NCBI RefSeq assembly: GCF_000384815.1
Contig: NZ_ARQF01000020.1
Location: 1 to 64,000, forward strand
From: Halodesulfovibrio aestuarii DSM 17919 = ATCC 29578
GTDB taxonomy: Bacteria > Desulfobacterota > Desulfovibrionia > Desulfovibrionales > Desulfovibrionaceae
DNA: 64,000 nucleotides
Reading direction: 5' to 3'
Within the stretch, counting starts at the first letter, position 1, and every line of letters starts with the position of its first letter. This document shows, piece by piece, positions 1-64,000 of the stretch. The notes below the pieces were generated by a model that was not told the origin of the DNA, did no database searches, and saw only the letters and a list, made by a program, of their open reading frames with translations. The translations under genes and the position numbers were made by a program.

Positions 1-168
<168 letters not shown>

Positions 169-250
169 AATAATTCTGTATTGAATTGCCCGTTACCTTA
201 GTAACGAACAACGCTAGCTGATCTCTAAATCAATCCGATTCGCTATTTAA

Positions 251-262
251 TTGTCAAAGAGC
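251..262 (-). promoter_or_regulatory. boxA-like antitermination site in rRNA leader
   Basis: The minus strand reads GCTCTTTGACAA, one base off the E. coli rRNA boxA core (GCTCTTTAACAA). It lies about 85 nt before the 16S start. boxA in rRNA leaders recruits NusB/S10 for antitermination, and the location fits that role. The TTGACA inside it could be mistaken for a -35 element, but no -10 follows at the right distance. Confidence 0.7.
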
Positions 263-406
263 TTTCTAAAAGCTCCGCGCGGCTTTTCGGCCTTGCGTCG
301 AGTTGGCGTTTATGCCACCTCGTTTTGGCTCCGTCAACAAGTTTTTAATTTTTAGTATCTTAAAAACTTGCAGACTACTGCTTGCTTTTCTGAAGCGCAG
401 AAGTAT

Positions 407-435
407 TTTTTACGAAAATGACACCGTTGTGTCAA
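407..435 (-). promoter_or_regulatory. candidate proximal rRNA promoter
   Basis: On the minus strand a perfect TTGACA (435-430) is followed after 17 nt by TAAAAA (412-407), a 4/6 match to the -10 consensus. Transcription would start near 400, giving a leader of about 230 nt that contains boxA. This is assigned from motif and position only. Confidence 0.45.
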
Positions 436-509
436 CTAGTTTTCAAAAAAATACTTACAGCATTTTCGATTCGCAAACTGAGTCACTGCCTCATCAGCAG
501 CGGAGAGGA

Positions 510-537
510 AATCTACGCGCTTTTCTTCACAAGTCAA
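510..537 (-). promoter_or_regulatory. candidate distal rRNA promoter
   Basis: The minus strand has TTGACT (537-532), a 16 nt spacer, then TAGATT (515-510). With the element at 407-435 it would form a tandem pair, common for rRNA operons. The -10 match is 4/6, so this is tentative. Confidence 0.3.
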
Positions 538-627
538 CACGTTTTTTGTTTTTCTCTTATTTTTTTGTTAACTTTCTGTTTTTACACTGTCTTTTTTTTA
601 CTCTGTCACTCTGACCGCGTTGTATCT

Positions 628-633
628 TATAAT
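628..633 (+). promoter_or_regulatory. candidate -10 box for the rdgC pair
   Basis: A perfect TATAAT lies 56 nt upstream of the first rdgC-like start codon, in the space divergent from the rRNA operon. No convincing -35 hexamer is seen at 16-18 nt upstream. Confidence 0.3.
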
Positions 634-688
634 CTGGCGTACTATTCAAAGATGCGCTACACACTCCCATATACAAAAGGAGAGCAAC

Positions 689-1303
689 ATGGGCTTTTTA
701 AACGCCAGTACTTCATTCACCCGATATAAGATTACAGAGCCTGTTCCTAAAGAGCTCTGGCCGGAAATTCCTGAGAAACTTCGCCAGTTTTCTTTCAAAG
801 AAATTGAAGAGTCCGCAGAAGAACGCGGCTGGGGATGGGTCTGTTTTGACGACATGCTGGATTCTTCATGGCACACCGCACCGCCTGAAAAAGGGGCTTA
901 CCTTACCTTTTCTTTGCGCCTTGATACTAGACGTATCCCCGCAGCAGTTATGAAAAAACACGTTGCAATTGCTATTCGTGAAGAAGAGCGCAAGATCAAA
1001 GAACAGGGTAAAAAGTACGTTTCCCGCGAACGTAAGAAAGAACTAAAAGAACAGGTACAGCTAAAACTTCGCGCACGCACTCTTCCGGTTCCAGCTGAAT
1101 TTCATGTAGTATGGAACATGCAAACGAACGACGTATACTTTGCTTCAACTCAAGCAAAAGTGTTAGAATTATTTGTAGATTACTTTGCACAGACTTTTGG
1201 TGTCGATCTCGAGCCGATGACTCCATATTCCCTTGCGATATCCCTTATGGGTGAAGACATCGCAGAAAAACTTGATACCCTTGAACCGGCTAACTTCGCA
1301 TAG
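689..1303 (+). CDS. RdgC-like protein, N-terminal part
   Basis: 204 aa. The sequence follows the first two thirds of RdgC, the recombination-associated DNA-binding protein that forms a ring around duplex DNA and modulates RecA. It has a GFLNASxSFTRY start, a basic helix with KKHVAIAIREEERK and KKELKEQVQLKLRAR near residues 90-130, then a FHVVWNMQTNDVYFAS strand and a VDLEPMTP segment. I chose ATG 689 because AAAGGAGAG lies 5 nt upstream; an earlier in-frame ATG at 620 overlaps the -10 box. The remainder of an RdgC-type protein appears to be the next gene, 8 nt downstream, so the family seems encoded in two pieces here. Recognition is from memory of the family; a profile search with PF04381 would settle it. 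Confidence 0.7.
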   Translation: MGFLNASTSFTRYKITEPVPKELWPEIPEKLRQFSFKEIEESAEERGWGWVCFDDMLDSSWHTAPPEKGAYLTFSLRLDTRRIPAAVMKKHVAIAIREEERKIKEQGKKYVSRERKKELKEQVQLKLRARTLPVPAEFHVVWNMQTNDVYFASTQAKVLELFVDYFAQTFGVDLEPMTPYSLAISLMGEDIAEKLDTLEPANFA

Positions 1304-1311
1304 GAGACATC

Positions 1312-1842
1312 ATGGCTGATTATCTTGGTCAGACTACAGACATTATATTGGGTCAGGACTTTTTAACCTGGCTGTGGTTCAGAAGCGAAGTCACGAACGG
1401 TAACTTCTCTTCTAAGGAAGGACGCCCATACAATTTATATGTTGAGCAGCGTATTTCCGTTCAGGGTGGTGAAGGCGAGACTCTGGAAACAGCAACTGTG
1501 TCCGGCAGCACATCCGAACTGAAGGAAGCACGTCTCGGGCTGTCTATGGGAAAAAAAGTTACGCGTGCATTGATTCGTATTGAACAAGACACAGAAGCGT
1601 GGCAACTTACATTAAAAGCAGAAGATTTTTCTCTTGGCAGTCTCAAGACACCAAAAGTTGAAAAAGCTGATGCCAATGAGGAAGATGATGTTGACGGTCC
1701 TTTCCTCGAAAAAATATATCTGATCGAAAGTTGTCTGACACTGTTGGACGATACTTATAGAACATTCCTTGAGACACGTCTTTCCAACGACTGGAAAGAA
1801 ACTGTTCAAAAAATAGGACAGTGGCTCAACAACTCGGAGTAA
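1312..1842 (+). CDS. RdgC-like protein, C-terminal part
   Basis: 176 aa, acidic, starting 8 nt after the preceding stop with AGGAGA overlapping that stop codon (TAGGAGACATCATG), so the two are translated together. The LGQDFLTWLWFRSE segment near residue 13 resembles the stretch that follows the N-terminal domain in RdgC homologs of deltaproteobacteria, as I recall them. An ISVQGGEGETLETATVSG segment follows, with a conserved-looking ARLGLSMGKKVTRALI stretch. The tail (residues 140-176) is helical and hydrophilic. The pair very probably makes one RdgC-like complex. I am less sure of this half than of the first. Confidence 0.55.
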   Translation: MADYLGQTTDIILGQDFLTWLWFRSEVTNGNFSSKEGRPYNLYVEQRISVQGGEGETLETATVSGSTSELKEARLGLSMGKKVTRALIRIEQDTEAWQLTLKAEDFSLGSLKTPKVEKADANEEDDVDGPFLEKIYLIESCLTLLDDTYRTFLETRLSNDWKETVQKIGQWLNNSE

Positions 1843-1851
1843 TACCCCACT

Positions 1852-2889
1852 ATGGAACATGCGCCTACGAGCGAGATAACGCCTTCAGTTATCCTACGCC
1901 GCGTCTTATACAGAGTTTGTAAGAAGATTGGCATGACCATGCTGATTCTCTTCGGCATTACGGTCATAAGCTTTTGGGTTATTCATCTTGCTCCCGGCTC
2001 TCCTACCGATTTACAGACGACATTGAACCCGCAGGTGGGTGCGGCAGCCCGCGCCCGCCTCGAACGTCTGTACGAACTGGATCAGCCTCTGCATGTTCAG
2101 TATTATAGGTGGGTCAAACGCATAGCGCGCTTTGATTTCGGTACATCCATGTCCGGTGACCATCGGCCGGTATGGGATAAAATAAAAGAACGAATGCCGC
2201 TTACCATAGGCATGAACGTTACCTCACTGATACTCACCCTGCTTTTTGCAATACCTATCGGGGTGGGAGCCGCCTACTATCAAGGGCAATGGTTCGACAA
2301 AGCGAGTACAGTCTTTGTCTTTATCGGATTTGCTATGCCCGGATTCTGGCTTGCACTTCTGCTGATGCTCTACTTCGGCATCTACCTGCAATGGCTCCCT
2401 ATCTCCGGACTAACCTCGCTGGATTACCACAACTTATCTTTCTGGGGAAAAGCGGGAGACCTGGCGAAACATTTGGCGATGCCGATCTTCATTTATACAT
2501 TTGGCAGCCTTGCCGGCATGTCTCGATTCATGCGTTCCTCAATGCTTGAAGTGTTACGACAGGATTTTATTCTTACCGCAAAAGCAAAGGGACTGCCGTT
2601 GCGCACTGTTATCTATAAACATGCTCTCCGAAACGCCCTGCTTCCGGTCATTACAATCCTCGGCCTTTCCATTCCAAGCCTTATCGGCGGATCAGTTATC
2701 ATTGAATCAATTTTTGCGTTACCAGGACTTGGGCAGCTTTTCTATGCATCTGTTCTCGCACGAGACTATCCTATGATTATGGGGAACCTTGTGCTCGGAG
2801 CGGTACTCACACTCGCAGGCAACATGATAGCCGACCTTTGTTACGGCCTAGCTGACCCTCGAATCCGTAATACAGGAGGTAATGCATAA
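1852..2889 (+). CDS. ABC transporter permease, OppB/DppB family
   Basis: 345 aa integral membrane permease of the peptide/nickel (PepT) class. There is one N-terminal membrane segment near residues 25-47 followed by the WVIHLAPGSP motif typical of DppB. Several further segments follow, with the cytoplasmic EAA loop around residues 225-255 (RSSMLEVLRQDFILTAKAKGLP). The C-terminal GNLVLGAVLTLAGNMIADL and LADPRIR are family signatures. It overlaps the next permease by one base (TAATG), so the two form a pair. No binding protein or ATPase gene is adjacent; these must be elsewhere. Substrate cannot be told from the sequence. Confidence 0.9.
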   Translation: MEHAPTSEITPSVILRRVLYRVCKKIGMTMLILFGITVISFWVIHLAPGSPTDLQTTLNPQVGAAARARLERLYELDQPLHVQYYRWVKRIARFDFGTSMSGDHRPVWDKIKERMPLTIGMNVTSLILTLLFAIPIGVGAAYYQGQWFDKASTVFVFIGFAMPGFWLALLLMLYFGIYLQWLPISGLTSLDYHNLSFWGKAGDLAKHLAMPIFIYTFGSLAGMSRFMRSSMLEVLRQDFILTAKAKGLPLRTVIYKHALRNALLPVITILGLSIPSLIGGSVIIESIFALPGLGQLFYASVLARDYPMIMGNLVLGAVLTLAGNMIADLCYGLADPRIRNTGGNA

Positions 2890-3725
2890 TGCTTCCTGTC
2901 ACCTCCCGTGCTTTTTGGAGCCAATATGGGATGCTCATAATCGGCCTCGTCATTGTGGGAACCATGACGCTAGCCGCCGTTTTTTCCCCGTTCCTTTCAC
3001 CTTTTGATCCAGACGCACTAAACCTTGACTACATCCTTCAACCGCCTTCTCTTGGTCATCTTATGGGGACAGATGCTCTTGGACGCGATATTTTCTCACG
3101 AATGCTTCATGGAGCACGCATTTCTTTATGGGTTGGATTTGTGGCTGTCGGTATTTCGATTTCTATCGGGCTTATACTCGGACTTATTGCTGGATATTTC
3201 CGAGGCTGGGTAGATGAAATCATTATGCGTTTTGTTGATGTGATGCTCTGCTTCCCGTCATTCTTTCTTATCCTTTCTGTTATCGCCTTCCTTGAACCGA
3301 GTTTAGTCAATATTATGATAGTCATCGGACTTACTTCATGGATGGGAGTCGCCCGACTTGTACGGGCAGAAACATTAAGTCTGAGGGAAAGAGACTTTGT
3401 TGCTGCGTCGCGCCTTACCGGTGCATCATCCACCCGCATAATCATACAGCATATCCTGCCCAACGCTCTTGCACCGGTGCTTGTTTCCGCGACTCTCGGA
3501 GTAGCCGGAGCAATTCTCACAGAATCTGCACTCAGCTTTCTCGGACTCGGCGTTCAGCCACCGACAGCAAGTTGGGGCAACATGCTTCTGGAAGGAAAAC
3601 AAGTGTTGGAAATTGCACCATGGCTCTCTATGTTCCCCGGTTGCGCTATTCTTATCACAGTGCTCGGCTACAATTTACTTGGTGAAAGCCTTCGCGATCT
3701 ACTAGACCCACGTTTGAAGCGCTAG
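2889..3725 (+). CDS. ABC transporter permease, OppC/DppC family
   Basis: 278 aa partner of the preceding DppB-type permease. It has an N-terminal membrane segment (residues 15-35) and the family motif LMGTDALGRDIFSRMLHGAR near 59-78. The EAA loop is around residues 158-185 (ARLVRAETLSLRERDFVAASRLTG) and the C-terminal LLGESLRDLLDPRLKR is conserved. Five to six membrane segments are expected. It starts on the stop codon of its partner, implying coupled translation. The family moves dipeptides, oligopeptides, nickel or sugars; the substrate is not determined here. Confidence 0.9.
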   Translation: MLPVTSRAFWSQYGMLIIGLVIVGTMTLAAVFSPFLSPFDPDALNLDYILQPPSLGHLMGTDALGRDIFSRMLHGARISLWVGFVAVGISISIGLILGLIAGYFRGWVDEIIMRFVDVMLCFPSFFLILSVIAFLEPSLVNIMIVIGLTSWMGVARLVRAETLSLRERDFVAASRLTGASSTRIIIQHILPNALAPVLVSATLGVAGAILTESALSFLGLGVQPPTASWGNMLLEGKQVLEIAPWLSMFPGCAILITVLGYNLLGESLRDLLDPRLKR

Positions 3726-3838
3726 TCTAATTGCTACGAACTACTTCCCATGCATTGCCAAAGTATGCTGCTCTGTATAAGAATACTCGCACGAAAGCTT
3801 TTTAAAATTTTTTAATTAAATAATTACAGGCAATTAGA

Positions 3839-5440
3839 ATGCTCGAACTTCTCCGAATCCGTCATCTTGCGTTAATTGACGATATGGAACTTGAGTTTTC
3901 CGGCAAGATGAATGTTCTCACCGGCGAAACAGGTGCCGGCAAAAGCTTTATCTTAAAGGCACTCAATTTTCTAACAGGCGAAAAAATGCGCGCAGATCTT
4001 GTACGCGCCGGTGAAGAAAAAGCACAGGTTGAAGCTATTTTTCTTATCAATGATGAAGAGTACATCATCCGAAGAGAGCTAGTGGCAGCAACAGGCCGAA
4101 GCCGACTGTACATCAACGACAAACTGAGCTCACAAGAAACTATTCGAACGCTAAAACCTAAATTGCTGGTCCATACAAGCCAGCACGGTCAGCAACAACT
4201 GTTACAGCCAGCCTTTCAGGAAAAACTATTAAATAGTTTTCTTCAACGTCCCGATCTTTTTGAAAAACGAAATACTGTTGTAAAAACGTTGCGTGACATT
4301 GCTGCTCAACAGGATGAGTTACGGGAACGCGCGCGCAATCTGGAAGATAAGCGCGATTTTCTGGAATTTCAGCAAAAAGAAATTGCAAAAGTAGCTCCAG
4401 TTACCGGAGAAGAAGAAGAGCTCGAAGCTAAAAAGCAGGAAACTCGTGAGCAAGGTCTGGTTCAAGAAGCTGTAGATCACACATTAGGACTGTTTTATAC
4501 AGACAGCGGCGGCTTGGCTGAAATGATCAGCCGTCTTGAAAACAGTCTTGATGACGTTTGCCGCTATATCCCGGAGTACCAGCCAGATGTTGAACGCATT
4601 ATGGAGTTCCGTCACTCACTGGGAGAAATTGAAAGCCGGCTGCGCAACCAGCCTATGAACAAACCGGACGAAGATTCCATTGAAGAAATAGAAGCCCGAC
4701 TTTACGAACTTTCGCAACTTAAACGTAAGCTCAACCGCTCTCTTGATGAGATCGTAAACATGCAGGAAGAAATTGAAGAAAATCTGACTTTTCTAGATAC
4801 CTGCAACCTTGATCTCATCCTTCTTGAAAAGCAGGAAGATGAAGCACGCACTACACTTCAAAATATTTTACAGCAAATTAATGAGCTGCGTGAAACAAAG
4901 GGCAGCGAACTTTGCCGTGCCATTGAGACTGAACTAAAGACTCTCGGCTTCTCTGAACATGTTCACGTGGAGTTTGATTTTACTCCCACCGAAATTTATC
5001 CGGAATGCTTTGAACATAAAGCACGTCTCATATGGGTGCCAAACCCTGGACAATCGCCGCAGCCGTTGGATAAAATTGCATCCGGCGGTGAACTTTCCCG
5101 ATTCTTACTCGCTGTTGTCGGACTCATGAACAAAGATGAGACACCTACGCTTATTTTTGACGAGGTGGATGCAGGCATTGGCGGCATTACACTTAATTAT
5201 GTTGCAGATGCACTGACCAAGCTTGCGGAACGTCAGCAAATGCTGTTGATTACTCACTGGCCGCAGCTTGCAGCGCGTGCAGAAAAGCACTTCCTCGTAC
5301 ATAAAGATGTCCGGAGCAGTGCAACATTCACAAGCTGCGACGCTCTGTCCGAAACCGGCATTCGCCATGAATATGAACGGATGGCTGGCGGCGGACAACA
5401 AGGTGAGGCTCTCGCCCACAAACTGTTAGGAACTGGATAA
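3839..5440 (+). CDS. recN: DNA repair protein RecN
   Basis: 533 aa SMC-like ATPase acting in double-strand break repair. The N-terminal half-nucleotide-binding domain carries the Walker A motif TGETGAGKS (residues 28-36). Long coiled coils occupy roughly residues 155-360. The C-terminal half carries the ABC signature SGGELSRFLL, the Walker B TLIFDEVDAGIGG and the H-loop LLITHWPQLA. Length matches the family (about 550). It is a single gene closed by a strong terminator shared with rnr. The SD is weak (CAGGCAAT region). Confidence 0.96.
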   Translation: MLELLRIRHLALIDDMELEFSGKMNVLTGETGAGKSFILKALNFLTGEKMRADLVRAGEEKAQVEAIFLINDEEYIIRRELVAATGRSRLYINDKLSSQETIRTLKPKLLVHTSQHGQQQLLQPAFQEKLLNSFLQRPDLFEKRNTVVKTLRDIAAQQDELRERARNLEDKRDFLEFQQKEIAKVAPVTGEEEELEAKKQETREQGLVQEAVDHTLGLFYTDSGGLAEMISRLENSLDDVCRYIPEYQPDVERIMEFRHSLGEIESRLRNQPMNKPDEDSIEEIEARLYELSQLKRKLNRSLDEIVNMQEEIEENLTFLDTCNLDLILLEKQEDEARTTLQNILQQINELRETKGSELCRAIETELKTLGFSEHVHVEFDFTPTEIYPECFEHKARLIWVPNPGQSPQPLDKIASGGELSRFLLAVVGLMNKDETPTLIFDEVDAGIGGITLNYVADALTKLAERQQMLLITHWPQLAARAEKHFLVHKDVRSSATFTSCDALSETGIRHEYERMAGGGQQGEALAHKLLGTG

Positions 5441-5441
5441 A

Positions 5442-5476
5442 AAAAGGGCTTCACATACTGCATGTGAAGCCCTTTT
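5442..5476. terminator. bidirectional terminator, recN / rnr
   Basis: A 15 bp perfect stem (5442-5456 with 5462-5476, loop ACTGC) has A-run and T-run flanks on both sides. It sits between two convergent genes and can serve both. Confidence 0.9.
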
Positions 5477-5515
5477 CTACTTTCTTTTTCCTAAGGCATG
5501 TTATTCGGGAAGAAC

Positions 5516-7702
5516 CTATTCGCCGTTCTCGTCAGAAGTATCTTCGCCTAAGGCGTCCTCTTCCCGTAACTTCAGATTAATTTCCATTCGAGCCAAGTTA
5601 ACATCATAGAGCCAGACTTTTACAACCTGCCCTAATGCAAACCTGCGTCCAGTCCGCTCGCCTATAAGCTCATTCCGCTCTGAAAGATACACATAGTAAT
5701 CGTCATCAATGCTAGACAACCGCACCATGCCTTCTGCCATAACTTCTTCCAGCTCCGCCCAGAAACCAAATTCTGCAACGCCGGAAATAACGCCTGTGAA
5801 TTCTGCACCAACCTGAGTCAACATGTATAACGCAGTGATGCGTTTCAGAATTTCGCGTTCTGCTTCCATTGCCACACGTTCACGCTTATTAAGATGTTCT
5901 CCGATAGCCTGAACTTTATCTACACCACGGATATGCTCATACCCTTTTACCTTCAGCGCATGTTTCAGTGCACGGTGTACAATAAGGTCCGCGTAACGGC
6001 GAATTGGAGACGTGAAATGACAATAGCAGTCCGAAGCAAGACCGAAGTGAGTCTGATGAATGGCAGTGTACTGCGCCTGCATCATGGTTCGCAGTGTAAG
6101 CCGATGAACGACAAACTCCTGCTCGGTTCCTTCTGCAATTTTTAATACGACTTGCAAGTTTTCCGGCGTCGGTTCCTTCGGGAATGACTCACCAAGTTCA
6201 GTACGATGCAGCATCTTGAACAGTCCAGACAACTTATCCAGCTCAGGAGCCGGATGAATACGATACAGGAACGGAACCTCAACCTCGGTAAGGAATCGTG
6301 CCACCGCCTCGTTTGCGGCAATCATAAATTCCTCAATCATCATATGCCCGAAATGACGAATCTTTCGATCAATAGCAATCGGAGCACCGGAAACATCAAA
6401 GGTTATTTGTGCTTCCGGAACATCAAAATCAAGACTTCCGCGATCACTTCGCTTCTGTTTCAATAGCCTTGCCAGTTCCTCAGCCCTTTCAAGCATCGGT
6501 AAAACAGGAGAAATAACTGCTCGTTCTTTTTCATCCTTATCCAGCAAGGCACGCTTTACCTGACCATAAGTCAATCGCGCTTTACTCTGGATTACTGCCG
6601 GATAAAATTTAGACTTACCATAGGTTCCGTCTGCATAGAAGTATGTCTCAGCAACCATCGCCAAACGAGGGACTCGTGGATTCAAGCTGCATAATCCATT
6701 TGACAGTTCCACAGGAAACATCGGCTCCACAGACTGCGGGAAGTAGTATGAGTTGGCACGCTGAACAGCCTCCTGATCCAGCACAGAATCTTCCTGCACA
6801 TAGTGGCTTACATCAGCAATTGCTACCCACAAACGATAGCCGTCACGCTGCTCTTCGACGTACACAGCATCATCAAAGTCACGAGCCGTCGCCCCATCAA
6901 TGGTGACAAAATCAAGATTGCGCAAATCAATACGATCAACAAAATCTTCTTCAGATGGAACAGCAGGCAAGCCCTTTGCAGCTTCTGTAACTTCATCGGG
7001 AAAACTCATTGGAATATCGTGATTTATTTTAACCAGACGTTCCTGCACATTACCGTCTTCCTCGTCGCCAAGGCTTTCAAGAATTTCAGCGGCCCATAAT
7101 CCGGCTTCAAGCTGCTCACGAGGTTCAACCACCAGCAATTCATTTTTACGAGGACGACGTTCAAGGACATCGCCTGTAGCAAGAATTGAGAAGGTTAGAC
7201 GGGAGTCTGTCGGACGACAAATATAGCCGCTCTTACCCATTTTCTTAATAACACGGCAGGTAATTGTAGCTCGGGCACGCTTCAAAATCCGGACGATGCG
7301 TCCTTCCTGATTTTTACCTCTACCCCCCGGTAACAACGCTACAACAACAGTGTCGCCATGCATTGCATTCCCAAAGGCAGACGGGGCTACAAAAATGTCA
7401 GCACGACGTTTATCATCCAGCAGGACAAAACCTACACCGGAACGCTGCACCTGCAATTTGCCTGTGAGTAGGTGAAGATTTTTTGTTAATCCCCATGCAC
7501 CACCGCGCAAACGGATTATTTTTCCATCTTTTTCGAGATGTTCAATCATATCCTCAAGATCACGCCTCCATCGCTTGCTTAAATGCAAAAAGCGATAAAA
7601 GTCATTCATCTTTATCGGACGTTTCACTTCACGAAAAAGCTCAAGTATATCTTTAGGTGAAATCGGGCATTCGCCGGATTTCGGTTTTCTTTTTTTTACC
7701 AT
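5516..7702 (-). CDS. rnr: ribonuclease R (RNase II/RNB family)
   Basis: 728 aa 3'-5' exoribonuclease. An N-terminal winged-helix region (residues 10-75) is followed by cold-shock OB domains. The RNB catalytic domain has the metal-binding DFVTIDGATARDFDDA motif near residue 265. A YRIHPAP segment, the HFTSPIRRYADLIVHR motif and a C-terminal S1 domain (about residues 630-712) follow. The tail is acidic. Length and architecture match RNase R rather than RNase II. It stands alone between recN and lpxK and degrades structured RNA in quality control and rRNA maturation. Confidence 0.95.
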   Translation of the reverse strand: MVKKRKPKSGECPISPKDILELFREVKRPIKMNDFYRFLHLSKRWRRDLEDMIEHLEKDGKIIRLRGGAWGLTKNLHLLTGKLQVQRSGVGFVLLDDKRRADIFVAPSAFGNAMHGDTVVVALLPGGRGKNQEGRIVRILKRARATITCRVIKKMGKSGYICRPTDSRLTFSILATGDVLERRPRKNELLVVEPREQLEAGLWAAEILESLGDEEDGNVQERLVKINHDIPMSFPDEVTEAAKGLPAVPSEEDFVDRIDLRNLDFVTIDGATARDFDDAVYVEEQRDGYRLWVAIADVSHYVQEDSVLDQEAVQRANSYYFPQSVEPMFPVELSNGLCSLNPRVPRLAMVAETYFYADGTYGKSKFYPAVIQSKARLTYGQVKRALLDKDEKERAVISPVLPMLERAEELARLLKQKRSDRGSLDFDVPEAQITFDVSGAPIAIDRKIRHFGHMMIEEFMIAANEAVARFLTEVEVPFLYRIHPAPELDKLSGLFKMLHRTELGESFPKEPTPENLQVVLKIAEGTEQEFVVHRLTLRTMMQAQYTAIHQTHFGLASDCYCHFTSPIRRYADLIVHRALKHALKVKGYEHIRGVDKVQAIGEHLNKRERVAMEAEREILKRITALYMLTQVGAEFTGVISGVAEFGFWAELEEVMAEGMVRLSSIDDDYYVYLSERNELIGERTGRRFALGQVVKVWLYDVNLARMEINLKLREEDALGEDTSDENGE

Positions 7703-7777
7703 TCTCTATTCTTATCCCTTAAACAATTGTTACAGGAAGTTTTATACTATCCCACAATGTTACAGGTTATTGTCATA

Positions 7778-8926
7778 TTATTTTTCATTTTTTAAGACGG
7801 GACGCGGTGCAGACGTTGCAACAGCCGATTTCTTCGTTATTTTCTTTCTAGTACCGGAAGCATCCCGCATGGCATTCCATTCTTCCTGCCACCAGTCAGC
7901 AAATAATTTCCCCGTGAACATGGAATCACCAAACTTTGTGCTCAAAGCAAACGTCCAAACTTCAACCCCTAAGACCTCCGGAACCTTCACGGCGTCTTTA
8001 GGTGTGCATAGCAATGGCAGCCCTACGTTCCCCATCTCCGCAATTTCTGCCTCAGTGTATGCGTGATGATCTGCAAAACGCTGATGTTTGTAAGGAGAGC
8101 GGCCCATAAATTTTTTAGCTGTTTCTTCAACCTGCGCAGGTTCCCCTACCCCATTAAACAGAATATAATTTTTTAATATGACAGTTTGATGCTTTTCTTT
8201 TGCTTTTTCAAAGGCTTCAATCGCTGCTGCACTTACCGGAACAAGCTGTTGCGGTACCAGAGAAAAGCTGAATACTGGCACACCGAACTGAGCAAGCCTA
8301 TCTTTTATAACACTTTTTAGTGGAGCAAGCGAGTCAACTTTTATCAAAAAAGCATGTGCGCGAGACAACGCACTTTGATCTTCACGCCATGAACCTGCGG
8401 GGATCACTCTATCCCACTCAGTAGTCAAGTCTTCTGGTTTAAGCAGAACCAGATTCAAATCACGTTTCACTGCCAGATGCTGAAAGCCGTCATCAAGTAC
8501 CAAAAGTTCCGGTCGAAACTTTTTTTCCGCCCACGCTCCTGAACGTCTCCGAACCGGATCGACAACAATACGAGCTTTGCGGTGTGCATTGGCAAGCATA
8601 ACAGGCTCATCCCCTGCCTGCGCTGCAGTACTTTCCGGAGTAACAAGATACGGAGTTTTTGGCGGTGACGCCTTATAACCACGGGAAAGAACCACTGATG
8701 AATAATGATTACGCTCTGCCCATTCCAACAGCCAGCTGACAACTGGAGTTTTTCCAGTCCCCCCCCAGCTGATATTCCCTACAGCAACACAAGGCGCTTT
8801 GGGGGAAAACTGCTCTTTTGCTCCCGCTTCGTACTGTTTACGTCGATACGACATAGCAAAGGAATAAATTTTACTAATTGGATATAAAAGTGGGAACAAT
8901 GCCCGCTGGATCGGCAGTGAAGACAT
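7778..8926 (-). CDS. lpxK: tetraacyldisaccharide 4'-kinase LpxK
   Basis: 382 aa inner-membrane-associated kinase that phosphorylates the 4' position of the lipid A disaccharide precursor. The N-terminal amphipathic/hydrophobic helix is followed by the P-loop VGNISWGGTGKTP near residues 49-61, the SRGYK motif and the DDGFQHLAVKRDLN motif characteristic of LpxK. The C-terminal 25 residues are lysine-rich and look like a lineage extension. Its presence shows the cell makes lipid A and so has a Gram-negative outer membrane. It is not linked here to other lpx genes. Confidence 0.95.
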   Translation of the reverse strand: MSSLPIQRALFPLLYPISKIYSFAMSYRRKQYEAGAKEQFSPKAPCVAVGNISWGGTGKTPVVSWLLEWAERNHYSSVVLSRGYKASPPKTPYLVTPESTAAQAGDEPVMLANAHRKARIVVDPVRRRSGAWAEKKFRPELLVLDDGFQHLAVKRDLNLVLLKPEDLTTEWDRVIPAGSWREDQSALSRAHAFLIKVDSLAPLKSVIKDRLAQFGVPVFSFSLVPQQLVPVSAAAIEAFEKAKEKHQTVILKNYILFNGVGEPAQVEETAKKFMGRSPYKHQRFADHHAYTEAEIAEMGNVGLPLLCTPKDAVKVPEVLGVEVWTFALSTKFGDSMFTGKLFADWWQEEWNAMRDASGTRKKITKKSAVATSAPRPVLKNEK

Positions 8927-8991
8927 AAACTCTCCTGAGAGCTTTCAGTTTCAATAAGTAATGGATTAGGTGTCGGAAAATATGTCTCATG

Positions 8992-9021
8992 AAAAAAAAG
9001 GAGAGCCGTTGCAGGCCCCCC
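8992..9021 (-). terminator. terminator of the BI-1/YccA gene
   Basis: On the minus strand GGGGGGCC pairs with GGCTCTCC (two G-U pairs) around a 6 nt loop (9000-9021), followed by an uninterrupted T8 run (8999-8992). It lies 35 nt after the stop of the BI-1 family gene. Confidence 0.85.
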
Positions 9022-9055
9022 TTATTTAATCGTCTATGTGCGAATTTCTTTAATT

Positions 9056-9763
9056 TTAGTCTCTAGCTGATCCAAACAAACGAAGCAACATCAGGAACAA
9101 GTTAATAAAGTCGAGGTACAAAGTTAGTGCACCAAGAATAGTACCACGACGAACTGCGGTAGCATCGTTAGCAGGCATAGTTTCACCCATTTCTGCGAGA
9201 CGCTGCGTATCGTATGCGGTCAAACCGGTAAATACGATTACGCCGATTGCGCTAATAACCAGTTCCATCATGGTAGAGCCAATAAAGATGTTCACGACGG
9301 TCGCGATGATAATACCGAACAGCCCCATCATCATGAAGCTACCCATGCTTGTCAGGTCGCGCTTGGTTGTCATGCCATACAAGCTCATTGCACCGAACAT
9401 ACCAGCTGCGGTAAAGAATGCTGAAGAGATAGTACTTGCTGCGTACACAAGAAGAATTACAGACAGGGTTACACCATTAAGCGCACTATACAGTAGGAAC
9501 AACCCAGTAGCTGCACCTGCGGAAAGTTTGGCAATACGGGCACTCAAATACATTACAAGTCCAAACTCAGCAATAATCAGTGCGAAAAAGCTGAACTGGC
9601 TGCCAAAAACAAGCTGTTGAACAGCAGGAGTAGTTGCAGTTAAAAATGCACAGACCGCAGTCACAAGAAGACCCAGCATCATCCAGCCATAGACGCCACG
9701 AAGATACACATTCACAAGTTCTGCACGGCGTACATTTGGCGCTGCTGCATTTCGTCCTAACAT
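9056..9763 (-). CDS. Bax inhibitor-1/YccA family membrane protein
   Basis: 235 aa with about seven hydrophobic membrane segments beginning near residue 28. The segments end in the BI-1 motif FTGLTAYDTQRLAEMGE (about residues 178-195), where the paired acidic residues form the Ca2+/H+-sensing site known from BsYetJ. The C-terminus has LYLDFINLFLMLLRLFG. A strong SD (CGGAGG) precedes the ATG by 6 nt. In bacteria members are calcium leak channels or partners of the FtsH protease; which role applies here is unknown. It is monocistronic. Confidence 0.93.
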   Translation of the reverse strand: MLGRNAAAPNVRRAELVNVYLRGVYGWMMLGLLVTAVCAFLTATTPAVQQLVFGSQFSFFALIIAEFGLVMYLSARIAKLSAGAATGLFLLYSALNGVTLSVILLVYAASTISSAFFTAAGMFGAMSLYGMTTKRDLTSMGSFMMMGLFGIIIATVVNIFIGSTMMELVISAIGVIVFTGLTAYDTQRLAEMGETMPANDATAVRRGTILGALTLYLDFINLFLMLLRLFGSARD

Positions 9764-9879
9764 TCCATCCTCCGGAATTATTTATATTCAGTTGATACCA
9801 TTTTTTTAATACGTAAAAAATAAGGTATCAAGCCCACTCCCGTATTGCAAGCCTATCAGTACAGTGATCTATTTTAAAA

Positions 9880-9909
9880 TAAAAAAGCCCGATCAGAAGA
9901 TCGGGCTTT
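9880..9909 (-). terminator. terminator of the HdrD-like gene
   Basis: An 11 bp perfect stem (AAAGCCCGATC / GATCGGGCTTT, 9884-9894 with 9899-9909, loop AGAA) lies 24 nt downstream of the stop. It is followed on the minus strand by a T-rich run. Confidence 0.9.
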
Positions 9910-9933
9910 CTATGGGCGTACGGTGTGGTTCGA

Positions 9934-11232
9934 CTATAAACCACAAGAGCGAAGATCTTCGCCAAGGTATATACGTTCATTCTCACCGAGAACACCGAGA
10001 GCAAGAGCAACAATCGTCCATAAATGAACAACATGGTAGCCTGCTCCGTAGTGTTCGGAGAGATCATGAATCTGAGAGTGACAGTTATGACATGGTGCGA
10101 TGACATACGGTGCACCAGTATTAACAAACTGCTCGTTTTTAATCTTACCGTAATGACGGCGCGCTTCGGGGTAGCCAGCCTGAAGAGACCCACCACCACC
10201 GCCGCAACAGTAGTTATTGGATTTATTAGGCCATGTATCAATAAAGTTCTCTTCACCGACACACGTTTTTATTACGTAGCGCAACTCGTCCGCTGCAACA
10301 TCGCCGTAGCCTTTACGAACGAACTGACAAGGATCCTGTACGGTAAATTTGACGTTATTAACGTTCCAATCTGAATTAACTTTCAGAACGCCCTCTCGTA
10401 TCCAACGGGCGTAGAGACGAATAACGGAAAGTACTTCAAATTTAGGCTTAATACCAAATTTTTCCAATCCAGTACGGAATGAATAAAGCTCATGACCACA
10501 CTCGGTGTTGAGCCAATACTTGGCACCAAGGTCCTCTACAGCCTTAACTGTATTTCGAACAATTGTTTCCCAAGCTTCATCATCAGCTGCGAACATACAA
10601 TAGTTCTCACCGGCCCAGCCTACAGAGCCGTAAGTCCAGTCGTCACCGGCGCCGATATTCATGATTTTCCAAAGAGGAACCATTTCTTCAGGCTCAGTTA
10701 CCGGCTCACGAGAGTTCTGGTTGAGGAAGTAGGTTTTTCCGAATGCATCAAAAGGTACTTTGAGATCTTCCATACCTTCCTGTTCGGTCTGTACTTCTTC
10801 AAGAACGTCTTCAACTACAAACTTAAAGTCTTCAGAGGAAGCGCCCATTGCGCTGTGGCCAGGGTTACGTAAGGCCACGTCACAAGAGTCAACAATACCT
10901 TTCGGGCGGTCTTCACGTGGCCAGGCCTGACGAGCCTTGTACACGAGTTGCGGAATGTTAATCTGCATAGGGCAGACATACGTGCACCGTTGACACATGG
11001 TACACATCCATACCCAAGGGGTGGTGGTGATTTCTTCATCCATTCCAAGTGCGGCAAGACGCAAGAATTTGCGTGGATCCATATCCTCAAGCCCTGTTGC
11101 GGGACAGCCTGCAGAGCAGGCACCACAAGTAAGACACATGTTGAGGTTACCACCTTCCGGCAGTAATTGGGCTACACTTTCTATGAAAGAACCACCGCAC
11201 TCCTTCTCAGGATGCTGCTTTGAATCTGACAT
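9934..11232 (-). CDS. HdrD/HmcF/TmcB-like 4Fe-4S and CCG-domain protein
   Basis: 432 aa soluble electron-transfer protein. Two [4Fe-4S] sites lie at the N-terminus: CLTCGACSAGCP near residues 34-45 and CTMCQRCTYVCP near 77-88. The C-terminal half has a CCG-type heterodisulfide-reductase domain with DPCQF, CCGGGGGS and a later APCHNCH. This layout is shared by HdrD and by HmcF/TmcB of the sulfate reducer transmembrane complexes. No cytochrome or membrane subunit is adjacent, so it is a stand-alone copy. It probably passes electrons between a cytoplasmic donor and a disulfide or DsrC-like acceptor (inference). AAGGAG precedes the ATG. Confidence 0.85.
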   Translation of the reverse strand: MSDSKQHPEKECGGSFIESVAQLLPEGGNLNMCLTCGACSAGCPATGLEDMDPRKFLRLAALGMDEEITTTPWVWMCTMCQRCTYVCPMQINIPQLVYKARQAWPREDRPKGIVDSCDVALRNPGHSAMGASSEDFKFVVEDVLEEVQTEQEGMEDLKVPFDAFGKTYFLNQNSREPVTEPEEMVPLWKIMNIGAGDDWTYGSVGWAGENYCMFAADDEAWETIVRNTVKAVEDLGAKYWLNTECGHELYSFRTGLEKFGIKPKFEVLSVIRLYARWIREGVLKVNSDWNVNNVKFTVQDPCQFVRKGYGDVAADELRYVIKTCVGEENFIDTWPNKSNNYCCGGGGGSLQAGYPEARRHYGKIKNEQFVNTGAPYVIAPCHNCHSQIHDLSEHYGAGYHVVHLWTIVALALGVLGENERIYLGEDLRSCGL

Positions 11233-11636
11233 ATAAAAATACTCCTTAACCGCTTTGCGCTGCTCTTTGTGTTGCGTTTTTTTTTAACAAAGCGGCTGAC
11301 GCTCTATTAAACTGGGTTAGCATTGGTGACAAGATAACAAACGCAAATTGCTTCACAATTAATTTTTCCTGCAAAGCACATACGTTTTCTATTGTCATTG
11401 CTCAATGGTCACAGACCCGCCTACATTTTTTACACCATTTAAAAATTAATAAAAAATGTATAAAACATACTTAACTAGGAGGTCTAATGGGCACTAACCC
11501 ATAGTGGTTACACGCATTTTAAAAAGGCGCACCAACTATTTTGCATTATATTGCATGGCGGTTTTCCAACCTCATAGCAGTATTTTTGCGTTCCGTCATA
11601 CTGATTATCGATGAAACCGGTTAACTTTGCATTTAA

Positions 11637-11666
11637 TTGACATTGATGCGGCTTTATTGATATTTT
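11637..11666 (+). promoter_or_regulatory. candidate greA promoter
   Basis: Perfect TTGACA at 11637-11642, an 18 nt spacer and TATTTT at 11661-11666 (4/6). It would give a greA leader of about 220 nt that includes the terminator at 11808. Confidence 0.4.
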
Positions 11667-11807
11667 GACCTTCAAATGAATTGTTCATACAATCAATATC
11701 CATGCGAAGATACTTTCAACAAATAACCTTTTATTTTCTGGGGTATTCTTGTATCTTCCACAACTAGAGACTTGACCACTCGCGAACTATGTTCTACCTC
11801 AGAATTT

Positions 11808-11831
11808 CGCCCGCCATGTCGGGCGCTTTTT
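11808..11831 (+). terminator. terminator hairpin inside the greA leader
   Basis: CGCCCG and CGGGCG form a 6 bp GC stem around CCATGT, followed by CTTTTTC. The gene to the left points away, so no plus-strand gene ends here. The hairpin must act on transcripts that started upstream of greA. E. coli greA also has a leader terminator, yielding the GraL RNAs. Confidence 0.7.
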
Positions 11832-11895
11832 CTTGTGAAGAAAAAACGGCCTCCTGTTAGCCGGAAAATGCAGGAAAGAATTTTTTAAGGGAAAA

Positions 11896-12372
11896 ATGAT
11901 GAGTAGTATTCCTATTTCAATTGAAGGCTTTGAAAAAGTTAAACAAGAGCTTGAGGCTCTAAAAAAAGAGCGCCCAGCAATCATTCAGGCTATTAAAGAA
12001 GCCCGTGAAGAAGGCGACCTGAGCGAAAACGCAGGGTACGATGCTGCACGTGAGCGTCAGGGTATGCTCGAAGCACGTATCTCCTACATCGAATCTCAGA
12101 TGTCTCGCTACAACGTTATCGACCTTAAAACCCTCGGTGGCGATAAAGTAACTTTTGGCGCAACTGTAGAAATTGAAGATCTCGATACTGGCGAAGTAAA
12201 AAAATATACCCTGCTCGGACCAGATGAAGCTGACTATCAAAATGGCAGTATTTCTGCGCTTTCCCCTGTTGGCAGAGCAATGCTCGGCAAAGAAGAGGGC
12301 GACGAATTTGTTGTAAACGCACCTAAGGGACGTATCTCTTACGAAGTAGTTTCCATCGAGTTCAATCACTAA
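11896..12372 (+). CDS. greA: transcription elongation factor GreA
   Basis: 158 aa, the usual GreA length. The N-terminal coiled coil (residues 10-75) reaches into the RNA polymerase secondary channel. It carries the acidic tip in AREEGDLSENAGYDAA, including the catalytic Asp/Glu pair that stimulates cleavage of backtracked RNA. The C-terminal FKBP-like domain contains the GPDEADY and ALSPVGRAMLGKEEGD motifs. Two ATGs are adjacent (11896 and 11899); AAGGG suits the second slightly better. It is monocistronic with a strong terminator after it and a terminator within its leader. Confidence 0.97.
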   Translation: MMSSIPISIEGFEKVKQELEALKKERPAIIQAIKEAREEGDLSENAGYDAARERQGMLEARISYIESQMSRYNVIDLKTLGGDKVTFGATVEIEDLDTGEVKKYTLLGPDEADYQNGSISALSPVGRAMLGKEEGDEFVVNAPKGRISYEVVSIEFNH

Positions 12373-12420
12373 GCAGCACGGTAGCCCCACCGGGCACCAC
12401 CGACGTTCTCTATCAAGAGA

Positions 12421-12469
12421 AAAAGCCATGCCTCATCACATAATTGCGTGATGAGGCATGGCTTTTTTT
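12421..12469. terminator. terminator, greA / TPR gene
   Basis: A 15 bp perfect stem (GCCATGCCTCATCAC, 12425-12439, with 12448-12462) has a T7 tail on the plus strand and an A4 flank that acts as a T-run on the minus strand. It separates two convergent genes. Confidence 0.92.
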
Positions 12470-12491
12470 ACGTCGAGAGAGTCAGACAGAT

Positions 12492-13247
12492 TTACACTGC
12501 GTGACTTAGCTTTTTATCTAGGATTTCAAGGGCCTTTACGGCTTCAGCAAATTCTGGATTCACTTCTACAGCCTTAGCCAGCATGACCCGAGCTTTTTTA
12601 TATTCTTTTATTTCAACAAGCACCCGCCCCATATTATAAAGCAAATGTTCATCCAATGCTGAAAGTTTTTGTGCTCTGCTATAGAATTGCAATGCCTGAT
12701 CATACATTTTATTTTTACGAAGTTTGATACCAAAATCGTTAAACATATGTTTATGCTCTTCAGCAAAGGCCGCTTCCATTTCTACCAGCTTCGAAAAAAC
12801 TTCCTGCCCTTTATCTATCTCGTTCCGTTCTAAATATGTTAGCCCAAGACCAAATGTCGCACGAACATTCTCCTCGTCCATATCCAGAACCTGAAGATAT
12901 TCAACCTCAGCCCCATAGGGTTGTCCATTCACACGCAGACGGTCACCTCTGGCAATCCCCTGAGCAACCTTGCGCATAGCCGGATAAATATTTTCTTGGT
13001 AAAATGCCGGTTCAGGTAAGTACTCTGCCATAAGAGTCTCAAATGAAACTTTGTCGTACTTTTCAAATGGGATATGGTTCTTGTTCAGCTTCCATAAGAT
13101 AATGTCTCCATTACCTTCCTGCTCTGCATATAACATTACAACGATTTTATTTGTCCGCTTCGTTGCACCAAAGCCCACCCGCACCAGTTTTTCAGCAGAA
13201 AACGCCCCCCGAATAGGCTGTTTCTGATGGCTACCATCCATATGCAT
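12492..13247 (-). CDS. tetratricopeptide repeat protein
   Basis: 251 aa, no signal peptide. The N-terminal 60 residues (AEKLVRVGFGATKR, VVMLYAEQEGNGDIILWKLN) look like a small beta domain that I do not recognise. From about residue 100 the protein is TPR-like, with repeats such as AEVEYLQVLDMDEENVRATF, YDQALQFYSRAQKL and KKARVMLAKAVEVNPEFAEA. TPR arrays bind protein partners; the partner is unknown. Similar proteins are common and uncharacterised in Desulfovibrio, as far as I recall. It faces greA and shares the terminator between them. Confidence 0.75.
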   Translation of the reverse strand: MHMDGSHQKQPIRGAFSAEKLVRVGFGATKRTNKIVVMLYAEQEGNGDIILWKLNKNHIPFEKYDKVSFETLMAEYLPEPAFYQENIYPAMRKVAQGIARGDRLRVNGQPYGAEVEYLQVLDMDEENVRATFGLGLTYLERNEIDKGQEVFSKLVEMEAAFAEEHKHMFNDFGIKLRKNKMYDQALQFYSRAQKLSALDEHLLYNMGRVLVEIKEYKKARVMLAKAVEVNPEFAEAVKALEILDKKLSHAV

Positions 13248-13399
13248 CCCTCTAGCTAATCAAAAAAAGCTTACTACTGCCTACAAAAATAGAATAAATA
13301 ATCCAAACAGTCTCGTTATGCCGTTACATAATCATGCTAACGGCCAGTTGTCATCCTTTTATGATACAATTTCCCGAATTGAAGCATCATGGAGGAACC

Positions 13400-15658
13400 A
13401 TGTCCCCTTATCTATGTATCCACGGTCATTTTTACCAGCCCCCCCGCGAAGATCCATGGTTAGGCGAGATAATGCCTGAGGGCAGTGCTGCACCAATGCT
13501 TAACTGGAATGAACGTATCACACGGGAAAGTTACACTCCTCTTGCATTTGCTAAACGTCTTGATGGCAAGGGAAATATTATTGAACTGATAAACTGTTAT
13601 GAATGGATCAATTTTAATGTAGGTCCTACCCTTATGCGGTGGATGGAAACAGCATTCCCTGACACCTACAAACGAATCATTGAAGCCGACAAAGCCAGCG
13701 TCCACAGATTTGGGCATGGCAACGCAATTGCGCAAAGTTACCATCATACCATTCTTCCACTGGCAAATAAACGGGACAAAGAACTCGAAATTCAATGGGC
13801 CATTCAAGACTTCACAAAGCGTTTTGAAAGAAAACCGGAAGGCATGTGGCTTGCAGAATGTGCAATTGATACAGCCACACTGGAGACTTTGGCCCGACAT
13901 AATATAAAATTTACGATTCTTTCACCGCATCAGGCCCAGGCAATAGGGAATAACGGAGACTGGGAAACAATCAAAGACAGCGCTTTTGATACTTCCATGC
14001 CTTACCAGATAGCGTTGCCAAGCGGGAGAACCATTGCAGTATTTTTTTACGATGCTGAAATATCACAGGCGGTAGCATTTGAACGCCTTCTTTCTGACGG
14101 CGATAAGTTCTGGAACAAAATAAAGTCATCCTCAAGCAACGGCGTTCTTACAATCAGTACTGACGGTGAAACCTACGGTCACCACTTCAAATTCGGAGAA
14201 ATGGCACTTGCCCATGTAATAGATAACGCCCGAGGCTCACGGGACGGCATAGAATTAATAAACCTTGCAGCATTCCTTGCCAGCAATCCACCGCAGCAGC
14301 AGGTTCGCCTGTATGAACCTTCTGCATGGAGTTGTGCGCACGGCATAGAACGCTGGCGGAGCAACTGCGGCTGTACAGACGGGGGACATCCTGACTGGCA
14401 GCAGGAGTGGCGGAAACCATTACGCGACGCAATGAATTTTATGAAAGAATGCGTTGATAATTTTTTTGATTTAAAAGCACACGAGTACTACAATTCACCG
14501 GAAGAAGCACTGCAAGCTTACGGCACCGTCCTTTCGGGACAAAAAAATCGTGATGAATTTATGTCCGAGTATACCCTCAAGGGACTTACAGAACAACAGA
14601 AGCATGAAGCCACCCTTCTTCTTTTCATGCAAGAACAAGCGCTGTCAGGCTTTGCAAGCTGTGCTTGGTTTTTTGATGAATTAACGCGCATTGAACCAAA
14701 AAATGCCCTTTCCTATGCGCTGCATGCTCTGAATATTCTGGAAGAGTTTGAAGGACACACCCGGCTGGATGACTTTGCAGAAATACTCACCGATGCCGTC
14801 TCTAACAAGAAAGGCCACGAAACCGGCAAAGAACTATTATATGAACGTATTCTCCCGCGCAAAGAATCTGAATCGTCCATTCTGCTTCAGGCACTGCTTC
14901 TTCTATGTAATGACAATGAGTTCCCGCAAAAAGGTAAGACCTATATTGTCACATGGAGTAATGTGAACATCAAAGTTACGCCGGACAATATTGAAGGTAA
15001 TCAATTTTCCGGTAATGCAGTAATCTTCTGGAAAGATTCAACTGTGGGAACCAACCTCACATGGCAATATGCTAAACTTCCTCCCGGTTTTATAAACAGC
15101 TCAACCGTTACTGCTACCGTAGAAGGGAAAGCCCCACAAAGTTGCATGTACACAGCACTGCCGCGTAACAAACGACAATCTATTACCGCCCACTTTATGC
15201 AGCATATTGTGGAAGACCTTGCAACGACATATTCGCCACTGGGGTTAGATGCTACAGTACTTTTTGAAACATGGACAGAAGGGCAGCACGACCAGCCGGC
15301 AGGAGAACTGTGGGACAGCATGTGTCCAGCACTCATCGAAGGATATATTTTCTCCGAACATTGCGAAGTACAACTCAAAAAAGAACAAATAACTTTTTTA
15401 CGCAAGTATCTAAAAGGATGGATAAAACGTCGACGCTTTGATCCGACAATAACATTACGAAAAGTTGAAACAAAACTTATTGAAATACTTTCAGATGAAA
15501 ACCCTGCATACGTCAAAGCGACAGGCATTCTGGAACGGACTAAAGAGCTTTTTCCTGCCGTTCATACGGATGCTCTGCTATACTTCATATGGCTGGAAAA
15601 GCAGCACGATCCGCACATCCGCGACATTGCAGCGTTAGTAAACCTTGTGTTGCCTTAA
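13400..15658 (+). CDS. GH57 family glycoside hydrolase with DUF3536-type region
   Basis: 752 aa cytoplasmic alpha-glucan hydrolase or branching-type enzyme. The GH57 barrel begins at once (CIHGHFYQPPREDPW, residues 6-20), the usual first motif. The predicted nucleophile is Glu153 in GMWLAECAID and the acid/base Asp255 in TISTDGETYGHH. The C-terminal half (about 440-750) is mostly helical and matches the DUF3536 type extension as I remember it. ATG 13400 was chosen because GGAGGA lies 5 nt upstream. The role is probably turnover of glycogen-like storage polymer, which is inference. It is monocistronic. Confidence 0.88.
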   Translation: MSPYLCIHGHFYQPPREDPWLGEIMPEGSAAPMLNWNERITRESYTPLAFAKRLDGKGNIIELINCYEWINFNVGPTLMRWMETAFPDTYKRIIEADKASVHRFGHGNAIAQSYHHTILPLANKRDKELEIQWAIQDFTKRFERKPEGMWLAECAIDTATLETLARHNIKFTILSPHQAQAIGNNGDWETIKDSAFDTSMPYQIALPSGRTIAVFFYDAEISQAVAFERLLSDGDKFWNKIKSSSSNGVLTISTDGETYGHHFKFGEMALAHVIDNARGSRDGIELINLAAFLASNPPQQQVRLYEPSAWSCAHGIERWRSNCGCTDGGHPDWQQEWRKPLRDAMNFMKECVDNFFDLKAHEYYNSPEEALQAYGTVLSGQKNRDEFMSEYTLKGLTEQQKHEATLLLFMQEQALSGFASCAWFFDELTRIEPKNALSYALHALNILEEFEGHTRLDDFAEILTDAVSNKKGHETGKELLYERILPRKESESSILLQALLLLCNDNEFPQKGKTYIVTWSNVNIKVTPDNIEGNQFSGNAVIFWKDSTVGTNLTWQYAKLPPGFINSSTVTATVEGKAPQSCMYTALPRNKRQSITAHFMQHIVEDLATTYSPLGLDATVLFETWTEGQHDQPAGELWDSMCPALIEGYIFSEHCEVQLKKEQITFLRKYLKGWIKRRRFDPTITLRKVETKLIEILSDENPAYVKATGILERTKELFPAVHTDALLYFIWLEKQHDPHIRDIAALVNLVLP

Positions 15659-15673
15659 CATAAACACAACCTC

Positions 15674-15710
15674 AAAAAGGATGGAGACTTTTACCTCCAT
15701 CCTTTTTTAT
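15674..15710 (+). terminator. terminator of the GH57 gene
   Basis: AAAAAGGATGGAG (15674-15686) pairs with CTCCATCCTTTTT (15695-15707), a 13 bp stem ending in a T-run. Confidence 0.9.
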
Positions 15711-15745
15711 AGGCAAAATAACGTTGCAACATAGTTATCACATTG

Positions 15746-15785
15746 CGTCACAGACTTGTGCAGCATGCGACACTTTTTCGTAACA
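15746..15785 (+). promoter_or_regulatory. candidate Pho-box-like direct repeats upstream of pstS
   Basis: Four heptamers start exactly 11 bp apart at 15746, 15757, 15768 and 15779: CGTCACA, TGTGCAG, CGACACT, CGTAACA. Seven-base repeats at 11 bp spacing are the layout of PhoB boxes (CTGTCAT type). The match in sequence is only partial, so this is a positional argument supported by the pst genes that follow. Confidence 0.4.
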
Positions 15786-15851
15786 CAGGTTCATTAGTTT
15801 CCTTCCAACGCAACTAAAACTATCTACGTTTTTAATTTTGGAGGAATCAAC

Positions 15852-16658
15852 ATGCGTCCTTGGTACTATATTTTTTCTGCTTTCTTAGTTCTTAGTCTTA
15901 CTGCACCTGCTATGGCTGCTAATTCTATTACAGTTAAGGGCTCCACAACAGTACTCCCTATTATGCAACGAGCTGTTGAAGCTTTCATTGCTGAAACCGG
16001 CACCCCTGTCGCTGTTTCCGGCGGCGGTTCTTCAAACGGTATAAAAGCACTTCTCGATAACAGTACTGATATCGCAATGGCATCCCGTAAAATGAAAGGC
16101 AAAGAAATCAAACTTGCCAACTCTAAAAACCTCACCCCTGTTGAGCACGTAATCGCACTTGATGCTGTTATTCCGATCGTGCACCCGTCCAACCCGGTAA
16201 GCAACCTTACTTCCGGTCAGCTCAAAGCCATTTACGAAGGTAAAATCACCAACTGGAAAGAAGTTGGTGGCGATGACGGTAAGATCATCGTTATTTCCCG
16301 CGATACTTCTTCCGGTACCTACGAAACATGGCACAAAATTATTATGAAGAAAGCACGCGTATTCCCGGGTGCACTGCTTCAGGCATCTTCCGGTGCAGTA
16401 CTGCAGGCTGTTTCTAAAAACAAAAACGCCATCGCTTACGATGGCATCGGCTACATCAACAATACAGTCAAAGCACTTTCTGTAGACGGTATTACAGGCA
16501 GTGCTGCCACTGCAAAAGATAAAACCTATCCAGTGGCACGTACCTTACAAATTTACACTTCTTCTGCACCTTCTTCTGCAGCAAGCCAACTCGTTGAATT
16601 CATCCTCTCTCCAAAAGGTCAGGATATCGTTGAGCAGGCTGGCTTCATCCGCCGCTAG
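15852..16658 (+). CDS. pstS: phosphate ABC transporter, periplasmic binding protein PstS
   Basis: 268 aa with a cleavable signal peptide (residues 1-22, ending APAMAA). The mature protein starts with the phosphate-binding signature ITVKGSTTVLPIMQRAVEAF and has GGGSSNGIKAL, the DIAMASRKMK segment and VISRDTSSGTYETW, where Ser/Thr/Arg side chains contact phosphate. It is a short PstS of the class common in Desulfovibrio and cyanobacteria. GGAGGA precedes the ATG. The hairpin after the gene probably raises pstS mRNA relative to the permease genes. Confidence 0.95.
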   Translation: MRPWYYIFSAFLVLSLTAPAMAANSITVKGSTTVLPIMQRAVEAFIAETGTPVAVSGGGSSNGIKALLDNSTDIAMASRKMKGKEIKLANSKNLTPVEHVIALDAVIPIVHPSNPVSNLTSGQLKAIYEGKITNWKEVGGDDGKIIVISRDTSSGTYETWHKIIMKKARVFPGALLQASSGAVLQAVSKNKNAIAYDGIGYINNTVKALSVDGITGSAATAKDKTYPVARTLQIYTSSAPSSAASQLVEFILSPKGQDIVEQAGFIRR

Positions 16659-16679
16659 GCAACCTGCCGAATCTATTTA

Positions 16680-16713
16680 CCTGCCTTTCCTTACCGTAAG
16701 GAAAGGCAGGTTT
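16680..16713 (+). terminator. intraoperon hairpin between pstS and pstC
   Basis: CCTGCCTTTCCTTAC (16680-16694) is perfectly complementary to 16696-16710 and is followed by TTT only. The short T-tail suggests partial termination or 3' end protection of pstS mRNA, the usual way to make excess binding protein. Confidence 0.75.
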
Positions 16714-16741
16714 CATGCATCTGCACTATTGGGGACATACT

Positions 16742-17635
16742 ATGCGGATTTCAAGACAACATAAGGAAATGGCAATCCACGGCAGTTTTTTTGCCATTGC
16801 CTCGATGAGTATTCTCGTTCTTACTCTCATAATGATTTTTCTCATTATGGAAGGGCTACCAATTTTTCATCAAATATCCTTACCGGATTTCATATTCGGT
16901 AAATACTGGTATCCGACAGACGATCCCGCAGACTTCGGGATTCTGCCCATGATCACGGGATCACTTTCCGTAACTGCATTTTCTTCCTGCATTGCCATAC
17001 CACTTGGACTTATGACTGCAATCTACCTTGCAGAAATAGCAACGCCGCGTATGCGCAGCATCGTCAAACCGCTTGTTGAAATGCTGCAAGCGCTGCCTTC
17101 CGTTGTTATCGGCTTCTTCGGTATGGTTGTAGTCGCACCACTGCTTCAAAAATGGTTCGGCATTGCAACAGGACTCAACTTATTTAACGCCTCTATCATG
17201 CTGGCATTCATGGCAGTACCTACAATTACTTCTATAGCAGAAGATGCCATCTTCAGTGTGCCGGAAGAACTCAGAGCCGCCTCACTCGCTCTTGGCGCCA
17301 CAAAATGGCAAACCATTGCCGGCGTAGTTATCCCTGCTTCACTGCCCGGCATCAGTACGGCTGTAATTCTCGGTATGGCACGCTCCATAGGTGAAACTAT
17401 GGTAGTTCTCATGGTAGCTGGCGGTGCCGCAATGACACCAACATCAATTTTCGACCCTGTGCGCCCTATGCCGGCATCCATTGCAGCAGAAATGGCAGAA
17501 GCACCATATCAGAGCGAACATTATTATGCTCTTTTCGCTACAGGCATGGTTCTATTTCTGTTCACCCTGATGTTCAATGTTCTTGCAGCGTATATTGCAG
17601 AAAAGAAAAAACAAATCGGCACGGCTTCGCTGTAG
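16742..17635 (+). CDS. pstC: phosphate ABC transporter permease PstC
   Basis: 298 aa from ATG 16742, which has GGGGA 6 nt upstream; an earlier in-frame ATG at 16715 lies just after the hairpin and lacks an SD. Six membrane segments are expected, beginning at residues 14-40. The MetI-like permease loop with the EAA motif is around residues 180-200 (PEELRAASLALGATKWQTI). The VIPASLPGISTAVILGMARSIGETM segment is typical of Pst permeases. It pairs with PstA, 16 nt downstream, to form the membrane channel. Confidence 0.94.
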   Translation: MRISRQHKEMAIHGSFFAIASMSILVLTLIMIFLIMEGLPIFHQISLPDFIFGKYWYPTDDPADFGILPMITGSLSVTAFSSCIAIPLGLMTAIYLAEIATPRMRSIVKPLVEMLQALPSVVIGFFGMVVVAPLLQKWFGIATGLNLFNASIMLAFMAVPTITSIAEDAIFSVPEELRAASLALGATKWQTIAGVVIPASLPGISTAVILGMARSIGETMVVLMVAGGAAMTPTSIFDPVRPMPASIAAEMAEAPYQSEHYYALFATGMVLFLFTLMFNVLAAYIAEKKKQIGTASL

Positions 17636-17651
17636 CAACAAGGAGAGTACA

Positions 17652-18569
17652 ATGTCTCAGTTGATAGACACTGCAGGAAACCAAATAGTACATCATTCGC
17701 CCGCCACTTCCGGAGCATGCTCTATGCGCCACGTTATTCAAAAATGCATGTTCACGCTGTTCAAACTGAGCGTGATCATTAACGCGCTTGCGCTAATCAT
17801 TGTCTGCGGGTTCGTACTATATTATGGCGCTCCTGCCATTTCATGGGAATTCTTACTCGAAAACCCGCGTAACGCTATGACAGAAGGCGGGATTTTCCCA
17901 TGTATTCTGGGCACGATTGCCCTGTCCTACGGCTCCATGCTTATTGCACTGCCATGGGGCGTTGCCACCGCAATTTATCTTCATGAATATGCAAAACCGG
18001 GCAAAGTGGTTCATCTTATCAGGCTTGCAATTAACAACCTTGCAGGTGTCCCCTCTGTAGTGTTTGGTTTGTTCGGCCTGTCACTCTTTGTTACGGTTCT
18101 TGGTATGGGGGTTTCGCTCCTCGCAGGTATGCTTACCCTTGCGGCACTTGTCCTTCCACTAATTATTGGAGCCTCAGAGGAAGCGCTGAGGAGTGTTTCC
18201 CCCACATACCGCGAAGCCTCATTAGGACTCGGTGCCACCAAATGGCAGACTATCTACCGGATTGTACTGCCAGCTGCTGCACCGGGAATTTTGACAGGCG
18301 CCATTCTTTCTGTAGGACGCGCTGCAGGTGAAACCGCAGCAATCATGTTTACCGCGGCAATGTTCTTTTCTCCACTGCTTCCACAATCTATTTTCGACAG
18401 CGTAATGGCTCTGCCATATCACATATATGTTCTGGCTACTGCCGGTACAAATATCGAGCAAACACGGCCGCTGCAATACGGCACATCTCTTGTACTCATT
18501 GTGCTGGTACTAAGCATGAACTTCATGGCCATTATGCTCCGGGCACGAATGCAGAAAAAGCTTTCATAA
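17652..18569 (+). CDS. pstA: phosphate ABC transporter permease PstA
   Basis: 305 aa from ATG 17652, preceded by AAGGAGAG. The N-terminal 30 residues are polar, followed by a membrane segment near 35-60. GGIFPCILGTIALSYGSMLIALPWGVATAIYLHEYA and the EAA loop (RSVSPTYREASLGLGATKWQTI) mark the PstA subfamily. The operon ends here with a terminator. The ATPase gene pstB and the regulator phoU, which normally follow, are absent from the window and must lie elsewhere. Confidence 0.94.
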   Translation: MSQLIDTAGNQIVHHSPATSGACSMRHVIQKCMFTLFKLSVIINALALIIVCGFVLYYGAPAISWEFLLENPRNAMTEGGIFPCILGTIALSYGSMLIALPWGVATAIYLHEYAKPGKVVHLIRLAINNLAGVPSVVFGLFGLSLFVTVLGMGVSLLAGMLTLAALVLPLIIGASEEALRSVSPTYREASLGLGATKWQTIYRIVLPAAAPGILTGAILSVGRAAGETAAIMFTAAMFFSPLLPQSIFDSVMALPYHIYVLATAGTNIEQTRPLQYGTSLVLIVLVLSMNFMAIMLRARMQKKLS

Positions 18570-18608
18570 TATAATCAGACCTAAAACAAACATCCACTGT
18601 CCAGTAAA

Positions 18609-18640
18609 AGCCCGTAGGCACCAAGCCTGCGGGCTCTTTG
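18609..18640 (+). terminator. terminator of the pstSCA operon
   Basis: AGCCCGTAGGC (18609-18619) pairs with GCCTGCGGGCT (18625-18635, one G-T pair), followed by CTTTG. It confirms that no pstB is cotranscribed. Confidence 0.8.
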
Positions 18641-18754
18641 TGTCTTCGTCTATTTTCAACAAAACGGCAGCAGCAGTCCCCTCATATCCTGTGTTATTCG
18701 TTGCCTGCCAACAATATTATGTGTATTTTATCAAAAAGATAAAAGGGGTGCAGA

Positions 18755-19039
18755 ATGGACAACAAAAAATATTTTCTGAATGAAATTAGTTTGTTTAATA
18801 TCCGCAACAGGAACGAAGTGCGCGTAATCAAGATTATGAAACAAGTTATGGATACCCCTCCATACTACAAGCCATCCGAAAAAGATCTGTTGGACATTTA
18901 TGCGCTATCGCTCAACTCCCTTCCTCCACGATACGCACAGCAGGGGACAATTGTTTTGCGTGATCCTGTCCGTGATAACGAAATTGAAGATGCAGTGCGC
19001 AAAGCATTTGCCATTGTTGTTGAAAATCCTAAAAAATAA
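18755..19039 (+). CDS. ComFB-like small protein
   Basis: 94 aa. The DLLDIYALSLNSLPPRYAQQGT segment (residues 44-65) matches the hallmark of the late-competence ComFB family: a helix followed by ALN-LPPRY. The usual N-terminal NxxE helix may be NEVRVIKIMKQVMD (residues 20-33). The CxxC pair seen in many ComFB members is absent. ComFB-type proteins in other bacteria bind cyclic dinucleotides in some cases; the function here is unknown. It is the first of three closely spaced genes (12 nt to the PHP phosphatase). AAAAGGGG lies upstream of the ATG. Confidence 0.7.
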   Translation: MDNKKYFLNEISLFNIRNRNEVRVIKIMKQVMDTPPYYKPSEKDLLDIYALSLNSLPPRYAQQGTIVLRDPVRDNEIEDAVRKAFAIVVENPKK

Positions 19040-19051
19040 CACAGGACTATT

Positions 19052-19876
19052 ATGATCTCCGTTGATACCCACATACACACGCTGTACTCCCATGGCAAAG
19101 CTACACCTGAAGAGATGTATGAGGCTGCTGTAAAAAAAGGGATTAAGGTATTCGGCTTTTCTGAACACTCGGTACGCCCAGCGGGCATGAGCTACCCACA
19201 ACGAGAGTACAGAGAGCATTTAGCAGCACATTGGGACACCTATATTAAAAAAGTAACTGCTCTGAAAAATAACAATGATGACGTTACTGTTTTACTGGGT
19301 ATTGAAGTAGATTGGATGGAAGGCAACGAAGAATTCATTAAGGCACAACTTGCAAAGCATGATTTTGATTATGTGCTTTGCGGCATCCATTTTTTAGAAA
19401 ACTGGGGATTTGATTACTCGGAAGCAGATTGGGAATCTCTTAACTATGATGAACAGGTAGCACTTTACAAAAAGTACTTCGAAACTATGGTCACGATGGC
19501 TAAGACGGGTATTTTTGACACAATTGCACATCCCGATATCATTAAGATTTTCTCATGCGCTTATTTCAGCAAATGGATTGCAACAGAAGAAGCACAGGCG
19601 CTAGTGCACCAAGCACTTTCAGCTGTTCGTGATGCAGGTATGTCCATGGAGATTTCTTCAGCCGGAATACGCAAGAGTTGTCAGGAAATTTACCCGGGTG
19701 AGATTATCATGGGTATTGCCAGCAAGCTTAACCTGCCAATTTCCTTTGGTTCCGACGCTCATTCCACATCGTCCGTAGCTTTCAATTTCGACAAGCTGGA
19801 AGAACATGCGCGCCGCTTCGGGTACACAGAAAGTGTCTATTTCCAAAATAGAAAAATGCATTCACGTCCATTCTAA
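19052..19876 (+). CDS. PHP-family phosphatase, histidinol-phosphatase-like
   Basis: 274 aa PHP-domain metal-dependent phosphoesterase. The first metal motif DTHIHTLYSHG (D5, H7, H9) opens the protein, followed by FGFSEHS near 37-43, LLGIEVDW (E near 85), LCGIHF, DTIAHPDI and the closing ISFGSDAHS. This order matches HisK/HisJ-type histidinol-phosphatases, which hydrolyse L-histidinol phosphate in histidine synthesis. Other PHP phosphatases share the motifs, and the neighbours are not his genes, so the substrate is uncertain. It lies 9 nt before the TrpF-like gene. Confidence 0.85.
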   Translation: MISVDTHIHTLYSHGKATPEEMYEAAVKKGIKVFGFSEHSVRPAGMSYPQREYREHLAAHWDTYIKKVTALKNNNDDVTVLLGIEVDWMEGNEEFIKAQLAKHDFDYVLCGIHFLENWGFDYSEADWESLNYDEQVALYKKYFETMVTMAKTGIFDTIAHPDIIKIFSCAYFSKWIATEEAQALVHQALSAVRDAGMSMEISSAGIRKSCQEIYPGEIIMGIASKLNLPISFGSDAHSTSSVAFNFDKLEEHARRFGYTESVYFQNRKMHSRPF

Positions 19877-19885
19877 CTGACACGC

Positions 19886-20590
19886 ATGCTCAATAAACAT
19901 TCAAAATTTCACAGCCTCATACAGATTGCCGGAGTCCACGACGTGCAGGAAACACAAATGCTTGCCGACTGTGGGGTGCATTGTGTGGGGCTGCCTTTAC
20001 GTCTACCGGTCAACAAGGAAGACATCACAGAAGATGAGGCCCGGGAAATTATCCAACAGACCTGTACACATATTCTTCCCGTCTGCATCACATATCTCGA
20101 TAAAGCAGAAGATATCGTCCAATTCTGCAGCGAGTTGAACATTACACATGTACAATTACATGGACATGTTGAATTGGCAGAACTGCAAAAGCTTGCGCGC
20201 ATTGCACCAGATCTCTACATCATTAAATCACTTGTAATACAGGCAGACGGCAGCAACAAAAAGGCACTATTGCAAGTTGTCAAAGATAGTGCCCCCTATG
20301 TTGATGCATACATTACTGACACCCACAATTCTAAAACCGGTGCAGACGGTGCGACAGGTTTAACCCACGATTGGAACATTTCTGCCGAGCTAGTGCAGCA
20401 ATCACCGCGCCCTATCATTCTCGCAGGTGGACTAACTGCCGACAACGTTGCTGAAGCAATCCGCATTGTAAAACCGTCAGGAGTTGACGCGCACACCGGT
20501 GTAGAAGATGCCACAGGTCGAAAAAGCCAGACGCTGGTATATAAATTTGTTCAGGAAGCAGCCAAGGCTTTTGCTAAACTCACAGGTTAA
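19886..20590 (+). CDS. TrpF-like (phosphoribosylanthranilate isomerase family) protein lacking the catalytic Cys
   Basis: 234 aa (beta/alpha)8 barrel. Family landmarks are present: THVQLHG (residues 87-93), the acid Asp145 in YITDTHNSK, GATGLTHDW, the phosphate-binding ILAGGLTADNV and SGVDAHTGVE. The first strand, which in TrpF reads KICG with the general base Cys, reads IQIAG here, so Ala15 replaces the Cys. The SPR motif is also altered to LRLPVNKEDI. True PRA isomerase activity is therefore doubtful. It lies in an operon with a PHP phosphatase and a ComFB-like gene, away from trp genes. No SD is evident; translation may be coupled. Confidence 0.75.
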   Translation: MLNKHSKFHSLIQIAGVHDVQETQMLADCGVHCVGLPLRLPVNKEDITEDEAREIIQQTCTHILPVCITYLDKAEDIVQFCSELNITHVQLHGHVELAELQKLARIAPDLYIIKSLVIQADGSNKKALLQVVKDSAPYVDAYITDTHNSKTGADGATGLTHDWNISAELVQQSPRPIILAGGLTADNVAEAIRIVKPSGVDAHTGVEDATGRKSQTLVYKFVQEAAKAFAKLTG

Positions 20591-20727
20591 CTGCCTCTCT
20601 CCCAAAGAGTTACAAGGAAGTAAGCCGCCTCTATCTTCTTGTGAATATCAGTAATTTACAGTATGTACCCTGCGTGGGCTAAAAAATTTTCAAGAGCTGG
20701 CAGGCTCAACAGACAAGGAGTGACAAC

Positions 20728-20802
20728 ATGGATTATATTTTCTTTTTTCTCGGAATAGCTGCAGTTGCCTGCGCATTGCGCTACATCAAAAAAACAAGCT
20801 AA
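20728..20802 (+). CDS. 24-residue membrane peptide
   Basis: A short ORF with a perfect SD (AAGGAG, 20715-20720) 7 nt before its ATG. The product is a single hydrophobic helix (IFFFLGIAAVACA) ending in a basic RYIKKTS tail, as in small inner-membrane proteins. Its TAA is followed directly, in the same frame, by another 64 codons without a stop (next entry). The two may thus be one gene with an in-frame stop. Confidence 0.5.
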   Translation: MDYIFFFLGIAAVACALRYIKKTS

Positions 20803-20994
20803 TTGCCGCAACCAGAAACCGTTATGGAACTGGTTGACCGGAATACCGGTCTACTTCAGGACATGAACTCATGCAGTACATGTCCTTTTTTGCGGCCTGC
20901 ACTACAGCAGACATCCTTAATAAAGCGTAATTGTCAGCTAGGCGACAGATGGGCAACCCCAATCAGATGTACCCTTTGCGAAGCATTTCTGTAG
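20803..20994 (+). CDS. short cysteine-rich ORF in frame with the preceding peptide
   Basis: Up to 63 aa if read from the TTG that abuts the preceding TAA, or 56 aa from ATG 20824. It carries CSTCPF, a single NC and a C-terminal CTLCEAF, five Cys in all, which could bind metal or a cluster. There is no SD of its own, so expression would need coupling or readthrough. It lies 34 nt before the membrane Fe-S protein gene. The family is unknown, and it may not be a real gene. Confidence 0.35.
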   Translation: MPQPETVMELVDRNTGLLQDMNSCSTCPFLRPALQQTSLIKRNCQLGDRWATPIRCTLCEAFL

Positions 20995-21028
20995 TTTTTT
21001 CATCAAACGTAGACGAGGTTTGTAGACT

Positions 21029-22012
21029 ATGTCTCAAAAAATTGTAACGCCCCATATTCTACGGCGCGTTATTCAGTGTCTTTTTCTCTTATTCTGCCTC
21101 TTTATCGGCTACCGTCTCTTCCAACATTTTATATGGGCAACAGGCCAATCTTCGGTATTCGTTTCTAAACCTCCGTCCGTAGAAGCATTCCTCCCTATCA
21201 GTGCGCTTATGGCAGCCAAACAATTCATTCTCACAAAAAAGTGGGATATGGTTCATCCTGCCGGCTTGACGCTCTTTTTTGCCTTTATCTGGATGGCACT
21301 TTTATTCAGAAAAAGCTTTTGCGGATACATTTGTCCTGTGGGATTCATCTCGAACCTTATAGAACAACTCGGACGAAAATTAAGACTGCAAAAAGAATTA
21401 CCAGCAAGGGTTGAACGTGCTCTTTCTGTACCCAAATATCTTATCCTAAGCGGATTTGTATACTTCATTGTCTTCAACATGAGCACCCGCCAAATCAGCA
21501 GTTTTCTCACCCTTCCATACAACTATGTTGCTGATTCCAAAATGCTGACATTTTTTCTTGCCCCGTCTGGAACCACATTGATCGTAATTGCTATTCTTGC
21601 AGTTCTTTCTCTTTTTATCCGCAACTTCTGGTGCCGATTCCTCTGCCCTTACGGCGCACTATTAGGACTTTGTTCCACATTCAGCCCTACAGCTATTACG
21701 CGCGATACCGGTTCCTGCATCTCCTGTGGTAAGTGCAGAAAAATTTGTCCTTCAGCCATCCATGTCGACAAACGAAAAACTGTTCATTCGCCAGAATGTG
21801 TAGGGTGCGCAGAATGTGTAGGGGTATGCCCAGTTAACGACTGCCTCACCGTCCGAACGTTCAACAAAAAAGTACCGTTTGCGACCATAGCCATCGGCGG
21901 CATCTGTGTTCTGCTTGCCTTCTATGGAATCGCCATTGCCACCGGACACTGGTATTCAAACGCAACGCCGGAACTTATCCGAAAGTTCCATATGCTCATC
22001 TTCAACAAATAA
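21029..22012 (+). CDS. membrane 4Fe-4S protein, NapH/YccM-like
   Basis: 327 aa polytopic membrane protein with four to five hydrophobic segments (starting near residues 12-30, 75-92 and 130-150). Two cytoplasmic Cys motifs of the NapH/NosR/RnfA-accessory type are present, FCGYICPVGF and FWCRFLCPYG. Two ferredoxin-type [4Fe-4S] sites follow (CISCGKCRKICP and CVGCAECVGVCP). A last membrane segment closes the protein. Members pass electrons between the quinone pool or a flavoprotein and periplasmic or membrane oxidoreductases. No partner oxidoreductase is adjacent, so the pathway is unknown. Confidence 0.85.
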   Translation: MSQKIVTPHILRRVIQCLFLLFCLFIGYRLFQHFIWATGQSSVFVSKPPSVEAFLPISALMAAKQFILTKKWDMVHPAGLTLFFAFIWMALLFRKSFCGYICPVGFISNLIEQLGRKLRLQKELPARVERALSVPKYLILSGFVYFIVFNMSTRQISSFLTLPYNYVADSKMLTFFLAPSGTTLIVIAILAVLSLFIRNFWCRFLCPYGALLGLCSTFSPTAITRDTGSCISCGKCRKICPSAIHVDKRKTVHSPECVGCAECVGVCPVNDCLTVRTFNKKVPFATIAIGGICVLLAFYGIAIATGHWYSNATPELIRKFHMLIFNK

Positions 22013-22057
22013 CTAATAGGCAATCTCACCTGCGAGAAAAAATAGTTTCAACATGTT

Positions 22058-22091
22058 AGGCAACCTTTTCCATCCGAAAGGTTGCCTTTTA
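22058..22091 (+). terminator. terminator of the NapH-like gene
   Basis: AGGCAACCTTT (22058-22068) pairs perfectly with AAAGGTTGCCT (22077-22087), then TTT. Confidence 0.85.
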
Positions 22092-22176
22092 TCTGGCACG
22101 TCTTATACATTCCAGATAAAGAAAGTATTCATACTCATTCAGGCATTGATCATTTTCGCAAGGAGACTCAAGAATA

Positions 22177-23028
22177 ATGACAAGCAACTTAAAAACAATG
22201 ATGTTACTTGCCCTACTCTCCGGAATTATTATCGTTCTGGGTGGAGCACTTGGTGGCAAGGGCGGGATCATTATCGCTTTCGTGTTAGCTCTTCTCATGA
22301 ATGTTGGGAGCTACTGGTACTCAGATAAAATTGTTCTTCGCATGTATGGAGCACAGGAAGTTTCCCCGCATGATGCTCCTATGCTGCACAATATCGTTGA
22401 AGAACTTGCATACAAAGCTGGTATACCCAAACCACGTATCTGCATAATTCCCGAGCAGGCACCAAATGCATTCGCAACTGGTCGTGATCCGGAACATGGT
22501 GTTGTGGCGGTAACTCAGGGCATCATGCAACTTCTTTCAACAGAAGAACTCAAGGGAGTCCTAGCGCACGAAATCGGGCATATCACCAACCGCGACATTC
22601 TGATCCAGTCAATTGCAGGTGTTATGGCATCTGCCATTGTAAGTATTGCACATTTCATGCAATTTGCTGCAATTTTCGGATTTGGAGGTGGAGATGATGA
22701 GGAAGGAAGTAACCCGTTTGCGGCGCTGCTGCTTGCATTTGTAGCACCAATTGCAGCCAGCCTTATTCAGTTTGCAATCTCCCGTTCCCGCGAATACCTT
22801 GCAGATGATACAGGAGCACGCCTTTCTGGAAACCCATTGTACCTTGCATCAGCATTAGAAAAGCTTAACGCATACTCACAGCGGGTACCAATGCATCATG
22901 GCAGTGAAGCGACCGCACACATGTTTATTGTTAATCCCTTTTCAGGCGCCAACATGGCTAAACTTTTTAGCACACACCCACCAATCGAAGAACGCGTAAG
23001 TCGACTTCGCCAGATGGCACACAGATAA
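22177..23028 (+). CDS. htpX: membrane zinc metalloprotease HtpX
   Basis: 283 aa M48B protease for quality control of membrane proteins. Two N-terminal membrane segments lie near residues 6-23 and 27-45. The zinc motif HEIGH is near residue 130 in LKGVLAHEIGH. Two further hydrophobic segments (about 145-170 and 180-200) are followed by the conserved REYLADDTGA with the third zinc ligand Glu. The C-terminal MFIVNPFSG and LFSTHPPIEERV are family signatures. AAGGAG precedes the ATG. It is monocistronic; heat or envelope stress control is usual for the family but not visible here. Confidence 0.96.
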   Translation: MTSNLKTMMLLALLSGIIIVLGGALGGKGGIIIAFVLALLMNVGSYWYSDKIVLRMYGAQEVSPHDAPMLHNIVEELAYKAGIPKPRICIIPEQAPNAFATGRDPEHGVVAVTQGIMQLLSTEELKGVLAHEIGHITNRDILIQSIAGVMASAIVSIAHFMQFAAIFGFGGGDDEEGSNPFAALLLAFVAPIAASLIQFAISRSREYLADDTGARLSGNPLYLASALEKLNAYSQRVPMHHGSEATAHMFIVNPFSGANMAKLFSTHPPIEERVSRLRQMAHR

Positions 23029-23030
23029 TT

Positions 23031-23059
23031 ACAAGCCCCGCACAGCGGGGCTTGTTTTC
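23031..23059 (+). terminator. terminator of htpX
   Basis: ACAAGCCCCGC (23031-23041), loop ACA, GCGGGGCTTGT (23045-23055), then TTTCT. A strong 11 bp stem immediately after the stop codon. Confidence 0.9.
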
Positions 23060-23322
23060 TCTACCAACTTAGCACCTGTTAACTACAGACACACTGTCTC
23101 CAACTGACAAAAACGCCTTCTTCCCTACCCCCATTCGAGCCTCCTGCTCTGTCTACATAAGGCGGATTACAGCAGCCTGTTGCACACAATCTTACATCTA
23201 TTTGTACAATAAAGATTTCTTTGTGCAGAACCACACTCATCAGGGCATACTTGCTAAGACTTTCCCAAGGGGCTACAACGCGACTTTGATTTACGATTAT
23301 TTAAGAAACTGAAGAGAGAATT

Positions 23323-23964
23323 ATGATTGAACTCGGCGAATTAATTTCTTCTGTTGGCGGCTGGAGCAACATTTATGTTGTCAAAGATGCACCAAACATG
23401 TGCGTTAAGGTACTTGCACCACATCGCAAATACCAAGGCGAAAAACCCGATCCGAATTTAGTTTCAAAGAAAAAATACGGCATCGATGACATGCTGGAAT
23501 TTGAATACGCCAACTATCAAAAAATTATCGAATGCGTTCCTGATGCTCTCAAAAAATATTTTGTGCGCATTGATGGTATGTATATGACTTCCATTGGTGT
23601 TCGCGGGCTGGTTATGGAACGTGTTATGACTGCCGAAGGCACTACCGCTCCGAGTCTTGATCACTACAAAGGTAAAGCCCTTCCTGATGCTTTTTTCTGC
23701 AGACTGGAACAACTTCGCCGCGACATTCTCCATAAGTATTCTCTTGATCACTTTGGAGTGGCACGCAGAAATGTTCTCGTTCGTGACGAACAGACTCCTG
23801 TACTGATTGATTTCCAAAAAAACCGCCGTATCTACCGCAGTCAGATAAATCTCTATATTCCTTACTTCACACGCCAAAAAGTGAAGCGTAACTTCCAGCG
23901 CCTTTACAGAGAAGCAAAAGTTCAAGACTGGACAAAAGTTTCTGAACTAAACTGCTCAGAATAA
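23323..23964 (+). CDS. YrbL-like protein-kinase-fold protein
   Basis: 213 aa, matching the YrbL family (named in enteric bacteria as a PhoP-regulated gene). Residues 12-30 (GGWSNIYVVKDAPNMCVKV) resemble the glycine-rich/Lys start of a kinase fold. The HKYSLDHFGVARRNVLV stretch near 136-152 resembles a kinase catalytic loop with Asp and Asn. VLIDFQ near 161-166 resembles the DFG-position Asp. It may phosphorylate a small molecule or sugar, but no substrate is known for the family. It stands alone, followed by a large hairpin. Confidence 0.75.
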   Translation: MIELGELISSVGGWSNIYVVKDAPNMCVKVLAPHRKYQGEKPDPNLVSKKKYGIDDMLEFEYANYQKIIECVPDALKKYFVRIDGMYMTSIGVRGLVMERVMTAEGTTAPSLDHYKGKALPDAFFCRLEQLRRDILHKYSLDHFGVARRNVLVRDEQTPVLIDFQKNRRIYRSQINLYIPYFTRQKVKRNFQRLYREAKVQDWTKVSELNCSE

Positions 23965-24007
23965 TTCTTACGCGAATATATCTACCTGTTTTCTTTAAGC
24001 GACCGAT

Positions 24008-24061
24008 AATCCTACGCACCAGCTCAGAACAATTACCAGTTCTGAACTGGTGCGTAGGATT
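24008..24061. repeat. long near-perfect hairpin without T-tail
   Basis: Two 23-base arms (24008-24030 and 24039-24061) pair at 22 positions with one C/A mismatch around an 8 nt loop. The outer part is AATCCTACGCACCAG with CTGGTGCGTAGGATT. No U-tract follows on either strand. It may end transcription of the YrbL-like gene in a non-canonical way or act as an RNA processing site. Confidence 0.85.
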
Positions 24062-24107
24062 GCTGCCCGCAATTGCTGACAACAACTTTTCTGCGTACAC
24101 TACTGTT

Positions 24108-24539
24108 ATGGAAAATATTCACCAGCCACTTATAGACTTTATTGAATCCGGAAGTCCTTTTCACCGGTTTCTTAATATTCAAGTCATTGATGCAAAACCC
24201 GGTTTCATAAAACTGCTTCTTCCATACAAAGAAGAATTTGGCGGGAATATGGAGCGCGGAATTTTACACGGCGGTATATCCGCTATGTTCGTTGATATTG
24301 TCGCGGCTTCTGCCTTGTGGACACATCTAAAACCAGAAGACAAAAGCGCAACCATTGATCTGCGTGTCGATTACCAACGTCCGGCAATGCTGGAGAATTT
24401 AATAGGGGAAGGCGAAGTCCGTATGCTCGCAAACTCTGTTGCGAACGTACATGTCCGCCTCTACAGTGCTTCCACTCCAGATACACTACAGGCGGAGGGA
24501 CGCGCTGTTTTCCACATTAAACGAAAAAGCAGCACGTAG
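24108..24539 (+). CDS. PaaI-family hotdog thioesterase
   Basis: 143 aa. The hotdog core carries the PaaI signature GNMERGILHGGISAMFVDIVAA (about residues 45-66), where the Gly-rich helix binds the thioester and the Asp acts in catalysis. TIDLRVDYQRPA near 83-94 and a VANVHVRLYS strand follow. Such enzymes hydrolyse acyl- or aryl-CoA thioesters. ATG 24108 lies 47 nt after the large hairpin and has no clear SD. An earlier TTG would place the start inside the hairpin and is less likely. Confidence 0.85.
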   Translation: MENIHQPLIDFIESGSPFHRFLNIQVIDAKPGFIKLLLPYKEEFGGNMERGILHGGISAMFVDIVAASALWTHLKPEDKSATIDLRVDYQRPAMLENLIGEGEVRMLANSVANVHVRLYSASTPDTLQAEGRAVFHIKRKSST

Positions 24540-24575
24540 TCTTACATAGTATACGCTGCGTTATATACACATACA

Positions 24576-24610
24576 AAAAGCGCTGTTCAGTAATACTGAA
24601 CAGCGCTTTT
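24576..24610. terminator. bidirectional terminator, thioesterase / ftsZ
   Basis: AAAAGCGCTGTTCAG and its exact complement (24576-24590, 24596-24610) around TAATA, with A and T runs on both sides. It serves the thioesterase gene and the end of the 17 kb dcw cluster, 160 nt after ftsZ. Confidence 0.92.
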
Positions 24611-24771
24611 AAACTGTTTCTAAGCAGAGAGGCGTGAGTACTGCTCAGAGACAGGGTCTACTACCTCTAGCGAAAACTTATAGAACGACCTTTCCCACGA
24701 ATGGGGTGTCTATAACAGAACAAATCTGTTTTATAAGCCTACGCAAAAACGCAACTATGCGCCGAATTTTT

Positions 24772-26313
24772 CTAATCGGCCTGCTTACGAATAAAAGACG
24801 GAATTTCGAAATCTTCTTCAAAAACGAAAGTGTCTTTCCCTGGTTCGTGAGCATGACGTACTTTATGAGCACGCTGTGCAGCCTGTGCACTGCGGCGGAT
24901 GTACGTTGGCACATTGGTGTCATCAGCTTTAAAATCGTAGCCTTCTCGTGCTGGCTCAGGATGGGTAATATCCATCTTTGGCTCTACGCGAGGAGCAACT
25001 GCCTGTGGCTGTTGCACTGGCTGTGGAACAGCTTGTACAGGCTGTGCTGACTGTACTGGAGCAACCTGAGGTGCAGAATAAACCTGCTGTACAGACTCTG
25101 CCTGAGGTACAGACTGAACAGAAGGATCCACCGGTGCAGCTTGAGGCTGTGGAGCCTGAACTGGAGCGGCCTGAACTGCCTGCGCCTGCGGTGCCTGATA
25201 TGCCTGTGACTGTGGAGCTTGATATGTCTGAGTCTGCGGAGTAGGGGCAGCTTCAGCACGCGGTGCACTTGCACGGGCGGAAGAAAGAGACGTTACGCTG
25301 CGTGCACCATTGCTGTTAACCGCAACGCCTGATCCGTTTCCCTGTGTTCCAGCATCCATAGTATCAATGCCGGTAGCAATAACAGTAATGCGCATTTCAT
25401 CACCAACAGTATCGTCGAACACAGTACCAAAGAAGATACGTGCATCGTCGTGTGCTGCTTCCTGAATTGCGCCAGCTGCTTCGCTCACTTCATCAATAGT
25501 GAGATCTGGACCGCAAGTAATGTTCATAAGAACACCACGAGCTCCATCAATAGATACATCTTCAAGCAGTGGGCTGGTGATTGCCTTCATTGCGGCTTCG
25601 CGCGCACGACCTTCACCTATAGAACTACCGGAACCCATCATAGCAAGACCGGATTCACCCATAACTGCTTTTACGTCAGCAAAGTCAAGGTTGATAAGAC
25701 CCGGAACCATAATGAGGTCAGAAATACCTTTAACTGCAAAGTACAAAACTTCATCAGCTTTTTTAAGCATTTCTACGAAGGTTGCTTTTTTGGAAGCCAA
25801 AGAAAGCAAGCGATCATTCGGAATGGTGATGAGAGAATCAACATGCTCACGGAATGCTTCGATTCCGGCATCAGCCGCTTCCTGACGCTTTTTGCCTTCA
25901 AAGAAGAAAGGCTTGGTTACAACACCAACGGTAAGTGCGCCCATTTCTTTTGCTACCTGAGCAATTACTGGTGCTGCACCAGTACCGGTGCCTCCACCCA
26001 TACCTGCAGTAACAAAAACCATATCTGCTTCGCCGATTGCGTTGCGGATTTGGTCAATAGATTCCTGTGCAGCTTCACGGCCAACGGCAGGATTTGCACC
26101 TGCGCCAAGACCTTTAGTGAGCTTATCACCAAGTTGAATTTTTACTTCTGCCTGAGAATTGTTAAGCGCCTGTACATCAGTGTTTGCAGTAATAAACGTA
26201 ACACCTTTCAGTACGGAGCTAATCATGTTGTTAACGGCATTGCCTCCGCCGCCACCAACACCGACAACCTTAATCTTCGCTTGGCTGTCGTTTTCAATTT
26301 CATGAAATTCCAT
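24772..26313 (-). CDS. ftsZ: cell division GTPase FtsZ
   Basis: 513 aa, longer than the usual 350-400. The tubulin-like core has [13 protein letters not shown] near residues 18-30, the GTP-binding [12 protein letters not shown] and the T7-loop region [11 protein letters not shown]. It is followed by about 110 residues of Pro/Gln/Ala-rich linker (roughly 345-455) and then conserved tail peptides. The last residues [11 protein letters not shown] form the canonical C-terminal peptide that binds FtsA and other tethers. A second copy-like motif, [10 protein letters not shown], lies about 35 residues earlier. It is the last gene of the dcw cluster; AGGAG precedes the ATG. Confidence 0.98.
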
Positions 26314-26375
26314 ACGCCTCTCCTTTTGCCAATACCTAGGTTACTTGTAGACCCATTATACTTTTACAGGAGCGT

Positions 26376-27614
26376 CTAAGAGACATCTGTAAACCATTTT
26401 TTCATTGTAGAAAGCACACGGTTGAACATAGAACTTTCACGCTTTGGACTGCTACTACTGAAATGAATATCGAAATCTTCTTTTTCAGATCCGTAGTTGA
26501 GTAAACCAACCGCTGTTGCAAATTTAGGGCTGTTAACGACATCTTTAAGTCCGCCCACCCCGCGAGGGTACCCTATACGGGTCGGGAGACCAAAAATTTG
26601 TTCACCAAGTTCCTGACAACCCTCAATAAGAGAAGTTCCACCAGTAAGAACAATACCTGCACCTATAAGATTCTTAAATCCGGATCGGATAAGTTCCTGA
26701 TCCACAAGAGTAAGAATCTCTTCCATGCGTGGCTCACAAATTTCTGCCAAAACCTGACGGGAAAGCTTTCTTGGCTCTCTACCGCCTACGCTTGGCACTT
26801 CGATAACTTCATCACCCTGCACTATTTCAGCCAGTGCACAGCCATACTTCATTTTAATTTTTTCAGCACTCACCATAGGAGTACGCAAACCAAAAGCAAT
26901 ATCGTTGGTAAGATTCTGCCCGCCTAACGGCAACACTGCAGTGTGTTTAACAGAATCATCTGCGAATACGGCAATATCAGTAGTTCCGCCACCAATATCT
27001 ACCAACGCAACACCGATCTCGTTTTCTTCTGCTGTCAGAACAGCTTTGGAAGACGCCCAAGCTTCGAGTACTATATCAGAAACATCAAGGCCGCTTCTGT
27101 GACAGGAACGCACAATATTCTGAGCACTTGTCACTGCACCTGTTACGATATGCACACGAACTTCAAGACGAACGCCCGCCATACCGAGAGGATCAGCAAT
27201 TCCATGCTGATCATCAACAATAAATTCTTGTGGCAAGGTGTGGATGACTTCACGATCAAGTGGAATAGCTACCGCTTTTGCGGCATCCATAACACGTTCA
27301 ACATCACGGCTGCATACTTCGCCGCCTTTAACTGCGATCACGCCATGGCTGTTAAACCCTTTAATGTGGCTGCCGGCAATACCTGCATACACAGAAGCGA
27401 TTTCACAACCTGCCATTAATTCAGCTTCTTCCAAAGCTTTCTTAATAGACTGGACAGTCTGCTCAATATTTACCACTACGCCTTTGCGCAAACCAGTGGA
27501 CGGAGCAGTGCCAATGCCTACAATATCGACCCCGCCCGGAGCAGGTTCCCCGACTACGGCACAAATTTTTGTCGTTCCAATATCAAGGCCCACAATGAGG
27601 TCGGACTTAGACAT
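26376..27614 (-). CDS. ftsA: cell division protein FtsA
   Basis: 412 aa actin-like ATPase that tethers FtsZ to the membrane. It opens with IVGLDIGTTKICAVVGE (phosphate 1 loop). It has the FtsA-specific 1C region (residues 85-165), the phosphate 2 motif VALVDIGGGTTDIAVF near 205-220 and the adenosine motif GIVLTGGTSLIEG. The C-terminal MFNRVLSTMKKWFTDV forms the amphipathic membrane-targeting helix. It lies directly after ftsQ and before ftsZ, the usual order. Confidence 0.97.
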   Translation of the reverse strand: MSKSDLIVGLDIGTTKICAVVGEPAPGGVDIVGIGTAPSTGLRKGVVVNIEQTVQSIKKALEEAELMAGCEIASVYAGIAGSHIKGFNSHGVIAVKGGEVCSRDVERVMDAAKAVAIPLDREVIHTLPQEFIVDDQHGIADPLGMAGVRLEVRVHIVTGAVTSAQNIVRSCHRSGLDVSDIVLEAWASSKAVLTAEENEIGVALVDIGGGTTDIAVFADDSVKHTAVLPLGGQNLTNDIAFGLRTPMVSAEKIKMKYGCALAEIVQGDEVIEVPSVGGREPRKLSRQVLAEICEPRMEEILTLVDQELIRSGFKNLIGAGIVLTGGTSLIEGCQELGEQIFGLPTRIGYPRGVGGLKDVVNSPKFATAVGLLNYGSEKEDFDIHFSSSSPKRESSMFNRVLSTMKKWFTDVS

Positions 27615-27631
27615 GCAACACTCCTCTTTAT

Positions 27632-28468
27632 CTAACTTGCCAGTTTGGAAGTAGTACCGGTATTCACCCAGACGTTTCTATCTTCCGCCTTAATACTGCG
27701 AACATTAACAAATTCGCTACGCCGTTTAAGATCATCAATAGTGGCGACCAGATGACGCAAATTGGAAGCCCAGTTATCTACTCCAACGCTCAACAAAATA
27801 TTTTCTGATTCCAGAAACAGTGTAATCCCGCCGCTTAAGCTCAGTTTTATCCATGCAGCATTTTGCGATGACACCGGAAGTCTCGAAGAATCCAGTTCTG
27901 CCAACAATTGTGGCAACCGTTGTAATAAATGTTCTGTGCCTGCATCTACAGATAGAAAAGGAAGGGAGGCAAATTTATACGTGCCTACGTAGTCAATAGG
28001 ATTTCCCTTTTCATCTGCATAAATGATGCGGTTCTCTTGCCGCATCCAATAGCGTGGTTCGCGCTCTTCAATAGTAATAGCGAGATTACCCGGTAACTGA
28101 CGCTTAACTGATACGTTTTCAACCCAAGGGCTACGGAGCAGTTGGTATTCTATCTCTGAAATATTTACTGCGATACTATTGTCACCACTTTTAAGGTGAG
28201 CAAGACTTAAAACGTCTTCTTGTTCCAAACGGACATTTCCAGAAATCTGAATTTTTTGCACCGCAAAAAAAGTACTATTCGTAATGAAACGATAACTGAA
28301 TAACAGTCCGACACTTATTATGACAATAAAAGCCGCTCCAGTAAAGAGGGTTATCGCCCAAGAAAGCAACAAAGAGGTACCTTTTGCATGAACAAAATTC
28401 GAAAGCAAACGTCTATACCGTTTCTGCATTAAAGAATAAGGAACTTTTTTTTGCCTTCTTACAGCCAT
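27632..28468 (-). CDS. ftsQ: cell division protein FtsQ
   Basis: 278 aa single-pass division protein. A basic cytoplasmic N-terminus (residues 1-32) is followed by one membrane helix near 34-62. The POTRA domain starts with FFAVQKIQISGNVRLEQEDVLSLA (about 70-95), then comes an FtsQ beta domain with SVKRQLPGNLAITIEEREPRYWM. It links the early Z-ring to the FtsL-FtsB-FtsW-FtsI septal wall machine. The sequence is weakly conserved as usual for FtsQ, but position and layout leave little doubt. Confidence 0.94.
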   Translation of the reverse strand: MAVRRQKKVPYSLMQKRYRRLLSNFVHAKGTSLLLSWAITLFTGAAFIVIISVGLLFSYRFITNSTFFAVQKIQISGNVRLEQEDVLSLAHLKSGDNSIAVNISEIEYQLLRSPWVENVSVKRQLPGNLAITIEEREPRYWMRQENRIIYADEKGNPIDYVGTYKFASLPFLSVDAGTEHLLQRLPQLLAELDSSRLPVSSQNAAWIKLSLSGGITLFLESENILLSVGVDNWASNLRHLVATIDDLKRRSEFVNVRSIKAEDRNVWVNTGTTSKLAS

Positions 28469-28474
28469 AGTACG

Positions 28475-29362
28475 TTACCCGATTACTTTTACTTCAAGCT
28501 CTAGTGAATATCCGGATACATCCAAAACAGTCTGTTGTGCTATATGTAAGAGCTCAAACGCTTCTTTGCTTGTGCCGTTATTTACGTTGACAAGAAAATT
28601 TGCGTGCAATGGAGAAAACGCCACTCCACCATAAATTTTTCCTTTAAATCCGCACTGATCGAGAAGCATTCCTGCGCTGACACCTTCTGCAGGATTCTTA
28701 AAAACACACCCTGCGCTATGTGCAGAAACCGGCTGTGTGGCTTTTTTTCTCGTTAAATTATCATCGATAACTTTCTTTATCTCTTGAGGATCTTTCTTGT
28801 TCAATCTGAAGACACTACTTAATATAACGGGCTGATCATTTACAGTTGGAATAGAAAAATGTCTATACTGTAATACTACATCTGTTTTTTTGAACACTGC
28901 AGTACCAATTTTCTTTATGAAAACTTCTACAGAGTCTAAACAGTCTACAACCTCACAACCATACGAACCGGCATTCATTGCCACGGCCCCGCCCACAGTT
29001 CCGGGTACACCGGCCAGTCCTTCCAATCCAGCGTATCCATGTGTAGCGCACCAGTTCAAAAAACGGGGCAGGCGATATCCCGCCCCGACGTGTACTGTGA
29101 CAGTTTCATCTGTTTCTTCTACACAAACCGGCTCAGTCGTAATAGCCGGATTTACAATCACCACGGGTAATTCACCATCTTTTGCAAGCAAATTGCTGCC
29201 ACGCCCGATGACAAGAGGCTCCCCGCCCAGTGAAAGTAAAATATCTGATAACTGTTCACAATCATCAGTATGCGTCAACACCACTTCTGCAAGGGCACTA
29301 CCGCCCATACGAAGCGTCGTACGCTCACTGAATGAAAAAGACGGGTGAACAGTAATCGCCAT
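28475..29362 (-). CDS. murB: UDP-N-acetylenolpyruvoylglucosamine reductase MurB
   Basis: 295 aa FAD enzyme that reduces enolpyruvyl-UDP-GlcNAc to UDP-MurNAc. The FAD-binding part has LVIGRGSNLLA (residues 49-59) and GLEGLAGVPGTVGGAVAMNAGSYG. The substrate domain reads SAGCVFKNP, where the proton-donor position usually held by Ser is Cys, a variant seen in some MurB enzymes. It is a type II MurB by length. It starts on the murC stop codon (TAATG), giving coupled translation. Confidence 0.96.
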   Translation of the reverse strand: MAITVHPSFSFSERTTLRMGGSALAEVVLTHTDDCEQLSDILLSLGGEPLVIGRGSNLLAKDGELPVVIVNPAITTEPVCVEETDETVTVHVGAGYRLPRFLNWCATHGYAGLEGLAGVPGTVGGAVAMNAGSYGCEVVDCLDSVEVFIKKIGTAVFKKTDVVLQYRHFSIPTVNDQPVILSSVFRLNKKDPQEIKKVIDDNLTRKKATQPVSAHSAGCVFKNPAEGVSAGMLLDQCGFKGKIYGGVAFSPLHANFLVNVNNGTSKEAFELLHIAQQTVLDVSGYSLELEVKVIG

Positions 29363-30729
29363 TAGTTATCTCCATCCAAGTATCCTTGGCCAATTGTCCA
29401 GATATTACCCGCACCAAGTGTGATAAAGATATCGCCCTGTTGCAGTTCTTCAGGCAGTTTTGCAGATACTGCTTCAAAATCTTCGCAATATTCAACTTTA
29501 GTAGTGGATGCCTGACGAATACCATGCGCTAATGACTCACCATTAATACCTGGAATCGGGGATTCGGATGCAGGGTAAATTTCTGTAAGAAGCAGCTTGT
29601 CCACACCTTCAAAGGCAGTACAGAACTGACCGAACAATGCCTGAGTGCGACTGAATCGGTGAGGCTGGAATGCTACAACAAGCCTGCGTTCCGGGAAACA
29701 TTGACGCGCTGTTCGTATAGTTGCTGCCACCTCTACAGGATGATGACCGTAATCATCAATAACAAGAACACCGTTGCGTTCACCTTTCCGTTCAAAACGA
29801 CGACCTACGCCGTTGAAAGCGGTAAGTCCGGAGATGCAGTGATCCGCAGAGATGCCGGATTCAATAGCAACACCGATTGCACCAAGTGCATTCAAAATGT
29901 TGTGTCGGCCCGGTTGTGAAAGCAAAACATCACCAATTTCTTTTCCGTTTACTACAACTGTAAACGCAGACTGCTCGCCGCACGACTTTTCAATTGCACG
30001 GATATCGTTCCCTTCTTCAAAACCATATGTAATCACACGGCGCTTAACCTGTGGGATGAGACGCTGTACGCCTTTATCATCACCGCACACAATATTTGCG
30101 CCATAAAATGGCACACTGTTCATAAACTGAACAAACGCTGTGTCAATGTCTTCTTGTCCGCTATAGAAATCGAGATGGTCACAATCCACATTAGTTACAA
30201 CGGTAATAATCGGGAACAGACACAGGAATGAACCGTCAGACTCATCTGCCTCTGCAATCAAAAATTCACCGGCACCAAGGCGGGCATTTGCACCATATGC
30301 GTTGAGCCGACCACCAATAATAACAGTCGGGTCAGTCTTTGCTTCATCAAAAATGGCTGCGGTCAAAGAGGTCGTCGTTGTTTTGCCATGAGTACCGGCA
30401 ATTGCAATGCCGAGACGCAGACGCATAAGTTCTGCAAGCATCTCTGCGCGCGGGATAATGGGAATCCCCATTCTTGTAGCTGCTATGATTTCGGGATTAT
30501 CGTCAGAAATCGCAGTGGAACGCACAACAACCTGTGCATCTGTAATATTTTCTTCTGCATGCCCAAAGCTCACGCTTGCACCAAGTTCGCGCAATCGCTG
30601 AACAGGTGCCCCGTCAGACAAATCAGAACCTGTCACGTTAAAATCAAGATTCAGCAGAACTTCAGCGATACCGCTCATTCCTGAGCCGCCGATGCCTATC
30701 ATATGGATATTTTTAATTTTAGAAATCAT
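29362..30729 (-). CDS. murC: UDP-N-acetylmuramate--L-alanine ligase MurC
   Basis: 455 aa Mur ligase adding the first amino acid to UDP-MurNAc. The N-terminal Rossmann domain has [17 protein letters not shown] (residues 9-25). The ATP-binding motif is [14 protein letters not shown] (near 107-120), followed by [18 protein letters not shown] and the C-terminal [14 protein letters not shown], which distinguishes MurC. It starts just after the murG stop and overlaps murB by one base. Confidence 0.97.
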
Positions 30730-30732
30730 ATT

Positions 30733-31872
30733 CTAATCCGTTGATTCATTGTTTTCCGGATCATTGTAAGGATGAACCAGAGATTCAAGAGAGACTTTAG
30801 GCAGCAGATCCATTACACAGCTCACAACATTTGCTGCGGCTTCCGGTCTACCAAGTTTTTTTGCTGCCTCGCTCATGGACTGAAGCTTTTGGTCGTTTGT
30901 TAGTAGCTCAGTCACAATGGAATTCATATCTTTCTGTACAAGCTCACGCTCTTCCACAACCACGGCTGCCCCTTTTGATTCCAAATAACGGGCATTATGC
31001 ACTTGATGATTATGCGTGGCATAAGGAAAAGGAATAAACAGCGCAGGCTTACCGGCAACTGTCAATTCTGCAATCGTTGTTGCACCTGCACGGCAGATAA
31101 CCAAATCAGCGGCAGCATACGCTGCAGCCATATCATCAATAAAAGGTTCAACAGTGCACTGCTCCATGCCTGCCTCTTTATATGCAGTCCGGATACTTTC
31201 TAAATCTGCTTGACCTGTTTGATGATGGATAATGCAGCCAAGTTTTTTCAACGTCGGCAACATACCGACAACTGCACTATTTACAGCTTTAGCGCCAAGA
31301 CTTCCACCACAAATCAACACGGAAGGTGCATCAGCATCCAACGTTTTAAAAACACAACGAATATCTGCAATGGCTGCACGGACAGGGTTACCTGTCAATA
31401 CGGTATAGTCCGGTTCAAAAAATTCCTGCTCATCCGGCAGTGAGATAAAAATGCGCTGGGCGACTTTACTCAGCAATCTATTTGTTAAACCGGGAACCGA
31501 GTTCTGTTCGTGAATTGAAACCGGAACGCCGCATAATTTTCCGCCAACACAACCGGCAACAGCAGCATAACCACCAAAGCCGATAACAACTTCCGGATTA
31601 AATTTACGAATAATCCGCATGGACTTAAGAGTGGATATACCAAGCCCGACTAAAGCGCCGATCGCCTTTATTCCACGGCCGAGTACTCCACGAACAGGTA
31701 ATCCAACAAAAGGGATACCTGCTCTTTCTACCATCTGACGTTCCGGACCGTATTCCCCTCCAATAAAGAGGAATTCAGCGTCAGGGAAACGCCTGCGAAT
31801 TTCTTCAGCAACAGCCAAAGCAGGAAAAACATGCCCGCCTGTGCCGCCAGTGGTTAATACTACCCGTTTCAT
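30733..31872 (-). CDS. murG: lipid I GlcNAc transferase MurG
   Basis: 379 aa peripheral inner-membrane GT28 enzyme making lipid II from lipid I and UDP-GlcNAc. The acceptor motif TTGGTGGHVFPALA is at residues 7-20, with the G-loop GFGGYAA near 95-101. The HEQNSVPGLTNR motif and the C-terminal UDP-GlcNAc site ICRAGATTIAELT are present, then PFPYATHNHQ. Its ATG overlaps the ftsW stop (ATGA). Length is typical. Confidence 0.97.
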   Translation of the reverse strand: MKRVVLTTGGTGGHVFPALAVAEEIRRRFPDAEFLFIGGEYGPERQMVERAGIPFVGLPVRGVLGRGIKAIGALVGLGISTLKSMRIIRKFNPEVVIGFGGYAAVAGCVGGKLCGVPVSIHEQNSVPGLTNRLLSKVAQRIFISLPDEQEFFEPDYTVLTGNPVRAAIADIRCVFKTLDADAPSVLICGGSLGAKAVNSAVVGMLPTLKKLGCIIHHQTGQADLESIRTAYKEAGMEQCTVEPFIDDMAAAYAAADLVICRAGATTIAELTVAGKPALFIPFPYATHNHQVHNARYLESKGAAVVVEERELVQKDMNSIVTELLTNDQKLQSMSEAAKKLGRPEAAANVVSCVMDLLPKVSLESLVHPYNDPENNESTD

Positions 31873-32999
31873 TTTCTGCCTCTACCCTCGCGCTCTTCTT
31901 GCGAGCGGGAAAAATTCAGTAACAATCCAGTGCAGAGCATCATGGCAATGAGGTTACTGCCGCCGTAACTCATAAATGGCATGGCTATTCCTTTTGGAGG
32001 TGCAGCACCCATAACAACAGCAAGGTTTAACACAGCGCCAAGGGAGATAATAAGAGCCAACCCAAAGGTGATAAACTTATCCCTAAGTTCAGTCTGCTTA
32101 TAGGAAATAGAAAAAGCTCTGAAGAGTACTATTCCCATTAACAGGAAAAAGAGGGACATGCCCACAAAACCAAGCTCTTCACCAACAACGGCCATAATAA
32201 AGTCATTATGAGCCTCCGGCAGGTAGAACAATTTTTGCTTTCCTGCCCCGAGTCCCTGTCCGCTGAAGCCTCCTGAACCGAAAGCATAAAGAGACTGCAC
32301 AAGCTGATAACTAATGCTATCAGCATCCTTGAACGGATCAAGGAATGCAAGCAGCCGTCTGAAACGATACGGCGACTGTACAATCAGCATGTATCCGGCA
32401 CATAAAGCCAATACCCCTGAACCGGCAAGATACAAAGGACGTGTTCCACCGTACCAGCACATGAAGAAGAGTAACGCGGCCAATACCGCTGCACCACCGA
32501 AATCCGGCTGGATCAGCAACAGGGCACATAAAAAAGCAGTTATCAAAAACGGCGGAATAACACCTTTTGAAAACGTCTTAACTAATTCTTGCTTGGTGCT
32601 GAAAAAGTATGAAAGATACAGCACCAGAGAAATCTTTGCGAACTCCATCGGTTGAACCGAAAACGGCCCGATACTGATCCAACGGCTTGCACCATTAACC
32701 TTAACTCCTAGCGGAGAAAGTGTTATAATCAAGGCACATATTGACATACCCAGTAATGGATAATGCAGTTTGTAAATAAAACGCTTCGGCAGCATGGCAC
32801 TAATACTCATGACCACAAGGCCGATGCCCGCAAACATAAGCTGTCTCTGGAAGAAGTGATATTTACTTCCAAAATTACGCTCTGCCATAATCCCGCTGGA
32901 ACTCAGAACCATTATCAGTCCGAATGCAAGAACACACAGGACTGCGATTAACAGCATCCAGTCCATGGAGATAGTTGTGTTCTGTCGCTTATCAGCCAT
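31869..32999 (-). CDS. ftsW: septal peptidoglycan polymerase FtsW (SEDS family)
   Basis: 376 aa from ATG 32999, with GGAG 7 nt upstream; a TTG further up is less likely. Ten membrane segments are expected, starting near residue 15. SEDS hallmarks include WISIGPFSVQPMEFAKISLVLYLS with the conserved cytoplasmic stretch and the catalytic-Asp region LLIQPDFGGA. The C-terminal GMAMPFMSYGGSNLIAMM-like motif (here IAMPFMSYGGSNL) is also present. It polymerises glycan strands from lipid II at the septum with FtsI. Confidence 0.96.
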   Translation of the reverse strand: MADKRQNTTISMDWMLLIAVLCVLAFGLIMVLSSSGIMAERNFGSKYHFFQRQLMFAGIGLVVMSISAMLPKRFIYKLHYPLLGMSICALIITLSPLGVKVNGASRWISIGPFSVQPMEFAKISLVLYLSYFFSTKQELVKTFSKGVIPPFLITAFLCALLLIQPDFGGAAVLAALLFFMCWYGGTRPLYLAGSGVLALCAGYMLIVQSPYRFRRLLAFLDPFKDADSISYQLVQSLYAFGSGGFSGQGLGAGKQKLFYLPEAHNDFIMAVVGEELGFVGMSLFFLLMGIVLFRAFSISYKQTELRDKFITFGLALIISLGAVLNLAVVMGAAPPKGIAMPFMSYGGSNLIAMMLCTGLLLNFSRSQEEREGRGRK

Positions 33000-33042
33000 A
33001 TAATGACTCCAACCATAGCCGGCGTTCACCGGCAATTATCGA

Positions 33043-34344
33043 TTATTTGCTAAGTATATTGGCGATGCGTCTAAAGTCATCACCGCGTGCTTTGTAATTT
33101 GCATACTGGTCAAAACTGGAAGTAGCCGGCGAAAGCAACATTACGTCACCATCATGCGCTTTATGCATTAAAGCTCGAGCTGCATCTTCCATAGACTCAT
33201 GCCACTCAAGATCAACAATGCCGTCCCATGCTGCTTCAAAAACATCGCGACTGTCACCATAAAGCCCGACAGCACGAACATGCTTTTTCAAGAGATCTGC
33301 AAGAGAGGCCAGATCGCCGCCTTTGTAATGACCACCTGCAAGAAGCAGCACTGGATCTGTAAAACTTTCCAATGCAGCACGAACAGAATCAACGGTTGTG
33401 GCTTTGGAATCGTTCACAAAAACAATCCCGTGGCCTCGGGCAACCGTTTCCAATGTATGCGGTGCAGCAGAAAAATCTTTCACAGCGGCTAAAGCACCAT
33501 CCAAGGTTACACCGAACGGAGCGGTTGCTGCATAGGCAGCTTCCATATTCAAACGATTGTGCGTCCCCTTAAGATGCGCCTTTGCAAAACGTCCTGTGTC
33601 CGAAAATACATGCTGTTCGGCACGCTGCAGTCCAGCATTATTGCTGCCAGAAGCGAGCTTTTGTGCTTCTTCTCCCAGAAGAGCCTTGTCACCTTGCTCC
33701 ATGTTGGAGAACAGGTGCAACTTGGCATCAAGGTATTCCTGCATGTCTTTATGATAATCGAGGTGGTCTTCTGTTACGTTAAGCAACACTCCCACTGTCG
33801 GACGAAAATGACGACATGTCTGTAACTGGAAGCTGGAAACTTCCAGAACGAGCACATCTGCTTCCTGCCTTTCCAGAACAAATTCGCTAAGCGGTGTCCC
33901 GATGTTGCCACCGAGAAAAACACGCTTCCCAGCTTTTCGAAGCATGGCATCACAAAGTCGCACAGTAGTTGTCTTACCGTTTGTTCCGGTTACAGCAATG
34001 GTTGGAAGATGGGGCACGCATGACCATGCAAGCTCCACTTCAGCCAGCACTACAGCCTGTTCTGGAATAAACGCTGCAAGCTTGAGCATTGGGACACCCG
34101 GGCTTGGTACAACCACATCTGCACCGGCGAACTGCTCTGCAGTATGAGGGCCGAATGCGGTTTCAAACCCGCATTCGGCTATTGTTTTTCGGAAGGTTTC
34201 CGGAACGGACTCCTCATTCATATTCACAATGCGTACAGAGGCACCAAGAGAATGCAGCAACCGCGCAGCAGCCTGACCAGAACGGCCAGTGCCGACAACA
34301 ACGGCTTTGCACCCCGGTGTAACTACCTGTGGTCTATATTCCAC
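33043..34344 (-). CDS. murD: UDP-N-acetylmuramoylalanine--D-glutamate ligase MurD
   Basis: 433 aa cytoplasmic Mur ligase adding D-Glu. It has an N-terminal Rossmann motif VVGTGRSGQAAARLL (residues 16-30), the P-loop VTGTNGKTTTVRL near 116-128 and NVTEDHLDYHKDMQEY for Mg/ATP. FVNDSKATTVDSVRAAL is the MurD-type third domain signature, and LLSPATSSFDQYANYKARG closes it. I take GTG 34344 as start because AAGGAG lies 8 nt upstream. Confidence 0.96.
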   Translation of the reverse strand: MEYRPQVVTPGCKAVVVGTGRSGQAAARLLHSLGASVRIVNMNEESVPETFRKTIAECGFETAFGPHTAEQFAGADVVVPSPGVPMLKLAAFIPEQAVVLAEVELAWSCVPHLPTIAVTGTNGKTTTVRLCDAMLRKAGKRVFLGGNIGTPLSEFVLERQEADVLVLEVSSFQLQTCRHFRPTVGVLLNVTEDHLDYHKDMQEYLDAKLHLFSNMEQGDKALLGEEAQKLASGSNNAGLQRAEQHVFSDTGRFAKAHLKGTHNRLNMEAAYAATAPFGVTLDGALAAVKDFSAAPHTLETVARGHGIVFVNDSKATTVDSVRAALESFTDPVLLLAGGHYKGGDLASLADLLKKHVRAVGLYGDSRDVFEAAWDGIVDLEWHESMEDAARALMHKAHDGDVMLLSPATSSFDQYANYKARGDDFRRIANILSK

Positions 34345-34354
34345 GAGTCACTCC

Positions 34355-35428
34355 TTAACGCAGTTTGAGAACGCTGAGAGCCATTACGCCAAGTAAGATC
34401 GAAATGATCCAGAAGCGGATAATGACTTTAGATTCCGGAATGCCACTTATTTCAAAGTGGTGATGGATTGGTGCCATCTTGAATATCCTTTTTTTCCGCA
34501 GCTTATAGGAACCTACCTGCAAAATTACAGACAAGGTTTCCACAACAAACAAGCCACCGACAACGATCATCATCAGTTCCTGCTTGCAGAGCACAGAAAT
34601 AAATCCAAGAGTACCGCCAATAGAAAGTGAACCGACATCACCCATAAAAACCTGTGCCGGATACGCATTGAACCACAGGAAACCAAGCCCTGCGCCCACA
34701 AGCGCTCCGCAAAAAACGGTAATTTCACCTACTCCAGGCACCCCTGCAACTTGCAGATACTGCGAGAGTGCAGCGTGACCGGCAATATATACGAAAACAC
34801 CATATACAAGTGCGGTGACAACAGCAGGTACAATGGCAAGCCCATCCATACCGTCTGTAAGGTTCACACCGTTTGATGAGCCGATAATAACCAGCATGGC
34901 AAACGGGATATAAAAGAGTCCAAGATCCGGACTCACATTTTTAAAAAGTGGAACATATAACTCTGTGGAGTATGCCGGAAGCTGCACCAGCAGGAACAAG
35001 GCAACTCCGGAAATAACTATCTGACCTAAGAACTTGGCACGGGCGGATAAGCCCTGATTTTCTTTACGGCGTAACTTTGTAAAGTCATCCATAAAACCGA
35101 CAAGTCCGAACCCTGCGTATACAAGCAAGGTAAGCCAGACATACGGGTTAGTTAAATCACACCATAACAGTGTGCTGGTTATGAGTGAAAACGCGATCAA
35201 TACGCCGCCCATTGTAGGCGTACCAGCTTTACTGGTGTGACAGGCCACTTCAGACTGAATGTACTGTCCGCACTTGATCTTTTTTAGCCAGTTAATGAAA
35301 TACGGGCCCAAAACGATTGAAAGAATAAGGGCTGTAAGTAGCGCCCCAACAGTTCGAAACGAAATGTATTTAAATACATTCAAAAAGCTCAGATCAGAAC
35401 TGAGCGGGTAAAGCAGATTATAAAGCAC
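34355..35428 (-). CDS. mraY: phospho-MurNAc-pentapeptide transferase MraY
   Basis: 357 aa polytopic enzyme with about ten membrane segments forming lipid I on undecaprenyl phosphate. It carries the magnesium/nucleotide motifs [10 protein letters not shown] (about residues 113-122) and [10 protein letters not shown] (near 192-201). The C-terminal [13 protein letters not shown] marks MraY rather than WecA. The GTG start overlaps the end of murF by 11 nt, so translation is coupled. Confidence 0.96.
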
Positions 35429-36860
35429 CAGTTATCCCCGTTGTTCTGCCACGACAACAGTTGTCGCAGAACACAGAAACAAAACGCTCCAGCTTATTAC
35501 CACGTGACCCCTTAAATAAGATGACTCCGTTGTTTACACTAAGCGTTCTGCAAAGATTAAGAAATTGCTGCGGTGTTTCCACGCAGTGGAATTCCCCGGT
35601 AAAGTTAGTCTCATCAAGACCTTCTTTCACCGCATTGCGGTTTTTGCCAATCCAGCACACAACGTCAGCTTTCGATTCAGTAATCTTTTCACCAAGTTTT
35701 TTGTGTGCCTCGTAAGCCTGCTCCCCCAGTTCCAGCATTTCACCCAATACCAAAACAAGCGGCTTATCTTCTGCCAACTCTGCTGCTGTTTCCAGCGCTC
35801 GGGCACAAGAAAGCGGATTCGAATTATAACAATCGTCTATAACAAGCCAGTTTCCACGCTGGGAACAATTAAACCGTTTTTCCGGTAATGTTGCCTGCGC
35901 AAAACCCTGAATTATTTCTGTAGACTTAAGCCCGATAATGTCTGCGGCGGCAGCAACTGCGATCACGTTCTCGGCTGCAAAAGCCCCCCTGAACGGAGCA
36001 GTCACTTCGAACTCTTTGCCACATAAATTAACACGATATTTTCCCTGAACTTCTGATACAGGCCCGCTGTATTCTGCGTAGTAACCACATTCAGGATCTT
36101 TAATACTAAAATACCGCATTTCATTAAATTGTCGGGCGCACGCTTCTGTCAGTTCTGGATAATCGGCAGAGACAAGCCCTACACCACCCTGCTGAACATA
36201 TTTTAGAAGCTGCGATTTATAATGAGCTACACCCTTGTCACCCAGACCTTCTGTGTGACCTTCGCCCACGTTCAAAATAATGCCAAGGTCAGGTCGCAGA
36301 ATAGCGCCAAGCTCGTCCATATCGTTCGGCTTGCTGATGCCTGCTTCCATAACCCAATATTTTTCATCACCGGATGCGCCAAGCATTGATACCGGCAATC
36401 CGATCTGATTATTTAAATTAAGATGATTTCTAGCTGTGGTACCGCGGACGGAAAGAACCTCTGCAAGTAATTCCTTTACAGTTGTTTTCCCTGCAGTTCC
36501 GGTAATACCGGTGACAATAGCTTTGGTAAGCAGACGATGATACGCTGCCAGCCTTCCGAGAGCCACCACACAATCCTGAACCATCAACAGAGGTACGCCG
36601 CCTTCACGGCATTCCATGTCCATCATTTCTTCCATGGAAAAAGGAGGACGTTCTGCAACAATAGCGCATGCGCCATGCTCAAGTGCTGCTTTCGCAAAGT
36701 TATGGCCATCAAACCGTTCGCCTGAAATACAAAAGAACAGTTCACCGCGCTTCAGCACGCGGCTATCAGTCTGCACACCGGCAGGTACCGTACTTTCCGA
36801 GTCACCAAGGAAACCCACAGCCCCCATTGCGCTCTGAATCTGACCGAGCGTTAACTTCAC
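35418..36860 (-). CDS. murF: UDP-MurNAc-tripeptide--D-Ala-D-Ala ligase MurF
   Basis: 480 aa. The N-terminal uridine-binding domain has [24 protein letters not shown] (residues 30-53). The P-loop reads [15 protein letters not shown] near 117-131, followed by [14 protein letters not shown] and [10 protein letters not shown]. The third domain has [12 protein letters not shown], characteristic of MurF. The start is GTG 36860, sharing the G of the murE stop (TAGTG). The D-Ala-D-Ala ligase gene that supplies its substrate is not in this cluster. Confidence 0.96.
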
Positions 36861-38305
36861 TAGAGCAACTCCTTAAGAATTGCCTGATCGCTGAATGATA
36901 CTTTTTTAGTACCGATTACCTGATAGTCTTCGTGGCCTTTACCAGCCACAAGGATACAATCACCAGGTGTCGCAATGGATACTGCAAGCTCAAGAGCTTT
37001 TTTACGATCCACTTCAACATGTACTTCTTTACAATCAGCAAGACCCGGCTTCACATCTTCAAGAATAGCGTCAGGATTTTCTGTACGCGGGTTATCAGAA
37101 GTTAACACCGCGACATCAGATCCCTTTGCCACTGCCTCACCCATTATCGGGCGTTTTGTACGGTCACGATCGCCGCCGCAGCCGAACACGGTAATTATGC
37201 GCTTAAACCCTGTCTCACGCAGAGCGGAAAGAACGTTCACCAGCGCATCAGGAGTATGTGCGTAGTCAACAAAAGCATAAATACCTTTGTCTGTCGGAAT
37301 ACGCTCCAGACGCCCGCAAACACCGTTGTATCCGGAAAGACACTGCATCTGATCCGGAGTAAGTCCCATACCGATACCCACAGCCATCGCTGCAAGCAGG
37401 TTGGAAGCGTTATGTGTACCTACCATCGGTGAAACAATATTCCACTCCTTCCCTTCGAAGGACATGTGGAGATGAAGGCCATCCACGGTAGACTCAACAA
37501 TGTTGCCACGTAAAATCCGGCAACCTTCAATTTCCCTACCGGTCAAAGTAAAGCCGATACCGTTCGTGAGCTCCGGCAACAGACGCTTACCATACTCATC
37601 ATCGATATTCACAACACCGAGCTTTGCAATGTCCGGAACTGTGGTAAACAACTTTTTCTTTGCTTCATAATAGGTTTCCATATCCCCATGGTAATCCAGA
37701 TGATCCTGTGTCACGTTTGTGAGCACACCACCGGCAAAACGAATACCGGAAGAACGATTCTGATCAAGAGCATGGGAGGAAACTTCCATAAAGGCATACT
37801 CAACACCGGCAGCTTCCATCCGGGAAAGGAGAGAATGCTGTTTTAAACAATCAGGTGTTGTCATGCTGGCAACGATCTCCGTACCCGGCCAGCGATACGC
37901 AACGGTGCCAATAACACCTGTTTTGCGCCCTGCCTGAGCAAAAAGATATTCCAGAATGCTGGTTACGGTTGTTTTGCCGTTTGTACCGGTAACACCCACC
38001 AGTTTCAAATTCAGGTTCGCCGTTCCAAAACGGGCAGAGGCTAACTTACCAAGAGTTTCTTTTGGATTCTCAGCCACAACAAATACCGCATCGGCAGAAT
38101 CTGCTGGAATATTATCTTTGCTGCATACAATGTATGCTGCACCATTCTCAATGGCGTTTCCGATAAATTTCCCACCATCAACAGAAGCACCCGGAAGCGC
38201 GATAAACACGTCTCCCTGCTTCACTTTTCGGGAATCAATATGCAGCGTTAGCAAGCCGGTTGCTACCTGCTGCTCCAGCTGTTCCATAGGTATTATCTGC
38301 GCCAT
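36860..38305 (-). CDS. murE: UDP-MurNAc-dipeptide--meso-diaminopimelate ligase MurE
   Basis: 481 aa from ATG 38305, with CGGAG upstream; the first in-frame codons above it lie inside ftsI. The uridine domain has IDSRKVKQGDVFIALPG and the P-loop VTGTNGKTTVTSI. The carbamylated-Lys region follows ATYMEV-type ATP loops. The TSDNPRTENPD motif near residues 397-407 is the meso-diaminopimelate specificity motif (DNPR), so the wall is of the DAP type. It overlaps murF by one base. Confidence 0.97.
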   Translation of the reverse strand: MAQIIPMEQLEQQVATGLLTLHIDSRKVKQGDVFIALPGASVDGGKFIGNAIENGAAYIVCSKDNIPADSADAVFVVAENPKETLGKLASARFGTANLNLKLVGVTGTNGKTTVTSILEYLFAQAGRKTGVIGTVAYRWPGTEIVASMTTPDCLKQHSLLSRMEAAGVEYAFMEVSSHALDQNRSSGIRFAGGVLTNVTQDHLDYHGDMETYYEAKKKLFTTVPDIAKLGVVNIDDEYGKRLLPELTNGIGFTLTGREIEGCRILRGNIVESTVDGLHLHMSFEGKEWNIVSPMVGTHNASNLLAAMAVGIGMGLTPDQMQCLSGYNGVCGRLERIPTDKGIYAFVDYAHTPDALVNVLSALRETGFKRIITVFGCGGDRDRTKRPIMGEAVAKGSDVAVLTSDNPRTENPDAILEDVKPGLADCKEVHVEVDRKKALELAVSIATPGDCILVAGKGHEDYQVIGTKKVSFSDQAILKELL

Positions 38306-38306
38306 A

Positions 38307-40328
38307 TTACGATTGCTCCGATAGCCACAGTGTATATTGCTGTTTACTTCCGGCAGACCACTTTGCACCTGCTGCCGGTTTTTGTTTTTTTACAAAAGCG
38401 CCACTGCCCATTACAGAAGGTATAATGCCCTGACGCGCATAAACTTCCATTGCGAAGCGTATAGACCTGCCCCGTAAGTCCGGAATTGAATTTCCGGAAA
38501 CCTGCGGCTTGCCGCCTACATCAAAACGTCGCTCACCATATTTTGGGATAAGTGTTGACGGAATTGCAGATGCAAGAAGACGGGACTTTTCAAAGTCGGG
38601 CAATGTGCCATTGAGAGCCATGTACCGCATAGCGATTTCTTTAAAAGCTGGTGCGGCAACCTTGCTCCCGTAATAGTTTTTTGCAGGTTCATCAACAACA
38701 ACTAATATGATGAACTCTGGATTTAACGCCGGAATCAGCCCGACGAATGAAGAAGTATACTTACTGCCGTACCCGCCACTGCGGGCTGCTTTTTGCGCTG
38801 TGCCTGTTTTTCCACCGATAGAAACACCAGAAATGGCAGCACTTTTCCCTGTACCGGACTCAACAACATCCTGCATCATTTTTAACACAGTATGTGTTGT
38901 TTCTTCTGAGAATACCCGCTGGGAGTTTTCTTTCAGCACCTCTTCACGTAATGGAAAATTTTTTACCAGCCGCAACGGTTTTCGTACTCCACCATTTGCA
39001 AGAACAAGGTAGGCCTCTGCCAACTGTGGCAGTGTTGAAGCAAAGCCCTGTCCAAATGCTGCGTTGGCAAGGTCAACCTGTGTCCAGTTCTTTAGTGGTC
39101 GCAGGATTCCGGAGGACTGACCAGCCAGTGGCAACGCCGCTTTTTTGCCAAAGCCCAACCGCACAAGGTAGTCACGATACTTGGTTGCACCAAGTTCAAG
39201 TCCAATTTTGGCTGTGCCGATATTGCTGGAATAACTCAGCACTTTTTTTGCAGTAAGCCACTGTAATTTTTTCGTGTCACGAATCCGGACATTGTGCAGC
39301 TTCCATTTGCCATTTTCACAAAAAAACAAGGAATCCGGTTCAATAATTTTTTCTTCCAATGCTGCCGCCATAAGAAACGGCTTAATGGTTGAACCCATTT
39401 CAAGCACGTCCTGCGCAATGTGGTCACGACGCTGACTGGAAGAATACTGTCCAAACACGTTCGGATTAAACATAGGAGCCTGAGCCCATGCAAGGATATC
39501 ACCGCTGGCAACATCAACAACCATGGCTCCACCCCATTTTGCATCATACGCATTAACGGCATACTGAACGGCCTGCTCTGCAAAGAACTGAACCTCTGAA
39601 TCAATGGTCAGGCTTATGTCATCACCCTGTAGCGGAGTAGTTTCTTCTGCACCTTGCAAAAAAAGCCTCCGACCAGCGGCATCACGCTGCACAACAAATT
39701 TAGAGGAGGACCCGGTGAGCGTTTTATTAAATGCATACTCAATACCAGCAAGTCCCTTCTCGTCTACACCAACATAACCGAGCAGGTTACCGGTCAACAT
39801 TTTATTCGGGTATATCCGCCCGAATTCAGTCTGAAGATATACGCCTTTCAGTCCTTGTTTTTTAATGGCAGCAGCTGTCCTGTCGTCGATTTTTCTTTTT
39901 ATCCAGACAAAATTCCGACCTTTTTTTATCTTCTTACGAATAAATTTGGGATCAACCTTCAGAATATTGGCAAGACGAACTGAGACGGTATACGGGCTTT
40001 CCACTTCATAGGGACGCACAAAGACAGATTTAATGGCAAGAGTTGATGCCAGTACCCTGTTATCCCTATCAAGAATTTTGCCTCGCCGCCCTGTTACCAG
40101 TTCCGATGTAAGATGCTGGCGAAGTGCCCTGCCGCTCAAATTTTGCGTATCCACAACCTGCAAACTATAGGCTCGCCCCCATAAAGAGCACCACACTACC
40201 GCCATAAGTGCTGCAACGCACAAAAACCGCACGCGGCTCCAGTCCCGCTTTTGTGAAGCGGAAGCCCGGTTTGCCGAGGCGGTTCTTTTTGATCGGGAAA
40301 GTGATTTGGTTCGCGTTGCCCTGGCCAC
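38307..40328 (-). CDS. ftsI: septal transpeptidase FtsI / PBP with PASTA domain
   Basis: 673 aa from GTG 40328, which has CGGAG upstream; the longer frame above it lies inside ftsL. A Ser/Arg-rich cytoplasmic tail is followed by one membrane helix near residues 35-55. The pedestal domain and the transpeptidase domain follow, with S-T-I-K (GSTIKPF), S-S-N (LSYSSNIG) and K-T-G (GGKTGTAQK). A single C-terminal PASTA domain starts at IPDLRGRSIRFAMEVY. PASTA-bearing FtsI is less usual in proteobacteria but found in deltaproteobacteria. It cross-links septal peptidoglycan with FtsW. Confidence 0.95.
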   Translation of the reverse strand: MARATRTKSLSRSKRTASANRASASQKRDWSRVRFLCVAALMAVVWCSLWGRAYSLQVVDTQNLSGRALRQHLTSELVTGRRGKILDRDNRVLASTLAIKSVFVRPYEVESPYTVSVRLANILKVDPKFIRKKIKKGRNFVWIKRKIDDRTAAAIKKQGLKGVYLQTEFGRIYPNKMLTGNLLGYVGVDEKGLAGIEYAFNKTLTGSSSKFVVQRDAAGRRLFLQGAEETTPLQGDDISLTIDSEVQFFAEQAVQYAVNAYDAKWGGAMVVDVASGDILAWAQAPMFNPNVFGQYSSSQRRDHIAQDVLEMGSTIKPFLMAAALEEKIIEPDSLFFCENGKWKLHNVRIRDTKKLQWLTAKKVLSYSSNIGTAKIGLELGATKYRDYLVRLGFGKKAALPLAGQSSGILRPLKNWTQVDLANAAFGQGFASTLPQLAEAYLVLANGGVRKPLRLVKNFPLREEVLKENSQRVFSEETTHTVLKMMQDVVESGTGKSAAISGVSIGGKTGTAQKAARSGGYGSKYTSSFVGLIPALNPEFIILVVVDEPAKNYYGSKVAAPAFKEIAMRYMALNGTLPDFEKSRLLASAIPSTLIPKYGERRFDVGGKPQVSGNSIPDLRGRSIRFAMEVYARQGIIPSVMGSGAFVKKQKPAAGAKWSAGSKQQYTLWLSEQS

Positions 40329-40338
40329 GGTCACTCCG

Positions 40339-40632
40339 TCATTCCTTAATAGGTTTGTTACCCAGTTGCCGTATCTGCCCGACCTGAGCGGCCTGCATAC
40401 CAAGTCGGGCGGCTTCTTTCTTCAACCTGTACGGAGACAACAAGTTGTCCCGTTCTAACTGAAGTCTGGCTGTATGGGCTTTCTTTTTATTGACACTGAC
40501 CTGAAGCTCTTTCAGGGCATAGCCCATGTTCACCTGCTCAATATTCAACCACACAGTGGTAAGACACAGAGCCAAAGTGACTACTCCGGAAAGGACCAAT
40601 GCAAGAATCCATACATCAAACTTTTTGGCCAT
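40339..40632 (-). CDS. ftsL: cell division protein FtsL
   Basis: 97 aa from ATG 40632. It is a small bitopic protein with a membrane helix at about residues 7-29 (VWILALVLSGVVTLALCLTTVWL) and a periplasmic coiled coil with heptad pattern to about residue 75. The C-terminal SPYRLKKEAARLGMQAA is typical of FtsL. Its gene sits between rsmH and ftsI as expected. The protein bridges FtsB, FtsQ and the FtsWI synthase. Identification leans on size, topology and position because FtsL sequences diverge. Confidence 0.88.
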   Translation of the reverse strand: MAKKFDVWILALVLSGVVTLALCLTTVWLNIEQVNMGYALKELQVSVNKKKAHTARLQLERDNLLSPYRLKKEAARLGMQAAQVGQIRQLGNKPIKE

Positions 40633-40642
40633 TAGCTTCTCG

Positions 40643-41620
40643 CTACAGTTTTTCAACCACGCGCAATTTTGCGCTGGAAGAACGGGAGTTGATCTTACGT
40701 TCTTCTTCGGTTGCAGTAACCGGCTTTTTGGTTAGCAACTTAACATTCGGGGTATGGTTGCAAATACAAACAGGAATCTGTTTCGGACAAATACATCCGG
40801 TTGATTCTTCCTTGAACATGCGTTTGACCATACGGTCTTCCAAAGAATGGAAGGTAATTACCGCAAGTCGCCCACCCGGGCGAAGATGATCCAAAATGCG
40901 TTTCAAAAATGCTTCAAGCTCTTCTAATTCGCTGTTAACGACCATACGCAACGCCTGAAAAGTTCGTGTTGCAGGATGGTTTCTAGATTTAGCGCGCCAC
41001 TTGGCCGGATACGCTTTTTCTACAATTGAAGCCAACTGTGTGGTGGTTTCAATCGGAGCAATCGAACGTGCTTCTAGAATTGCTTTTGCAATGCGTCCAC
41101 ACATCGGATCCTCACCATATCGGCCAATAATAAATTTTAACTTTTCGTATGAAGCCTTATTTACAATGGAGCTTGCTGGCGGCATGCCTCCGGCAGGGTC
41201 CATACGCATATCAAGCGGTCCTTCTATTTTAAAACTGAACCCACGCTCCGGTTGGTCAATCTGCATAGAAGAAACACCAATATCGATAAGTGCCCCGTCA
41301 AGTTCATCCCACCCAGCATCACGCAGCACCATTTCAAATTCGCTGAACTTGGCATGGGCGGTTACAACATAATCTCTAAACGGCTCAAGACGCTTGCGGG
41401 CGCGTTCAAGAGTTTCAAGATCTCTATCAATACCGAGCAGATGCGCTTTACCTTCTGCTTTTTTCAACAAAGCTTCGCTATGCCCCGCGAGACCAAGGGT
41501 ACCATCCAAATAGTATCCCCCCGGTTTCGGGTCGAGATAGTCGATCACTTCGTTCAGCAACACCGAGACATGATCGCCCCATTCTTGCTGGTTTTGTGCG
41601 CTATCCTGTTCGGAACTCAT
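40643..41620 (-). CDS. rsmH: 16S rRNA m4C1402 methyltransferase RsmH (MraW)
   Basis: 325 aa SAM-dependent enzyme methylating N4 of C1402 in the ribosomal P site. The SAM motif GYYLDGTLGLAGHSEALL is near residues 34-51. It also has FSEFEMVLRDAG, DIGVSSMQIDQPERGFSF with the conserved DxGxSxxQ, and the C-terminal GGRLAVITFHSLEDRMVKRMF. It follows mraZ by 17 nt and starts the dcw structural genes. Length matches the family. Confidence 0.96.
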   Translation of the reverse strand: MSSEQDSAQNQQEWGDHVSVLLNEVIDYLDPKPGGYYLDGTLGLAGHSEALLKKAEGKAHLLGIDRDLETLERARKRLEPFRDYVVTAHAKFSEFEMVLRDAGWDELDGALIDIGVSSMQIDQPERGFSFKIEGPLDMRMDPAGGMPPASSIVNKASYEKLKFIIGRYGEDPMCGRIAKAILEARSIAPIETTTQLASIVEKAYPAKWRAKSRNHPATRTFQALRMVVNSELEELEAFLKRILDHLRPGGRLAVITFHSLEDRMVKRMFKEESTGCICPKQIPVCICNHTPNVKLLTKKPVTATEEERKINSRSSSAKLRVVEKL

Positions 41621-41637
41621 TACTAATCACCTTATTC

Positions 41638-42087
41638 CTAAATCGGGAAATCAATCCCACTTTCTGTTAATTCGTCGGCCACATCATCAAAGTTGAGTGT
41701 CATCAGATCTTCAAACCGAGTTTTATCCCAAATCTCGAACTTGCTTCCCTGCCCAACAATCACTATTTCTCTTTGAAGTCCACCGTATGCCATATGGTCC
41801 GCAGGAATTCTGATGCGTCCCTGCTTATCCACAATAATTTCTTCGGCTCCGCCAATAACGAGTCTTCGAAAATGACGCAACTTAAGAGATGGATTTTTTA
41901 ATCGATGAAATTTTTGTTCGAACTCTTCCCAATCAGGCAGAGGAAAGCCCATTACACACCTGTCGTAGGTGGTAAGGACAAGAGTCCCGCCTTCTGAGCG
42001 AGATAGAAGAATGTCCCTAAAGGCTGAGGGGAGCATTACCCTACCCTTATTATCGAGACTTCGGTGGGATCGGCCTCTGAAATACAT
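41638..42087 (-). CDS. mraZ: transcriptional regulator MraZ
   Basis: 149 aa, two tandem SpoVT/AbrB-like domains that assemble into a ring. The DNA-contacting motifs are [14 protein letters not shown] (residues 11-24) and [13 protein letters not shown] (near 88-100). It is the first gene of the dcw cluster and in E. coli represses its own promoter through three TGGGN repeats at 10 bp spacing. Three TGGTA repeats with the same spacing lie just upstream of this start codon, which supports autoregulation here. GAGGTG serves as SD and overlaps the last repeat. Confidence 0.96.
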
Positions 42088-42097
42088 ATTTCACCTC

Positions 42098-42122
42098 TAC
42101 CACCTTTTACCACACTTTACCA
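42098..42122 (-). promoter_or_regulatory. MraZ-box array upstream of mraZ
   Basis: On the minus strand three TGGTA repeats are spaced by exactly 5 nt (TACCA on the plus strand at 42098, 42108 and 42118). This is the MraZ operator layout (TGGGN-N5 repeated three times). The array lies between the -10 box and the start codon, so bound MraZ would block initiation. Confidence 0.75.
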
Positions 42123-42130
42123 CCCCAACT

Positions 42131-42136
42131 ATTATA
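42131..42136 (-). promoter_or_regulatory. -10 box of the dcw promoter
   Basis: A perfect TATAAT on the minus strand, 44 nt upstream of mraZ. The nearest -35-like hexamer, TTTACA, is 20 nt upstream, longer than ideal. Transcription would begin near 42124, at the edge of the MraZ boxes. Confidence 0.55.
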
Positions 42137-42205
42137 GAATGCCATCTCCCCAAATTTGTAAATAGACGCATACAAACTAAAACCGGTTTCACGCTTCAAT
42201 AGCTC

Positions 42206-42234
42206 TTGACAATATGTTGCAAATCACAAAATAT
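42206..42234 (+). promoter_or_regulatory. candidate promoter of pyruvate kinase
   Basis: Perfect TTGACA at 42206-42211 with a poor -10 (AAATAT) after 17 nt. The first base of the hexamer is 36 nt before the ATG, so transcription would begin at or next to the start codon. No SD lies before the ATG, which would suit a leaderless mRNA. Confidence 0.45.
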
Positions 42235-42241
42235 CGATAAC

Positions 42242-43654
42242 ATGAGAACTAAAATTATTGCCACCATTGGTCCGGCCAGTAACTCCCGACAAAAATTGTC
42301 AGAGCTTATCGAAGCCGGCGTACGAATTTTCAGGCTTAACTTCTCTCATGGTGATGCGACCATGTTTGAAGGTCTTATTGCACTTATCCGTGAACTCGAA
42401 ACAGAGTACGAGACTCCAATTACCATCCTTCAGGACCTTTCCGGCCCTAAAATGCGTATTGGTCAGCTTAGCGAAGACAGCTATACGCTGAAAAAGCATG
42501 ACCGTCTCGTTCTCGGCCCTTCCGGTTCCGAACACGTGCGTCAACTTCCTTTCATTCCGTTCGATGTTCCTGAGATCATGGAAACTCTGGAAATCGGCGA
42601 CAAAATCGTGCTCGCAGACGGTGTTCTTCCGTTCCGCGTAACCGAAAAACTCGACCTCGGCGCATTCGAGATCGAATGTCGTAACGACGGATTCCTGACC
42701 TCCCGTAAAGGTCTTGCTCTTCCAGGTAAGCCGATCAACCTTCCGGCTATGACCGAAAAAGACCAGAAAGACCTGCGTGACGGTCTGCGTCTCGGTGTTG
42801 ATGCTTGCGCTCTCTCCTTTGTTCAGACTGCTGCTGACATTGAAGTTGCACGCAAAATCATCCTCGAATCTGGCAAGAACATTCCAATTATCGCAAAGCT
42901 TGAGCGCCAGAACTCTGTCACCAACCTCGATGCTATCCTCGAAGTTACAGACATCATTATGGTTGCCCGTGGCGACCTTGGAGTTGAATGTCCGCTCCCA
43001 CAGCTTCCTGCTATGCAAAAACGCATTATCGAAGCATGTAACCGCGCAGGGAAACCGGTAATTGTTGCAACCCAAATGCTTCTGTCTATGGTGAACAACC
43101 CTGTTCCTACCCGGGCAGAAACTACTGACGTTGCAAACGCAGTGCTTGACGGTACTGACTGTCTTATGCTTTCCGAAGAAACCGCTATGGGTAACTATCC
43201 GGTACAGACAGTTAAATATATGACGAACATTGCTCAAGAAGCAGAGAAATACTACTTTGAGCAAGAGCGTGACATGACTCCAAGCAAAGGTCAGGCTACT
43301 CCGGACTTCCTTGCGTACTCTGCATGTCTCATGGCTGAAAAAGTAGAAGCTAAAGCGCTTGTCTGCCACTCTAACAGTGGCACATCCGCCCGTCTTTTAT
43401 CAGCCCGACGTCCAAATCAACTCGTTCACGCACTCACTCCGAATGAAAATGTTCGCCGTGCCCTGAACTTCTCATGGGGAGTTGTCAGCGATCCTATTGA
43501 CAAATCTATTGAAGCCCACCTACAACGAGCTGAAACATTTGTTGAAACATCCCCTGAATTCCATGCTGGTGATCGAGTTGTTATTACTGCAGGACAGCCT
43601 AAACCGGGAGGACAAGCCAGGGGTACAAACTTGGTTAAAATCTACCATAAGTAA
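42242..43654 (+). CDS. pyk: pyruvate kinase
   Basis: 470 aa glycolytic enzyme converting phosphoenolpyruvate and ADP to pyruvate and ATP. It has MRTKIIATIGPAS and FRLNFSHG at the N-terminus, ILQDLSGPKMRIG, and the B domain at about residues 70-160. The signature IIAKLERQNSV contains the catalytic Lys, and IIMVARGDLGVE and VIVATQML follow. The C domain (about 330-470) is standard length. The start is ATG 42242, with no SD; an upstream TTG belongs to the TTGACA element. The next gene begins 2 nt after its stop. Confidence 0.97.
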   Translation: MRTKIIATIGPASNSRQKLSELIEAGVRIFRLNFSHGDATMFEGLIALIRELETEYETPITILQDLSGPKMRIGQLSEDSYTLKKHDRLVLGPSGSEHVRQLPFIPFDVPEIMETLEIGDKIVLADGVLPFRVTEKLDLGAFEIECRNDGFLTSRKGLALPGKPINLPAMTEKDQKDLRDGLRLGVDACALSFVQTAADIEVARKIILESGKNIPIIAKLERQNSVTNLDAILEVTDIIMVARGDLGVECPLPQLPAMQKRIIEACNRAGKPVIVATQMLLSMVNNPVPTRAETTDVANAVLDGTDCLMLSEETAMGNYPVQTVKYMTNIAQEAEKYYFEQERDMTPSKGQATPDFLAYSACLMAEKVEAKALVCHSNSGTSARLLSARRPNQLVHALTPNENVRRALNFSWGVVSDPIDKSIEAHLQRAETFVETSPEFHAGDRVVITAGQPKPGGQARGTNLVKIYHK

Positions 43655-43656
43655 GT

Positions 43657-44655
43657 ATGACAACTGACCACTCCGCTGCTTCAGAAAGCTTTAGAGAAGC
43701 CTATTACCAGATAGCGAAATCTATTCTGGAAAGCTTTCCGAAATACAGGCCACCACTGGACCTGTTCGTATTCAAAGATGAGTCTGCCACACTTGAGACC
43801 TTTTGCCGTAAGGGCCAAAGGCTCTCCAACGAGCAGGTAGATGAGATCCACAGCCTTTGTGCTGCCGGAAGCCTGTTTGTAGCCCGAGCAGACCATTCGG
43901 TTTACTTTAAGCACATTGTCAAACAGCTTGACCTCGTGCTTGTTGATGAAAACTTGAAACAGAGTGAAGTAGCTGAAGTTATTATTCAGGCGTTAACCAT
44001 CCGCCTTGAAGAATTCATGGATCAGCCTGTACGCCCGATGTTTGAAAAGCTGTACAAGGACGTCATGGTCTTTACAGAGTTTCTTTCTCAGGACAAGTTT
44101 CGTATTAAGCTCTTCATGCGTCGTTTAATTACGGAAGAGTATGCGCTTAGCTCACACTCACTGAACACAGCGATAACCGGTATCTGGCTCTTCTTTGAAA
44201 CCCGCAAGGATTTCAAACGCAGAGACTTAGACAAGGCAGCGCTGGCGCTCTTGCTTCACGATATTGGAATGTCAAAAGTACCTTCCTTTATCCTGTCTAA
44301 AAAAGAGCCGCTGAACCGTGATGAGCGTGCAAAAATTATCGAACATGCCCTTCAGGGTGGAAAAGTAGTACACAAACTCGGTTTTGCTTTCGATGAAATG
44401 GTGCAGGCAATTATGCAGCACCATGAGCGGTTGGATGGATCAGGATACCCTAACAAACTTAAAGGTGATGATATTGGCTGGTTCGGCAGACTTACTGCTG
44501 TTGCCGATTCCTTCAGCGCAATGATTACAGACCGTAATTATGCTAAAGCGATACCGCCGGCTGAAGCTGCTGTTTCCCTTCAAAAAGATGACAAGCGGTA
44601 CGACAGCAAATACGCCTCCTTGCTTAATGCTGCGTATGCCACCAATCTGTTTTAG
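43657..44655 (+). CDS. HD-GYP domain protein, probable c-di-GMP phosphodiesterase
   Basis: 332 aa. The N-terminal 150 residues contain no motif I recognise. The C-terminal domain has the HD motif in ALLLHDIGMSKVP (near residue 206) and HHERLDGSGYPNKLKGDDI (about 254-272), which contains the GYP signature and metal ligands. An ADSFSAMITDRNY motif follows. These are the catalytic features of HD-GYP enzymes that hydrolyse cyclic di-GMP. No receiver domain is visible, so the input may be the N-terminal region. It is cotranscribed with pyk by spacing, a pairing I cannot explain. Confidence 0.88.
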   Translation: MTTDHSAASESFREAYYQIAKSILESFPKYRPPLDLFVFKDESATLETFCRKGQRLSNEQVDEIHSLCAAGSLFVARADHSVYFKHIVKQLDLVLVDENLKQSEVAEVIIQALTIRLEEFMDQPVRPMFEKLYKDVMVFTEFLSQDKFRIKLFMRRLITEEYALSSHSLNTAITGIWLFFETRKDFKRRDLDKAALALLLHDIGMSKVPSFILSKKEPLNRDERAKIIEHALQGGKVVHKLGFAFDEMVQAIMQHHERLDGSGYPNKLKGDDIGWFGRLTAVADSFSAMITDRNYAKAIPPAEAAVSLQKDDKRYDSKYASLLNAAYATNLF

Positions 44656-44679
44656 CATCACCGCTATTACGCCCATAAG

Positions 44680-44708
44680 AGACCACTGTTCTACAGTGGT
44701 CTTTTTTT
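44680..44708 (+). terminator. terminator after the HD-GYP gene
   Basis: AGACCACTGT (44680-44689), loop TCT, ACAGTGGTCT (44693-44702), then T7. It closes the pyk/HD-GYP unit. Confidence 0.93.
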
Positions 44709-44836
44709 ATGCCCGAAGTTCTAACCGTCCCTTACTACAGGTATGATTATTCTTCAGCCATCTCTCTTAGAATAGCTATCACTCTCATGGTTAGAGTACA
44801 GTTGAGCAGTCTCTACACAGAAAAGGACATATACGA

Positions 44837-46081
44837 ATGCGTAAACGGACTGTTATTTTTTTATCTGTGCTTATAACCGTATTGCTCATTTCTGGAGCAG
44901 TGTGGTTTATCAGTGTGCAGCAAAAAGGCAGTTCAATAAAAGTATTACAGACAGTTCAAGTTCAGCGTGGCAGCGTATCGGTTCAACTCAAATCCACTGG
45001 AATAGTTCAGCCGCAAGTTGGCGCTGTTGTCAAAACGGGTACTCGTGCCACCGGTGAAATTGAACGCATGCTCGTCCATGTTGGTGACAAGGTTGAAAAA
45101 GGAGTACTCATTGCAAAAATTGACGACAGAGAAGAACGGGCAGCCTATCTGATTCAAGAAGCAGCGTTAAGGCAAGCACAGGCAGAGTTGGTTAATGTAA
45201 ACAAAACCTATCCACTGCAAATAGAACAGGCACAGGCCACTCTTAACGGCTCTCTTGCAAAACGGCGGTATACGTATCTCACATGGCAACGCAGAACAGC
45301 ACTCGTTGCTACCGGAGTTTTGGAACAGGCATCACTTGATGAGGCATATCAGGACTATGTTGTGGCAGTTACACAAGCTAAAGCAGACAAAGAAGCACTC
45401 CGCCTTGTAGAAGAAAACTATGCAACCGCCATTATTAATGCTGTTGAAGCCGTTGCTTCAGCACAGGCAGAGTTAGAAAACGCCAATATCCAAATCAGCT
45501 ATACCGAAATTTATGCGCCAATCACCGGCCTTGTAAGTCAGGTAACCGCACAGGAAGGTGAAACAGTCGTAGCCGGATTGCAGGTTGCAAACCTGATTAC
45601 CATTCTGGATCCAACCCGCCTTGAAATGCTCATCTATGTCGACGAAACGGATGTCGGAACAGTCACCAGCGGAATGGCGGTTAACTTTACTGTAGATGCT
45701 TACCCGAATGTCATTTTCAGAGGAACTGTTTCTCAAATTTATCCTGAAGCGGTGGTGCAGGATAACATTGTCTACTATCAAGCCCTTGTTCCGCTCTCAC
45801 CAGAAACGGCTATCCAGCTCCGACCTGAAATGACCACTCAATGTTCCATTATTACCAAAGAAATAGACAGCGTACTTGTCGTCCCCAATGACGCAATCAA
45901 ATGGGTAGACGGCAAAAAATACATTTATATCGTGGATGAAAACGACAGAGCAACGCCTGTTTCGCCTGAATTGGGTGTAATGGGAGAGAACAATACTGAA
46001 ATAGTGTCCGGCATCAAAGAAGGGGATAGGGTTGCCACGCGGATTATTATTCCAACCACGCAAACAGCTGATGACAAGTAA
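44837..46081 (+). CDS. MacA-like periplasmic adaptor (membrane fusion protein)
   Basis: 414 aa. An N-terminal membrane anchor (residues 5-25) is followed by a lipoyl/barrel-sandwich half (GEIERMLVHVGDKVEKGVLIAKID). A helical hairpin with Ala/Gln-rich coiled coil spans about 105-220, then comes the second lipoyl half IYAPITGLVSQVTAQEGETV and beta-barrel domains. This is the layout of MacA, which connects an ABC exporter of the MacB type to an outer-membrane channel. The ATPase gene follows 5 nt later. The cognate FtsX-like permeases are probably the pair at 52309-54785. Confidence 0.9.
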   Translation: MRKRTVIFLSVLITVLLISGAVWFISVQQKGSSIKVLQTVQVQRGSVSVQLKSTGIVQPQVGAVVKTGTRATGEIERMLVHVGDKVEKGVLIAKIDDREERAAYLIQEAALRQAQAELVNVNKTYPLQIEQAQATLNGSLAKRRYTYLTWQRRTALVATGVLEQASLDEAYQDYVVAVTQAKADKEALRLVEENYATAIINAVEAVASAQAELENANIQISYTEIYAPITGLVSQVTAQEGETVVAGLQVANLITILDPTRLEMLIYVDETDVGTVTSGMAVNFTVDAYPNVIFRGTVSQIYPEAVVQDNIVYYQALVPLSPETAIQLRPEMTTQCSIITKEIDSVLVVPNDAIKWVDGKKYIYIVDENDRATPVSPELGVMGENNTEIVSGIKEGDRVATRIIIPTTQTADDK

Positions 46082-46086
46082 AGCTC

Positions 46087-46818
46087 ATGAACAAACCAGT
46101 AATAGAAACAAAAGGCTTAACAAGAACATTTCTACAGGGCGGGCAAACTATTAATGCGATAAAGCCCCTTGATATGGTCATCAACCATGGTGAACTTGTT
46201 GCTATTCAGGGCACATCCGGTTCGGGAAAATCCACGTTGCTTCATCTTCTTGCACTACTCGACCGACCAACTGCCGGTTCATACTTTTTGGATGGTACAG
46301 ACACAGCGAAAATGTCTGACAACGAACAAAGTGACGCTCGAAACAGGCTCATCGGAATTGTCTTCCAAAATTTCTATCTTATCCCTTATGCAACCGCCGT
46401 AGAAAACGTTATGCTCCCCGGTCTCTATCGACGAGGCAAACAGCCCCGAATCCGTCAACGCGCTGAAGACCTTCTGGAGTCAGTCGGGCTTGGAAACCGC
46501 ATTAACTTTAAACCGTCCAGCCTTTCCGGAGGCCAGCAACAGCGTGTGGCGTTGGCCCGTGCAATGTTCAACAATCCACCGCTCCTTTTAGCAGACGAAC
46601 CCACAGGTCAGCTGGACACAACCACAAGCAACGAAATTCTCGACTTATTCGAACAAATTAATAAGACCGGAAAGACCATCATCCTTGTCACACATGATCC
46701 ACTTACGGCGGATACCGCTAGACGCCACATCACCTTTAAAGACGGGGAAGTAGTAAGCGATAAGGAACAGCCTGCTACCCGCAAAAAAGACCAACGTACA
46801 GTCTCGAACAATAAGTGA
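46087..46818 (+). CDS. MacB/LolD-type ABC ATPase
   Basis: 243 aa nucleotide-binding subunit. Walker [10 protein letters not shown] is near residues 39-47, with the Q-loop [20 protein letters not shown], the signature [14 protein letters not shown], the Walker [13 protein letters not shown] and the H-loop TIILVTHDP. The tail is basic and hydrophilic. This sequence class powers FtsX-like permeases (MacB, LolCDE, lipoprotein or antimicrobial export) and lacks a fused membrane domain. The next gene in line is a binding protein, not the expected permease. Confidence 0.92.
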
Positions 46819-46825
46819 GGAAGTT

Positions 46826-47749
46826 ATGTATAAACAAATTATTACACTATTTTTTACAGTAACACTTATGGTAACAGCTATTCCTGCATCAGCAGAAAAA
46901 GCTCCTATTCGATTTGCAGTACCACCATGGTCAGGTGCCATGGTAAAAGCAGAAATCGCCACCCAAATACTTGAGGCCATCGGCTATACAACCGCTACCA
47001 CGCCCATGGATGCAAGCGAAGCCTACGAAGCTCTTAAAAATGGCGATGTTGATGTATTCATGAGCGCTTGGCTCCCTACACAGGAAATGCTGCTTGCCCC
47101 GCTATTAAAAAATAACTCCGTACATGTTGCTGGCGCCAACGTTGAACACGCTCGAACCGGCCTCTGTGTTCCGGGATACGTAAGTAAAAAGGGAGTCACT
47201 TCGATTACAGATCTTGCACCGAGCGCTGCAAAGTTTGACTCAACTATCTACAATATTGAGCCGACCTCTGGCATGTATCTCGTTGTTGACAAGTACATTC
47301 ATAACGACTTTGAAGGACTCGGCAGCTGGAAACAGAAAGGGACATCAATAGACAACATGCTTGGTAATGTAATCAAAGCATTCAAAGAAAAACAGTGGAT
47401 TGTGTTCAGTTGCTGGGAACCGCACTGGATGAACATTACACTTGATATGCGATATCTAAAAGGTGTGAAAGGCTCTGAAGAGCTTATTGCAGAAAACACC
47501 ATCAACACACTTATACGCCCAGAGTTGAAGACTACATATCAGACTCCCTACATGATTCTTTCCCGCTTCAAAATTGACAAGCTCACACAGGGAAAATGGA
47601 CATACGATGTTTCGTTAAAAGGACAGTCTGTAAAAGAAACAGCCACTTCATGGATCAAGGGCAACCTCAATGTAGTTCGCCAGTGGCTTGGAAATCTTAA
47701 AGTAGCCAATGGCAAAAGAGCTGTTGATATCATCGAAACAAAGTTTTGA
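46826..47749 (+). CDS. OpuAC/ProX-like glycine betaine-type binding protein
   Basis: 307 aa with a signal peptide (residues 1-23, ending PASA). The mature part belongs to the OpuAC substrate-binding fold: RFAVPPWSGAMVKAEIATQIL, a DVDVFMSAWLPTQ segment near 72-84 and a late FSCWEPHWMNITLDMRYL, with aromatic residues that in this family form a cage for quaternary amines. It starts 7 nt after the ATPase gene with AGGAAG as SD. No ProV/ProW partner is nearby. It may serve a transporter encoded elsewhere or reach this position by insertion. Confidence 0.85.
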   Translation: MYKQIITLFFTVTLMVTAIPASAEKAPIRFAVPPWSGAMVKAEIATQILEAIGYTTATTPMDASEAYEALKNGDVDVFMSAWLPTQEMLLAPLLKNNSVHVAGANVEHARTGLCVPGYVSKKGVTSITDLAPSAAKFDSTIYNIEPTSGMYLVVDKYIHNDFEGLGSWKQKGTSIDNMLGNVIKAFKEKQWIVFSCWEPHWMNITLDMRYLKGVKGSEELIAENTINTLIRPELKTTYQTPYMILSRFKIDKLTQGKWTYDVSLKGQSVKETATSWIKGNLNVVRQWLGNLKVANGKRAVDIIETKF

Positions 47750-47767
47750 TTTTCAACAAAGTCGAAC

Positions 47768-47797
47768 TTGACATTTTTGTACAAGTCGTTGTAGTTG
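47768..47797 (+). promoter_or_regulatory. TTGACA element of the first symporter cassette
   Basis: TTGACA at 47768-47773 lies in a 21 bp stretch that is identical upstream of the second cassette (49858-49878). The hexamer begins 37 nt before the leader ATG in both copies. The matching -10 is poor (TAGTTG at 18 nt). It is either the -35 element of a promoter giving an almost leaderless transcript or part of a shared operator. Confidence 0.5.
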
Positions 47798-47804
47798 GAG
47801 AAAT

Positions 47805-47894
47805 ATGAACAAGCTCACCACCAACATCTTTTATGCATTTTTTGATTTCCGCGGCATTCAGGCCTGCGGATCGGTCGAGTATGTTCAAACATAA
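47805..47894 (+). CDS. leader peptide of first symporter cassette, Phe-rich
   Basis: 29 aa, below the usual gene-calling limit. Four Phe codons (TTT, TTT, TTT, TTC) and a Tyr lie at codons 9-15 (IFYAFFDF), followed by a CGSVE stretch shared with the second leader. GGAG at 47797-47800 can serve as SD. CGSV is encoded by the RNA segment that can pair with the terminator arm, so it is the RNA, not the peptide, that seems to be conserved. The small palindrome TATGTTCAAACATA spans the stop codon. The peptide probably has no function beyond ribosome position. Confidence 0.75.
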   Translation: MNKLTTNIFYAFFDFRGIQACGSVEYVQT

Positions 47895-47950
47895 CGTAAT
47901 ATAACTCTATGCACCGATGAAACCGCAGGCGAAAGTCTGCGGTTTTTTTT
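47862..47950 (+). promoter_or_regulatory. three-segment transcription attenuator (Phe type)
   Basis: Segment A (47862-47875, GCCTGCGGATCGGT) lies within the leader ORF. Segment B consists of ACCGAT (47913-47918) and CCGCAGGC (47923-47930). A and B can form 14 base pairs with a 4 nt bulge. B also forms the intrinsic terminator: AACCGCAGGC (47921-47930), loop GAAA, GTCTGCGGTT (47935-47944) and T8 to 47950. A ribosome stalled at the Phe codons leaves A free to pair with B and block termination; a ribosome that reaches the stop masks A and lets the terminator form. Confidence 0.8.
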
Positions 47951-47975
47951 ATACCCAATCACAAGGAAGGCACTC

Positions 47976-48143
47976 ATGTTACTAGGACTTGGAAGTATTG
48001 AAACGGCCCTGCCGTACTGGCTTTGCATTTTATCAACAATTGGCTGCATCGTTTACGGAATTAAGAACTGGAACAATGCAGGTACGCCTGACACCGTCAC
48101 AGCTGAAGTTGAATCAATAGTGCAAAATTGCACGGATAATTAA
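47976..48143 (+). CDS. symporter small accessory protein (first copy)
   Basis: 55 aa with AAGGAAGG as SD, 25 nt after the terminator. One membrane helix (about residues 13-28, PYWLCILSTIGCIVYG) is followed by a hydrophilic NWNNAGTPDT tail. The same small protein precedes the second symporter, and NCBI has a family name for such neighbours of SSS transporters (symporter small accessory protein). It probably forms a small subunit of the transporter. It is separated from the symporter gene by 14 nt. Confidence 0.8.
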   Translation: MLLGLGSIETALPYWLCILSTIGCIVYGIKNWNNAGTPDTVTAEVESIVQNCTDN

Positions 48144-48157
48144 AAGGAGAATCTGAC

Positions 48158-49753
48158 GTGGCCGTCAAACTTATTACTGCAATGCTGTACTTTGTTACAG
48201 TTTTCTATCTGGGCTGGAGAGGGTGGAAAGAGACCAAAGGCGCAAGCGACTACATGCTTGCAGGGCGCTCTGTTAACCCTTTTATTATGGCCATGTCATA
48301 TGGTGCCACTTTCGTATCCACCTCAGCCATCATCGGCTTTGGCGGTGTTGCAGCAATGTTCGGTATGCCTCTGCTCTGGCTTGCCTTTCTCACCATTTTT
48401 GTGGGTGTTTTCATTGCAATGGTATTCCTTGGCAAACGTACACGGCGCATGGGGCTTACTCTCAACTGTCACACTTTCCCGGAGTTGCTGGGCAAACGGT
48501 ACAATTCTAAATTTGTGCAGTCCTTTTCCGGCGGCATCATCTTTTTCTTCATTCCTGTTTATGCCGCCGCAGTGCTCACAGGTATCTGCCGCATGACAGA
48601 AGTATCCCTCGGTTTACCATACGAATGGATGCTCATCGGCATTACTGCCATCCTGTCTCTCTACGTTATTACTGGTGGTATGAAAGCCGTTATGTACACA
48701 GACGCATTCCAGGGCACAATAATGGCTGCTATGATGCTCTTCCTGCTCGGATATACATACTACCTGCTCGGCGGGGTCATTCCTGCACATGAAAAGCTTA
48801 CAGCCATGTCGCATCTTATGCCGCAGGCGCTCCAAAAAGGCGGAATTCTCGGCTGGACACAAGGCTCCGCACAGGGAACCCCTCTCTGGCTCGTTATCTA
48901 TACGACACTTGTGTACGGTGTAGGTATAGGCGTACTGGCACAACCCCAGCTTGTTGTTCGCTTTATGACTGTTTCCAGTGACAAGGAACTTAACCGTGCA
49001 GTGCTCTACGGTGCAATTTTTCTCCTGCTCACCGTTTTCGTTATCTTTGTCGTAGGCGCACTTTCAAACGCAATATTCTTCGATAACTTCGGAAAAATCA
49101 GCATCCAGATGGCGGGCGGCAACCTTGACAAAATTATTCCGGTGTTCATTGAAAGAATTATGCCGCCGTGGTTCTCCGCCGCATTCCTGCTTGCGATGTT
49201 TGCCGCTGCAATGTCGACCCTTTCAAGCCAATTCCATATTGGAGGAACTTCACTTGCTCACGATGTATCTCAAGTCGTCCTTCCAACTAAACGTGACGCC
49301 AAACAAATTAACCAGCTCGGGATCGTAATAACCATCCTTGCCACACTCATTTGGTCATGGCTGCTGCCGCCTTCCATTGTTGCACGCGCAACTGCGTTCT
49401 TCTTCGGACTCACAGGCGCGGCATTCCTTCCTGCATACGTCTTCGGACTCTACTGGAAAGGCATGACTAAATCCGGAGCAAAGGTATCCATGGTAGGCGG
49501 ATTCACAGTATCTATGCTATGGATGCTTTTTATCCATAAAAAAGAGGCTGTTGCCATAGGACTGTGCAAAGCCCTCTTCGGCAAAGCAACTCTCGTGGCA
49601 GACGCAGCACCCGGCAGCACTATGTTTCTGCTGCAATGGGTTGACCCGAACGTAGTTGCACTGCCAGTGTCCATCTCTATTGCTATCATCGTGAGTCTGG
49701 TTTCGCGTAGTCTTGCAGAAGACCATATCCAGCTTTGCTGGCAGAATAATTAA
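48158..49753 (+). CDS. sodium:solute symporter (SSS family), probable Phe transporter
   Basis: 531 aa, LeuT-fold transporter with about 13 membrane segments. It starts at GTG 48158 behind AAAAGGAGA. The SSS landmarks GASDYMLAGRSVNPFIMAMSYGATFVSTSAIIGFGG (residues 28-63) and the FAAAMSTLSSQFHIGGTSLAHDV segment, site of sodium-binding Ser residues, are clear. It is nearly identical along its whole length to the second copy. The substrate is inferred only from the Phe-rich attenuator ahead of it. No dehydrogenase or catabolic gene is nearby. Confidence 0.85.
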   Translation: MAVKLITAMLYFVTVFYLGWRGWKETKGASDYMLAGRSVNPFIMAMSYGATFVSTSAIIGFGGVAAMFGMPLLWLAFLTIFVGVFIAMVFLGKRTRRMGLTLNCHTFPELLGKRYNSKFVQSFSGGIIFFFIPVYAAAVLTGICRMTEVSLGLPYEWMLIGITAILSLYVITGGMKAVMYTDAFQGTIMAAMMLFLLGYTYYLLGGVIPAHEKLTAMSHLMPQALQKGGILGWTQGSAQGTPLWLVIYTTLVYGVGIGVLAQPQLVVRFMTVSSDKELNRAVLYGAIFLLLTVFVIFVVGALSNAIFFDNFGKISIQMAGGNLDKIIPVFIERIMPPWFSAAFLLAMFAAAMSTLSSQFHIGGTSLAHDVSQVVLPTKRDAKQINQLGIVITILATLIWSWLLPPSIVARATAFFFGLTGAAFLPAYVFGLYWKGMTKSGAKVSMVGGFTVSMLWMLFIHKKEAVAIGLCKALFGKATLVADAAPGSTMFLLQWVDPNVVALPVSISIAIIVSLVSRSLAEDHIQLCWQNN

Positions 49754-49773
49754 CCACGACAAACGACTCTTAT

Positions 49774-49800
49774 CTCAGGCGGGTCATAGGCCCGCCTGAG
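49774..49800 (+). terminator. hairpin after the first symporter gene
   Basis: CTCAGGCGGG (49774-49783) pairs perfectly with CCCGCCTGAG (49791-49800) around TCATAGG. There is no T-run, so termination is likely but not certain. The second cassette has its own promoter element downstream. Confidence 0.6.
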
Positions 49801-49862
49801 GCGTCTCTCAACCTGACCTCTTTCGATATAGCAAAAGAATACACTTTTCTGTTTTATCGAAC

Positions 49863-49892
49863 TTGACATTTTTGTACTACAGTGAGTACTAA
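49863..49892 (+). promoter_or_regulatory. TTGACA element of the second symporter cassette
   Basis: TTGACA at 49863-49868, with TACTAA after 18 nt (49887-49892). The surrounding 21 bp are the same as in the first cassette, as is the 37 nt distance to the leader ATG. The leader here lacks an SD at a workable distance (AAAGG is only 1 nt from the ATG), in favour of leaderless translation. Confidence 0.5.
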
Positions 49893-49899
49893 TAAAGGC

Positions 49900-49992
49900 A
49901 TGAACACAATCAACCGCCATATGAACAACTATTTCTATGCATATTATGGTTACCGCGTCTCCAAGACCTGCGGATCGGTTGAGTGCGCGTAA
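49900..49992 (+). CDS. leader peptide of second symporter cassette, Tyr-rich
   Basis: 30 aa. Five Tyr codons (four TAT, one TAC) and one Phe lie at codons 11-18 (YFYAYYGY), at the place where the first leader has Phe. The CGSVE stretch follows as in the first copy. A second in-frame ATG (49921) would give a 23-residue peptide with the same control codons. GTGCGC and GCGCAC form a small hairpin with the stop codon in its loop (49983-50000). Confidence 0.75.
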   Translation: MNTINRHMNNYFYAYYGYRVSKTCGSVECA

Positions 49993-50055
49993 CAGCGCAC
50001 ACAGATTAAGGGAATTATACCGACAAGCCGCAGGTGACAGCCTGCGGCTTTTTTT
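49966..50055 (+). promoter_or_regulatory. three-segment transcription attenuator (Tyr type)
   Basis: Segment A in the leader ORF (ACCTGCGG, 49966-49973, then TCGGT, 49975-49979) pairs with segment B (ACCGA, 50019-50023, and CCGCAGGT, 50028-50035). B forms the terminator AAGCCGCAGG / CCTGCGGCTT (50025-50034 with 50041-50050) followed by T5. Relative to the first copy the G-C pair at the end of A:B is replaced by A-T (49966 with 50035), a compensatory change, and the terminator stem has gained a compensated G-C pair. Confidence 0.8.
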
Positions 50056-50073
50056 ATGTAAAAGGAGAACTAC

Positions 50074-50235
50074 ATGCTGTTAGGACTCGGAAGCTTTGAA
50101 ACTGCTCTGCCTTACTGGCTCTGCATCATATCAACCATTGGCTGTGTCGCGTACGGCATTGCGAACTGGAACAACGCGGGTACGCCGGACACTGTAAATG
50201 TTGAATCGCTGGTGCAGGAAAGCACTGATAAGTAA
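50074..50235 (+). CDS. symporter small accessory protein (second copy)
   Basis: 53 aa, with AAAGGAG 7 nt before its ATG. It is clearly homologous to the first copy: the same GLGSxETALPYWLCI start, one membrane helix and the NWNNAGTPDT motif, with a slightly shorter and diverged tail. The symporter gene follows after 14 nt with its own SD. The conservation of a non-trivial tail between copies supports a real protein subunit. Confidence 0.8.
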   Translation: MLLGLGSFETALPYWLCIISTIGCVAYGIANWNNAGTPDTVNVESLVQESTDK

Positions 50236-50249
50236 CGGGAGAACTCGAC

Positions 50250-51851
50250 ATGGCCACCAAACTGATTACCTCACTGCTCTACTTTGGAATCGTCTTCTAC
50301 CTAGGCTGGAAAGGATGGAAGGAAACGAAAAATGCCGGCGACTACATGCTCGCCGGACGTTCTGTTAACCCTTTCGTCATGGCTATGTCGTATGGTGCAA
50401 CCTTTATCTCTACCTCTGCTATTATCGGATTCGGTGGCGTTGCGGCTATGTTCGGCATGTCGCTTCTCTGGCTGGCGTTCTTAAATATTTTTATGGGCAT
50501 TTTCATAGCGATGGTGTTTTTAGGCAAACGCACCCGTCGCATGGGCTTGGTACTAAACTGCCACACGTTTCCAGAGCTTCTCGGTAAACGCTACAACTCA
50601 AAATTTATCCAAAGCTTCTCGGGCGGTATTATCTTCTTCTTCATTCCCGTGTACGCTGCTGCGGTTCTCACCGGTATATGCCGAATGACAGAAGTTTCTC
50701 TTGGCTTGCCATACGAATGGATGCTTGTTGGCATCACGGCTATCTTGTCTCTTTACGTTATCACGGGCGGCATGAAAGCCGTTATGTACACAGACGCATT
50801 TCAGGGAACCATCATGGTTGCTATGATGGTCTTTTTGCTGGGCTACACCTACTACCTGCTTGGTGGTGTTATACCTGCGCATGAGACACTCACATCCATG
50901 GCGGATCTTGTGCCTGCCCCGCTACAAAAAGGCGGAATCTTAGGCTGGACACAGGGCACAAAGACAGGCTCCCCACTATGGCTCGTTATATACACCACCA
51001 TCGTATACGGCGTCGGCATCGGTGTTTTGGCACAACCGCAGCTTACAGTTCGATTCATGACTGTTTCCAGTGATAAAGAACTGAACCGTGCAGTGCTGTA
51101 CGGCTCCATATTTCTTCTGCTCACTATTGGCGTAGTCTACGTTGTGGGAGCACTCTCTAACGCAATTTTCTTTAACCAGTTTGGCAAAATCAGCATTCAG
51201 ATGGCTGGCGGCAACCTCGATAAAATCATTCCCGTTTTTATTGAAAAAGTAATGCCGCCTTGGTTCTCTGCCATGTTTCTGCTGGCTATGTTTGCCGCAG
51301 CCATGTCCACACTCTCCAGCCAGTTCCACATTGGTGGAACCTCTCTTGCGCATGATGTTTCAAGAAACATTATGCGAAGTAAAAACAATCTGAGCGCTTC
51401 ATCCATCAGCCAACTCGGCATTGTTGCTACTATTATTGCTACTCTTGTGTGGGCATGGCTGCTTCCTCCTTCCATTGTTGCACGCGCAACAGCGTTCTTC
51501 TTTGGATTAAGCGGAGCGACCTTCTTACCGGCATACGTCTTCGGACTTTACTGGAAAGGTATGACAAAATCCGGAGCCAAGCTCTCCATTGTGGGAGGAT
51601 TTACCGTTTCTATGTTGTGGATGCTGTTCATCCACAAAAAAGAAGCTGCGGCTATAGGCCTGTGCGAAACACTGTTTGGAAAAGTAACGCTTGTTACAGA
51701 TGCAGCACCGGGCAGCACAATGTTTCTCCTCCAATGGGTTGACCCGAATGTCATCGCGCTACCGATATCCATTGCAATTGCTGTCGGCGTAAGTCTTGTT
51801 TCCCGCAGCCTCGCGAAAGACCATATCCAGTTATGCTGGCAAAATTGCTAA
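50250..51851 (+). CDS. sodium:solute symporter (SSS family), probable Tyr transporter
   Basis: 533 aa, about 13 membrane segments, a close paralog of the preceding symporter and aligned with it from end to end. Differences cluster in the loop near residues 370-385 (SRNIMRSKNNLSASS versus SQVVLPTKRDAKQ in the first copy) and in conservative changes in the membrane. It carries the same SSS motifs, including FAAAMSTLSSQFHIGGTSLAHDV. The Tyr-rich attenuator suggests tyrosine as substrate; the sequence itself does not prove it. Confidence 0.85.
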   Translation: MATKLITSLLYFGIVFYLGWKGWKETKNAGDYMLAGRSVNPFVMAMSYGATFISTSAIIGFGGVAAMFGMSLLWLAFLNIFMGIFIAMVFLGKRTRRMGLVLNCHTFPELLGKRYNSKFIQSFSGGIIFFFIPVYAAAVLTGICRMTEVSLGLPYEWMLVGITAILSLYVITGGMKAVMYTDAFQGTIMVAMMVFLLGYTYYLLGGVIPAHETLTSMADLVPAPLQKGGILGWTQGTKTGSPLWLVIYTTIVYGVGIGVLAQPQLTVRFMTVSSDKELNRAVLYGSIFLLLTIGVVYVVGALSNAIFFNQFGKISIQMAGGNLDKIIPVFIEKVMPPWFSAMFLLAMFAAAMSTLSSQFHIGGTSLAHDVSRNIMRSKNNLSASSISQLGIVATIIATLVWAWLLPPSIVARATAFFFGLSGATFLPAYVFGLYWKGMTKSGAKLSIVGGFTVSMLWMLFIHKKEAAAIGLCETLFGKVTLVTDAAPGSTMFLLQWVDPNVIALPISIAIAVGVSLVSRSLAKDHIQLCWQNC

Positions 51852-52308
51852 AAAAATAGAACAAATAGAGACCCGTTATGGTAGCAGGAAAACGCAGCAG
51901 TTTAAGAACCTGCACAGAGCATGTGTTGTTCCTGCTACCTGCGCGGCTCCATATTCAAAAAAAATGCTTATTTTTTTCAAAAGAACGATCTGATATCCGT
52001 GTAGAGTCAGTCCCAATCCATACAACCACTCAGCAGATACATCTCCTGCCTTTATGTGTCTGCTGAGTTGAAAGCATCCCGAACTTGCTTTCACACGGAT
52101 ACCCAATATTGATGCTTCCCTCCCTGAAACATCATACGTTCTTTTGATCCCCCAAGGTCCGGCTTCACGATGTGTGCGTGAAGCCGGACCTCTTTGAATA
52201 GCAATCTCCGTACTACGCCTTGCATTGTTTATAGATTCTATGCCCCCCGCTTTGAATCTATACGCCATCTCTCTTGTCCAAGTATCCATCTCAGGTACAA
52301 TGACATGA
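51852..52308 (+). other. 457 bp intergenic region with four hairpins
   Basis: No convincing gene. Hairpins: an 11 bp stem 51880-51890 / 51929-51939; a 15 bp stem with one T-G pair 52028-52042 / 52054-52068; a 7 bp stem 52070-52076 / 52086-52092; and a perfect 15 bp stem 52155-52169 / 52177-52191. The last is followed by CTTTG. Some of these probably end transcription of the symporter cassette before the export permeases. None has a full T-tract. Confidence 0.6.
52155..52191 (+). terminator. strong hairpin upstream of export permeases
   Basis: AGGTCCGGCTTCACG is followed after 7 nt (ATGTGTG) by its exact complement, then CTTTG. The 15 bp GC-rich stem makes it the best terminator candidate in this gap although the T-tract is short. 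Confidence 0.65.
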
Positions 52309-53565
52309 ATGAAACTCGACGAACTCAGATCAACTATAGCTATCCTGAGCAGAACAGGATTACTCGCGCTGCATGCACTGTGGGCGTATAAAATTCGCTC
52401 GATCTTTGTAATCATCTCAGTTTCTCTCGGCATTGCCTCTCTTACAGTCATTATTGCTGCACATGACGGTGCGAACCAAAAAGCTGACGAACTGACACAA
52501 TCTTTCGGGCCGGATGCCATACTTGTGCTTGGCGGGGATATTTTTAACCGTCCAGTAGGACAACGCACACTGACTCTCTCATGGAACGACCTGAATCAAA
52601 TAAAGCGCTCCCTGCCGGGAACATATCTTGTAGTCCCCTTAGGAACTGTGAGAGAAAAAAAAATTCGTTACAAAAACAAAAGCTGGGACGTAGCACTCGT
52701 CATCGGCACATCTGCCCAATACAGTGAAGCATGGAACTGGCCGCTCATTTCCGGAAGAGATCTTACACAGGAAGACGTCAACCGGGGATTAAGGGTCTGC
52801 CTAATAGGCGAAACCGTCACCAGCGCACTTTTTTCTAAAAATGAAAGCCCCATCAGTAAGACCATCTTTGTCGATTCCATTCCGTTTACTGTTATCGGGG
52901 AACTCTCCCACAGGGGATTCACAGGTGGAAACGGGATAAGCATTGATGACCGCATCATCATACCTCTCACCACGTTGGCACAACGCTTTGGAGCTAACAG
53001 GCAATACTTCAGGGGGCTGCGCATCAAATACATTGATATGCAGAACATGCAGGCAAACATCAACAATTTAACCAGCTTCCTGCGACACTTGCATAAGATC
53101 TCCCCCAGTGAGCCAAACGACTTTACCATTATTTCCGCTGAAGAAGTGCAGCAATTTCTTTCTGCCCTCAAAGGCGGACTAACTGTTTTCCTTGGCGTTA
53201 CAGCAATCACTGCCATGATTGTAGGCGGCTTTGTGTTGGCTAATTTATTCTATCTTTCCGTTTCAGAACGCACACTGGAAATAGGGATAAAGCGCGCTAT
53301 CGGCGCAACCCAAGGTGCCATAGTGCGCCAATTCTTGCTGGAAGCGGTACTTCTAACTATTCTAGGAGGATTACTCGGGATTATTATGGGGCTTGCTCTC
53401 GCGCGAGTACTCTTTATTTTCAACCTGATAGAGATACGGCTCTCACTTAAGATTTTCCTTTCCGCATTGGGAGCGGCCATGACAGTGGGGCTTATTTTCG
53501 GTCTCGGTCCCGCGCGGCAGGCAGCAGGTTTTGACCCCATTCGCGCATTGCGGGGAGACGGCTAA
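52309..53565 (+). CDS. MacB-type FtsX-like ABC permease 1
   Basis: 418 aa. One membrane helix lies near residues 25-50, followed by a large periplasmic MacB-PCD domain (about 50-270). Three membrane helices follow, the first of them (GGLTVFLGVTAITAMIVGGFVLANLFYL) near 280-307. The intracellular ERTLEIGIKRAIGATQGAIVRQFLLEA motif and the final PARQAAGFDPIRALRGDG are typical of FtsX-like permeases. It overlaps the next permease by one base. The likely ATPase and adaptor are at 46087 and 44837, separated by more than 5 kb of unrelated genes. Confidence 0.88.
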   Translation: MKLDELRSTIAILSRTGLLALHALWAYKIRSIFVIISVSLGIASLTVIIAAHDGANQKADELTQSFGPDAILVLGGDIFNRPVGQRTLTLSWNDLNQIKRSLPGTYLVVPLGTVREKKIRYKNKSWDVALVIGTSAQYSEAWNWPLISGRDLTQEDVNRGLRVCLIGETVTSALFSKNESPISKTIFVDSIPFTVIGELSHRGFTGGNGISIDDRIIIPLTTLAQRFGANRQYFRGLRIKYIDMQNMQANINNLTSFLRHLHKISPSEPNDFTIISAEEVQQFLSALKGGLTVFLGVTAITAMIVGGFVLANLFYLSVSERTLEIGIKRAIGATQGAIVRQFLLEAVLLTILGGLLGIIMGLALARVLFIFNLIEIRLSLKIFLSALGAAMTVGLIFGLGPARQAAGFDPIRALRGDG

Positions 53566-54785
53566 TGTTAAACTATCTACGTATAGCCCTGCGATCGCTT
53601 GCTGCGCACAAACTACGCTCAATCCTTGCTATGCTGGGGGTTTTTCTGGGTACACTGGCGCTGACAGGGGTTATACACGTATCTGAAGCGCTCAAAGAAC
53701 AGGCACGGATTGAAACAGAAAAACTAGGCCCGAACCTGCTCGTAGTTCTCGCGGGAAAGCCGACATTCAGACGCAGCGGATCCTTGAGATATGGTGGACA
53801 GACAACGACGTTCAAGCTTGAAGATGCAGAAGCCCTGCTGGCCAATAACCCCTTTGTTAAACAGGGAACGCCATTTGTTACAAAAAACTCCACAATCAGC
53901 TACCGCCGCAACACTATAAACTCACAACTTATCGCAGCAAATGCAGATTTCCCCGCTGTGCGTGCCGCCCCTGTAGCGATTGGGCATTTCTTCACCAAAC
54001 AGGATGTCAGACAACGGGCTAAGGTCTGTATTCTCGGCTTCACTGTTGCCAGCAAACTTTTTACACACCATACACAAGCCATCGGTAAAATTGTTCAATA
54101 CGATTTTACCAATCTGCGTGTTATTGGTGTTATGCCTAAACGCGGGAGTGATCTTGCAGGAACAGATCAAGACGAACAGGTCTTTGTCCCCATCACGACG
54201 TACATGCGCAGAATGTCGAATCAGGATTGGGTGTCCGGTGTATTTATGACGCTGTACACAGACAAAGATGAAGAAGCTGCAAAACAATCTGCCATTGCTA
54301 TTATGCGGCGACAGCACAACATCACACGAAAAACGGATGAAGATTTTTTGGTACTTTCCCCGAAGGATGTATCCGAACTTAAGACACAGGCATTACAGCT
54401 TGTGTGGCTTCTCGGGCTCATGAGTTCATCTATTTCTTTTTCAGTCGGAGCAATGGGCGTATTATCTATCATGATTCTGCTCGTACAGACACGTAAGCTG
54501 GAAATCGGTGTCCGGCGTGCAATCGGAGCGCGCCGCAGCGCTATTATGTCCCAATTCTTATTAGAATCCAGCCTGCTCTCCGGTATCGGAGGGACACTAG
54601 GCGCTCTTGTCGCTCTTATTATCATCACCATTGTCTATTACGCGGCAGGGTACCCCTACGTGTATAAACCCGCCCTTATAGCCGGAGCAAGCATAGGTTC
54701 ATGTCTGCTTGGCGTTGTCGCCGGTGCCTATCCAGCCTGGGTTGCCTCCAATGTCGATGTTCTTGACGTGTTGAGAGACAAATAG
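53565..54785 (+). CDS. MacB-type FtsX-like ABC permease 2
   Basis: 406 aa, same topology as permease 1. It has the N-terminal motif ALRSLAAHKLRSILAMLGVFLGTLAL (residues 9-34), a periplasmic domain with VIGVMPKRGSDL, and a three-helix C-terminal unit. The RKLEIGVRRAIGARRSAIMSQFLLES motif and the ending AYPAWVASNVDVLDVLRDK are conserved. Paired with the preceding permease, starting on its stop codon. The two non-identical permeases suggest a heterodimeric exporter as in LolC/LolE. No SD separate from coupling is needed. Confidence 0.88.
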   Translation: MLNYLRIALRSLAAHKLRSILAMLGVFLGTLALTGVIHVSEALKEQARIETEKLGPNLLVVLAGKPTFRRSGSLRYGGQTTTFKLEDAEALLANNPFVKQGTPFVTKNSTISYRRNTINSQLIAANADFPAVRAAPVAIGHFFTKQDVRQRAKVCILGFTVASKLFTHHTQAIGKIVQYDFTNLRVIGVMPKRGSDLAGTDQDEQVFVPITTYMRRMSNQDWVSGVFMTLYTDKDEEAAKQSAIAIMRRQHNITRKTDEDFLVLSPKDVSELKTQALQLVWLLGLMSSSISFSVGAMGVLSIMILLVQTRKLEIGVRRAIGARRSAIMSQFLLESSLLSGIGGTLGALVALIIITIVYYAAGYPYVYKPALIAGASIGSCLLGVVAGAYPAWVASNVDVLDVLRDK

Positions 54786-54802
54786 CGTTATTTAATAACA
54801 CA

Positions 54803-54824
54803 TTGACATATGAAGACTTTCATA
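54803..54824 (+). promoter_or_regulatory. candidate control element of the TRAP operon
   Basis: TTGACA (54803-54808) abuts the palindrome TATGAAGACTTTCATA (54809-54824), which has half-sites TATGAA and TTCATA; CTATGAAG recurs shortly after. It looks like an operator overlapping a promoter. No good -10 hexamer is seen at the right distance. Confidence 0.3.
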
Positions 54825-54900
54825 GACAATACACTATGAAGAAACATTTGTTGTGAGGTAATTTTCAAGACATACGATACGATCAATTTTGGAGGAATAA

Positions 54901-55938
54901 ATGAAGTTGCATGGACTTTCATGGAAATCAGTCCTTCACGCAATACTGCTTGGTTTTCTTATACTGACGATTCCTGCTGCTGCATTAGCAGAAACAAGCA
55001 TAAAAATGAGTTACAACGGCCCACCAACGGCAGAGGATAATGCTGTTCACGTATTCGCAACTCATTTCAAAGAAATTGTTGAAAAGGATACCAACGGTAC
55101 TGTTACTATTGAGCTATACCCGAACAGCCAACTCGGTAATGAGCAACAGCGTATGGAACAGGTAATGACTGATCCAATGATAAATGTTGCATCATTCGGC
55201 GGCATGGAAACAGTATTCCCAGAAATTTTTGCGACAAATGTACCATTCCTTTTTGACAACTACAAAGCTGCGCACATATTTTTTGATTCCAGCCCTGTCA
55301 TGGCAAAGCTACGCAAAGAATTCAGAGAACGCACTGGGATTCAGTTACTTGAAGTAATTGAAGAAGGAGGTTTTATCGCATTTACTTGCACAAAACCCAT
55401 CAGATCACCCAAAGACTTTAACGGGCTTAAATTTCGGGCAATGGATGCCAGCCAGGTCGCAATGTACGAGGCCTTTGGCGCTACTGGTACTCCTATCCCT
55501 TGGACAGAAGTCTACCTCGCGCTAAAAACAGGTGTCGCAGACGGGCAAATGAACCCGCCTACATACATCATTATCGGTAGTCTTTTTGAAGTACAGACCC
55601 ACCTCACACTTGCCAACGTACAGTACTCCGACCAGTTCCTTCTGGCGAACAACGCCATGATGGAAAAACTTAGCGAAAAAGAGCGTTCCGCCGTTCTAGC
55701 TGCTGCTAAAAAAGCAAACCAACTGACCCGTGAATTTGTTGAATCGCAGGTAGAAAGCAGAATTAACTTCCTGCAAGAAAAAGGAATGCAAGTTTACAGA
55801 CCAACCCCTGAAGAGATGAAAGCCTTCAAAGACCTTAGCACCCCCTCTTACATCGCATGGTTAAGCAAACAGATTAATCGCGAATGGATTGACCAATCTA
55901 TTGCAGACGCACAAAGAGCTAATGACAAGGTGAAGTAA
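54901..55938 (+). CDS. TRAP transporter solute-binding protein DctP family
   Basis: 345 aa with a signal peptide (residues 1-30, ending ALA). The mature part has the DctP fold: IKMSYNGPPTAEDNAVHVFATHFKEIVEK, VTIELYPNSQLGNEQQRMEQV and the late KFRAMDASQVAMYEAFGATGTPIPWTEVYLALKTGVADGQMNPP. The latter contains the Arg that binds a carboxylate in most members, so an organic acid or similar anion is likely. A very strong SD (TTTTGGAGGAATAA) precedes it. It shares a stop/start base with the small membrane subunit gene. Confidence 0.94.
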   Translation: MKLHGLSWKSVLHAILLGFLILTIPAAALAETSIKMSYNGPPTAEDNAVHVFATHFKEIVEKDTNGTVTIELYPNSQLGNEQQRMEQVMTDPMINVASFGGMETVFPEIFATNVPFLFDNYKAAHIFFDSSPVMAKLRKEFRERTGIQLLEVIEEGGFIAFTCTKPIRSPKDFNGLKFRAMDASQVAMYEAFGATGTPIPWTEVYLALKTGVADGQMNPPTYIIIGSLFEVQTHLTLANVQYSDQFLLANNAMMEKLSEKERSAVLAAAKKANQLTREFVESQVESRINFLQEKGMQVYRPTPEEMKAFKDLSTPSYIAWLSKQINREWIDQSIADAQRANDKVK

Positions 55939-56552
55939 TGACCTCTATGGCAACGATATGCCAAACTATTTCGAATAAACTGGAACGCCTCTGCCTGTTC
56001 GGGGCAGGGGCGCTTCTGCTTATAAATTTGGCAACAGTAATTTTAGGAGTATTTTCCCGATTCTACCGTCCGCCTATATGGACAACAGACCTCGCAAAGA
56101 TAACTCTGGTCTGGATGGTTATGCTTGCCGCTGCTCCTGCGTTAAAGCATGGCGAGCACATGGCAATTACAATTCTTGTAAACAGGCTTCCCCCGTCTTC
56201 CAAACGTATTGTCACCTTACTGCGTACGTTGTGCTTTTTCTGCATACTCCTGCTTATGATCTGGCTCGGATTTAACTACGCGTATAAACTGCGTCTGTTT
56301 ACCATCATGACGCTCGGCATTAAAAAAGCGCTTCCGCTGTTGGCTGTCCCTGTCGGTATGTCTTTGATGCTTCTTGAATATCTGCTTCAACAGTTCATTC
56401 CTGCTGAAGATGATAAACTGTCTGTATCCACGAACGTAGCAGAACCTTTATCTACTACGTCCAATTCAACGCAATCTTCACAAAATATGTCTTCGTCCGT
56501 TACTGCCCCTTTCAGACCGACTCCCAATGATCAACCGTCAGAGGATACATAA
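55938..56552 (+). CDS. TRAP transporter small membrane subunit DctQ family
   Basis: 204 aa with four membrane segments (starting near residues 20, 50, 90 and 130). The family motif WTTDLAKITLVWMVMLAAAPALKHGEHMAI is near 47-76. The C-terminal 45 residues are a Ser/Thr/Asn/Gln-rich tail that is unusually long for DctQ and probably cytoplasmic and disordered. It overlaps dctP by one base, and the large subunit gene starts 2 nt after its stop, so the three genes are cotranscribed. Confidence 0.9.
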   Translation: MTSMATICQTISNKLERLCLFGAGALLLINLATVILGVFSRFYRPPIWTTDLAKITLVWMVMLAAAPALKHGEHMAITILVNRLPPSSKRIVTLLRTLCFFCILLLMIWLGFNYAYKLRLFTIMTLGIKKALPLLAVPVGMSLMLLEYLLQQFIPAEDDKLSVSTNVAEPLSTTSNSTQSSQNMSSSVTAPFRPTPNDQPSEDT

Positions 56553-56554
56553 CC

Positions 56555-57838
56555 ATGGCTCTCGTTCTTCTATGTATTTTCTTCGTAACTCTAGCTGCCG
56601 GCCTTCCGCTCTTTGCTGCCATGCTTTCCACCGCATTTTCCGGTATCGTCTATATCGGTAAGCTTGGCCAACTGCGTATTATGATCCAGCAATTCTACGG
56701 CGGAATGGAGCCCTTTTCGCTCTTAGCGATCCCCTATTTTATTCTGGTGGGAGAGCTTATGAGCCACTCCGGCCTTACTGCACGTCTGCTTCGCTTTTCT
56801 GAAGCGTTAGTGGGACACTTAAAAGGCGGCCTTGGTTACGTTACCGTAGTGGCAAGTATCATCTTTGCCGGAGTAAACGGCTCCGCCGCAGCTGACGCCT
56901 CTGCTGTAGGCTCCATCATGATTCCTGCCATGAAAAAAGGTGGATACCCTGATTCATACGCCGCCGGACTGACAGCCGGCAGTTCTCTTATTGGGCCGAT
57001 CATCCCGCCGAGTATTTTTATGATCCTCTTCGGTGCTATGACAAAAACTAACGTAGGTGCTCTGTTCATCGCCGGAGTTGTTCCCGGCCTGCTGCTCGGG
57101 CTTGCCTTTATCATCATGCACCGCATCAGTGCCTCCCGTCTCGGTCTTCCGGTAGTCAACGCTAAATTTTCCTTTAAAGAACTATTCGTATCCGCAGGTG
57201 GTGCGGCTGCAGCACTATTTGCCCCCGGAATCATTGTAGGCGGCATCCTTTTTGGTTTTATGACGCCTACAGAATCAGGCGCAGTTGCCAGTGGGTATGT
57301 GCTACTTATGGGGCTACTATGGACAAGGCAGCTCTCCTTTAAAGGGATTGTACAATCCATTTCCAGCACAGTTCGGCTCAGCAGTGTCATCTTTATCGTT
57401 ATTGGTGCTGCTACCATCGTGGGCTGGATTCTATCTTCAGAACGAATGCCGCAACAACTCGCACCGCTTGTAATGCAGTATGCATCCACGCCATCTACAG
57501 TGCTCCTCCTTATCAGCATTGTAATCTTCGCCATCGGGATGTTTATGGAGGAAATTGCCGCGTTGGTACTGCTGACTCCGGTATTCAGCCCACTAGCAGC
57601 TCAGGCGGGTATAGATCCACTCCATTTCGGTATTGTTATGACGCTTAACATCACCATTGCGCTCATCACTCCCCCCATGGGCGCATGCGTCTATATCGTG
57701 TCTTCCGTCGGCAATGTTCCTTTGGAAAAAATGTTCAAACATATCTGGCCTTTTGTCGTTGTTGCGCTTATTTGCCAGTTACTGCTTATTTTTGTGCCGG
57801 AACTATCCCTCTGGCTACCGCGCCGACTGGGATATTAA
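56555..57838 (+). CDS. TRAP transporter large membrane subunit DctM family
   Basis: 427 aa, about twelve membrane segments. DctM hallmarks are GGMEPFSLLAIPYFILVGELMSHSGL (residues 48-73), NGSAAADASAVGSIMIPAM with the conserved Gly-Ser-rich reentrant hairpin, and the repeat-related GMFMEEIAALVLLTPVFSPLA near 330-350. It uses a sodium gradient to drive uptake of the ligand delivered by DctP. The VanX-like dipeptidase gene follows after 30 nt. Confidence 0.95.
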   Translation: MALVLLCIFFVTLAAGLPLFAAMLSTAFSGIVYIGKLGQLRIMIQQFYGGMEPFSLLAIPYFILVGELMSHSGLTARLLRFSEALVGHLKGGLGYVTVVASIIFAGVNGSAAADASAVGSIMIPAMKKGGYPDSYAAGLTAGSSLIGPIIPPSIFMILFGAMTKTNVGALFIAGVVPGLLLGLAFIIMHRISASRLGLPVVNAKFSFKELFVSAGGAAAALFAPGIIVGGILFGFMTPTESGAVASGYVLLMGLLWTRQLSFKGIVQSISSTVRLSSVIFIVIGAATIVGWILSSERMPQQLAPLVMQYASTPSTVLLLISIVIFAIGMFMEEIAALVLLTPVFSPLAAQAGIDPLHFGIVMTLNITIALITPPMGACVYIVSSVGNVPLEKMFKHIWPFVVVALICQLLLIFVPELSLWLPRRLGY

Positions 57839-57868
57839 CGTTGACCTATACATATTACAGGATTTGTC

Positions 57869-58627
57869 ATGCCTGATAAAATTGTACCTCCCATTCATGG
57901 ACTGTCTGAACCATCATGGGAATCTGTTTACGCCATCCCTTCTGTAGAATCACATGAAGAAGTTGTATCTCTGTCATTAGCACCGGAACACATGCTCAGT
58001 CGTTCAATTTATTTTGAACGCCAGATAACCGGAGCACTGCCGGAATGCTACGCACGTGAAGGAATTGTCGATCGGCTGCTGCACGCTTCATCCCTGCTCC
58101 CGTCTCATCTGCGCCTCGTAATATTAGACGGCTGGAGATCAACAGACGTACAGTCATTTCTTTTTTCAGAATGCAAAAAAGCACTCGCCTCCATGTATCC
58201 CGACAGATCTACAGATGAAATCTTTATTATGGCGCAGCAGTATGTTGCTAAACCAATGAAAGACACAAGTACCCCTGCACCGCATTCAACAGGCGGGGCA
58301 ATTGACCTTGCCATCGCAGACCGCGCTGGAAAAATGTTATTCTTCGGTGCCCCCTTCGATTATCCCGGAGAAATTTCAAACACGCAGTATTTTGAAAAAA
58401 AACAGGAACAAGGATACAAGTTCACTAAACAAGAAGAGGAAGCACTCTATAACAGACGCCTGCTCTACTTTGTTATGACGCAGGCAGGCTTTGTAAACTT
58501 CCACTGCGAATGGTGGCATTTCGAATACGGTACACAGCGCTGGGCATTAGCTACACACGCCGAACATGCCATCTATGCGCCAACACAATTTTCGCTCAAT
58601 CCGTATGCAAATCTGACAAACATCTAA
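57869..58627 (+). CDS. M15D D-Ala-D-Ala dipeptidase (VanX/DdpX-like)
   Basis: 252 aa zinc dipeptidase. The VanX catalytic set is complete: Arg90 in LDGWRSTD, zinc ligands His139 and Asp146 in PHSTGGAIDL (7-residue spacing as in VanX), and the catalytic Glu214 with zinc ligand His217 in CEWWHFEYG. There is no signal peptide, so it acts in the cytoplasm. With no vancomycin-resistance genes nearby it more likely recovers D-Ala from peptidoglycan turnover, like DdpX. Its place 30 nt after the TRAP genes suggests the transporter may import a related compound (inference). Confidence 0.9.
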   Translation: MPDKIVPPIHGLSEPSWESVYAIPSVESHEEVVSLSLAPEHMLSRSIYFERQITGALPECYAREGIVDRLLHASSLLPSHLRLVILDGWRSTDVQSFLFSECKKALASMYPDRSTDEIFIMAQQYVAKPMKDTSTPAPHSTGGAIDLAIADRAGKMLFFGAPFDYPGEISNTQYFEKKQEQGYKFTKQEEEALYNRRLLYFVMTQAGFVNFHCEWWHFEYGTQRWALATHAEHAIYAPTQFSLNPYANLTNI

Positions 58628-58757
58628 TTATTTATCCGGCAGTTACAGCTACGTTTTCACACAATGCTGTAACTGCCGCACTAAAAACCACTCTCCCCCC
58701 TTGCCCTCCACACATGTCAGTGATAGCTAACATGCTTATTCAAAAGGGGAATCATAC

Positions 58758-59534
58758 ATGACATTGAAGGGTATAGAGTCTTTCACCATTAAGACCTATC
58801 ATACAGACAGGTTTGGAAAAGCTTGTCCTGCGACCTTTGCCGCATTTTTTGAAGAGGCAGCCGCTAACAACGCACGCTTACACGGCTTTCCGGGTGAATA
58901 TCTATTGCAGCATGGTATTGCATGGGTACTCAGCAGACTAACCTTTACTGTTGATCGCTACCCGAATATCGGAGAAACCATCTCCATTCACACATGGCCT
59001 TCTGCCCACACACCTAATCTTGCGTTACGTTGTTTTGAAGCCTTTGATGCGGAGAACCACCTTATCGCGGAAGGAACAACGGCTTGGCTTGTCATCGATA
59101 TCAAAAAGCGTAAACTCGTTCCGGTGCCGGAGTTCGTCACCGAAAACTACCCGCATAGCAACCCGCCATGTAAAGAATTCCCAACTCGTGCCGTGCCGCG
59201 CCTGCGCAATCCACAGCACGAATGCCCGCTCATAAGCAGAAAAGCGGACATTGACACTAACGGGCATGTTAATAACGTTCGGTACCTCGGTTGGATTCAA
59301 GAATCCATGCCGGAAGAATTCATTATGGAGTACGAGCCGGTACTCATCGACATCAGCTATCGTATGGAGTGCGGAGCCTTTCAAAAACTCACAAGCAAAT
59401 CAGGCGGTACAGATGACGGTGATTACCTGCACACCGTATCCTTTGACGAAACGGGCAGAGAACTATGCAGAGCCCGTACTGAATGGCGGAAACGGCAACA
59501 CGTTGACGTGCCGTATTTACAGCACCACATATAA
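58758..59534 (+). CDS. acyl-ACP thioesterase (FatA/FatB-like)
   Basis: 258 aa double-hotdog protein of the acyl-ACP thioesterase family. The first hotdog has YHTDRFGKACPATFAAFFEEAAANNARLHG and WVLSRLTFTVDRYPNIGETISIHTWP. The second starts with ADIDTNGHVNNVRYLGWIQESMP, containing the catalytic Asn/His motif (NxHVNNxxY). It would release fatty acids from ACP. Bacterial members without the plant transit peptide have this length. AAAAGGGG lies upstream of ATG 58758. The next gene is another thioesterase, 23 nt downstream. Confidence 0.9.
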   Translation: MTLKGIESFTIKTYHTDRFGKACPATFAAFFEEAAANNARLHGFPGEYLLQHGIAWVLSRLTFTVDRYPNIGETISIHTWPSAHTPNLALRCFEAFDAENHLIAEGTTAWLVIDIKKRKLVPVPEFVTENYPHSNPPCKEFPTRAVPRLRNPQHECPLISRKADIDTNGHVNNVRYLGWIQESMPEEFIMEYEPVLIDISYRMECGAFQKLTSKSGGTDDGDYLHTVSFDETGRELCRARTEWRKRQHVDVPYLQHHI

Positions 59535-59557
59535 GATCGACTAACTATATAAAGGGA

Positions 59558-59980
59558 ATGACTATGGCAGAATTTCCAACTCCCGAAATATGGATGGCGC
59601 ATCGTGTTTCCTATGGTGAAACAGATGCTATGTCTGTCATGTACTATGCCGAATATCTCCATTTATTCGAGCGGAGCCGTAGCGAATACATTCGCGAACA
59701 GGGTATGAGCTATAACACTGTAGAAGAACGGGGCATCATGCTCCCCGTCCGAGAAGCACAGTGTCGTTACAAACGCCCTGCCCGCTTTGATGATTTGCTG
59801 TACGTTCGTGTCGGTATCAGCAAATGGGGCCGGGCTTCCATGACCTTTGAGTACGAAATTTACAACGAAGCAAAAGACACCATTCTTGCCACCGGCCATA
59901 CAGAACACGCCTGTACCAACGATAAAGGGCGCCCTGTAAAAGTTCCGGACTGGCTGAAAGAACTCTTCGTAGGAAAATAA
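59558..59980 (+). CDS. YbgC/4HBT-type acyl-CoA thioesterase
   Basis: 140 aa single hotdog. The motif VSYGETDAMSVMYYAEYLHLFERSRSEYIR (residues 14-43) has the catalytic Asp of the 4-hydroxybenzoyl-CoA thioesterase class, although the usual Gly-Val-Val-Tyr-His is changed to Ser-Val-Met-Tyr-Tyr. A typical CRYKRPARFDDLLYVRVGI strand pair follows. It hydrolyses acyl-CoA thioesters of unknown chain. It lies between the acyl-ACP thioesterase and an amidohydrolase; in other bacteria ybgC is next to tol-pal, which is not the case here. Confidence 0.87.
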   Translation: MTMAEFPTPEIWMAHRVSYGETDAMSVMYYAEYLHLFERSRSEYIREQGMSYNTVEERGIMLPVREAQCRYKRPARFDDLLYVRVGISKWGRASMTFEYEIYNEAKDTILATGHTEHACTNDKGRPVKVPDWLKELFVGK

Positions 59981-60010
59981 CTTCTAATATTAAAAGAACG
60001 CTGCACTATT

Positions 60011-60802
60011 ATGTATCTCGATTTCCACACTCACGCATTTCATCCAAAAATTGCCGCCAAGGCTGTTGAGCATTTGAACTCCCATTACGGGATAACTTGC
60101 CAATGTACTGGCATCATGGACGACCTTATCCGCCGAGTTAAAAAAGCCGGTCTGGATAAGATGGTGGTACTCTGTGCAGCAACCTCAGCCGCGCAGGTTA
60201 TTCCAGCGAATAACTTTGCGTTGTCCCTTAAGGCTGCACACCCCGATGCAATTCCTTTCGGCACCATTCATCCCGACTTCGATGATTGGGAAAATCAACT
60301 CACACGCCTAAAAGCACGCGGAATCAAAGGGCTTAAACTGCATCCTGATTTTCAAGGATTCAGGCTGGATGAAAAACGTCTGCTGCCGATAATAGAGGCA
60401 GCTCAGAAAGACTTTGTCATACTTTTCCATATAGGTGACAAGCTGGAGCCCAAAGATAACCCGTCCTGCCCATACAAGCTTGCGGCACTACTTGAAAATT
60501 TCCCTAATGCACGTTTTGTAGCAGCGCACTTTGGTGGATACCATCACTGGCAACACGCTCTGGAAGTGCTCATAGGAAAAAATATCTACATCGACACCTC
60601 AAGCACGCTTGATTTCATCGATGATATGACTCTAAGCGCGATCATGAAAAAACACCCGCACGAGAAAATCCTCTTCGGGTCAGATTATCCGCTCTATAGT
60701 CCGGATAAGGAAGTCACCAAACTAAAAAAACGCCTCAAACTTTCACTGCCGAAGTTAGAAATGTTTCTCAGCAACGGCGCAGAACTGCTTGGGTTGGAAT
60801 AA
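60011..60802 (+). CDS. amidohydrolase family (PF04909-like) metal-dependent hydrolase
   Basis: 263 aa barrel enzyme. The first metal motif is YLDFHTHAFH (His6 and His8), followed by FGTIHPDF, the strand IKGLKLHPDFQGFRLDE near 103-119, and VILFHIGD. Then come RFVAAHFGGYHHW and the terminal Asp in ILFGSDYPLYSP. This matches the amidohydrolase-2 group (ACMSD and related decarboxylases or hydrolases) better than TatD. The substrate is unknown. It is the last of a loose run of plus-strand genes and is followed by a structured gap. Confidence 0.85.
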   Translation: MYLDFHTHAFHPKIAAKAVEHLNSHYGITCQCTGIMDDLIRRVKKAGLDKMVVLCAATSAAQVIPANNFALSLKAAHPDAIPFGTIHPDFDDWENQLTRLKARGIKGLKLHPDFQGFRLDEKRLLPIIEAAQKDFVILFHIGDKLEPKDNPSCPYKLAALLENFPNARFVAAHFGGYHHWQHALEVLIGKNIYIDTSSTLDFIDDMTLSAIMKKHPHEKILFGSDYPLYSPDKEVTKLKKRLKLSLPKLEMFLSNGAELLGLE

Positions 60803-60977
60803 CGTTTTTGCCCCCGCGGCCAGAAAACATTGTTGTATGACTGGTAGCTCCCCTCTCATATACTTCGAGAGCAGCTACTGCTTTTAAAGCAGGCTTTCTG
60901 GACTTTCTCAAAAATTTTACCTGTGTCAGCCCGTTCCTTATGCTCTCATGCGGCTTGACCTTGCTACCGTTCTAAAA

Positions 60978-61020
60978 ATAAGAAAAGGCTGTTCTTACAT
61001 AAAGAACAGCCTTTTCTTAT
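60978..61020. terminator. long bidirectional terminator
   Basis: A 19 bp perfect stem (60978-60996 with 61002-61020, loop ACATA) with A/T-rich ends. It lies 175 nt after the amidohydrolase stop, with the possible structured RNA in between. Confidence 0.85.
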
Positions 61021-61085
61021 GGAAGACTATCTGGGCATAACCAGTTATTTTCTCTACTGACAAGTTTTTCTACACACCGCGGTCA

Positions 61086-61126
61086 AAAGAAGGTTCCCCT
61101 TACAGGTGCGGGGTAGCTTCCTTCTT
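61086..61126 (-). terminator. terminator of the glutaredoxin-FTR operon
   Basis: On the minus strand GAAGG...CCCC pairs with GGGG...CCTTC, an imperfect stem with internal bulges, followed by TTTT. It lies about 40 nt after the stop codon of the FTR gene. Confidence 0.6.
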
Positions 61127-61162
61127 CAACGAAAGCAATAAAAACTCAAAAAATCAGAAAAG

Positions 61163-61507
61163 TTATACTAAAATTTTTTCTGGCGGGCGGCGTTCAGGGA
61201 TAGCCACTTCGCCATGCTCTTCCTGATTGTATTCTTCTGTCACGTAGAGACCGCAATAACAGGTACCAAACTCTTCTAAATCCGGATCGCGATACTCACA
61301 CGGACAGACAATATCTCTATCTTTATCAAAATCACCATTAGGCAAACGGCAAGGACACGCCATGTAACCGTACTCGTCTTTGTTAATTAACAAGCTTTCA
61401 AGAAGCGGTATGGTGATGGACATATCTTTGTTAAAATAAAACCCACGCGGCTCTTGAATTTTTTTAAGCATTTCATAGAGCTTTTCAGCTGTCATTTTTT
61501 CACTCAT
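61163..61507 (-). CDS. ferredoxin:thioredoxin reductase catalytic subunit-like protein
   Basis: 114 aa. The Cys pattern ACPCR-x13-CPC-x12-CYC (about residues 51-96) follows the ferredoxin:thioredoxin reductase catalytic chain, which holds a [4Fe-4S] cluster next to an active-site disulfide. Plant and cyanobacterial enzymes have CPC-x16-CPC-x8-CHC; here the spacings differ and the His of CHC is Tyr. Such short FTRs occur in anaerobes without the variable subunit. It overlaps the glutaredoxin-like gene by 4 nt (ATGA), which points to that protein as its substrate. Confidence 0.85.
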   Translation of the reverse strand: MSEKMTAEKLYEMLKKIQEPRGFYFNKDMSITIPLLESLLINKDEYGYMACPCRLPNGDFDKDRDIVCPCEYRDPDLEEFGTCYCGLYVTEEYNQEEHGEVAIPERRPPEKILV

Positions 61508-61761
61508 AAGTTCAATGCCTCCTCAACCTTATCTTTATGGAAGCCCACAATAATACATTCTCCTCCTTTAACAACAAGCGTCGGGAAAGAGAGTTTCGGG
61601 TTGTAGTTTCTAATTTTATCGAGAATTTCTTTTCGCTCATCGCCTCTCAGCTTATCCACGAAAATATTATCGAACGCTACATCATGATCTTCTAAAAAAA
61701 CTTTCATTCTTCTGCAATGAATACAGGTAGAAAGTGCATACAGGGTACATTCTATCGACAT
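61504..61761 (-). CDS. glutaredoxin/NrdH-like protein
   Basis: 85 aa thioredoxin fold. The active site CIHCRRMK (residues 13-20) sits after the first strand, and the cis-Pro is in LSFPTLVVKGG (near 58-68). A GFHKDKVEEAL helix follows. Size and layout resemble NrdH and short glutaredoxins. The gene overlaps the FTR catalytic subunit gene, suggesting that FTR reduces this protein with electrons from ferredoxin. The final acceptor is unknown. No strong SD is visible. Confidence 0.87.
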   Translation of the reverse strand: MSIECTLYALSTCIHCRRMKVFLEDHDVAFDNIFVDKLRGDERKEILDKIRNYNPKLSFPTLVVKGGECIIVGFHKDKVEEALNL

Positions 61762-61889
61762 TTCGCCCCCATTTGAAAATGTAAGAGTACGTCAGACTAA
61801 ATAAAAAAATCAGACGCAATGAACAATTACAGCCTGCCATTCATATCTCACAACAACCAACTGCTACTAAGCAAATTGTTGTTACCTAC

Positions 61890-62387
61890 TCAAGGTTCTA
61901 CAACATTGACGATTTCCCGGGCAATAAGACGTATAGTCTCTTCTTCAGTTGCAGCCTGATGGGTTGTAATAACATTACCATCCTCGTCTTTGCACTCTAT
62001 GACAAAGCTTTGGTGCATAGCCACATCATCTGAAAAATCCTGCTCGTTACCTCTAATTGAGAACTGCGTCAGCCGATGAGTAATTTCTACATATGATTTT
62101 TCAAAAATAATCGCCACACTGTCGCGGTTATTTTCTATAGTAAACTGCTTTTCTTCTGGCAATGCAGCATTCATTTCTTGAAGAGCCTGTTTCACAGGAA
62201 TCAACTTTTTCATGCCGGTCTCACGAAGACGCTCTATATTAGCCGCTATCTGTTCCTGCTTTTTCCGTCGCTGTTTCAGCTCATCTTCCATAATTTTCGC
62301 AGGTGATTTTAAGCGATTCAAAAAGTCTCTCACTATCCACACAACAAGTACGACAAAGACAATTCCAACAAGTATATTAATGTACAT
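61890..62387 (-). CDS. membrane-anchored protein of unknown function
   Basis: 165 aa. One N-terminal membrane helix (INILVGIVFVVLVVWIVRDFL, residues 3-23) is followed by a charged, probably coiled-coil stretch (about 28-75: KIMEDELKQRRKKQEQIAAN). A small beta-rich domain follows to the end with SVAIIFEKSYVEITHRLTQFSI. With this orientation the soluble part would be cytoplasmic. I do not recognise the family. It is on the minus strand upstream of the redox pair with 128 nt between, so it may or may not share their transcript. Confidence 0.7.
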   Translation of the reverse strand: MYINILVGIVFVVLVVWIVRDFLNRLKSPAKIMEDELKQRRKKQEQIAANIERLRETGMKKLIPVKQALQEMNAALPEEKQFTIENNRDSVAIIFEKSYVEITHRLTQFSIRGNEQDFSDDVAMHQSFVIECKDEDGNVITTHQAATEEETIRLIAREIVNVVEP

Positions 62388-62665
62388 ATGTACTCCCGAA
62401 TCAGCAGTATTGTCAGAGACAAAAAATTAAGGACTGATTATATTTCTATAAGTTACAATAAAATTCAACAAAAAGGTATGTATCCATTTGAGAATTTAAA
62501 ATTTTCACCTGAGAGGTTGACAAGTACCGCTGCGTTATACAAGGTGGAAGCATAGGGGTGCCCCCTAAAGCATCACATCGGCACCCCCTCTAGACAAGTT
62601 ATGGAACACCGCAGTTTGCATGTTAGCAGGCATAATCCCCTAAAACCACATAAGGGAGAAGGTAT
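62388..62665. other. intergenic region ahead of the EF-G-like gene
   Basis: No ORF of note. A TTGACA lies at 62517-62522 without a matched -10 at 17 nt (TATACA follows after 13 nt). GGGGTGCC (62555-62562) and GGCACCCC (62580-62587) form an 8 bp hairpin about 80 nt before the start codon, which could be part of the leader. Confidence 0.4.
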
Positions 62666-64000
62666 ATGGCCAAGACACTTGATTCTCAGAGAACTTATGC
62701 CCTTGTGGGCACAGGAGGAAGTGGAAAAACCTCGCTGGCTGAAATGCTTATGTTTCAGTCCGGGGTTATCAATCGCCTTGGGAAAATTGAAGAAGGCACC
62801 ACTTCACTCGACTATGAACCAGAGGAAGTAAAGCGGAGGGGGTCTATTCAGCCCGGCTTTGCCACCATTGATTGGAACAAAAATCGCCACTTCCTTATGG
62901 ACATTCCCGGCGACAATAACTTTGTAGGCGACATTAACTACCTGTTGTTCGGGGTTGATGGCGCCGTTTTTGTTATTGACGCGGTTGACGGAGTCCGCCC
63001 CCTCACCAGTCGTCTTTGGAATTTTGTCCAAGAGGCAAATCTTCCTTCCATCATCTTCATCAACAAGATGGATCGAGACCGGGCAAATTTTGATTCGGCC
63101 TTCAACGGACTTTCCTCAATTCTTGGAATCCGCCCAGTCTTACTGCAAGTGCCAATCGGTCAGGGTGATGATTTTAAAGGATACGTTGACGTTCTCAACA
63201 ACAAAGCGTTCTTCTTCAACGAAGATGGAACAACCGCAGAAGGCGAGGTACCAGAGGACCTCGCTGATGAAGTTACCATGCTGCGTGAAACAACCATCGA
63301 AAATATTGCGGAAAGTAATGAAGAGTTGATGGAAAACTACCTTGAGACAGGGGAACTCTCTCAAGACGAAATCACTTCAGGGTTACGAGACGGCGTACTC
63401 TCACGCGAACTCATTCCGGTCATGCTGGGTTCCGCCCTTGATAACCGTGGCGGAACTGAACTGCTCAACGCTGTGCAGGACCTTTTGCCTTCCCCTCTGC
63501 AGCACCCTGCATGGATGGACAAAGAGGGCAATGAACGCCTGTCTTCTCCGGATGAACAGCTAGCCCTGCTTACTGTTAAAACATTAACTGACCCATTTTC
63601 CGGTCAACTCTCCATCATGCGTGTTCTTTCCGGTTCTTTCTCTGGCGACGCGACCGTGAAAAACGTAAACCATGATGAAACAGAACGTATCGGTGCTCCA
63701 CTCTTTATGAATGGCAAAGAATCTTCACCAGCTAAAGGTGATATCGGACCGGGTTCTATTATCGCGGTACCTAAGCTCAAAGTTACAAAAACTGGCGATA
63801 CGCTGGCAGATCCTAAAGCCTCTTTTGAAGTTCTGATGCCGAAACTTCCTCCTAACCTGATTTCATACGCGATCGCTCCTAAAGAAAAAGGCGACGAAGA
63901 TAAGATTTACGCTGCTGTCCAAAGACTACTTGACGAGGATATTACACTCACCCTTTCCCGCGATACAGAATCAAGTGACATTCTACTCTCCGGCATGGGA
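62666..64000 (+). CDS. EF-G-like translational GTPase (partial, runs off the window)
   Basis: The first 445 codons of a protein that continues beyond 64000. Start ATG 62666 follows AAGGGAGAAGG. The G domain has the P-loop VGTGGSGKTS (residues 14-23), a switch II reading DIPGD (79-83) where classical EF-G has DTPGH, and NKMD (133-136). Domain II with a SGQLSIMRVLSGSFSGD stretch and the start of domain III follow. It resembles the EF-G-like paralogs (sometimes called FusA2 or EF-G II) rather than the housekeeping factor. The catalytic His of switch II is replaced by Asp83. Confidence 0.87.
   Translation, partial: MAKTLDSQRTYALVGTGGSGKTSLAEMLMFQSGVINRLGKIEEGTTSLDYEPEEVKRRGSIQPGFATIDWNKNRHFLMDIPGDNNFVGDINYLLFGVDGAVFVIDAVDGVRPLTSRLWNFVQEANLPSIIFINKMDRDRANFDSAFNGLSSILGIRPVLLQVPIGQGDDFKGYVDVLNNKAFFFNEDGTTAEGEVPEDLADEVTMLRETTIENIAESNEELMENYLETGELSQDEITSGLRDGVLSRELIPVMLGSALDNRGGTELLNAVQDLLPSPLQHPAWMDKEGNERLSSPDEQLALLTVKTLTDPFSGQLSIMRVLSGSFSGDATVKNVNHDETERIGAPLFMNGKESSPAKGDIGPGSIIAVPKLKVTKTGDTLADPKASFEVLMPKLPPNLISYAIAPKEKGDEDKIYAAVQRLLDEDITLTLSRDTESSDILLSGMG

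Follow-up and report, generated by a model that had tools for sequence, protein, structure and literature searches.

Two genes for sodium-driven SSS symporters of the marine sulfate reducer Halodesulfovibrio aestuarii DSM 17919, lying in the window analysed here (the whole stretch of 64,000 nucleotides), are each preceded by a gene for a small accessory protein and by a short leader ORF rich in aromatic codons. These two regions very probably represent tandem ribosome-mediated transcription attenuators with a three-segment core, which would act on predicted phenylalanine and tyrosine importers and belong to an order-wide aromatic regulon. The observation of a leader with its switch is confirmed as real and above chance. 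Pairing of segments 2 and 3 (2:3) gives the antiterminator, pairing of segments 3 and 4 (3:4) gives the terminator, and segment 1 is an auxiliary partner of segment 2 (1:2).

Two tandem leaders in the window

An earlier reading of this DNA, made from the sequence only, had described a 29-codon ORF with phenylalanine codons at positions 9-15, and both the ORF and its codons are as it claimed. The encoded peptide is MNKLTTNIFYAFFDFRGIQACGSVEYVQT (29 aa), with TTT at codons 9, 12 and 13, TTC at codon 15, and TAT (Tyr) at codon 10. The same reading proposed that a segment A (segment 2 here) pairs over 14 bp with a segment B (segment 3 here, ACCGAT-gaaa-CCGCAGGC). We found this pairing as 6 + 8 bp with a 4-nt bulge; the fold from A through B has an energy of -26.8 kcal/mol, and the A:B energy gives z = -4.3 relative to 100 dinucleotide shuffles. 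Folding also reproduced the dual use of B, whose other role is to form the left arm of a GAAA-loop terminator that runs into T8 (47919-47950; 12 pairs including A-U, -19.3 kcal/mol). Segment A can form an alternative hairpin with 47848-47855 (UCCGCGGC...GCCuGCGGA), which the earlier reading leaves unmentioned, as it does the Tyr codons of copy 2 and the spacing of the promoter. As judged by folding and alignment, the antiterminator excludes the terminator and overlaps the leader ORF. A search of positions 47500-50500 with 4227 Rfam families returned nothing at gathering score and one chance-level match far below it, and nine related loci likewise had no family match at gathering score.

The arrangement of leader, 2:3/3:4 switch, accessory gene and symporter recurs two kb downstream. 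Because the second copy carries a Tyr leader (five Tyr codons and one Phe), the description of the element as a Phe-codon leader fits copy 1 only. Furthermore, codon specificity is not absolute, because there is a Tyr codon in the run of copy 1 and a Phe codon in that of copy 2. Copy 2 also has a GUGCGC...GCGCAC hairpin between segments 2 and 3 (49983-50002), with the stop codon in its loop; its counterpart in copy 1 is the weaker UAUGUU/AACAUA. A hairpin at this place may have a role in drawing segments 2 and 3 together.

In profile searches, both symporters exceed the PF00474 gathering score, which marks them as SSS symporters. Symporter 1 missed the equivalog cutoffs for PutP (187.5 versus 515.5 bits) and PanF (163.4 versus 328.05 bits), and the outcome for symporter 2 was similar. 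The closest named match to the symporter is from H. spirochaetisodalis, with 93% identity, and a 30-row tree places symporter 2 as the sister of symporter 1. Between the paralogues (48158-51851), 33 alignment columns, some of them at gaps or ends, differ and are each fixed within a copy across six genomes. For example, F296 (numbered from symporter 1 codon 2) is present in copy a and in all 14 outgroup sequences and is Y in copy b. We dropped these fixed differences as an argument about specificity, as no firm argument follows from them. Directly upstream of the first leader, positions 46826-47749 encode a glycine betaine/choline-type ABC substrate-binding protein (OpuAC) that scores below the cutoff of the choline family model.

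Table 1. Predicted features of the two leader-symporter units, in window coordinates
Feature	Position	Strand	Basis
Inferred promoter, copy 1	47768..47796	+	-35 TTGACA 47768-47773, 17-nt spacer, weak -10 GTAGTT 47791-47796
Leader ORF 1 (Phe leader), 29 codons	47805..47894	+	sequence; member of conserved family
Control codons, copy 1: Phe 9, 12, 13, 15 (Tyr 10)	47829..47849	+	sequence
Segment 1, copy 1 (auxiliary), segment 2 partner	47848..47855	+	fold -13.1 kcal/mol; order-wide not above shuffles
Segment 2, copy 1 (A of the earlier reading), antiterminator 5' strand, GCCTGCGGATCGGT	47862..47875	+	fold, shuffles, covariation
Segment 3, copy 1 (B of the earlier reading), antiterminator 3' strand and terminator left arm	47913..47930	+	fold, covariation
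Segment 4, copy 1, and T8, terminator right arm	47935..47950	+	covariation, terminator scan
Symporter small accessory protein 1 (55 aa)	47976..48143	+	NCBIfam NF045580, 50 bits vs cutoff 35
SSS symporter 1, predicted Phe importer (substrate from leader codons)	48158..49753	+	PF00474, 189 bits
-35 box, copy 2	49863..49868	+	37 nt upstream of leader ATG
Leader ORF 2 (Tyr leader), MNTINRHMNNYFYAYYGYRVSKTCGSVECA	49900..49992	+	sequence; conserved family
Control codons, copy 2: Tyr 11, 13, 15, 16, 18 (Phe 12)	49930..49953	+	sequence
Segment 1, copy 2 (auxiliary)	49953..49960	+	fold -8.4 kcal/mol
Segment 2, copy 2	49966..49979	+	fold, shuffles
Segment 3, copy 2	50019..50035	+	fold, shuffles
Segment 4, copy 2, and T run	50040..50055	+	fold, terminator scan
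Symporter small accessory protein 2 (53 aa)	50074..50235	+	NF045580, 49.3 bits vs cutoff 35
SSS symporter 2, predicted Tyr importer (substrate from leader codons)	50250..51851	+	PF00474, 187.5 bits

Conservation of the leaders across the order

With a threshold of E <= 1e-150, the symporter was located at 81 places in 71 of 348 genomes of the order Desulfovibrionales. We took the upstream sequence of 80 of these places, leaving out one that offered 32 bases (G304) and including another with only 196 bases (G309). A leader ORF of 20-45 codons rich in aromatic residues lies upstream of 65 of the 80 loci, and these leaders comprise 61 distinct peptides of 25-41 aa, many of which repeat a tail resembling ACGxxxC. 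The 65 leaders are selected for aromatic content and for a -35 box, because the ORF filter demanded five or more aromatics within 16 residues and favoured an ATG accompanied by such a box. No leader was found at 15 of the 80 loci, one of which sits on a short contig end. On visual inspection, some of the 15 either lack the accessory gene or leave too narrow a gap to accommodate a leader.

Terminators were recognised by our script in 63 of the 65 leaders, and of the two that were missed (G004a and G315), G004a has a terminator that is visible by eye. The 2:3 pairing reaches p <= 0.01 relative to shuffles in 62 of these 63 leaders (median z -4.4), the exception (G298) having a poor terminator and poor 2:3 pairing. 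For covariation, we aligned 30 leaders chosen from the 65 and compared them with 500 shuffles, with kinship ignored. In the 2:3 helix, 93.7% of cells are paired (0/500 shuffles as high), with 12 double-change cells (1/500); in the 3:4 helix, 93.0% of cells are paired (0/500), with 27 double-change cells (0/500). Two of the five measures for 2:3 are not extreme, namely pairs changed on both sides (3; 45/500) and further pair types (13; 32/500), and the same holds for one measure of 3:4 (further pair types, 11; 496/500). When the partner is displaced by 1-3 columns, the paired share drops to 32-41% for 2:3 and to 25-56% for 3:4. Within segment 3, alignment column 178 has a partner in segment 2 in 29/30 leaders and one in segment 4 in just 13/30; the 2:3 pairing is therefore kept independently of the terminator, and segment 2 is no mere echo of segment 4. 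Conservation of the ORF and the pairing in related genomes, which the sequence-only reading had named as the check on its proposal, is therefore borne out by the recurrence of the leader, the shuffle comparisons and the covariation in both helices.

The promoter spacing is also conserved. The motif TTGA[C/G] begins 35-38 nt upstream of the leader ATG at 64 of the 65 loci (37 nt in copy 1), compared with 2/62 accessory-gene ATGs and 147/13000 random positions at the same distance, and 55/65 leaders keep the -35 box when the ORF is picked in its longest form without regard to the promoter. Predicted Shine-Dalgarno pairing averages -1.8 kcal/mol for the leaders (n = 65) and -9.1 kcal/mol for the accessory genes (n = 62), with values of -5 to -7 kcal/mol in some leaders. 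Because of this -35 spacing and the weak Shine-Dalgarno pairing, the leader mRNA is probably leaderless, with a start no more than about 2 nt from the ATG. A scan for strict consensus promoters found nothing at either window leader, and both -10 boxes are poor.

Among 63 leaders, which were selected for in-frame aromatics, the share of aromatic codons is 0.398 in frame versus 0.183 and 0.221, and in the six Tyr copies it is 0.286 in frame versus 0.048 and 0.135. Segment 2 begins a median of 7 nt after the start of the last preceding aromatic codon. Each of the 63 leaders has at least four control codons placed to leave segment 2 free on stalling.

Ribosome position and competing explanations

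We propose that RNA polymerase would start at or next to the leader ATG, as promoter geometry suggests, and that a ribosome would load on the 5' end at once. A shortage of charged tRNA, of tRNA-Phe for copy 1 or of tRNA-Tyr for copy 2, would make the ribosome wait in the run of aromatic codons, leaving segment 2 free a few nucleotides downstream to pair with nascent segment 3; the terminator would be blocked and the symporter expressed. With charged tRNA at hand, the ribosome would cover segment 2, 3:4 would form, and transcription would stop before the symporter. In both window copies, segment 1 could also sequester segment 2 behind the ribosome.

A ribosome-position model, which assumes a footprint of 13 nt from the start of the A-site codon and no pairing across the ribosome, agrees with this scheme. 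Before segment 4 is made, the predicted 2:3 pairing in copy 1 is 0.77-0.78 with the A site at codons 1-16, 0.44 at codon 17 and 0.00 from codon 18, and in copy 2 it is 0.88 up to codon 18, 0.77 at codon 19, 0.44 at codon 20 and 0.01 at codon 21. Because the modelled 2:3 pairing depends in this manner on A-site position, stalling in the aromatic run would permit antitermination and running on would forbid it. This outcome fits the earlier claim that stalling at the Phe codons, the last of which are codons 12, 13 and 15, frees segment A and that translation to the stop codon hides it. Once segment 4 is present, the equilibrium model gives 2:3 at most 0.04 at every ribosome position, and therefore the switch must be kinetic, as known attenuators likewise are. 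With no ribosome and before segment 4, the model still favours 2:3 (0.63 in copy 1 and 0.86 in copy 2), unlike classical superattenuation. Behind a ribosome at the stop codon, 1:2 is predicted at 0.85 in copy 1 and 0.38 in copy 2, and in the window copies this hairpin may offer additional protection once the ribosome has moved on. Where 1:2 is weak, the switch would need a ribosome on the RNA at an early stage, and a leaderless start would supply one.

The role of segment 1 separates our preferred reading from a classical four-segment attenuator of the E. coli trp or phe kind, in which a 1:2 protector decides 2:3 and untranslated RNA terminates. Both window copies can form 1:2, its inner stem differs between them yet is still pairable in a shifted register, and the model predicts the hairpin behind a ribosome at the stop codon. 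Across the order, however, 1:2 does not exceed shuffles (median z -0.3, n = 63), and at equilibrium 2:3 prevails over it; we consider a four-segment attenuator unlikely, if worth keeping in mind. The simpler three-segment form put forward from the sequence agrees with the model and with the order-wide 1:2 result, and needs the qualification that a hairpin able to sequester A is present in both copies. Instead of being read as codons, the U-rich tract might bind a protein or an RNA, or belong to a riboswitch, and thereby control the terminator. A Phe run is indeed a U/C-rich tract, and the pairing is conserved. We nevertheless give this idea very little credence, as Tyr and Trp codons replace or join Phe according to the gene, aromatic codons are concentrated in one frame (the one for which the leaders were preselected), and no Rfam family matches. 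Nor do we think much of the prospect that the short ORF encodes a functional small protein co-expressed with the symporter, past an ordinary, partial terminator. Conservation of the ORF and the ACGxxxC-like tail of many leaders would suit such a protein, but the tail largely results from the translation of segment 2, and the 65 leaders comprise 61 distinct peptides that range from 25 to 41 aa and differ at the N-terminus, with 2:3 retained across this variation.

Attenuation might also be real and the cargo of the symporters something other than Phe or Tyr, such as an aromatic keto acid, phenylacetate or a peptide. The substrate assignment comes solely from the leader codons, and a word search of a review of prokaryotic SSS proteins (PMC7918813) finds no mention of phenylalanine, tyrosine or aromatic. 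Moreover, the pair of accessory protein and SSS symporter is widespread, occurring in Methanosarcinales, spirochaetes, Bacteroidales and others (L058-L108), where an ORF scan saw no clear aromatic leader of the Desulfovibrionales layout and a few weak aromatic-rich candidates (e.g., L062, L081 and L082). However, given a switch that responds to Phe or Tyr starvation, with codons specific to each paralogue, an importer of that amino acid is the simplest cargo, and a different one seems to us improbable without being far-fetched. We infer that the substrate of the copy 1 symporter is Phe and that of copy 2 is Tyr. The attenuators would thereby predict substrates for an orphan system of symporter and accessory protein.

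Biosynthetic leaders and known attenuators

A covariance model (R1) was searched in the 348 genomes of the order. It has matches at E <= 1e-3 in at most 315 of them, an upper bound because some weak matches are bare terminators. One match within the window's own genome, at C21:669742 (E 1e-6), was discarded because it consists of a 13-aa ORF and a bare terminator. Among 60 strong non-symporter matches picked from those listed, an ADH-synthase-like ORF (by motif) is next downstream in 58, and the other two end at contig edges. A profile search named two ADH-synthase-like representatives, and in one example the next genes encode 3-dehydroquinate synthase II and then chorismate mutase/prephenate dehydratase. 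The window's own genome has one such locus (L196, C19:455597-455770, E 1.8e-9), where a leader with Phe, Tyr and Trp codons (MNAIFAKPASYETNFYFWFFFSYGK...) precedes ADH synthase and DHQ synthase II genes; a -35 box is absent there at the leaderless distance. Since biosynthetic genes of these bacteria have this kind of element upstream as well, it is not transporter-specific, and the earlier proposal of control over an SSS symporter holds in that the switch precedes symporters and needs widening beyond them.

Trp codons stand before segment 2 in 36/38 leaders of ADH synthase genes followed by a DHQ-synthase-II motif versus 0/63 symporter leaders (Fisher p 2e-25, kinship ignored), segment 2 having been located by pattern in the biosynthetic leaders and by duplex in the symporter leaders. 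There are two exceptions: in L213, an ATG further upstream opens an overlapping frame that reads MNVQLSNHNLSYFWFFWYYYFMRACG, and L227 looks frame-shifted. ADH-synthase copies with no detected neighbour, some of them in regions cut short, have Trp in 3/26. Among the symporters, the a/b pair of six genomes has leaders with four to six Phe codons in copy a and with one Phe and five Tyr codons in copy b, the latter being Tyr-rich in 6/6; symporters a and b form one clade of 12 in the 30-row tree. The pairs of two genomes of the same genus (G004 and G005) fall outside this clade and have Phe leaders, with no leader at G004b. The Phe-to-Tyr difference between paralogues amounts to a natural codon-swap experiment. 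In these sequences, codon identity tracks the downstream gene.

The general kind of element is known. The pheL/pheA and trpL/trp attenuators of E. coli have a leader ORF with codons for the regulated amino acid and a competition between antiterminator and terminator, and both traits are shared by the Desulfovibrionales elements. The latter differ in being probably leaderless, in lacking a 1:2 protector conserved order-wide, and in targeting SSS symporters. Mycobacterial poly-Cys leaderless uORFs reportedly act as attenuators and are similar in being leaderless, whereas the amino acid, phylum and genes differ. The E. coli systems are mentioned in sections of PMC5343134 and PMC7298713, and the latter describes a trpL transcript of Sinorhizobium meliloti that begins at the ATG of the leader ORF. 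This start, which is predicted for our leaders, and attenuation by an aromatic amino acid are points of likeness, whereas the S. meliloti element serves Trp biosynthesis in an alphaproteobacterium, and the elements described here precede Phe/Tyr transporters and, in the Phe+Tyr+Trp version, ADH synthase. In Acholeplasma, uORFC-13-1 upstream of aroF is likewise a suspected Phe-codon uORF with a terminator (PMC8632094), but it has a ribosome-binding site, precedes no transporter and belongs to an unrelated taxon. The Corynebacterium ilvB-II uORF (PMC11109978) follows the same two-stem logic, with an upstream antiterminator that competes with the terminator and an abundance of the relevant codons, there for branched-chain amino acids and biosynthesis. 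Searches of the open-licence PMC literature yielded no account of leaders of this type upstream of SSS symporters or in Desulfovibrionales, which does not prove that none exists. What the present elements add for this order is a three-segment, probably leaderless form of amino acid attenuation.

The biosynthetic leader is a candidate cause of two reported responses of aromatic genes: the co-regulation of a cluster from aldolase to trpF in D. hydrothermalis (PMC4162548) and the nitrate induction of aromatic genes in D. desulfuricans, called unexplained by its authors (PMC5701242). A broader proposal, on which we are evenly divided, is that Desulfovibrionales run aromatic amino acid synthesis and uptake jointly by means of a single family of leaderless three-segment attenuators, in which the leader codons spell out what the gene behind them supplies: Phe, Tyr and Trp at the biosynthetic operon, Phe at the ordinary symporter, and Tyr at the additional copy that arose by duplication in the Halodesulfovibrio group. 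Leader codons would then reveal the substrates of orphan transporters made of an SSS protein and its accessory protein, and the leaderless start would replace the protector hairpin in coupling ribosome and polymerase.

Beyond the order, R1 has matches at 1e-4 in 51 of 297 genomes drawn from the phylum, 11 of these 51 being in the window's own family. At the loci inspected outside Desulfovibrionales, aromatic leaders precede genes for ADH synthase, DAHP synthases, an aminotransferase, ABC substrate-binding proteins and an MBL-fold protein. Shine-Dalgarno pairing is -3.8 kcal/mol or stronger at 12 of 16 such loci, and 14 of the same 16 have no -35 box near the leaderless distance, the two with one being L272 and L291. 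Because the loci outside the order mostly have this pairing and no such box, the leaderless form looks typical of Desulfovibrionales and is perhaps not exclusive to them. The 2:3 pairing is weak in L287 and L289 by simple shuffles. In other orders of the phylum, four loci (L287, L294, L291 and L286) have a Phe-rich leader and a terminator before branched-chain-type ABC substrate-binding-like genes, of which that of L287 alone was named by profile, and the ORF start of L286 is ambiguous. This pattern suggests that aromatic amino acid ABC importers are under similar control in those orders. At L279, L284 and L289, a short Phe/Tyr leader with a terminator lies before an MBL-fold hydrolase-like gene, assigned by profile for L279 and by resemblance for the other two.
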